From a virus: a stretch of DNA of 24,430 nucleotides. The translations under genes and the position numbers were made by a program. The notes beneath the pieces were generated by a model. It ran no database searches. It saw only the letters and a list, made by a program, of their open reading frames with translations, and had not been told where the DNA came from. Positions 1-24,430 of this stretch are shown here, in pieces; position 1 is the stretch's first letter, and each line of letters starts with the position of its first letter. Location of the stretch: the IMG/VR virus record IMGVR_UViG_3300030107_001142, positions 1 through 24,430 of that record. The stretch is one strand, 5' to 3'.

Positions 1-15
1 CAAAGGAGAATAATT

Positions 16-993
16 ATGGCAAACGCAACACCAGTTTCCGTTGGTCTAGTAAACAAAGCGGGAACAGAAGATGCACTGTTTTTAAAAGTTTTTGCGGGGG
101 AAGTTCTTACTTCTTTTGACAGAGCTTCTAAGACAACAGGGCAAGAGATGGTTCGTTCTATCTCAAGTGGTAAGAGTGCAACATTTCCAGTAATGGGAAG
201 AATTGATGCGGCTTATCATACAGCAGGAGCAGAAATTACTGGTTCTGATGTAAACCACAACGAAAAGGTTATTACAATTAATGACCTTTTAATATCTTCA
301 GTGTTTTTATCAAACATTGAGGAAGCTAAGAACCATTGGGACGTAAGAAGTGCATATTCTGCCGAGATTGGCAGAGCTTTGGCTTTCGTCAAAGACAAGC
401 ACGTTTTACAAACTATTGGTTTAGCGTCACAAGCGAACGCAAACGTATCTGATACTGGATATGGTGCAGGTTCAACTGTGACAAATACCGACATCGCTAA
501 TGCGACTGCGGCTACAAGTGCTAATGGGTTTATCACAGCATTATTTGACTGTGCTAAAAACTTAGATAACAACTACGTTCCTTCAGAAGGTAGAAAATGT
601 TTCTTAGACCCTGAAATGTACTACAAGTTAGCTAATGCAACTAATGCTATTAACGTAGACTTTAGTGGTAAAGGCTCAATCGCAGAAGGTAAAGTAACAA
701 AAATAGCAGGTATTGAATTAGTACCTATGGCTCATTTTGTGAAAGATGATGTAGGAACTTCAGACGTTGATGCAGGACAAACAGCTACAGGTGGTACACC
801 TCAATCTGTGAACCTGACAAACTATGAAGGTCTTGTATCTCACCCTTCAGCAGTTGGTACTGTTAAACTTATGGACTTGGCTGTTGAGTCAGAATATGAC
901 ATCAGAAGACAAGGTACATTAATGGTCGCTAAATATGCTATGGGACACGGCGTCCTTAGACCTGAAGCGGCTGTAGGAATTAAAGAAGCGTAA
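16..993 (+). CDS. Major capsid protein (T7 gp10-like)
   Basis: Forms the icosahedral shell of the phage head. The 325-residue protein has the T7 gp10 signature near its N-terminus: LFLKVFAGEVLTSF (about residues 22-35), MVRSISSGKSATFPV (45-59), then EKVITINDLL (83-92) and an NHWDVRS-type segment (106-112), each very close to T7 gp10A. The length is slightly under the 345 residues of gp10A. The ATG at 16 follows a clear AAAGGAGAA ribosome-binding site at bases 2-10. It is followed directly by a strong rho-independent terminator, as in T7, where the terminator after gene 10 lowers expression of downstream tail genes. I saw no slippery sequence before the stop that would make a gp10B-type frameshift product. 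Family assignment is very secure. Confidence 0.97.
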   Translation: MANATPVSVGLVNKAGTEDALFLKVFAGEVLTSFDRASKTTGQEMVRSISSGKSATFPVMGRIDAAYHTAGAEITGSDVNHNEKVITINDLLISSVFLSNIEEAKNHWDVRSAYSAEIGRALAFVKDKHVLQTIGLASQANANVSDTGYGAGSTVTNTDIANATAATSANGFITALFDCAKNLDNNYVPSEGRKCFLDPEMYYKLANATNAINVDFSGKGSIAEGKVTKIAGIELVPMAHFVKDDVGTSDVDAGQTATGGTPQSVNLTNYEGLVSHPSAVGTVKLMDLAVESEYDIRRQGTLMVAKYAMGHGVLRPEAAVGIKEA

Positions 994-1019
994 TAGTTTC
1001 TTTATTACACTAATAGATT

Positions 1020-1043
1020 AGGGGGATTAACGTCCCCCTTTTC
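1020..1043 (+). terminator. Rho-independent terminator after capsid gene
   Basis: A GC-rich stem, AGGGGGA paired with TCCCCCT (1020-1026 with 1033-1039), closes a six-base loop TTAACG and runs into TTTTC. Its place just after the major capsid gene matches the T7 late terminator. The same C-run could alternatively pair with the ribosome-binding site of the next gene (see findings). Confidence 0.85.
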
Positions 1044-1110
1044 TACTTATAATAACTTCAAGATATGCCTAGTGGGTATCTTGATTAACTCGCCTAAGAA
1101 AGGGGGAAAT

Positions 1111-1506
1111 ATGACACTAGACTTAACACCATTCCGAGCTTTTTCGGTAGGTTTTGATGACCTATTTGATGAGCTTAGAAGTTTTAAGACAGTTGGTTAT
1201 CCGCCATATAACATTGAAAGAATGTCAGATGGTATATATAACATTTCAATGGCTGTTGCAGGGTTTTCAAAAGATGACCTTACAATTTCTGTCAAAGAAA
1301 ATGTCTTAAAAGTAAAAGGAAAGAAAGAAAGTAAAGAGAAAGATTATCTTTACAAAGGTATTGGTGAAAGGTCTTTTGAACAATCATTTAAACTTGCTGA
1401 ATTTACGGAAGTAAAAGAAGTTAAGTTAGAAGATGGTGTTCTAAACATTTCTTTGATTCAGAATTTACCTGAAGAGAAGAAAGAAAAGACAATCAAAATA
1501 TCTTAA
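1111..1506 (+). CDS. Small heat-shock protein (Hsp20/IbpA-like chaperone)
   Basis: A predicted ATP-independent holdase that binds unfolding proteins in the cytoplasm. The 131-residue product starts MTLDLTPFRAFSVGFDDLF, the typical IbpA-class N-terminus. An alpha-crystallin domain follows (about residues 30-125), with the YNIERMSDGIYNISMAVAGF strand region, VKENVLKVKGKKE, GIGERSFEQSFKLAE and the GVLNISL strand before a Lys-rich tail. I chose the ATG at 1111 because AAAGGGGGA lies just upstream and because the family N-terminus begins here; the in-frame GTG at 1072 would add 13 residues unlike the family. It stands alone between two terminators within the virion gene block. Hsp20 genes are well known in marine T4-like phages; the role here, perhaps capsid or tail folding, is inferred. 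Confidence 0.93.
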   Translation: MTLDLTPFRAFSVGFDDLFDELRSFKTVGYPPYNIERMSDGIYNISMAVAGFSKDDLTISVKENVLKVKGKKESKEKDYLYKGIGERSFEQSFKLAEFTEVKEVKLEDGVLNISLIQNLPEEKKEKTIKIS

Positions 1507-1515
1507 TAACAAAGT

Positions 1516-1550
1516 CTAGGGGGGAGCTTAATCCCCTCTAGTTAATTTTA
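1516..1550 (+). terminator. Rho-independent terminator after hsp20
   Basis: A ten-pair stem, CTAGGGGGGA with TCCCCTCTAG (1516-1525 with 1532-1541, one G-U), closes loop GCTTAA and is followed by TTAATTTTAA. Together with the terminator at 1020-1043 it brackets the chaperone gene as its own transcription unit or attenuated segment. Confidence 0.75.
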
Positions 1551-1570
1551 ATAGAAGGATATAAACAATA

Positions 1571-1681
1571 ATGATAAATAAAATAACAGAAATTATGTTA
1601 GAAGCAAAACACTTTTGGAATGAACATAAAAAAGTAAGTATTGCTTTTGCAATAATTTTATTAATAGCAATAATAATATAA
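1571..1681 (+). CDS. Small single-span membrane protein, function unknown
   Basis: A 36-residue ORF with a polar, charged first half (MINKITEIMLEAKHFWNEHK) and a hydrophobic second half (about residues 22-36: VSIAFAIILLIAIII), which would be one membrane segment ending at the C-terminus. AGAAGGAT lies upstream (about 1553-1560) at a rather long spacing. The stop is only four bases before the start of the tail tubular A gene, which has no visible ribosome-binding site of its own. Translation of this small ORF may therefore deliver ribosomes to that gene. No family recognised. Confidence 0.55.
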   Translation: MINKITEIMLEAKHFWNEHKKVSIAFAIILLIAIII

Positions 1682-1685
1682 TATA

Positions 1686-2297
1686 ATGGCAACACAAATT
1701 ACACCTACTACTGAATTACAAGCAGTTAATCAAATGTTGAGTGTTATAGGAGAAGCTCCTGTAAACTCAATTACAGGGACAGTAACTACCGATGTATCTG
1801 TCGCTAAAAACATTTTAGATGAAACTTCAATGTCAGTTCAATCAATGGGGTGGAATTTTAATACCCATTATGCTTATACACTCGCAAGAGATACAGACAA
1901 TAAAGTACCTTTACCATCTAACTGCGTACAAGCCGATGCTTCTGCACAATACCGAGATAGAAATTTAGTTATTCGTAATGGTTTTCTATATGATATGGAC
2001 GACCATACCGATGTGTTTGGAACATCAACAACCCTACCTACAGTGGACTTAGTCTTAGTCCAACAATTTGAACAACTCCCTGAATATGCAAGGCAATATA
2101 TAGCAACAAAAGCCGCTAGACGTTTTGCTTCAAGATTTATTGGAGATAAAGGAATTACTGAATTGGCAGGAAATGATGAACAAGAAGCACTAGCCGCTTT
2201 TAGACAAGCGGATAGCAGAAGTGCTGATGCTAATATGTTAGAAGGTGATATGAATACTTATTCAATCATAAACAGGACTACTAGAAGGACTTACTAA
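1686..2297 (+). CDS. Tail tubular protein A (T7 gp11-like)
   Basis: Forms the upper adaptor ring between portal and nozzle in T7-type short tails. The 203-residue protein (T7 gp11 is 196) begins with the characteristic ELQAVNQMLSVIGEAPVNSI segment, where a bacterial replisome-like helix pattern and Gly-Glu-Ala-Pro are family hallmarks. Further family-like segments are AKNILDE, QSMGWNFNTHY (about residues 54-64) and LPEYARQYIATKAARRFASR (about 130-149). The start lacks a Shine-Dalgarno and is probably coupled to the 36-residue ORF ending at 1681. The stop overlaps the next ATG (TAATG). Confidence 0.94.
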   Translation: MATQITPTTELQAVNQMLSVIGEAPVNSITGTVTTDVSVAKNILDETSMSVQSMGWNFNTHYAYTLARDTDNKVPLPSNCVQADASAQYRDRNLVIRNGFLYDMDDHTDVFGTSTTLPTVDLVLVQQFEQLPEYARQYIATKAARRFASRFIGDKGITELAGNDEQEALAAFRQADSRSADANMLEGDMNTYSIINRTTRRTY

Positions 2298-4795
2298 TGG
2301 GACAAGTGATTTCACAATCCGTACCAAATTTTCTAAATGGTATGTCTCAACAAACCCCTTCACAACGTGGTATTAATCAAGGTCAAGACCAAGTTAATTG
2401 TCAAAACAACATTGTAGATGGGTTATCAAAGAGACCACCTTTAGAATATGTAGCTACACTAGATTCTACAAATGTATTTCCTAATACTGCTAAGATATGG
2501 AGTATACAAAGAGATGCGTCAAATAGATATTTATGTGCGTTCTATGACAATGGAGTTAAAGTTTATGATTTAGCAGGTAATGAAAAAACTGTAAGTTATC
2601 CTGATGGTGATACTTACCTTAATTCTACAAATCCTAAAAATGATTTCCGTATGGTTAATATTGCGGATTATACTTTTGTAGTTAATAAGTCAATTACACC
2701 TGCGGCTGACAGCACAACAACTGCGGCAAAAATAGAGGAATTTCACGTCTACTGTAAATCAACTAATTATGGTAGAGAATATAAAGTAGCATTAAAACAC
2801 GAAGATTGGGCTTATGAAATAGAAGTTATATTTCAAATACCTACAGGAAATGATGCTTCTACAGATAGTAAATATAGAGATACAAATAAAATAACAGACA
2901 TATTAATGAAAGGTACTTCAAGTACCCATTATGATTCAAGTGCAAATGGTATTTCTTTTAAAACAATTAGAACAGATACAGGAGCAACTTTATCTAGTTC
3001 ACAAGGATTATCAAACTTTTCTGATATAAATACTTATTTTAATTTTGAACAATTTGATTCTGTTATTTATGGAACAATTATTAACCAAGCTAAAACTTAT
3101 ACAATAAGTACGGCTGATGGTTCAGGTAATACAGCGATGTATGCCATTAGAGATACAATACAAGATTTTACAAAATTACCTTACTATGGAAAAACAGGAA
3201 CTATCGTTAAAGTAACAGGTGATGAAGGAGATACTCTTTCTGATTACTATGTTAAATTTGATGGTATGGGTGTGTGGACAGAAACTATTGCACCTGCAAC
3301 AAGTTTAGGTTTAGATGATACTACAATGCCTCACGCATTGATTAATAATAATGATGGTACATTTACATTTAAAAAATTAGATTGGACAGATAGAGTTTGT
3401 GGTGATGCTACAGACACTAATCCTAATCCTTCATTTGTAGGTAAAACAATACAGAATTTAACATATTATAAAAATAGATTAGGACTGTTATCAGGAGAGA
3501 ATTTAATTTTAACTGAAAATGCTAGTTACTTTAATTTCTTTGCTACAACAGTTACACAAGTTTTAGATACTGACCCTATTGATATAGCGGCTTCAGGAAC
3601 ACAAGTTAATACATTGAAACACTCAGTAGGATTTAATGAAACATTATTATTATTCTCTGATACAGCTCAATATAAACTTGACCACGCAGGAGATACTATA
3701 AGTCCAACTACTGCTATCTTAAATGAAGTGTCAAGTTTTGAACACGATGATTCAGTAACACCTATTGCGGCGGGTAAGTTTGCTTACTTTGCTCAAGCTA
3801 GAACAAACAATACAGCAATAAGAGAATATTATGCTGATGATGATACATTGACAAATGATGGTTTAGATATTTCAGTTTCAGTACAAAGTCTAATACCTTC
3901 TAATGCTTATCAAATTGTAAGTAATACTGTTGAAGATTGTATGGCAATTTTATGTGATGACACAGCAGACACACAAGTTGCACCTTATACTATAAGTACA
4001 GATATAGCACCAACTAATGCTGATACTATGTATATTTATAAATATTTCTTTGATGGTGGAGAAAAAGTACAAACCGCTTGGTCTAAATGGGAATTTAGTG
4101 GTGTTAAAATATTAGGTGGTATGTCTGTAGAAAGTAATATTTATTTATTTACTATTGAAGGACAAGATACAAAATTATTTAAAATAGATTTAAGAAATTT
4201 AAAAGATGCAACATTAGGACACGGAGTATATCTTGATAAAAGAACTTCAGTTACAGGTTCATATTCTAGTACAACAGGTTTAACAACTGTAACTTCTCCG
4301 TATGGAGCTAAAACAGGTTTAAAAGCTGTAGATAAAACTGATGGAGCAGATTATACTTTAACATTTGTTAGTGGTTCTAATTATACTTTAGAAGGAAATC
4401 ATACAGATTTATGGATAGGTGTTCCTTTTGAATCTAAGTATACATTATCAACACAATATGTTAGAGAAAATACTGGTAGAGGACTTTTAGCTGTAACTAC
4501 AGGTCGTTACCAAATTAGAAATATAGCATTAACTTACGAAAATTCAGGTTTCTTCACAGCAGAAGTAACACCTGAGAATAGAAGTAAATCTACAACTGTA
4601 ATGAACGGATATGTTTTAGGGACAGCAGGTAGTACCATTGGGTCTGCCGCATTGTCTTCAGGAACTATTAAAGTACCAATACAATGTAGAAATACCGATT
4701 TTACTTTTGACATTATCTCTAGTTCACACTTACCTATGTATATAGCAAGTGCTGAAGTAGAAGGTTTATACCATAACAGAGCAACAAGGATATAA
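2297..4795 (+). CDS. Tail tubular protein B / nozzle (T7 gp12-like)
   Basis: Forms the tail nozzle through which DNA leaves the particle. The 832-residue length is close to T7 gp12 (794). The N-terminus MGQVISQSVPNFLNGMSQQT with PSQRGINQGQDQVNCQNNIVDGLSKRPP is a diagnostic start for this family. The middle carries NRLGLLSGENLILTENASYF and FFATTVTQVLDTDPIDIAASG (about 395-430), also typical. The ATG overlaps the stop of the upstream tail gene by one base, and its own stop overlaps the next start in the same way. This indicates tightly coupled expression of the tail genes. Confidence 0.95.
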   Translation: MGQVISQSVPNFLNGMSQQTPSQRGINQGQDQVNCQNNIVDGLSKRPPLEYVATLDSTNVFPNTAKIWSIQRDASNRYLCAFYDNGVKVYDLAGNEKTVSYPDGDTYLNSTNPKNDFRMVNIADYTFVVNKSITPAADSTTTAAKIEEFHVYCKSTNYGREYKVALKHEDWAYEIEVIFQIPTGNDASTDSKYRDTNKITDILMKGTSSTHYDSSANGISFKTIRTDTGATLSSSQGLSNFSDINTYFNFEQFDSVIYGTIINQAKTYTISTADGSGNTAMYAIRDTIQDFTKLPYYGKTGTIVKVTGDEGDTLSDYYVKFDGMGVWTETIAPATSLGLDDTTMPHALINNNDGTFTFKKLDWTDRVCGDATDTNPNPSFVGKTIQNLTYYKNRLGLLSGENLILTENASYFNFFATTVTQVLDTDPIDIAASGTQVNTLKHSVGFNETLLLFSDTAQYKLDHAGDTISPTTAILNEVSSFEHDDSVTPIAAGKFAYFAQARTNNTAIREYYADDDTLTNDGLDISVSVQSLIPSNAYQIVSNTVEDCMAILCDDTADTQVAPYTISTDIAPTNADTMYIYKYFFDGGEKVQTAWSKWEFSGVKILGGMSVESNIYLFTIEGQDTKLFKIDLRNLKDATLGHGVYLDKRTSVTGSYSSTTGLTTVTSPYGAKTGLKAVDKTDGADYTLTFVSGSNYTLEGNHTDLWIGVPFESKYTLSTQYVRENTGRGLLAVTTGRYQIRNIALTYENSGFFTAEVTPENRSKSTTVMNGYVLGTAGSTIGSAALSSGTIKVPIQCRNTDFTFDIISSSHLPMYIASAEVEGLYHNRATRI

Positions 4796-5277
4796 TGGAA
4801 AAAGAAAACTATGTACGTCCTGCGATATTAGCTGACGTGCTACAATTAGCACCTAAAATGCGTAAAGCAGATAGGGAAGAAGTAAGAGCATCAAATGGAG
4901 TTTCTCCGTTAGAGGCTTTAGTTACTCCGTTTACTTATGACGGAAGTAGAAATTATACAATCATTGGCACAGCCAGTGAAGGAGTAATAGGTATGTTTGG
5001 GGTTGCTCCAACAAAAGACCCTGAATATGGCGTAGCTTGGTTATTATCAAGTGAAGACTTATTTAAACATACAAAACAATTTATTAAGGAATGTCCTTAC
5101 TGGGTTTCTAAAATGGGTCAAGGATATACTTATATATACAACTGGGTTGATAGAAGAAATTGGAAGTCAATGAAATGGCTACAGTATCTTGGATTTGAAC
5201 CTAAAGAAGAAATTAAAGAATATGGGGTAGGAAAATTACCCTTCTTATTAATGATAAAGGAGATGAATAAAGAATAA
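4795..5277 (+). CDS. Internal virion protein A, T7 gp13-like (acetyltransferase-like fold)
   Basis: A 160-residue protein located exactly where T7 gene 13 lies, between the nozzle and gp14 genes. The N-terminus YVRPAILADVLQLAPKMRKAD followed by REEV, then a GVIGMFGVAP-type strand, WLLSSEDLF and WLQYLGFEP near the C-terminus resemble a GNAT-like layout seen in this family. It is known in T7 relatives as an internal virion or morphogenesis factor. Enzymatic acetylation is not supported by a clear acetyl-CoA loop. AAGGA is at 4786-4790. Stop and next start overlap (TAATG). Confidence 0.8.
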   Translation: MEKENYVRPAILADVLQLAPKMRKADREEVRASNGVSPLEALVTPFTYDGSRNYTIIGTASEGVIGMFGVAPTKDPEYGVAWLLSSEDLFKHTKQFIKECPYWVSKMGQGYTYIYNWVDRRNWKSMKWLQYLGFEPKEEIKEYGVGKLPFLLMIKEMNKE

Positions 5278-5840
5278 TGTGTGGAGTACCTGAAGCTCAA
5301 TTAGCACTTAGTGTGTTTAGTACTGTCGCTAAATTTCAAAATGATAAAGCGGTACACGAAACAAATACGGCGGCTAATGAAATTAGTATGCAAAATGCTG
5401 ACCAAGCATATTTGAATGATTTATCTAAAATTGATAATGAGTCTTCTCGTGCAACACAAGCAAAGGCTTTAGCTGAATTAAAAGCAAGACAAGAATTAAC
5501 TAAGAACCAAGCGTATGCTCTTAACTCAGGATTTGGAAATTCACTTAAAGTAATGCAAGATATGAGTGGTAAACACGATTTAGGTTTCTCTGAAATTGCT
5601 TTTGATTTTGAAAGAGATATGTTGTCTTTACAAGGTTCTGAAAATGATGCTTATGCGGCTTTACATAGAAATTACTCTAACATAAGACCATCTCAACCAC
5701 CTAGCTTAATCGGTTCAGTAATTGAACTTGGTTCACACGGATTGAATTATGCAGGTTCAGATAATAAATGGATTAATAGAAGAAAAACAACCAGTAATAA
5801 ATGGAGTCACGTTACTCACGATGAAAGCGATGGAACATAA
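5277..5840 (+). CDS. Internal virion protein B (T7 gp14-like)
   Basis: Part of the inner core stack that is ejected and forms the outer-membrane part of the DNA channel in T7. It has 187 residues (T7 gp14 has 196). Features fitting the family are the CGVPEAQLALSVFSTVAKF start, a long Ala/Gln/Lys-rich helical stretch (about residues 25-95), and a polar C-terminus. The assignment rests mainly on position between the gp13- and gp15-like genes and on size and composition. It is coupled to both neighbours by TAATG overlaps. Confidence 0.78.
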   Translation: MCGVPEAQLALSVFSTVAKFQNDKAVHETNTAANEISMQNADQAYLNDLSKIDNESSRATQAKALAELKARQELTKNQAYALNSGFGNSLKVMQDMSGKHDLGFSEIAFDFERDMLSLQGSENDAYAALHRNYSNIRPSQPPSLIGSVIELGSHGLNYAGSDNKWINRRKTTSNKWSHVTHDESDGT

Positions 5841-7792
5841 TGGCAGAAAAATATAAATCACAAGTAACTAACAAATGGATAGGCTCAAGTTATAAAGGAA
5901 CTGTTAGACATATAGACGCTAGAAATACTGAAATGGGTCAAATTGTTTCTGCTTTAAAAAATGACCTTACTCCCGCTATGAATAAGTGGGGAGAAAAACA
6001 TATTGAAAAGAAAAAAACTGAGGCAGGAGCTAAAATGGACGAGCTTTATGCACAAGGTTGGACAACAAAAGAAATTGAAAAAGCTATTTTAAATGATGAA
6101 ATTCCTGAATTAAGCAATCAATATGCTACTGCGGTAGTAGATACACACTCAGGAAGATTTGAAGCGGCTGAAACTATTAGAAAAATTAATGAAAACATTG
6201 ATTCTTATGATTTTAAAGAAGGTAATCAAACTTTAGAAGAATGGTATAAACAATATTTACCTGATTTTAATGAAGCTAGTTCACAATTTACAGTAGGATT
6301 TTCTGCTGTATTTAATGAATGGTCTGCAAAAGCAAAAATTAAAGATGCTGAAAATAGAGCTGAATGGGCTCATACAGTAAAAATTAATAAAGCAGTAAAC
6401 TTTTTAGATACTACTATTGGTGCTGATGAGATAGATGAAAAATATTGGGAAACAATTAAAAGTCTAAATACAGCTATGCCTATAGAAGGTAAAGAAAAAG
6501 CATACTTCTTTGACACTAATGAATTAAATATGGAAGTTGCTTTAGGTCACGCTAAATTCTTATTAGCAAAAGCTACAACTACTGAAGAATTAGATAAAGC
6601 TATGAAAATTTTAACTTCAGATAGAGGAATAGGAAAAGGTGGAAATAAATTAGGTTCATTATTAAACGCTCACCCTACTGAAATTGGTGAAACTCTAAAT
6701 GCAATTACAAATAAAAGAGCTCGTCTTGAAAACAAAAAAAGAACTGATATAGAGTGGAATGAAAAACAAGATAAGAAAAACATATTTAAAGATTTTTGGT
6801 CTGATTTTGAAAACAACAGTAAGAATGTTGAAGAATGGCGTGAAAAACTTAGAGCTATTGACCCTACTGCTGTTCCTTCTTTTAATAAATTAATAGATGA
6901 AAAAAGAATGTCTAATGCGTCAGGTGAAGTACGACAAGAATTTCTTATTGATGTGATGGAAGGTACTTATGACGATATTAAAGATTTAGCAAAAGCTATG
7001 AATGACTTAAACATTCCTAAAGAAGACTTTGCTCAAGCGTTCTCATATTTTGAACGTGCTGAGAAAATGAAGAAAGAAGATAAGAAACATATTTGGGAAA
7101 CCAATTCAACTGTAAAAGAATCTAAAAAAGAAATACTTGATGTCGTTAAAGAAAAAGTTGGTGGTGGTGGAAACTCAATGTTTTCAACTAAAGGAAATGA
7201 CTCTGTTAGAAGAGCTAATTATTATCTTAAAGCACAAATACTTAATTTTGAAGAATTTAATGAAGATGGAAGTAAAAGAGAAAATCCACCTAGTGATGCT
7301 GAATGGCGTAAGTTTATGAAAGATATAGGTGACTATGTTCACAAAACTTTCAGACAAGAAAAAGATTATGAGAAACTAGAAGACTGGGCTGTAGCAAAAG
7401 CAAAACAAGAAGAAGAAATTAAAAAGAAAGAAGATGAAAAGAAAGCTATGGAACAATTAGAAACTAATATTACAACTTCTGTTGCTTCAGCTATAGAACA
7501 AGGAATAGAATTTGATATACCTGTATTTAGTGAAGAAGATAAATCTTGGCGTAAATTGGAATCTACAGAAATAAAAGAGTTTGAAGAAGGAAAATTATAT
7601 CCTAAGATTGTAGAATCAGTCCAAACAGTATTAGGAAATATAGAAGGAATAGACTTTACAAATAAAGAAACATATTTAAAGATTGGACAAATATTTTTAA
7701 ATAATGAAGAACAAGCTAAACAATTTGCAGATATGTTAGGTGTAACTGTAGAGCAACTAGGTGAAGCGATGAGAAGAAAGAGCGTAGAATAG
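5840..7792 (+). CDS. Internal virion protein C (T7 gp15-like)
   Basis: A core protein expected to form the periplasmic part of the ejection channel. The 650-residue product is somewhat shorter than T7 gp15 (747). It is rich in Lys, Glu and Asn, mostly predicted helical, with a very charged helix at about residues 510-545 (AKAKQEEEIKKKEDEKKAME). The N-terminal HIDARNTEMGQIVSALKNDL region looks like the start of gp15-type proteins of marine podoviruses. The gene is bounded by the gp14-like gene (TAATG) and the gp16-like gene, whose ATG is directly after its TAG stop. Position and size carry most of the assignment. Confidence 0.82.
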   Translation: MAEKYKSQVTNKWIGSSYKGTVRHIDARNTEMGQIVSALKNDLTPAMNKWGEKHIEKKKTEAGAKMDELYAQGWTTKEIEKAILNDEIPELSNQYATAVVDTHSGRFEAAETIRKINENIDSYDFKEGNQTLEEWYKQYLPDFNEASSQFTVGFSAVFNEWSAKAKIKDAENRAEWAHTVKINKAVNFLDTTIGADEIDEKYWETIKSLNTAMPIEGKEKAYFFDTNELNMEVALGHAKFLLAKATTTEELDKAMKILTSDRGIGKGGNKLGSLLNAHPTEIGETLNAITNKRARLENKKRTDIEWNEKQDKKNIFKDFWSDFENNSKNVEEWREKLRAIDPTAVPSFNKLIDEKRMSNASGEVRQEFLIDVMEGTYDDIKDLAKAMNDLNIPKEDFAQAFSYFERAEKMKKEDKKHIWETNSTVKESKKEILDVVKEKVGGGGNSMFSTKGNDSVRRANYYLKAQILNFEEFNEDGSKRENPPSDAEWRKFMKDIGDYVHKTFRQEKDYEKLEDWAVAKAKQEEEIKKKEDEKKAMEQLETNITTSVASAIEQGIEFDIPVFSEEDKSWRKLESTEIKEFEEGKLYPKIVESVQTVLGNIEGIDFTNKETYLKIGQIFLNNEEQAKQFADMLGVTVEQLGEAMRRKSVE

Positions 7793-10700
7793 ATGGGAGC
7801 ATTTGATTGGGCTAAGGAAACAGTAGATGAAGTAGATAAAGTTACTACTTTAGCCGAATTAAGTCCTGCTGAAAATGCTTTAGAAGAAATACAAACAGAA
7901 CGATTTTATGACACTTTAAAAAGTTATTATAAATATAGAGATGGTGATGAAGCATATACAACTCGTGGAAAATTTGTTTTTGATGATATGTCTAATGCTG
8001 ATTTACTAGAATATTTTTATCACGATAGAACTTGGAGAAATAATCAATCTGTCTCTATGTCTATGGATTTAGCAAATGTAATGGGTGAAGAAGACCCTAT
8101 GCGTATGCAACAATTTGCTTATATAAATACTACATATCAAAACCTTCCTTACTTTTGGAATGACCCTAATAGAGACTTTGGCGACTGGCTTATTGATATG
8201 GGCGGAGCTCTAGTCTTAGACCCAGTTAATCTTGTTGGGTTTGGTGTTGGTGGTCAAGCCGCAAAACAAGCCTATAAACAATCCCTTAAACAAGCACTTA
8301 AAGGTAAAATAGCTAAAAAAGTAAATGAAAGACTTATATTAGAAGCGGCTGAAAAAGCAAAAGGCACAGCTTTGAAAAAAGCTATTGCTAAAGGTGCTTT
8401 ATATGAAGGTGGAATTGGAGCAGGTATAGGTGCTTTTCACGATACATTATTACAAACAACAGCTATTCAATCTAAAGTACAAGATGATTTTGATTTAAAA
8501 AGATTAGGACTTAACACTGCCGCAGGATTTGGTATAGGTACTTTATTTGGTGGTGCTTTTTCTTATGGTGGATTTAAACTGACAGCTAGAAGTATGACAA
8601 AGAATAGCTTTAAGAATTTAAACGATATACATAATTATGGATTTGATGAGTTAAAAGGTGGACAGTTATTTTCAGATTTAACTATTAAAAAGAAACCGCA
8701 TCAACTCTATAAGAATATGAATACTAAACAAATTAAAGAACTTAAAATTAAAAATAAAGTAGACCAATCTGATGTTGATGCAAGAATTAAATCATTAAGA
8801 GAAACAGCTAAAGAAGGTATACTTCCTACAGATAAACCACCTAAAAGACCTTTTAACTATACTAGAATTAGCCCTGAAGAGAATTTCCAAACAAAAATAT
8901 TTATTAAAAATTCTGTTGAAGAAATGTCTCAAACATTAGATGAAGCCGCACCTGAAACAACTTTTAAAGAAATAGAAGCTAGTGCAGAAAAATGGACTAA
9001 CAAACCTAAAGAATTAATAGCTTTAATGAAAAAAGAAGCTATAGCAGGAAGAGAATTAGCGGCACAAATATTAGCTCACGATAAACTTTGGTTAAAAAAT
9101 GCTGATGATTTAAGAAAATTATCTCAAATGATGAATGATGAAGGTTTAAGTGTTATTGATGAAGATAAAATAGCCGCAGAATGGTTAGAAAGAGAAGCAT
9201 TACATAAAGAGCTTTCTATAGTTAAAAAACAAATTCAAAAGAAAGTGGCTACTTCTTTAGCATCTATGAGAATAGAGCGTCAATCTAAAAATATTGCATC
9301 TTTAATAGTAGAACCTGCTGATTTAAAATTATCAGATTTAAAAAAGAAAAATATAAAATTATATATTAAAGAGCTTGGAAAATTAGATGTCGGAGATGAC
9401 CAGTTTGAAGAAGCATTAGGTTCTATTAGAAAATTAGAAACAGCAGATTTAGCGGCAGAGTTTGTAAACAACAACTTACTGTCTTCTCCTGATACACACA
9501 TACTAAACATAGCTTCATCTTTAGTACAATCACAATGGAAACCTCTTGTAATGATGATTAGAGCGGCTAATTTAGGACTTAGAGGTAATGCTAGAGCTGT
9601 GCACGTTGCTAGAGAAGCCTTACAAACTTATATGCACCAATATTATTATTTAATGGAAGCTATTGGAGCAAGTTGGAGAAGTATAAAAGAAGGCAGACCA
9701 GTATTAGATAGTAAACAATTAAAATTTGACAATAATATAAGACAAGGAAATTTACAAAGATGGGCTAATGAAACAGTTGGTGGTTGGTTTGATGTTGTTC
9801 CTATTCTTGGAAGACCAGTAAACAGATACATATGGCAACCGATTACAGCCGCAGTTACATTTCCATTAAGAGTATTATCAGCAGGTGATGAGTTCTTAAA
9901 AACAATGACATTTAAAGCTAGAATGGCGGCTATCATTAATTCACAAATTATGCAACACAATCCTGAGATAATTGGTAAATGGGGTTGGAAAACATATTTA
10001 CCTAAAAAACATTTATTAGGTAAAGAATATTTTGCTAAATTTAAAGAATATGAAAAGAAATTCTTTGAGACAAATGGAAAAGCTATTAGCAGTCAAGATA
10101 TTAACAAAACAGGTAGAGTATTAGATGATGCTTCAGCTTTAGAAGTTAATGACCCATTACACTATGCTAGAGAAGCCTCATATACACAATCAGCTTATTC
10201 AGTAAATCCTAAAACAGGTTCAAAAGAAGGTGGACTTACAGGTGCAGTTTTAAGAGCTACATCTCACGGAAAAGGAAAATGGTTAAGAGTATTCGGTCTT
10301 CACTTTATTAATACACCATCAAACTTATTAAGATGGGTATTTCAACATACACCTACTCCATTTACAGCTTTAACATTTGGATTAGTTAGAACGGGAAGAT
10401 TACAGTTTCAAATGAAACATATGTTAGCTAAAGGAAAAGATGGAAAATTCTTAAATCCTGAAGCGGCGGCAGAAGCAGGTGCAAGACTACAAATGGGATA
10501 TTTACTTTGGAGTGCGGCAATCTTTTCAGCAGTAACAGGAAGAGTAACAGGTGGTGGTTCAAGAGATTGGAAAGCTAATAAACAAAGAGAAGCAGATACA
10601 GGTTGGCAACCTTATTCTTGGAGAACAGAAGATGGTAGATATATTTCATTAAATAGATTAGACCCTGTGTTTATGCCATTTATGTTAGCGGCTGATATGG

Positions 10701-11617
10701 TAGATGCTATGGGAGATTTCTTAGAAACAAATGAAGATTTACCTGAAGAAGTAGAAAATAAATATTCAGAATTATTTGCTGTATACTTAATGTCTTTAAC
10801 TAGAAACTTAACTTCTAAATTTTATACTAAGAATTTATTAGAAACAGCAGATATGTTATTAGGAGATGGTTTAGCATTTTCAAGAGACCCTGCTTATAAA
10901 TCTGCGGCTATGGTATCAAGAGGTTTATATAAAGTAATTCCATTATCAGGTTTCTTACGTTATATTAATAGAACAACTGATGAATATGAAAGAGAAATTT
11001 GGTCTATGAGTGATAGATTAAAAGCAATCTATAATCCGTTTACAGGTAAAAATGCTGTAATGCCTAAACGTAATATGTTTGGAGAAAAGATTAATAGAAA
11101 GAATGGTTGGTTATTTGGAATAGGTGGTAAAGACGGAATTTGGTCTTCACCTTTTGCTATGACAAAATGGAAGAATCCATTAGTAGCAAAATTCTTTGAA
11201 AATAGAGAATTTGATTATAAACCACCTGTTAAAATAGATAGATATACTAACTTAAATTTAAAAGATATTAAGAATAGTAAAGGACAAACTGCTTATGATT
11301 ATATGTTAGAGCAGAAAAGTAAAATGGTAGTATACTATCCGCCTATGGATAGAGATGCTACATTAAAAGAAATAATTGAATGGGAAATTACTAATAAAAC
11401 AAGTAAATTATACTCATATCCAAAAGGAATTGTAGCAGGTGATGACTGGCAACAGAAACACCTTTTGAAAATTGTCCACGCTTTTGAAAGAGAAGCTCTC
11501 AAAAAAGTATGGGAAGCCTTCCCTATTTTCAATGAAACATTAAAGAAAAGGAACTTATATATTAAGGAAGAAGCTGAAATGGCACTAGAAGAATGGCTAT
11601 CGGCGGTTAATCAATAA
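7793..11617 (+). CDS. Large internal virion protein D (T7 gp16-like)
   Basis: The largest inner-core protein, 1274 residues (T7 gp16 has 1318), ejected into the cell and thought to line the inner-membrane channel. It lies in the expected position. Long Lys/Glu-rich helical stretches alternate with Gly/Ala-rich segments (for instance GALYEGGIGAGIGAFHD at about 201-217 and a similar one at about 240-255). The C-terminal half has family-like aromatic motifs such as NTPSNLLRWVFQHTPTP and YISLNRLDPVFMPFMLAADM. I could not find the lytic transglycosylase motif that T7 gp16 carries at its N-terminus. The start has no spacer from the preceding TAG. Confidence 0.87.
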   Translation: MGAFDWAKETVDEVDKVTTLAELSPAENALEEIQTERFYDTLKSYYKYRDGDEAYTTRGKFVFDDMSNADLLEYFYHDRTWRNNQSVSMSMDLANVMGEEDPMRMQQFAYINTTYQNLPYFWNDPNRDFGDWLIDMGGALVLDPVNLVGFGVGGQAAKQAYKQSLKQALKGKIAKKVNERLILEAAEKAKGTALKKAIAKGALYEGGIGAGIGAFHDTLLQTTAIQSKVQDDFDLKRLGLNTAAGFGIGTLFGGAFSYGGFKLTARSMTKNSFKNLNDIHNYGFDELKGGQLFSDLTIKKKPHQLYKNMNTKQIKELKIKNKVDQSDVDARIKSLRETAKEGILPTDKPPKRPFNYTRISPEENFQTKIFIKNSVEEMSQTLDEAAPETTFKEIEASAEKWTNKPKELIALMKKEAIAGRELAAQILAHDKLWLKNADDLRKLSQMMNDEGLSVIDEDKIAAEWLEREALHKELSIVKKQIQKKVATSLASMRIERQSKNIASLIVEPADLKLSDLKKKNIKLYIKELGKLDVGDDQFEEALGSIRKLETADLAAEFVNNNLLSSPDTHILNIASSLVQSQWKPLVMMIRAANLGLRGNARAVHVAREALQTYMHQYYYLMEAIGASWRSIKEGRPVLDSKQLKFDNNIRQGNLQRWANETVGGWFDVVPILGRPVNRYIWQPITAAVTFPLRVLSAGDEFLKTMTFKARMAAIINSQIMQHNPEIIGKWGWKTYLPKKHLLGKEYFAKFKEYEKKFFETNGKAISSQDINKTGRVLDDASALEVNDPLHYAREASYTQSAYSVNPKTGSKEGGLTGAVLRATSHGKGKWLRVFGLHFINTPSNLLRWVFQHTPTPFTALTFGLVRTGRLQFQMKHMLAKGKDGKFLNPEAAAEAGARLQMGYLLWSAAIFSAVTGRVTGGGSRDWKANKQREADTGWQPYSWRTEDGRYISLNRLDPVFMPFMLAADMVDAMGDFLETNEDLPEEVENKYSELFAVYLMSLTRNLTSKFYTKNLLETADMLLGDGLAFSRDPAYKSAAMVSRGLYKVIPLSGFLRYINRTTDEYEREIWSMSDRLKAIYNPFTGKNAVMPKRNMFGEKINRKNGWLFGIGGKDGIWSSPFAMTKWKNPLVAKFFENREFDYKPPVKIDRYTNLNLKDIKNSKGQTAYDYMLEQKSKMVVYYPPMDRDATLKEIIEWEITNKTSKLYSYPKGIVAGDDWQQKHLLKIVHAFEREALKKVWEAFPIFNETLKKRNLYIKEEAEMALEEWLSAVNQ

Positions 11618-11640
11618 TAAAGTACCCCTTTTAGAAGAGA
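11614..11640 (+). promoter_or_regulatory. Candidate phage RNA polymerase promoter upstream of tail fibre
   Basis: AGTACCCCTTTTAGAAGAGA at 11621-11640 matches AGTACCCGTATTAGGGAAGA at 21551-21570 in 15 of 20 positions. These are the only two places on this strand where I see GTACCC, and both lie between genes. The core also resembles the Syn5 phage promoter element GCACCCGTAA. T7 has its phi17 promoter at the equivalent place, before gene 17. Confidence 0.55.
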
Positions 11641-11671
11641 TAAACGAATAAATACAAGGAAAATATAAAAT

Positions 11672-12904
11672 ATGGCAAATAGTTTTGTACGATATACAGG
11701 TAATGGTAGTACATCTTCCTATGCAGTCCCATTTAGTTATAGGGCTCAGGGAGACGTAGCAATAACCATTGATGGTGTCGCTACAACAGCTTTCACTTGG
11801 GACGGAGCAGGGACTAATATTACATTTACAAGTCCACCTGCAAATTTAACTTCTATTGAAATTAGAAGAACAACAAGCCAATCCTCAAGATTAGTAGATT
11901 ATGCTGATGGTTCAGTATTAAAAGAAAATGATTTAGATACTGATAGTGAGCAAGGTTTCTTTATGTCTCAAGAAGCTATTGATGATGCTAATGACAGAAT
12001 TAAATTAGATAATGCGGACTTTAACTGGGACGCTCAAAGTAAAAGAATTAAAAATGTAGCTGACCCTACAGCTAATACTGATGCTGTAAATAAACAATAC
12101 ATTTCAACAAATATACCAAACATAACTACTGTAGCAGGTATCGCTAGTGATGTTACAACAGTTGCAGGAATTGCAAGTGATGTTACGGCTGTTGCAGGAG
12201 ATGCGACAGATATTGGAGCAGTGGCGGCTAAAGCAACTGAAATAGGATTATTAGGAACTTCTGATGCGGTTGCTGATATGAATATATTAGCTACTAGCGA
12301 CAATGTTACTAGAATGGCAACTTTAGGAACTTCAGCAAATGTTACAGCTATGGGTCTATTAGGTACATCAGCAAATGTTACAGCTATGGGTCTATTAGGA
12401 ACTGCTGACGCAGTAGCAGATATGAACACTCTTGCTACAAGCGATATTGTTTCAGACTTAAATACTTTAGCTACATCAGGAATTGTTGAAGACTTAAATA
12501 TTTTAGCTACTTCTGCAAATGTAACTAATATGGCAACACTTGGTGCAAGTGGTGTTGTAGGTAAAATAACAACAGTTGCAGATAATATTACTAATGTTAG
12601 CAACTTTGCAAACAGATACAGAATTTCAACTAATGACCCTGCAACAGATAATGATGCGGGTGATTTAGCTTATGTAACTTCCGCTAACGCATTAAAATTC
12701 TATAATGGAAGTTCTTGGTCAGCAATTACAACAGATACAGACGTAAAAACAAACGTCTCGGCGAATGACACTACTGCGGGTTATTTGAATGGTAAATTAG
12801 TCGCAGGAGAAGCAGTTACTTTCACAGAAAATTCTGATGGTGGTAATGAAACTTTAACAATAGCGGCAACAGACCCAACACCTCTTGCAATAGCTTTAGG
12901 ATAA
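11672..12904 (+). CDS. Tail fibre protein with T7 gp17-type N-terminal domain and tandem repeats
   Basis: Attaches to the tail and supports receptor contact. Residues 1-145 match the T7 gp17 N-terminal tail-attachment domain: MANSFVRYTGNGSTSSYAVP, IEIRRTTSQSSRLVDYADGS, and the DFNWDAQSKRIKNVADPT motif. Residues 153-192 are four ten-residue repeats of the TVAGIASDVT type. Residues 193-300 are nine twelve-residue repeats of the type LLGTSANVTAMG, likely a rigid trimeric shaft. The C-terminus (about 310-410) carries a DAGDLAYVTSANALKFYNGS strand segment common in marine phage fibres. At 410 residues it is shorter than T7 gp17 and lacks an obvious receptor-binding tip; the tip may be supplied by the following genes. 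AAGGA at about 11657 precedes the ATG. Confidence 0.9.
   Translation: MANSFVRYTGNGSTSSYAVPFSYRAQGDVAITIDGVATTAFTWDGAGTNITFTSPPANLTSIEIRRTTSQSSRLVDYADGSVLKENDLDTDSEQGFFMSQEAIDDANDRIKLDNADFNWDAQSKRIKNVADPTANTDAVNKQYISTNIPNITTVAGIASDVTTVAGIASDVTAVAGDATDIGAVAAKATEIGLLGTSDAVADMNILATSDNVTRMATLGTSANVTAMGLLGTSANVTAMGLLGTADAVADMNTLATSDIVSDLNTLATSGIVEDLNILATSANVTNMATLGASGVVGKITTVADNITNVSNFANRYRISTNDPATDNDAGDLAYVTSANALKFYNGSSWSAITTDTDVKTNVSANDTTAGYLNGKLVAGEAVTFTENSDGGNETLTIAATDPTPLAIALG
12323..12394 (+). repeat. 36-bp tandem direct repeat in fibre shaft
   Basis: Two adjacent 36-base units (12323-12358 and 12359-12394) differ at only two bases and encode LGTSANVTAMGL twice. They are the youngest members of the nine-unit, twelve-residue repeat array, suggesting recent duplication or slippage that changes shaft length. 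Confidence 0.9.
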
Positions 12905-12924
12905 TAAATAGGAGAAAATAAAAA

Positions 12925-13281
12925 ATGGCAAATACTTTCAAAGTCGTAACAAATGATGCGATGCCGACAAGTGCAAGTACACCTTTGACATTATATACAG
13001 TACCAAGCTCAACAACTACAGTTGTTCTTGGATTAATACTTTGTAATGTTCATACTACGGCTGTAACTGCAAGTGTTAAATTAACTTCTAGCACAGCAGG
13101 TTCAAATCCAAATACCAATTCAGATGTAATGGTAGCAAAAGATGTTGATATTCCTGCGGGAAGTTCACTTGAACTTTTAAGTGGCTCAAAGTTAATTATG
13201 CAAACTACAGATGATTTACAAATTGACTGTAGTGTATCAGGAAAAATTGATGCGTCTTTATCCATAATGGAAATAACATAA
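12925..13281 (+). CDS. Small virion-associated protein, function unknown
   Basis: A 118-residue protein rich in Thr, Ser and Val with predicted beta structure and almost no Lys/Arg/Glu helices. Segments such as TTTVVLGLILCNVHTTAVTA and DVDIPAGSSLELLSGSKLIM read like a small beta-sandwich as seen in phage head- or tail-decorating proteins. TAGGAGAA (about 12909-12916) is a good ribosome-binding site. It sits between the tail fibre and three fibre paralogues and is probably a structural or adaptor protein of the tail tip. I recognise the type from marine phage virion gene blocks but cannot name a family. Confidence 0.7.
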   Translation: MANTFKVVTNDAMPTSASTPLTLYTVPSSTTTVVLGLILCNVHTTAVTASVKLTSSTAGSNPNTNSDVMVAKDVDIPAGSSLELLSGSKLIMQTTDDLQIDCSVSGKIDASLSIMEIT

Positions 13282-13293
13282 TAGGAGAATAAA

Positions 13294-14607
13294 TTGGGAT
13301 ATATAGGAAAAAAACCAAGTGATGTACCTTTAACATCAAGCGATATTAATGATAATATCATCACATCTGCTAAGATTGTTAATGGTGCTATAACAGGAGA
13401 TGATATTAATTCTACATTTGATATTAGTTCTAAAACAGTTACAATACCTTCTTCTTCTGTAACAGCTCACGTTACAGCTACAGACTTACAACCAATTAAA
13501 TCCGATATTTCAGCTTTAGCTTTAAGAGAAGCTACAAATGAAAGTTCTGCCGCTTTCAATTTACCTAATCAATTTATAGATACTTTCGCTACAGATACTT
13601 TAGCAACAAAAACAAATGTAGTAGTAGATGCAAGTGGATATTTAGATACAAAAAGTCAAACAGGTTTTGCTCCATCAGTATCAGCTATAACTAGTTCTGG
13701 TGGTGTAAATAATTCTCCAACATTTACAATTAATAATACAAATGGATTAATAACTCACGACCATACATCAACAACTAGAGATTATGATAATGACGATATT
13801 TATGGTTGTAGAATAGATTTAGGTTCAACAAAAACTATTACATCAGATTTATATTTTCAAGTAACAGATGTTTATGTTGATAGTTCAAATGGTAATATGG
13901 GTTTAACTGAATTAAATGCTTCAACAAGTGCAGGAAGTGGATATTTATTTGGAGGTGGTGGAATTACACCAACTATTTATACAAATGCTAATGGTGGAAG
14001 TTGGTCTGATTTAGTTGATGGTAATAGTTATCAAGCACTTTATGACCAAGCATTAACTTATAATGGAAAATATTTTGATGGTGGTTCTCACTTAAACGCA
14101 ATAATACGATATAGATGGACAGAAAATTCAGGAACTATATCAGCAAGATATATTGATGTAGCTTTTGCTAACACTTGGGGTAGACCAAAAACTTTTCATA
14201 TTATTCATAATTCAACTTCAGGAGATGTAAATCCAAGTGGAACAAGTCTTGGTATTGGTACTAATACATTTACTACTCAAGCAACAGGCACAGCAATTCA
14301 AAATACAAATACAGTTGGTTCAGCAAAAACAAAAGTTGGTGGCACAATGTTATATAAAGATAATGCAGGGACTGCTACTCTAGGAACAGACTTGAAAATT
14401 TATTTTACTTGTAATGGTGGAAGTAACTGGACAGAAGCAAGTTCATATTCTGCAATTACACCTGTTTATTCTACTGGTATTAAGCAAGTTAGACTTGGTG
14501 AAACAACTTGCACAAGTGGTACAGACATAAGATATAAAGCAGTATGGGCTAATCAAGCAGGTTCTTCAAAAGAAACACAATTACACGGAATAGGAGTTAA
14601 TTACTAA
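13294..14607 (+). CDS. Tail fibre/receptor-binding paralogue 1 of 3
   Basis: Predicted beta-rich fibre tip protein of 437 residues. The start is TTG at 13294, six bases after AGGAG at 13283-13287, giving the marine-phage fibre N-terminus GYIGKKPSDVPLTSSDIN. Residues 59-105 form a module shared with the next two genes (TATDLQP, DISALALREATNESSAAFNL, FIDTF). Residues 332-437 form a second shared module ending in KETQLHGIGVNY. The roughly 225 residues between them are not shared: Gly/Ser/Thr/Asn-rich, with YGCRIDLGSTKTITSDLYF and a GGGGITPTIYTNANGG stretch. The central part is the likely receptor-contacting portion (inference). Its stop is one base before the next start. Confidence 0.82.
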   Translation: MGYIGKKPSDVPLTSSDINDNIITSAKIVNGAITGDDINSTFDISSKTVTIPSSSVTAHVTATDLQPIKSDISALALREATNESSAAFNLPNQFIDTFATDTLATKTNVVVDASGYLDTKSQTGFAPSVSAITSSGGVNNSPTFTINNTNGLITHDHTSTTRDYDNDDIYGCRIDLGSTKTITSDLYFQVTDVYVDSSNGNMGLTELNASTSAGSGYLFGGGGITPTIYTNANGGSWSDLVDGNSYQALYDQALTYNGKYFDGGSHLNAIIRYRWTENSGTISARYIDVAFANTWGRPKTFHIIHNSTSGDVNPSGTSLGIGTNTFTTQATGTAIQNTNTVGSAKTKVGGTMLYKDNAGTATLGTDLKIYFTCNGGSNWTEASSYSAITPVYSTGIKQVRLGETTCTSGTDIRYKAVWANQAGSSKETQLHGIGVNY

Positions 14608-14608
14608 T

Positions 14609-15721
14609 ATGGCTTTAACAAAAATAGGAGATAATGCTATCGTTGCATCAACAGTAACACAACACGTTACAGCAACAGATTTACAACCTGTTAAATCAGA
14701 TATATCTGCTTTAGCTTTAAGAGAAGCTACTAACGAAAGTTCAGCAGCTTTTAATTTACCAAATCAATTTATAGATACTTTTACAGACGATACAAATTTA
14801 GGAACACAAACAGATTGCGATAGAACAGATGGTTATATTGCTACTGTTAGTACATCTAATAATGATACTACTGGTGTAACAATAGATAGTTCTAACTACT
14901 CAACTTATTTTGCAGACGCAAGAGTAGATTATAGAACTAACAATACTGATTATAATTTTTATCAATCAGGGAGAGATGGTTCAGATACTTGGTCAGATAT
15001 ATTTGGTTCAAGTGGAGATTTTAATGGTGATGATGGAAAGTCTCCATATAATACTTATAAAGTTCATGTATTTGATTTAGGTTCAGGTAAAAGTTTTTTA
15101 CCTACTTCTTTTTCTTATTATGCAACTGGTGGAGAAGGTGGTTTTGGTAATGGTGCTTTAGGTGGTTTTAATACAAGACCGAGTAGTGGTACTTTAGGAG
15201 AACCTAGCGATAAAGCAGTTTATCACTCATTTAGTAACCAAACTAACAATACAACAAAAGGTGGTTCTATTAGTGGTCATTCTGTATATCAAAGATATTT
15301 TTATTTAAAATATTCACATTCAAGTAATAACTATTCAAATTTAAGAGCATTTAATTTACAAGGAACATATAGAGAAATAACTGAAGCTGCCAATGCAACA
15401 GGAACATTAATTCAATCAGCTAATGCAGTTGCTTCAGCTAAAACAAAAGTTGGTGGCACAATGCTTTACAAAGATAATTCTGGAACAGCAACTTTAGGAA
15501 CAGATTTAAAAATATACTTTACTTGTAATGGTGGAACAAATTGGACAGAAGCATCAAGCTATTCTGCAATTACACCAGTTTATTCTACAGGAATTAAACA
15601 AGTAAGATTAGGTGAAACAACTTGTACTTCAGGTACAGATATTAGATACAAAGCAGTTTGGGCTAACCAAGCAAGTGGTTCAAAAGAAACACAATTACAT
15701 GGAATAGGAGTTAATTACTAA
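14609..15721 (+). CDS. Tail fibre/receptor-binding paralogue 2 of 3
   Basis: A 370-residue paralogue of the preceding gene with a much shorter N-terminus (MALTKIGDNAIVASTVTQHV), the shared module at residues 19-57, and the shared C-terminal module at 265-370 (about 92% identical to paralogue 1 by hand count). The centre is different: Tyr-, Gly- and Ser-rich, with YYATGGEGGFGNGALGGFN (about residues 168-187) and HSVYQRYFYLKYSHSSNNYS. The TAATATG junction with the upstream gene and the one-base overlap with the downstream gene mean the three are co-translated. Codons in the shared modules have diverged while the protein has not. Confidence 0.82.
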   Translation: MALTKIGDNAIVASTVTQHVTATDLQPVKSDISALALREATNESSAAFNLPNQFIDTFTDDTNLGTQTDCDRTDGYIATVSTSNNDTTGVTIDSSNYSTYFADARVDYRTNNTDYNFYQSGRDGSDTWSDIFGSSGDFNGDDGKSPYNTYKVHVFDLGSGKSFLPTSFSYYATGGEGGFGNGALGGFNTRPSSGTLGEPSDKAVYHSFSNQTNNTTKGGSISGHSVYQRYFYLKYSHSSNNYSNLRAFNLQGTYREITEAANATGTLIQSANAVASAKTKVGGTMLYKDNSGTATLGTDLKIYFTCNGGTNWTEASSYSAITPVYSTGIKQVRLGETTCTSGTDIRYKAVWANQASGSKETQLHGIGVNY

Positions 15722-17388
15722 TGGCATATATAGGACGAGTTCCTCAAGTAGGAAATTATTTTACATTAGATGCAATAACAACATCATCTACAGCTACTTA
15801 TAATTTATTAAAAGGTGGTGTAGCTTATGTACCTGAAACAGCATATCATTTAATTGTATCTTTGAATGGAGTTATACAAGCTCCAATAACTGCATACACA
15901 GTTTCAGGAAGTCAAATTATTTTTGCAAGTACATTATCAGCTTCAGATTCTATAGATTTTATAACAGTATTAGGAGATACATTAGCAATTGGTACTCCGT
16001 CAGACGCAACTGTGACAGATGCAAAAATTGTTGATGTAGCGGCAACAAAATTAACTGGAAGTATAGCTGATGCTAGAGTACCTGCGTCAGCAGTTACACA
16101 GCACGTTACTGGTTATGATGATAGTGCTATTCGTGCAGATATTTCTGCATTAGCATTACGAGAAGCAACGAATGAAACGAGTGCGGCATTTAACTTACCT
16201 AATTCTTTTATTGATACTTTTGCAACAGATGTATTAGGAACAAAAACAGATGTAGATGTTTCTAATGGCTATGTTACATCAGTAATACCCGCAGGATTTG
16301 CTAGTAATAGTGCGGCTTTAAAAACAAATTTAAAACACCTTTATTCATTTGATAACAATGTCACAGACCAATTAGGAAATCAAAATTTAGTTAATGTTGG
16401 TGGTGTTTCATTTAATTCTAGCACAAAAAAATTAGGAACACACTCAGCATATTTTGATGGTGGTACTACATCAACCTTTTCATTTGACAATGGTAGTGGT
16501 TCAGCAGGAGTACCTTATTTTCACACTAACAATACTAATGGCTCATATCCACCTGCGGCATTAAGTATTGCATTTTGGGCTTATTGGACACCTGACAATG
16601 GAAATTGGAATATGGTTTTTGATTCTTATGATAGTAGCACTTCAGGAAAAAGAAATTATATATTTGGAACACATGATGACTCTACTGCGTCAGTTCACGA
16701 CAAATTTGCAGTTTGGGATGGATTAGATACTAACTGGGGTAATTCAACTGATGGAGGTACTGAAGCAAATACAGCTACAATATCTCATAGCACTTGGACG
16801 CATGTAATTGCGTCTTTAACAACAACTAAAAAACAAGTATTTCTAAATGGTACTTTAACATCTCATACAGGTACTTTTGGATTTGGAAGTGATGGAACAG
16901 GTAATCACCTTAGAATAGGTGGTAGAGCAGATAATACAGCTTATCAATACAAAGGTTATTTAGACCAATTTTGTATATGGGATAGAGAAGTAACTCAAAC
17001 AGATGCTAATAATCTTTACAATTCAGGAAGTGGAAATCTTTGGACTGCTGAAACAATAAGTGCTACTGGAACAGCTATACAAGCGGCAAATACAGTAGGT
17101 TCTGCAAAAACTGAAGTATCAGGTACAATGATTTACAAGGACAACGCAGGTACAGCTACACTAGGTACTGACCTTAAAATATATTTCACTTGTAATGGTG
17201 GAAGTAACTGGACTGAAGCGGCATCTTACAATGCTATTACTCCAGTATATGCAACTGGTATTAAACAAGTTAGACTTGGAAAAACTACTTGTACTAGCGG
17301 AACAGATATTAGATATAAAGCTGTGTGGGCTAACCAAGCATCAGGAAGTAAAGAAACTCAGCTTCACGGAATAGGAATTAATTACTAA
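15721..17388 (+). CDS. Tail fibre/receptor-binding paralogue 3 of 3 with LamG-like lectin domain
   Basis: A 555-residue fibre. Residues 1-120 are the marine phage fibre start MAYIGRVPQVGNYFTLDAIT with YHLIVSLNGVIQAP and DATVTDAKIVD segments. Residues 128-170 and 450-555 are the modules shared with the two upstream genes. Between them, about residues 200-440, lies a concanavalin/laminin-G-like domain: LKHLYSFDNN, HSAYFDGG, ALSIAFWAYW, STWTHVIASL, KKQVFLNGTL, LRIGGRADN, GYLDQFCIWDREVT. These are the standard LamG strand motifs, with Asp at the usual metal/ligand-binding side. The domain is expected to bind a cell-surface sugar or other ligand. Confidence 0.88.
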   Translation: MAYIGRVPQVGNYFTLDAITTSSTATYNLLKGGVAYVPETAYHLIVSLNGVIQAPITAYTVSGSQIIFASTLSASDSIDFITVLGDTLAIGTPSDATVTDAKIVDVAATKLTGSIADARVPASAVTQHVTGYDDSAIRADISALALREATNETSAAFNLPNSFIDTFATDVLGTKTDVDVSNGYVTSVIPAGFASNSAALKTNLKHLYSFDNNVTDQLGNQNLVNVGGVSFNSSTKKLGTHSAYFDGGTTSTFSFDNGSGSAGVPYFHTNNTNGSYPPAALSIAFWAYWTPDNGNWNMVFDSYDSSTSGKRNYIFGTHDDSTASVHDKFAVWDGLDTNWGNSTDGGTEANTATISHSTWTHVIASLTTTKKQVFLNGTLTSHTGTFGFGSDGTGNHLRIGGRADNTAYQYKGYLDQFCIWDREVTQTDANNLYNSGSGNLWTAETISATGTAIQAANTVGSAKTEVSGTMIYKDNAGTATLGTDLKIYFTCNGGSNWTEAASYNAITPVYATGIKQVRLGKTTCTSGTDIRYKAVWANQASGSKETQLHGIGINY

Positions 17389-17756
17389 TGCTACCAATAG
17401 GAACACTTTTAAATATAGGTGGTAAATTAGTTGGTGGATATATGAATCGTAGAAGAGCTATATCTGACCAAAAACATAAAGTAGCTTTAGAAGAAATTAG
17501 AACAGGAAATGAAAGAGCTAAAAGAAATGGCTCATTATTTCTTGATTTAGTTCTTGGTGCTTTTATTTTAGCACCATTAGGGATTCTAGCGTATGGAACA
17601 TTTTGGGGAGACCCTGCGATGTTATCCAAAACTAGAGATTATTTTGACTTACTAAAAGAGATACCTGAAGTATATTTATACTTAATCTTTATAGTAGTCG
17701 GGGGTAACTATGGAATTTCTGTCACGAATCTATTATCGGGTAAAAAGTTTAAATAA
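17388..17756 (+). CDS. Holin-like membrane protein
   Basis: A 122-residue protein with an N-terminal Gly-rich stretch (LLNIGGKLVGGY), a positively charged segment (residues 20-45), then hydrophobic spans at about 49-68 (LFLDLVLGAFILAPLGILAY) and 92-112 (EVYLYLIFIVVGGNYGISV). An FWGDPAMLS-type connector sits between the spans. This resembles the gene-transfer-agent/phage holin families in which a short loop with Asp-Pro precedes a final span ending in Gly-Tyr/Phe-Gly. It lies directly after the fibre genes, where T7 has its holin gene 17.5. Function is inferred from topology and position. Confidence 0.6.
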   Translation: MLPIGTLLNIGGKLVGGYMNRRRAISDQKHKVALEEIRTGNERAKRNGSLFLDLVLGAFILAPLGILAYGTFWGDPAMLSKTRDYFDLLKEIPEVYLYLIFIVVGGNYGISVTNLLSGKKFK

Positions 17757-17979
17757 CTTTTGGAACGTATACTTAGGTAGCACTATAGCAATTATTTGTA
17801 TGGTTGCCTTTGTACTTTTAACTGGTTGTCAAAATGTTTGTCCTGATAAGACGACAGTTACATATGGCGTAACTGAGACAGATTCTTTAGATAAAGATAA
17901 CGATAAACACCAAGAGAAAAAAACTATTAGTCAATCTTGGAAATGGGGGAAAAAACATTGTAAAGATGAAAGACATTAA
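17710..17979 (+). CDS. Small lipoprotein, candidate outer-membrane spanin
   Basis: An 89-residue protein with a hydrophobic N-terminal segment (about residues 23-38) ending in a lipobox, VLLTGC, so Cys40 would be lipidated. The mature part is about 50 residues, highly charged (DSLDKDNDKHQEKK) and has no further membrane span. The gene starts inside the end of the holin-like gene, overlapping by 47 bases in another frame, and GGGGG precedes the ATG. Small lipoproteins overlapping lysis genes are typical of Rz1-type outer spanins, but the mature part is not Pro-rich as in classic Rz1. The lipoprotein call is good; the spanin role is a guess. Confidence 0.6.
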   Translation: MEFLSRIYYRVKSLNNFWNVYLGSTIAIICMVAFVLLTGCQNVCPDKTTVTYGVTETDSLDKDNDKHQEKKTISQSWKWGKKHCKDERH

Positions 17980-18175
17980 TGAATTAAACTTAGAAGTTGA
18001 AAGAGTACGAGGCGATATTAACCTTATTAAACAATCTGTAGACACTATTAAAGATAATCATTTAGTACACTTAGAAAAAAAAGTGGCTGGAATTAATAGA
18101 GTTTTATGGACAGTTGGTATATTAATATTTACTCAATTAGTCATTACTATTAAGACTTTACTTATGACACAATAA
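17966..18175 (+). CDS. Coiled-coil protein with C-terminal membrane anchor (XhlA-like layout)
   Basis: A 69-residue protein: a heptad-patterned helix (about residues 5-45, NELNLEVERVRGDINLIKQS onward, ending HLEKKVAG) followed by one C-terminal membrane span (about 47-66, VLWTVGILIFTQLVITIKTL). This is the layout of haemolysin XhlA-type accessory lysis proteins. It overlaps the lipoprotein gene by 14 bases. Involvement in lysis is inferred from layout and context. Confidence 0.6.
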   Translation: MKDINELNLEVERVRGDINLIKQSVDTIKDNHLVHLEKKVAGINRVLWTVGILIFTQLVITIKTLLMTQ

Positions 18176-18176
18176 T

Positions 18177-18578
18177 ATGAAAAAAGATAGAATAGACGTA
18201 TCGGATAAAACGGCAATTTCTATGCCGATGCGTAATTTAATAGGAATAATCTCAGCAGTGGCAGTTGGCGTGTACGCATTTTTTGGCATACAAGAGACTC
18301 TAAACAAGCATAGTACGACTTTAGAGTTAATGGAAAAAGACTTAAATCAAAATACAGAATTTAGAATCAAATACCCTCGTGGAGAACTTGGTCAATCAAG
18401 TGGAGAAGCGGAATTATTTATGCTCGTGGAGCATATGTCAGGATTAATTGAGTCTATGGAAGAAGAATTAAAAAATATGAGAAATAATAAAATTAATATT
18501 GATTTCTTAAAAGAACAAGTTTTAAAACTACAAACAGATGTAGAAAAATTAATTAGAAACGGGAACGGAGAACACTAA
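18177..18578 (+). CDS. Membrane-anchored coiled-coil protein, function unknown
   Basis: A 133-residue protein with a short cytoplasmic N-terminus (MKKDRIDVSDKTAISMPMRN), one membrane span at about 21-40 (LIGIISAVAVGVYAFFGIQE), then a long helical, heptad-patterned domain to the C-terminus. A conspicuous segment, FRIKYPRGELGQSSGEAELF (about 62-81), interrupts the coil. The N-in anchor with a periplasmic coiled coil is compatible with an inner-membrane spanin, but no family is assigned. It begins two bases after the upstream stop, and its own stop overlaps the next start (TAATG). Confidence 0.62.
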   Translation: MKKDRIDVSDKTAISMPMRNLIGIISAVAVGVYAFFGIQETLNKHSTTLELMEKDLNQNTEFRIKYPRGELGQSSGEAELFMLVEHMSGLIESMEEELKNMRNNKINIDFLKEQVLKLQTDVEKLIRNGNGEH

Positions 18579-18793
18579 TGATAGAAATGGTATTTGCACT
18601 TTTACTCCTACAAGACCATAAAATTATAGAACATCGTTACCACGAGTCATTATCAAAATGTCTCAAGGCTAAGCGTTACGCTATGAAGGACAAAAGTACC
18701 AAAGATAGAGTTGTATATAAATGTATTCAATCTAAAGCAAACGTAGAAGTTTATATGGGGGAGAAGAAGATTACTTCTTTAATATTAGAATAA
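18578..18793 (+). CDS. Small exported protein with two cysteines, function unknown
   Basis: A 71-residue protein with a short hydrophobic start (MIEMVFALLLLQ) that could act as a signal, followed by a basic, probably helical domain with two Cys (KCLKAKRYA and VYKCIQSK). Spacing and surrounding residues recall the protein encoded at 19108-19389 (DCYKKGYYA and FYSCVSK), suggesting two divergent copies of a small disulfide-bonded secreted protein. The upstream neighbour overlaps by one base. No function can be given. Confidence 0.6.
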   Translation: MIEMVFALLLLQDHKIIEHRYHESLSKCLKAKRYAMKDKSTKDRVVYKCIQSKANVEVYMGEKKITSLILE

Positions 18794-18794
18794 T

Positions 18795-19115
18795 ATGAAT
18801 GGAATGAAATTTAATGCCGCTTTGATTTTTGCGGTTATACTACAAGCTATAGGATTAGTGTGGTATGTTAGTAAAATTGATAGTAAAGTTAATATACTTT
18901 ATGAAAAATATGCTGAAGATAGTAAAACTGAAGTAGTTGAAAATCAGGTTCGTATGAAACTTGATATAGAAAATTTATTAAAAGATGTTGAAGAAATTAA
19001 AAAAGAATTAAAGAAATCTCTTAAAAAAGACAAAAAAATTATGAAGCAACACGAAGATATATTTAAGTTGCTTAAAAAGAAAAAGAAAGTAGATAGTGGA
19101 TATAGTTATGAGTAA
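18795..19115 (+). CDS. Inner-membrane-anchored coiled-coil protein, candidate i-spanin (Rz-like)
   Basis: A 106-residue protein with one N-terminal membrane span (about residues 7-25, NAALIFAVILQAIGLVWYV) and then an almost uninterrupted charged coiled coil (about 30-98: MKLDIENLLKDVEEIKKELK, then Lys-rich repeats). This is the architecture of Rz-type inner-membrane spanins. The following small gene overlaps it by eight bases. T7 places Rz/Rz1 (18.5/18.7) between the terminase genes; here the candidate lies just before them. Spanin function is inferred from architecture only. Confidence 0.6.
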   Translation: MNGMKFNAALIFAVILQAIGLVWYVSKIDSKVNILYEKYAEDSKTEVVENQVRMKLDIENLLKDVEEIKKELKKSLKKDKKIMKQHEDIFKLLKKKKKVDSGYSYE

Positions 19116-19389
19116 GATTTTACTCGTAATTACTTTCTGCTCTAATTTAGGTTGTCTACCCCCAATGACGAATGAGAAATGGGTGTTTACAAATGAAAAT
19201 GATTGTTATAAAAAAGGATATTACGCTATTGCAGAAATTGCTGAAACTTATATGGACACTGTAGGTGTTCAAGAGTTTAAAGCGATGCAAGTTAGAATGT
19301 TTTATAGCTGTGTATCAAAAGACCAATGGGATAAGGAAATGAAACCAGTAGAGGAAGGAAAGCCGTCAGTATTTGAGCAAAATGCTTAA
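19108..19389 (+). CDS. Small secreted Cys-containing protein, function unknown
   Basis: A 93-residue protein starting MSKILLVITFCSNLGCLPPM, a short signal-like hydrophobic segment with a possible but imperfect lipobox (NLGC). The mature part has aromatic and acidic helices and Cys residues in NENDCYKKGYYA and FYSCVSK. I chose the ATG at 19108, which overlaps the upstream stop (ATGAGTAA) and follows GTGGA; an in-frame GTG at 19096 would add four residues. If lipidated it could be the outer-membrane partner of the coiled-coil protein just upstream, but the lipobox is weak. Confidence 0.6.
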   Translation: MSKILLVITFCSNLGCLPPMTNEKWVFTNENDCYKKGYYAIAEIAETYMDTVGVQEFKAMQVRMFYSCVSKDQWDKEMKPVEEGKPSVFEQNA

Positions 19390-19392
19390 TAT

Positions 19393-19569
19393 ATGCAAAA
19401 ATTAAAACCTTTAATTTACGCATTTTTCTTTTTTTATTTTGTTACTTATTGTACTGTAAACAAACTTACAAAAAAGGAGTCTTCTTATGATTATGAGCAT
19501 AATAAGATTTATACACCGAATTACAACAAGAATAAATATGTGGGCTTACAAAAAGGAAGTATATCATAG
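19393..19569 (+). CDS. Small hydrophobic-N-terminus protein, function unknown
   Basis: A 58-residue ORF beginning three bases after the previous stop. Residues 6-20 (PLIYAFFFFYFVTYC) form a hydrophobic signal or anchor ending at Cys20, followed by a Lys/Tyr/Asn-rich polar tail. VTYC is a poor lipobox. It continues the chain of closely packed small membrane genes. A second, well-signalled small ORF (19487) overlaps its 3' half in another frame. Confidence 0.45.
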   Translation: MQKLKPLIYAFFFFYFVTYCTVNKLTKKESSYDYEHNKIYTPNYNKNKYVGLQKGSIS

Positions 19570-19597
19570 ATATTACAAACACCGAGAGAAGAAATAA
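19487..19597 (+). CDS. Small basic protein, function unknown
   Basis: A 36-residue ORF, MIMSIIRFIHRITTRINMWA followed by a Lys/Tyr/Arg-rich end. It has one of the best ribosome-binding sites in the window (AAAAAGGAG, seven bases before ATG), overlaps the 58-residue ORF in another frame, and its TAA overlaps the ATG of the next small gene (TAATG). These signals argue that it is translated, perhaps mainly to couple the downstream genes. No family recognised. Confidence 0.5.
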   Translation: MIMSIIRFIHRITTRINMWAYKKEVYHRYYKHREKK

Positions 19598-19725
19598 TGG
19601 CAAAAGCACCAAAGTGGGGAGAGAATAATTATGTTAGAGACAAGCCCAAAAAAAGAAAAGGAAGACACGCAAAGTCTCCAAACAAAAGCGTCACAAGAAA
19701 AAAATACAGAGGGCAAGGACGTTAG
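19597..19725 (+). CDS. Small basic conserved-type phage protein ending KKYRGQGR
   Basis: A 42-residue, strongly basic protein: MAKAPKWGENNYVRDKPKKR at the start, then KGRHAKSPNKSVTRKKYRGQGR as the last part. Short proteins with a Lys/Arg-rich body and a KKYRGQG-type end are familiar next to structural and terminase genes of marine phages; the role is unknown, with nucleic-acid binding likely from the charge. It overlaps the previous ORF by one base and overlaps the start of the small terminase gene in another frame by 95 bases. Confidence 0.62.
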   Translation: MAKAPKWGENNYVRDKPKKRKGRHAKSPNKSVTRKKYRGQGR

Positions 19726-19918
19726 GATAGAAAAAATTATAGAAGAATTACCTGAATTATTAGTTAAACACGCATACCAAAAATTAAAATCAGGACAAGA
19801 GCTAACTGCTTCAGAAATGAAAGTATGTTTAGAAGTTTGTAAAACTTATAGCTCTGAAAAATTAGGTGCAAAACCTGATAACATTCTTGAGAAAGTACCT
19901 TTTGACACAAATGGATAA
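19631..19918 (+). CDS. Terminase small subunit (DNA maturase A, T7 gp18-like)
   Basis: Recognises concatemeric phage DNA for packaging, together with the large subunit encoded next. The 95-residue protein (T7 gp18 has 89) has a polar Lys/Glu/Gln-rich N-terminal third and a conserved-type C-terminal half: ELLVKHAYQKLKSGQELTAS, EMKVCLEVCKTY, then DNILEKVPFD. The LTASEMKV helix-start and the short hydrophobic tail before the stop match T7-type maturase A. GGGGAGAG precedes the ATG. The end overlaps the large terminase start by eight bases (ATGGATAA), indicating coupled translation. Confidence 0.82.
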   Translation: MLETSPKKEKEDTQSLQTKASQEKNTEGKDVRIEKIIEELPELLVKHAYQKLKSGQELTASEMKVCLEVCKTYSSEKLGAKPDNILEKVPFDTNG

Positions 19919-21551
19919 TCGCTTAAAAAATTTTAAGAATTTTTTGTATTTATGTTGGAAGTTTCTTAACCTACCTAACCCAACTCCCATACAATATGAT
20001 ATAGCAGACTATCTACAGTCAAAAGAGCGTAGATTAGTTATAGAAGCCTTCAGAGGCGTTGGTAAATCTTGGATTACGTCAGCATTTGTCTGTCATCAAC
20101 TTTTACTAAATCCTCAAAGGAATATATTGGTAGTTTCAGCTTCTAAAAACAGAGCTGATGACTTTAGTACCTTTACTCAAAGACTAATCAATGAAATGCC
20201 AATATTACAACATCTAATTCCTAGAGATGACCAAAGACATTCTAAGATTAGTTTTGATGTAGCTCCTGCTATAGCATCTCACGCACCTAGTGTGAAATCT
20301 ATGGGTATTACAGGACAGCTTACAGGTTCTCGTGCAGATTTAATTATTGCCGATGACGTAGAATCAGCAAATAACTCACAGACACAATTAATGAGAGACA
20401 GATTAAGTGAAACTGTGAAAGAATTTGATGCGATTATTAAACCCGAAGTGGGTCGTATCATATTCTTAGGAACACCTCAAACTGAAATGAGTTTATATAA
20501 CACATTAGAGGAAAGAGGTTATAAGACAAAAATATGGACAGCGTTATATCCAACTAAAGAACAAACTATTGGTTATGGTAATAAGTTATCTTCTATTATT
20601 TCTAATATTACTGATAAAGAAGGTGAACCTACTGACCCTGATAGATTTGATGGTATAGATTTGTTAGAGCGTTTGTCTTCATATGGACGTTCAGGATTTA
20701 ACTTACAGTTTATGTTAGACACTACAATGTCTGACGCTAATAGGTATCCCTTAAAGCTCAACGATTTAATTGTAGCTTCAGGTTGTACTACTTGGAATAA
20801 AGCTCCTGCTCAAATTCAGTGGGCTTCAGGTACACAACAGATTAAAGGGATAGACCCTGATATACCTAATGTAGGATTAAAGGGTGATTATTACGTTGCT
20901 CCTTTACACATATCTGACGAATACGCAGATTTTGAAGGGGTAGCTATGTCTATAGACCCTGCGGGTCGTGGGGAAGACAAAACAGCGTATGCGGTGCTTA
21001 AAATGCTTCACGGAGTGCTTTATTTGACCGATATAGGAGCTTTAGATGGTGGTTACTCAGATGCTACCTTAGAAGAGCTTTCAGCTATAGCTAAACGTAA
21101 CAAAGTGAATAACGTGGTCATTGAATCTAACTTTGGTGATGGTATGGCTACAGCGTTATTAAAGCCTGTTATGGCTAGAATACACCCTTGCCAAATTGAA
21201 GAGGTAAGGCATAATATACAAAAAGAGAAAAGAATTATAGATACCTTAGAGCCTATTATGAATACTCATAGGCTAGTGGTAGACGAGAATACGATTAAAG
21301 AAGACTTCAAGTTAGAACCTAATCATCAACTGTTTAGGCAACTAACGAGAATAACAAGAGATAAAGGTGCGTTAAGACACGATGACCAAATTGACGCATT
21401 AGCTATTGCGGCTAATTACTGGGTTGAGAGAATGGACAGAGACCAAACTTTATCTTATCAACAACATAAAGACGAACTAATCAATAAAGACTTAGAAAGG
21501 TTTATGGAGCACACAGTAGGTAGACAACCTAGACGGGATAGGTTCATTTAA
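19911..21551 (+). CDS. Terminase large subunit (DNA maturase B, T7 gp19-like)
   Basis: ATP-driven packaging motor and nuclease. The protein has 546 residues from the ATG at 19911 (T7 gp19 has 586). Motifs, numbered from this start: Walker A FRGVGKS (47-53), FDVAPA and SVKSMGITGQLTGSRADLII (127-146), Walker B IIADDVE (145-151), coupling motif LGTPQTE (186-192), nuclease acidic sites in SIDPAGRGED (348-357), VIESNFGDG (403-411) and HDDQIDAL (490-497). All align readily with T7 gp19. I prefer ATG 19911, which overlaps the small-subunit stop, to the in-frame GTG at 19866, because T7-type large subunits start shortly before the LYLCWKFLNLP segment. Confidence 0.96.
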   Translation: MDNRLKNFKNFLYLCWKFLNLPNPTPIQYDIADYLQSKERRLVIEAFRGVGKSWITSAFVCHQLLLNPQRNILVVSASKNRADDFSTFTQRLINEMPILQHLIPRDDQRHSKISFDVAPAIASHAPSVKSMGITGQLTGSRADLIIADDVESANNSQTQLMRDRLSETVKEFDAIIKPEVGRIIFLGTPQTEMSLYNTLEERGYKTKIWTALYPTKEQTIGYGNKLSSIISNITDKEGEPTDPDRFDGIDLLERLSSYGRSGFNLQFMLDTTMSDANRYPLKLNDLIVASGCTTWNKAPAQIQWASGTQQIKGIDPDIPNVGLKGDYYVAPLHISDEYADFEGVAMSIDPAGRGEDKTAYAVLKMLHGVLYLTDIGALDGGYSDATLEELSAIAKRNKVNNVVIESNFGDGMATALLKPVMARIHPCQIEEVRHNIQKEKRIIDTLEPIMNTHRLVVDENTIKEDFKLEPNHQLFRQLTRITRDKGALRHDDQIDALAIAANYWVERMDRDQTLSYQQHKDELINKDLERFMEHTVGRQPRRDRFI

Positions 21552-21570
21552 GTACCCGTATTAGGGAAGA
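21545..21570 (+). promoter_or_regulatory. Candidate phage RNA polymerase promoter after terminase
   Basis: AGTACCCGTATTAGGGAAGA begins at the last base of the terminase stop codon. It is the second copy of the element at 11621 and contains ACCCGTA, close to the Syn5 promoter core GCACCCGTAA. A start at the GGG (about 21564) would give a transcript beginning GGGAAGA with a hairpin 17 bases later, covering the Cys-rich ORF and endolysin. Confidence 0.58.
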
Positions 21571-21580
21571 CAAAGGTTAA

Positions 21581-21596
21581 AGCTATTACTATAGCT
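21581..21596 (+). other. 5' mRNA hairpin downstream of candidate promoter
   Basis: AGCTAT-TACT-ATAGCT is a perfect six-pair stem with a four-base loop, lying about 17 bases after the predicted transcription start and before the Cys-rich ORF. Late T7 transcripts carry short 5' hairpins that stabilise mRNA; this could play the same part. Confidence 0.5.
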
Positions 21597-21631
21597 GTTT
21601 ACTTACTCACTCTTCTTATGAATATAGAATT

Positions 21632-21760
21632 ATGGAGAAATGTGAAAATTGTGGACACGAGTGCCACTGCGACAAAGAGACTCATCAAGATGATTGCTGT
21701 GGGTCTTGTAACTGCGATACTACTAGGGACAACGATAGGACATACGAAAACAATGGATAA
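21632..21760 (+). CDS. Tiny Cys/His-rich, probably zinc-binding protein
   Basis: A 42-residue ORF whose first 28 residues hold eight Cys and three His: C4xxC7, H9, C11HC13, H18, C22C23, C26xC28 (MEKCENCGHECHC at the start). Such clustering is very unlikely by chance and fits a small zinc-binding domain like the short zinc-ribbon proteins of marine phages. No clear ribosome-binding site is seen; the candidate promoter lies about 70 bases upstream. The stop overlaps the endolysin ATG as ATGGATAA, exactly as at the terminase junction. The same DNA read in another frame gives a hydrophobic N-terminal extension of the endolysin, so only one of the two readings may be real. Confidence 0.68.
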   Translation: MEKCENCGHECHCDKETHQDDCCGSCNCDTTRDNDRTYENNG

Positions 21761-22232
21761 TACTGAAATAGAATATTTAAAAAAGAGAATTAAAAAACAC
21801 GAAGGTTATAGAGAACTTCCTTATAATCTTGAATATAAGACAACAGATGGAAAAGTAGTAAAAGAAAACTTCTCTACAGCAGGTTATGGTCACGTCATTC
21901 AAGAAGGAGAAGTAGAACCTGAAGGTGGTTACACTAAGGCATATTGGGAAGGTGTCTTTGAGAAAGACTTTAAGAACGCTCACGATGGAGCTTTAAAACT
22001 GTTAGGAGACAGTAATGTCCACCCTACAGCAGTAGGTATAGTAACGGAAATGATATACCAAATGGGATATAATGGTGTCTCTAAGTTTACAAATACCTTA
22101 AAATTAATTAAAGATGGTAGATACCAAGACGCTAGTATAGAAATGTTGGACTCAAAGTGGGCTCAACAGACTGAAGGCAGAGCTATAGACTTGTCTAAAA
22201 TAATGAAAAGCCTAGAAGCTAATATTCAGTAG
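21753..22232 (+). CDS. Endolysin (T4-type lysozyme/GH24-like muramidase)
   Basis: Cuts peptidoglycan at the end of infection. From the ATG at 21753 the product is 159 residues, similar to T4 lysozyme (164). The N-terminal helix leads to the catalytic region KKHEGYRELPY with Glu17 as general acid, then FSTAGYGH (40-47) with Thr42. The C-terminal lobe ends SKWAQQTEGRAIDLSKIM, typical of the family. The second catalytic residue, Asp20 in T4, has no obvious equivalent: the following residues are PYNLEY. Marine phage lysozymes often show this variation. In-frame ATGs at 21618 and 21690 would add a membrane segment (MIAVGLVTAILLGTTIGH), but that stretch overlaps the Cys-rich ORF and the ATGGATAA junction favours 21753. 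Confidence 0.85.
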   Translation: MDNTEIEYLKKRIKKHEGYRELPYNLEYKTTDGKVVKENFSTAGYGHVIQEGEVEPEGGYTKAYWEGVFEKDFKNAHDGALKLLGDSNVHPTAVGIVTEMIYQMGYNGVSKFTNTLKLIKDGRYQDASIEMLDSKWAQQTEGRAIDLSKIMKSLEANIQ

Positions 22233-22245
22233 AAAAATTTGAGTA

Positions 22246-22410
22246 GGTATCACGCTTACGGCGAGAGCCACGCTCCCCCGTGCACCGCACAAAAATCTTA
22301 AAAATTGGGGATAACCCCGCTTCAATATGGGAAGCCCGAACCTATATAGAGCTCAAGCGTAGCAATAGGCACTCCGCAGGGGATATATAAAGCCAATCAG
22401 GGTAGCTTTC
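22246..22410 (+). ncRNA. GC-rich structured non-coding stretch after endolysin
   Basis: No credible ORF, but many short perfect helices in a region far richer in GC than its surroundings: GGC-GAGA-GCC (22260-22269), GTGC-ACC-GCAC (22280-22290), GGGG-ATAA-CCCC (22307-22318), GCTTC/GAAGC (22319-22335), CCTAT/ATAGG (22341-22369), and CTCC-GCA-GGGG (22372-22382) closed by GGC/GCC (22368-22370 with 22392-22394). The last motif, followed by ATATATA, recurs inside the hammerhead insert at 23451-23469. The CCTAT/ATAGG and GGC/GCC helices share bases and would be alternatives. Either a structured RNA or the 3' end of the lysis mRNA; I do not recognise a known family. Confidence 0.55.
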
Positions 22411-22431
22411 AGCTTCTATTTTGTTTTTTCG
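22390..22431 (+). terminator. Possible terminator after structured stretch
   Basis: AAAGC (22390-22394) pairs with GCTTT (22404-22408), and AGCT-TTC-AGCT is an overlapping alternative (22404-22414). Both are followed by TTCTATTTTGTTTTTT. The stems are short, so this is weak. Confidence 0.35.
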
Positions 22432-22637
22432 TTTGTGTGAGCTAGTCTGTTTTTTTCGTTTAGCTTTTTAAATATCCATAGCAACACATCAAGACAGACA
22501 AACAGACAAACAATAAATATGTACTCTTCAATCAATGTAGTATTGTCTTTAAGTCCTTCTCTTCCTTTTATCATCGCATAAATTAAAATTATAAAATAAC
22601 TACAAAAGATATATTTTAATAATTTAATCATAATCAT
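22416..22637 (-). CDS. Possible minus-strand small membrane protein
   Basis: A 73-residue ORF on the strand opposite all other genes: MIMIKLLKYIFCSYFIILIY at the start, a charged loop (KGREGLKDNTT), a second hydrophobic span (about 41-58, IFIVCLFVCLDVLLWIF) and a Lys/Asn-rich tail. AAAGAAGGA lies 11 bases before the ATG on that strand. The two-span layout and charge distribution look like a real protein. Against it, T7-like genomes rarely have minus-strand genes, and AT-rich sequence readily yields hydrophobic ORFs. The repeat GACAGACAAACAGACAAAC on the plus strand accounts for the CLFVCL part. Confidence 0.42.
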   Translation of the reverse strand: MIMIKLLKYIFCSYFIILIYAMIKGREGLKDNTTLIEEYIFIVCLFVCLDVLLWIFKKLNEKNRLAHTNEKTK

Positions 22638-22662
22638 TTCTTTTTAATTCCTTCTTTATTAA

Positions 22663-22720
22663 TTCAGTTATAAGTAAGTAAGTTATATAATAGCTGTATT
22701 TACCTTTTATTCTCTATAAT
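22663..22720 (+). promoter_or_regulatory. Possible host-type promoter region
   Basis: TATAAT at 22686-22691 has TTCAGT (22663-22668) 17 bases upstream, a weak -35. A second TATAAT lies at 22715-22720 without a visible -35. Both are between the minus-strand ORF and the first small plus-strand ORFs, where early host-polymerase promoters would be expected. The surrounding stretch 22638-22761 holds no other feature I can support. Confidence 0.35.
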
Positions 22721-22761
22721 GGGAACTTTAATCAAATAAGAACAAAAGGAGTACATAAGGT

Positions 22762-22803
22762 ATGTGTTTCACGCATAGCTGTTATGCAAAAATAACATTG
22801 TAA
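22762..22803 (+). CDS. Possible 13-residue leader peptide
   Basis: The short ORF MCFTHSCYAKITL has AAAAGGAG 10 bases upstream and a second AAGG closer to the ATG. Its coding sequence contains the hairpin GCATA-GCTGT-TATGC (about 22773-22787), which competes with an overlapping GTTAT/ATAAC helix. A translated leader controlling a downstream structure is conceivable; it may also be nothing. Confidence 0.3.
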   Translation: MCFTHSCYAKITL

Positions 22804-22867
22804 TATAGAATTGATTAATATATAACTTTTATATGTTCAGTAATTTAAATGAATAAATTAATAGTTG

Positions 22868-22918
22868 CTTGATTTTATCAAGTTAGGTCTCAACTAGATT
22901 TAAGTAGTTTTTTTTGCT
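22868..22918 (+). terminator. Possible weak terminator with T-run
   Basis: A perfect CTTGA-TTTTA-TCAAG hairpin at about 22868-22882 is followed by AACTA...TAGTT (about 22892-22909), which runs into an unbroken stretch of T ending near 22915. The second stem is short and AT-only, so termination would rely on the T-run. Confidence 0.4.
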
Positions 22919-22919
22919 T

Positions 22920-23062
22920 CTCTCAGGCTCAGCCTCATAGAGCCCACAGTCAATAAGAGGGACACCGCAACAGTCAGGCGATAGGGTCTAGCGAGTCGGT
23001 TTAGAGTGGTACTCAGTCCACCGATTAAAAAAGTTTGTTTGTATCTAGTAATTATACTAGAA
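22920..23062 (+). ncRNA. Second structured non-coding stretch upstream of the 68-residue ORF
   Basis: GC-richer than its surroundings, with helices GGCTC/GAGCC (about 22927-22944), GTGG/CCAC (about 23007-23022) nested in AGTCGG/CCGATT, and a six-pair hairpin TCTAGT-AATTAT-ACTAGA (23044-23061) just before the next gene's ribosome-binding site. It shares with the hammerhead region the run GAGC(C/T)CACAG, a GAGGG stretch, and TGTATCTAG(T/C)AATTA at the 3' end. It lacks CUGANGA and the GAA box, so it is not itself a hammerhead. It may be a diverged relative or an unrelated leader. Confidence 0.45.
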
Positions 23063-23099
23063 TTTATATAAATCAATTAATAATAGGAGTTAAAAAAAT

Positions 23100-23306
23100 A
23101 TGAGTAATCAAGAAACTATTTTTAGTGAAAAAGACGGCGATACTTTTTATAGTATCACTAAAGGCGTCTTTTATATCAAAGACTTTATGGCGGATATGTT
23201 GGCTTATAGAGTTATGAAACACACTACTTATAGTAAACCTATAGTTGAATATACTTTTGTTAAAACTCAAGCTGAAGCAATTATGAAAGACTTAATGAAA
23301 GCATAA
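23100..23306 (+). CDS. Small hypothetical protein (68 residues)
   Basis: No family recognised. The sequence MSNQETIFSEKDGDTFYSIT continues with two probable helices and is acidic at the start, basic and Met-rich at the end (EAIMKDLMKA). No membrane span or signal. The start is secure: TAATAGGAG lies 10 bases upstream. It stands between two structured non-coding stretches, with the hammerhead ribozyme downstream, so its message would end in the 5' cleavage product. Small soluble proteins in such places of T7-like genomes are often early host-takeover factors, which is only a guess here. Confidence 0.72.
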   Translation: MSNQETIFSEKDGDTFYSITKGVFYIKDFMADMLAYRVMKHTTYSKPIVEYTFVKTQAEAIMKDLMKA

Positions 23307-23318
23307 TAATAAATTTAC

Positions 23319-23349
23319 GGGCTTAGGCGGTCTAGTATCGCCTGAGCTC
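23319..23349 (+). other. Eleven-pair hairpin upstream of the ribozyme, loop complementary to its stem I
   Basis: GGGCTTAGGCG (23319-23329) pairs fully with CGCCTGAGCTC (23339-23349), with two G-U pairs. The nine-base loop GTCTAGTAT contains GTCTAG, an exact complement of CTAGAC at 23354-23359, which spans the ribozyme's stem I strand and first core base. No T-run follows, so it does not look like a terminator. Confidence 0.7.
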
Positions 23350-23352
23350 ACA

Positions 23353-23510
23353 GCTAGACTGACGAGGGTTTTATACCCGAAACAGACAGACTTAAGAGCT
23401 CTATTAATTTTTGAAGCGGAAATGTCGGAAATCTTTAGCAAAGCTATAAACTCGTGCACGGGATATATATAGGTTATTTAGTAGGGCTCTTAAGATTGTC
23501 TGTATCTAGC
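23353..23510 (+). ncRNA. Type I hammerhead self-cleaving ribozyme with long stem III insert
   Basis: All invariant parts are present in order. Stem I 5' strand GCTAGA (23353-23358). Core CTGACGA (23359-23365; position 7 is C, where any base is allowed). Stem II GGGT-TTTAT-ACCC (23366-23378). Core GAA (23379-23381). Stem III from A23382, whose 24 positions (23382-23405) pair with 23480-23503 with a single A-A mismatch and only G-U wobbles otherwise. Cleavage triplet GTA (23502-23504). Stem I 3' strand TCTAGC (23505-23510), fully complementary. Cleavage is predicted between A23504 and T23505. Opening at stem I makes it type I. A 74-nt insert caps stem III. Activity and stem I-loop II tertiary contacts cannot be judged by eye. 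Confidence 0.85.
23406..23479 (+). other. Structured insert capping hammerhead stem III
   Basis: Contains CTTT-AGC-AAAG (about 23433-23443) and a hairpin CTCG-TGCA-CGGG (23451-23462) followed by ATATA and enclosed by CTATA/TATAG (23444-23448 with 23468-23472). The hairpin plus ATATATA run repeats the element at 22372-22389 after the endolysin gene, with the inner base pair changed from C-G to G-C. Confidence 0.55.
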
Positions 23511-23540
23511 AATTAATTAAATTAATAAAATAGGTTGCTA

Positions 23541-23628
23541 CTTAATAGCGTAAGCATTAAGACGGAATAATTAAAAAATCCGTGTTCAAAGTTTTAAGCG
23601 TTCTATTTATAATTAAGCGACTTAAAAC
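23541..23628 (+). promoter_or_regulatory. Structured 5' leader of the 129-residue gene
   Basis: Three successive hairpins: CTTAAT-GC with GTAA loop and one bulged A (23541-23561), ACGGA/TCCGT (23562-23583), and GTTTTAAGCG paired with CGACTTAAAAC with a bulged A (23591-23628). They are followed by a CAAACAAAC tract and the ribosome-binding site. Cleavage by the upstream ribozyme would make this leader begin at 23505. Confidence 0.5.
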
Positions 23629-23665
23629 ACCAAACACAAACAAACAAAAAAAAGGAGCATTAACT

Positions 23666-24055
23666 ATGTCAAGAAGCTATCCAATTTGGATTGATACTTA
23701 TAATAATAGTTATAAATCAAGTATGGCTAAATCTCAAGGCGTTAGAGACTATAGCAAAAGTCAAATTTATGTTGGTACAAGTGCCAATAATTCTTATGAC
23801 TTTGGAAGCTACAGCGTAAGCCATAGCGACAACGGAAAAGAAAAAAATTATAATTTTTACGTTGATGGCGTACTTGTAAAAACTGCAACGTATCAAAAAA
23901 ATAAAAAAGAGATGTTGAAAAAATCTTTTAATTTAGTGCCAAATGAAGCGGAACTAAAAAAAGAATATTTTAACAAGTGGAAGGCTGAAGAAGAAGCAAA
24001 AGAGCAAGAGTTCAGGAACAAAAGATATGCTGAAAGGTTGGCTGTCAATGGATAA
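23666..24055 (+). CDS. Hypothetical protein (129 residues), Lys/Ser/Tyr-rich
   Basis: No family recognised. The start is ATG 23666, preceded by AAAAAAAGGAG at good spacing; an in-frame GTG at 23582 would add 28 residues across two leader hairpins and is unlikely. The N-terminal part (MSRSYPIWIDTYNNSYKSSM) and centre are Ser/Asn/Tyr-rich with probable beta strands (SQIYVGTSANNSYDFGSYSV, NFYVDGVLVKTATY). The C-terminal 35 residues are a charged helix (ELKKEYFNKWKAEEEAKEQE). Its stop overlaps the next small ORF as ATGGATAA. Located directly after the ribozyme. Confidence 0.7.
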   Translation: MSRSYPIWIDTYNNSYKSSMAKSQGVRDYSKSQIYVGTSANNSYDFGSYSVSHSDNGKEKNYNFYVDGVLVKTATYQKNKKEMLKKSFNLVPNEAELKKEYFNKWKAEEEAKEQEFRNKRYAERLAVNG

Positions 24056-24179
24056 TAAAACACTTGAACGAATTGCGAAAGCTCTTGAGCGTCTTATTAA
24101 ATTAGTTGAAGATGATATAAAAGGCGTTCACAGAAAAAAAAGAACATCTAAAGTTAATAAGGATATGTATAAACTATAA
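24048..24179 (+). CDS. Small basic coiled-coil-like protein (43 residues)
   Basis: The ORF MDNKTLERIAKALERLIKLV continues to a Lys/Arg-rich end (VHRKKRTSKVNKDMYKL). Residues 5-25 form an amphipathic, leucine-spaced helix. It begins inside the end of the preceding gene with the eight-base ATGGATAA overlap used at two other junctions, supporting translation by coupling. Possibly a small nucleic-acid or protein-binding factor; no family recognised. Confidence 0.6.
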   Translation: MDNKTLERIAKALERLIKLVEDDIKGVHRKKRTSKVNKDMYKL

Positions 24180-24184
24180 GACCT

Positions 24185-24212
24185 AAAGCGGTTTATTAAA
24201 TTAGACCGCTTT
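24185..24212 (+). other. Eight-pair hairpin after the 43-residue ORF
   Basis: AAAGCGGT (24185-24192) and ACCGCTTT (24205-24212) pair perfectly around a 12-base loop, six bases after the stop. No T-run follows, so it could protect a 3' end or be a factor-binding site rather than an intrinsic terminator. Confidence 0.55.
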
Positions 24213-24226
24213 GAGACTTATATAAA

Positions 24227-24345
24227 AGTAAGTCAGGCGTGTTGTTTTTAAGTCAGGGCTGTTGAGTTTTATTTAATATATAAAATAAACTTACATTGAT
24301 AGCCAATTCAGGCGGAGTTAAACAACACCCAAAACAAACAAACAA
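24227..24345 (+). promoter_or_regulatory. Structured leader with direct repeats before the last partial ORF
   Basis: TAAGTCAGGCGTGTTG and TAAGTCAGGGCTGTTG (about 24229-24265) are near-identical direct repeats, and CAGGCGGAGTT follows at about 24309. GTGTTGTTT (24239-24247) pairs with AAACAACAC (24320-24328), enclosing an AT-rich inner stem. The 3' part, TTAAACAACACCC followed by ACAAACAAACAA, resembles the leader before 23666. Confidence 0.45.
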
Positions 24346-24360
24346 TTTAACTAATAGGAG

Positions 24361-24430
24361 TTGAAAAACAAATACGAGTTAAATATAATACCTGAGACAA
24401 ACAAGTATTATCCTGATATATATAAGGAAG
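24361..24430 (+). CDS. Possible partial ORF running off the window
   Basis: A frame open from a TTG at 24361 to the window end reads KNKYELNIIPETNKYYPDIY after the start. A TAG stop lies just upstream in frame, so TTG is the first possible start, but AATAGGAG abuts it with no spacing, leaving the true start unclear. The leader resembles that of the 23100 gene (TAATAGGAGTT followed by A-rich sequence). Product unknown. Confidence 0.3.
   Translation, partial: MKNKYELNIIPETNKYYPDIYKE

Follow-up and report, generated by a model that had tools for sequence, protein, structure and literature searches.

Does the folded segment at positions 23353-23510, between two small genes of a marine phage, encode a self-cleaving RNA, and what would such an RNA do to the messages on either side of it? 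The stretch of DNA analysed here (the window; 24,430 nucleotides, positions 1 to 24,430 of the IMG/VR record IMGVR_UViG_3300030107_001142) is a fragment of an HTVC019P-type pelagiphage, with its late end running into the stretch that forms the early region in annotated relatives. Its large terminase shares about 83% identity with those of Pelagibacter phages Eistla and HTVC031P, within a range of 79-84% for HTVC019P, HTVC031P, Eistla and others. Genes for capsid, tail, internal virion, terminase and lysozyme-like proteins on the + strand are followed by small genes, two of which flank the segment, in agreement with a first-pass annotation that had placed it in the small-gene region of a T7-like marine phage. 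The hosts of this phage group are the abundant marine SAR11 bacteria.

23100-23306, + strand: gene 1, 68 aa
23666-24055, + strand: gene 2, 129 aa, downstream of the predicted cut

Gene 1 has a single weak PHROG match, to a PHROG of unknown function; a family search with gene 2 returned no match, and a search for functions of the two products found nothing. Homologues of gene 2 are present in 11 viral loci. No DNA relatives of the ribozyme region were found among sequenced phages.

Anatomy and fold of the ribozyme

On the + strand, positions 23353-23510 make up a complete type I hammerhead. It lies between two small early genes, is genuine and conserved, belongs to a ribozyme class already known, and has the following parts.

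23353-23358, + strand: stem I 5' strand, GCTAGA, paired with 23505-23510 in the minimum free energy (MFE) fold; invariant in 11 lineages
23359-23365, + strand: catalytic core strand CUGACGA (C3 to A9), from the sequence; CTGAYGA in all relatives; G8 is G23364
23366-23378, + strand: stem II hairpin GGGU-UUUAU-ACCC, from the MFE fold; two-sided changes at two pairs in relatives
23379-23381, + strand: core GAA (G12, A13, A14), from the sequence; invariant in relatives
23382-23406, + strand: stem III 5' strand, from the MFE fold; its first 10 bases can also pair (10/10) with a half-site, S1, described below
23407-23478, + strand: inner insert of stem III, 72 nt, in this phage only and not in ten relatives
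23479-23503, + strand: stem III 3' strand, from the MFE fold; its last base is U16.1
23504, + strand: A17 (H17) of the GUA triplet, with predicted cleavage at 23504/23505; A or C only in 11 lineages
23505-23510, + strand: stem I 3' strand, TCTAGC, from sequence, pairing and MFE fold; the gene 2 message is predicted to begin here with a 5'-OH

The assignment to type I follows from CUGANGA and GAA with A15.1-U16.1, three helices round the core and an open stem I, and the cleavage triplet GTA (23502-23504) is of the NUH form. All invariant elements were found in the correct order, as were the fully paired six-base stem I and the GTA triplet that the first-pass annotation had reported. Its stem III of 24 positions with one mismatch was right as to the mismatch, an A-A, but the stem has 25 positions (24 pairs), and its inner part, given there as a 74-nt insert, measures 72 nt. 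Loop II (23370-23374, UUUAU) has U at its third base, where 27 of 27 other aligned phage type I hammerheads have A; the same U is present in L081, L094 and L111. As to the contact between loop II and the stem I region, the bases on either side of stem I agree with the consensus of phage hammerheads, but loop II lacks the invariant A, and this loop-loop contact may be weaker in the window ribozyme.

The MFE fold of 23351-23512 consists of exactly the three hammerhead stems (-51.4 kcal/mol, z -5.0), and none of 200 shuffles folded as well. The motif CTGANGA-N13-GAAA occurs once in the window against 0.09 expected. A full descriptor, with at least 6, 4 and 8 pairs in stems I, II and III, had no match in 400 Markov-shuffled windows searched on both strands, which bears out the earlier estimate that the joint chance of all elements is tiny; a looser descriptor (4/3/4 pairs) gave 0.015 matches per shuffled window.

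Covariance models and conservation in related lineages

A covariance model (R1) whose 27 compact type I hammerheads come from other viral contigs, none of them in the window clade, matched the window with 37.1 bits (E 2.4e-7), reliably over the 5' part. Because R1 does not span the long stem III, it puts the last ten bases of the match at the nearer, poorly paired 23432-23441 and not at the true 3' strand; its support therefore concerns the ribozyme strand and its flanks, and the 3' strand rests on the fold and the relatives. R1 also matched the ten relatives (E 0.0047 or better) and the hammerheads of HTVC019P, HTVC031P and Eistla. The search with the Rfam type I model that had been proposed as a check (RF00163, Hammerhead_1; cut-off 34 bits) gave no match in the window or ten related records, a result that says little, since the model was over its cut-off nowhere in these controls. 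The RAGATH-1 hammerhead (RF03152; cut-off 56.3 bits) has the same type I core, and its model too has a hairpin upstream of stem I, but the window was unmatched by it at E up to 10. At the Rfam cut-offs none of the window, relatives and isolates tested was called; the closest scores were 19.7 bits for RAGATH-1 in L102 (cut-off 56.3) and 42.5 bits for Hammerhead_3 in the type III copy of L139 (cut-off 48.5). Weak Rfam matches in the region (rne5, GAIT and others; E up to 10) lay far below cut-off and were set aside. Given these misses at cut-offs, the hammerhead class is probably under-counted in phage genomes.

Relatives were gathered by a terminase scan, which gave 80 viral contigs, and more were added by DNA patterns. 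The ribozyme was found in ten lineages besides the window, between homologues of genes 1 and 2 or their neighbours, CTGAYGA, GAA and stem I are retained in all ten, and the site reads GTC or GTA, so that H17 is C or A only in the 11 lineages. Loss of the core bases or pairings in homologous phages, raised earlier as a point against the ribozyme, was looked for in these ten lineages, and both were kept. On a hand-anchored alignment, from which pairing and covariation were counted, stem II occurs as GGGT/ACCC, GGCT/AGCC, GCCT/AGGC and GGGT/ACCT, with two pairs changed on both sides, and the fourth pair of stem III varies between A-U, G-C and U-A. Stem I is invariant within the window clade and thus uninformative there on covariation; in other phages it varies freely with full pairing, a figure of 100% that is partly by construction, as the descriptor demands pairing. 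Anatomy, fold and conservation in relatives thus support the type I identity first proposed for this segment. A further hairpin is conserved beside it.

23319-23349, + strand: hairpin of 11 pairs between the stop codon of gene 1 and stem I, close to the latter; 120 of 120 alignment cells are paired, and both sides have changed at one pair

In three relatives the same ribozyme carries two extra hairpins between CUGAUGA and stem II (L094 5967-6052, L111 5249-5333 and L106 13613-13702). These are CCTGAAAAGG plus AACGC..GCGTT in L094 and L111, and CCG..CGG plus AGTATATA..TATATACT in L106. According to a 2023 paper, known hammerhead alignments have at most one or two bases between CUGAnGA and the adjacent stems (PMC10085705); the double-hairpin form would, if active, be a new structural variant.

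Predicted processing of the early transcript

The segment is probably a working hammerhead of the pelagiphage early region, whose self-cleavage would separate the RNAs of genes 1 and 2 and give gene 2 a 5'-OH end with a refolding hairpin. According to this model, the early polycistronic RNA would cut itself after A23504, between the two genes; the gene 1 RNA would carry the hairpins of the ribozyme itself at its 3' end, with a terminal 2',3'-cyclic phosphate, and the gene 2 RNA would start with a 5'-OH at 23505. Once freed from stem I, the first bases of the gene 2 RNA would refold into a hairpin lying at its new 5' end or close to it.

23507-23540, + strand: predicted post-cleavage hairpin, TAGCAA with TTGCTA, from the fold

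This hairpin would disfavour reversal of the cut and protect the gene 2 message from nucleases that depend on the 5' end, and the ribozyme would act as the separator of two early messages, a task that falls to RNase III sites in phage T7. At pelagiphage loci the freed strand can often refold with a downstream copy of stem I (TGTTAC-ATA-GTAACA, TATTGC-ATAC-GCAATA, TCTAGC-ATTAA-GCTAG). Among type I sites, 17 of 26 in pelagiphages have a refolding 5' hairpin of at least 5 pairs, versus 24 of 110 elsewhere, although related loci are not fully independent. We infer that refolding of this kind renders cleavage irreversible and protects the newly created 5'-OH end. Hammerhead processing of phage transcripts was proposed in 2011, and tandem copies have been shown to cleave both in vitro and in E. 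coli (PMC3088659).

The gene 2 homologue of sister clades is preceded by a related hairpin and a sigma-70-like promoter, read by eye, in the place of the ribozyme, and from their sequences ribozyme and promoter look like alternative routes to a gene 2 message. The promoter reads TTGACT-17-TAAACT (L194-L198) or TTGCAT-17-TATACT in L194-L200, where it lies partly within the hairpin. Counting against the proposed role, a promoter-like site in the window (23585-23613) could yield gene 2 RNA without cleavage.

A coreless half-site upstream of gene 1

The window contains a second, incomplete hammerhead element on the other side of gene 1.

23033-23061, + strand: S1, a hammerhead substrate half-site that lacks a core (GTTTGTTTGT, A, TCTAGT-loop-ACTAGA) and lies upstream of gene 1; arms invariant in 11 lineages

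The pattern GTTTGTTTGT-M-TCTAGT-loop-ACTAGA is kept in 11 of 11 lineages, with M being A or C only; the lineages were partly collected by the exact S1 pattern, and those found terminase-first show S1 equally. S1 occurs once in the window, and the idea that it is a phage promoter present in repeated copies was rejected. At the corresponding position, sister phages carry a full type III hammerhead, of which the window clade keeps the 5' half without the core strand. In terms of Hammerhead_3 (RF00008) in sister pelagiphages, S1 is the 5' half (the 3' strand of stem III, cleavage site and stem I hairpin), but CUGANGA, stem II and GAA are missing, and the window ribozyme is of type I.

The conservation of S1 in all 11 lineages, with H17 as A or C only, would be consistent with one core making two cuts, at 23504/23505 (S2) and, through a long-range type III arrangement across gene 1, at S1 (23043/23044), whereby the gene 1 message would be excised exactly. 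In G001 and G002, two near-complete genomes, the type I core was the only one found; that this single core has arms that pair with S1 suggests one core serving two sites. Pairing between S1 and the stem III arm of the ribozyme reaches 10/10 in the window and 9/10 in most relatives, and 9 is reached by 2 of 128 other phage ribozymes. After the S2 cut, six of eight lineages have the S1 pairing within 0-4.5 kcal/mol of their best fold; in uncut RNA, however, it costs 7-14 kcal/mol relative to the best fold, and in the window it is unfavourable even after the cut (10.8). Moreover, S1's own hairpin competes, GTTTGTTTGT pairs also with ACAAACAAAC in the leader of gene 2, the arms may match because they and the lost type III core have a common origin, and stem I is without covariation. 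On balance, we regard a second cut by the same core as unlikely. The discontinuous type III hammerheads of mammalian Clec2 genes (PMC6155905) offer a model for S1 with a distant core across a long stem I insert, but the likeness is an analogy only. If two sites were served, one ribozyme would excise the gene 1 message from an S1 lying 300-480 nt upstream, and a refolding hairpin would cap each released downstream end.

The intergenic stretch that ends at S1 (about 22900-23032 in the window, with homologous stretches at about 3960-4050 in L139 and in other relatives) is structured and partly conserved; its fold has z -2.4 and it has no Rfam match. This stretch is possibly a phage noncoding RNA with its 3' end set by a hammerhead.

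S1 could also be the relic of a lost type III copy, and the ribozyme a neutral or mobile passenger that cleaves but has little role. Sister clades without the ribozyme at this place, the free growth of stem III and leader in this phage, and copies beside unrelated genes in many phages would be consistent with such a passenger, but the same two flanking genes in 11 lineages, and compensatory changes within fast-changing intergenic DNA, make it improbable. We favour separation of the gene 1 and gene 2 messages as the role of the ribozyme.

The long stem III and the leader of gene 2

The stem III stretch is 123 nt long in this phage versus 15-21 nt in the ten relatives, and the leader from the cut to gene 2 has about 100 further bases compared with theirs. 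The short stem III of the relatives indicates, at the level of sequence comparison, that the long insert is a lineage-specific and not an essential part; it is best seen as tolerated growth of a stem left unconstrained in hammerheads. The first-pass annotation had considered the context unusual, which is correct for the long insert, confined to this phage, but not for the presence of a hammerhead, as these are widespread across this phage group and many other viral contigs. A 19-nt exact probe from the insert had no match among viral contigs. Tandem duplication as the origin of the insert found no support, its alignment score being no better than that of shuffles (154/500), and a copy of the S2 site inside it (ATC then TTTAGC, 23431-23439) was discarded, as 49-91 of 500 shuffles equalled it and it has one stem III pair only. 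The extra leader includes the promoter-like TTCAAA-17-TATAAT (10/12) at 23585-23613, a stretch that compact relatives lack.

Allosteric control, with the 72-nt inner part of stem III sensing a ligand or protein and switching cleavage, would be in line with the folding of this part with the extended stem, but is very improbable, given relatives without it and an exact probe that found no relative of it. A terminator or other hairpin resembling a ribozyme by chance, as a hairpin-rich region and the silence of the Rfam models might suggest, is hardly tenable against 0 of 400 shuffles, conservation in relatives and the R1 matches, and no terminator-like site was found here.

Hammerheads in cultured and uncultured phages

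Hammerheads are well known in phages and prophages, where their role is open (PMC3088659, PMC6155905). The type I hammerheads of bacteria, prophages and phages (PMC3088659) have the same core, block order, open stem I and location between phage genes, often with several per genome. The window ribozyme differs from them in its 24-pair stem III with a 72-nt inner part, its conserved upstream hairpin and refolding 5' hairpin, and in being accompanied by the coreless half-site upstream of gene 1. It is of interest less for its stem III insert than for the half-site and for a setting that is shared across the group, conserved and accessible to testing. A literature search on pelagiphage ribozymes yielded one incidental mention and nothing relevant; most subscription journals and bioRxiv preprints were outside this search, so that novelty is unproven.

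Unannotated hammerheads were found in the early region of the cultured pelagiphages HTVC019P, HTVC022P, HTVC031P, HTVC109P, Eistla and HTVC021P. They are of type I and/or type III in records L189, L190, L191, L192, L204 and L206 (HTVC031P, HTVC019P, Eistla, HTVC021P, HTVC022P and HTVC109P, respectively). With the same kind of ribozyme in related cultured phages, the use of hammerheads by phages is now testable, for example via transcript ends. The predicted cut in HTVC022P falls after base 2353 of its record, and RNA-seq of HTVC022P infection has been published (PRJNA1253180; PMC12753301).

Six-member arrays of type I hammerheads were observed in L080 (421-2239) and L011 (6219-11143). Each hammerhead of the L080 array is directly 5' of a ribosome-binding site, and the first precedes a gene whose product starts MRSYPIW, like that of gene 2 of the window.
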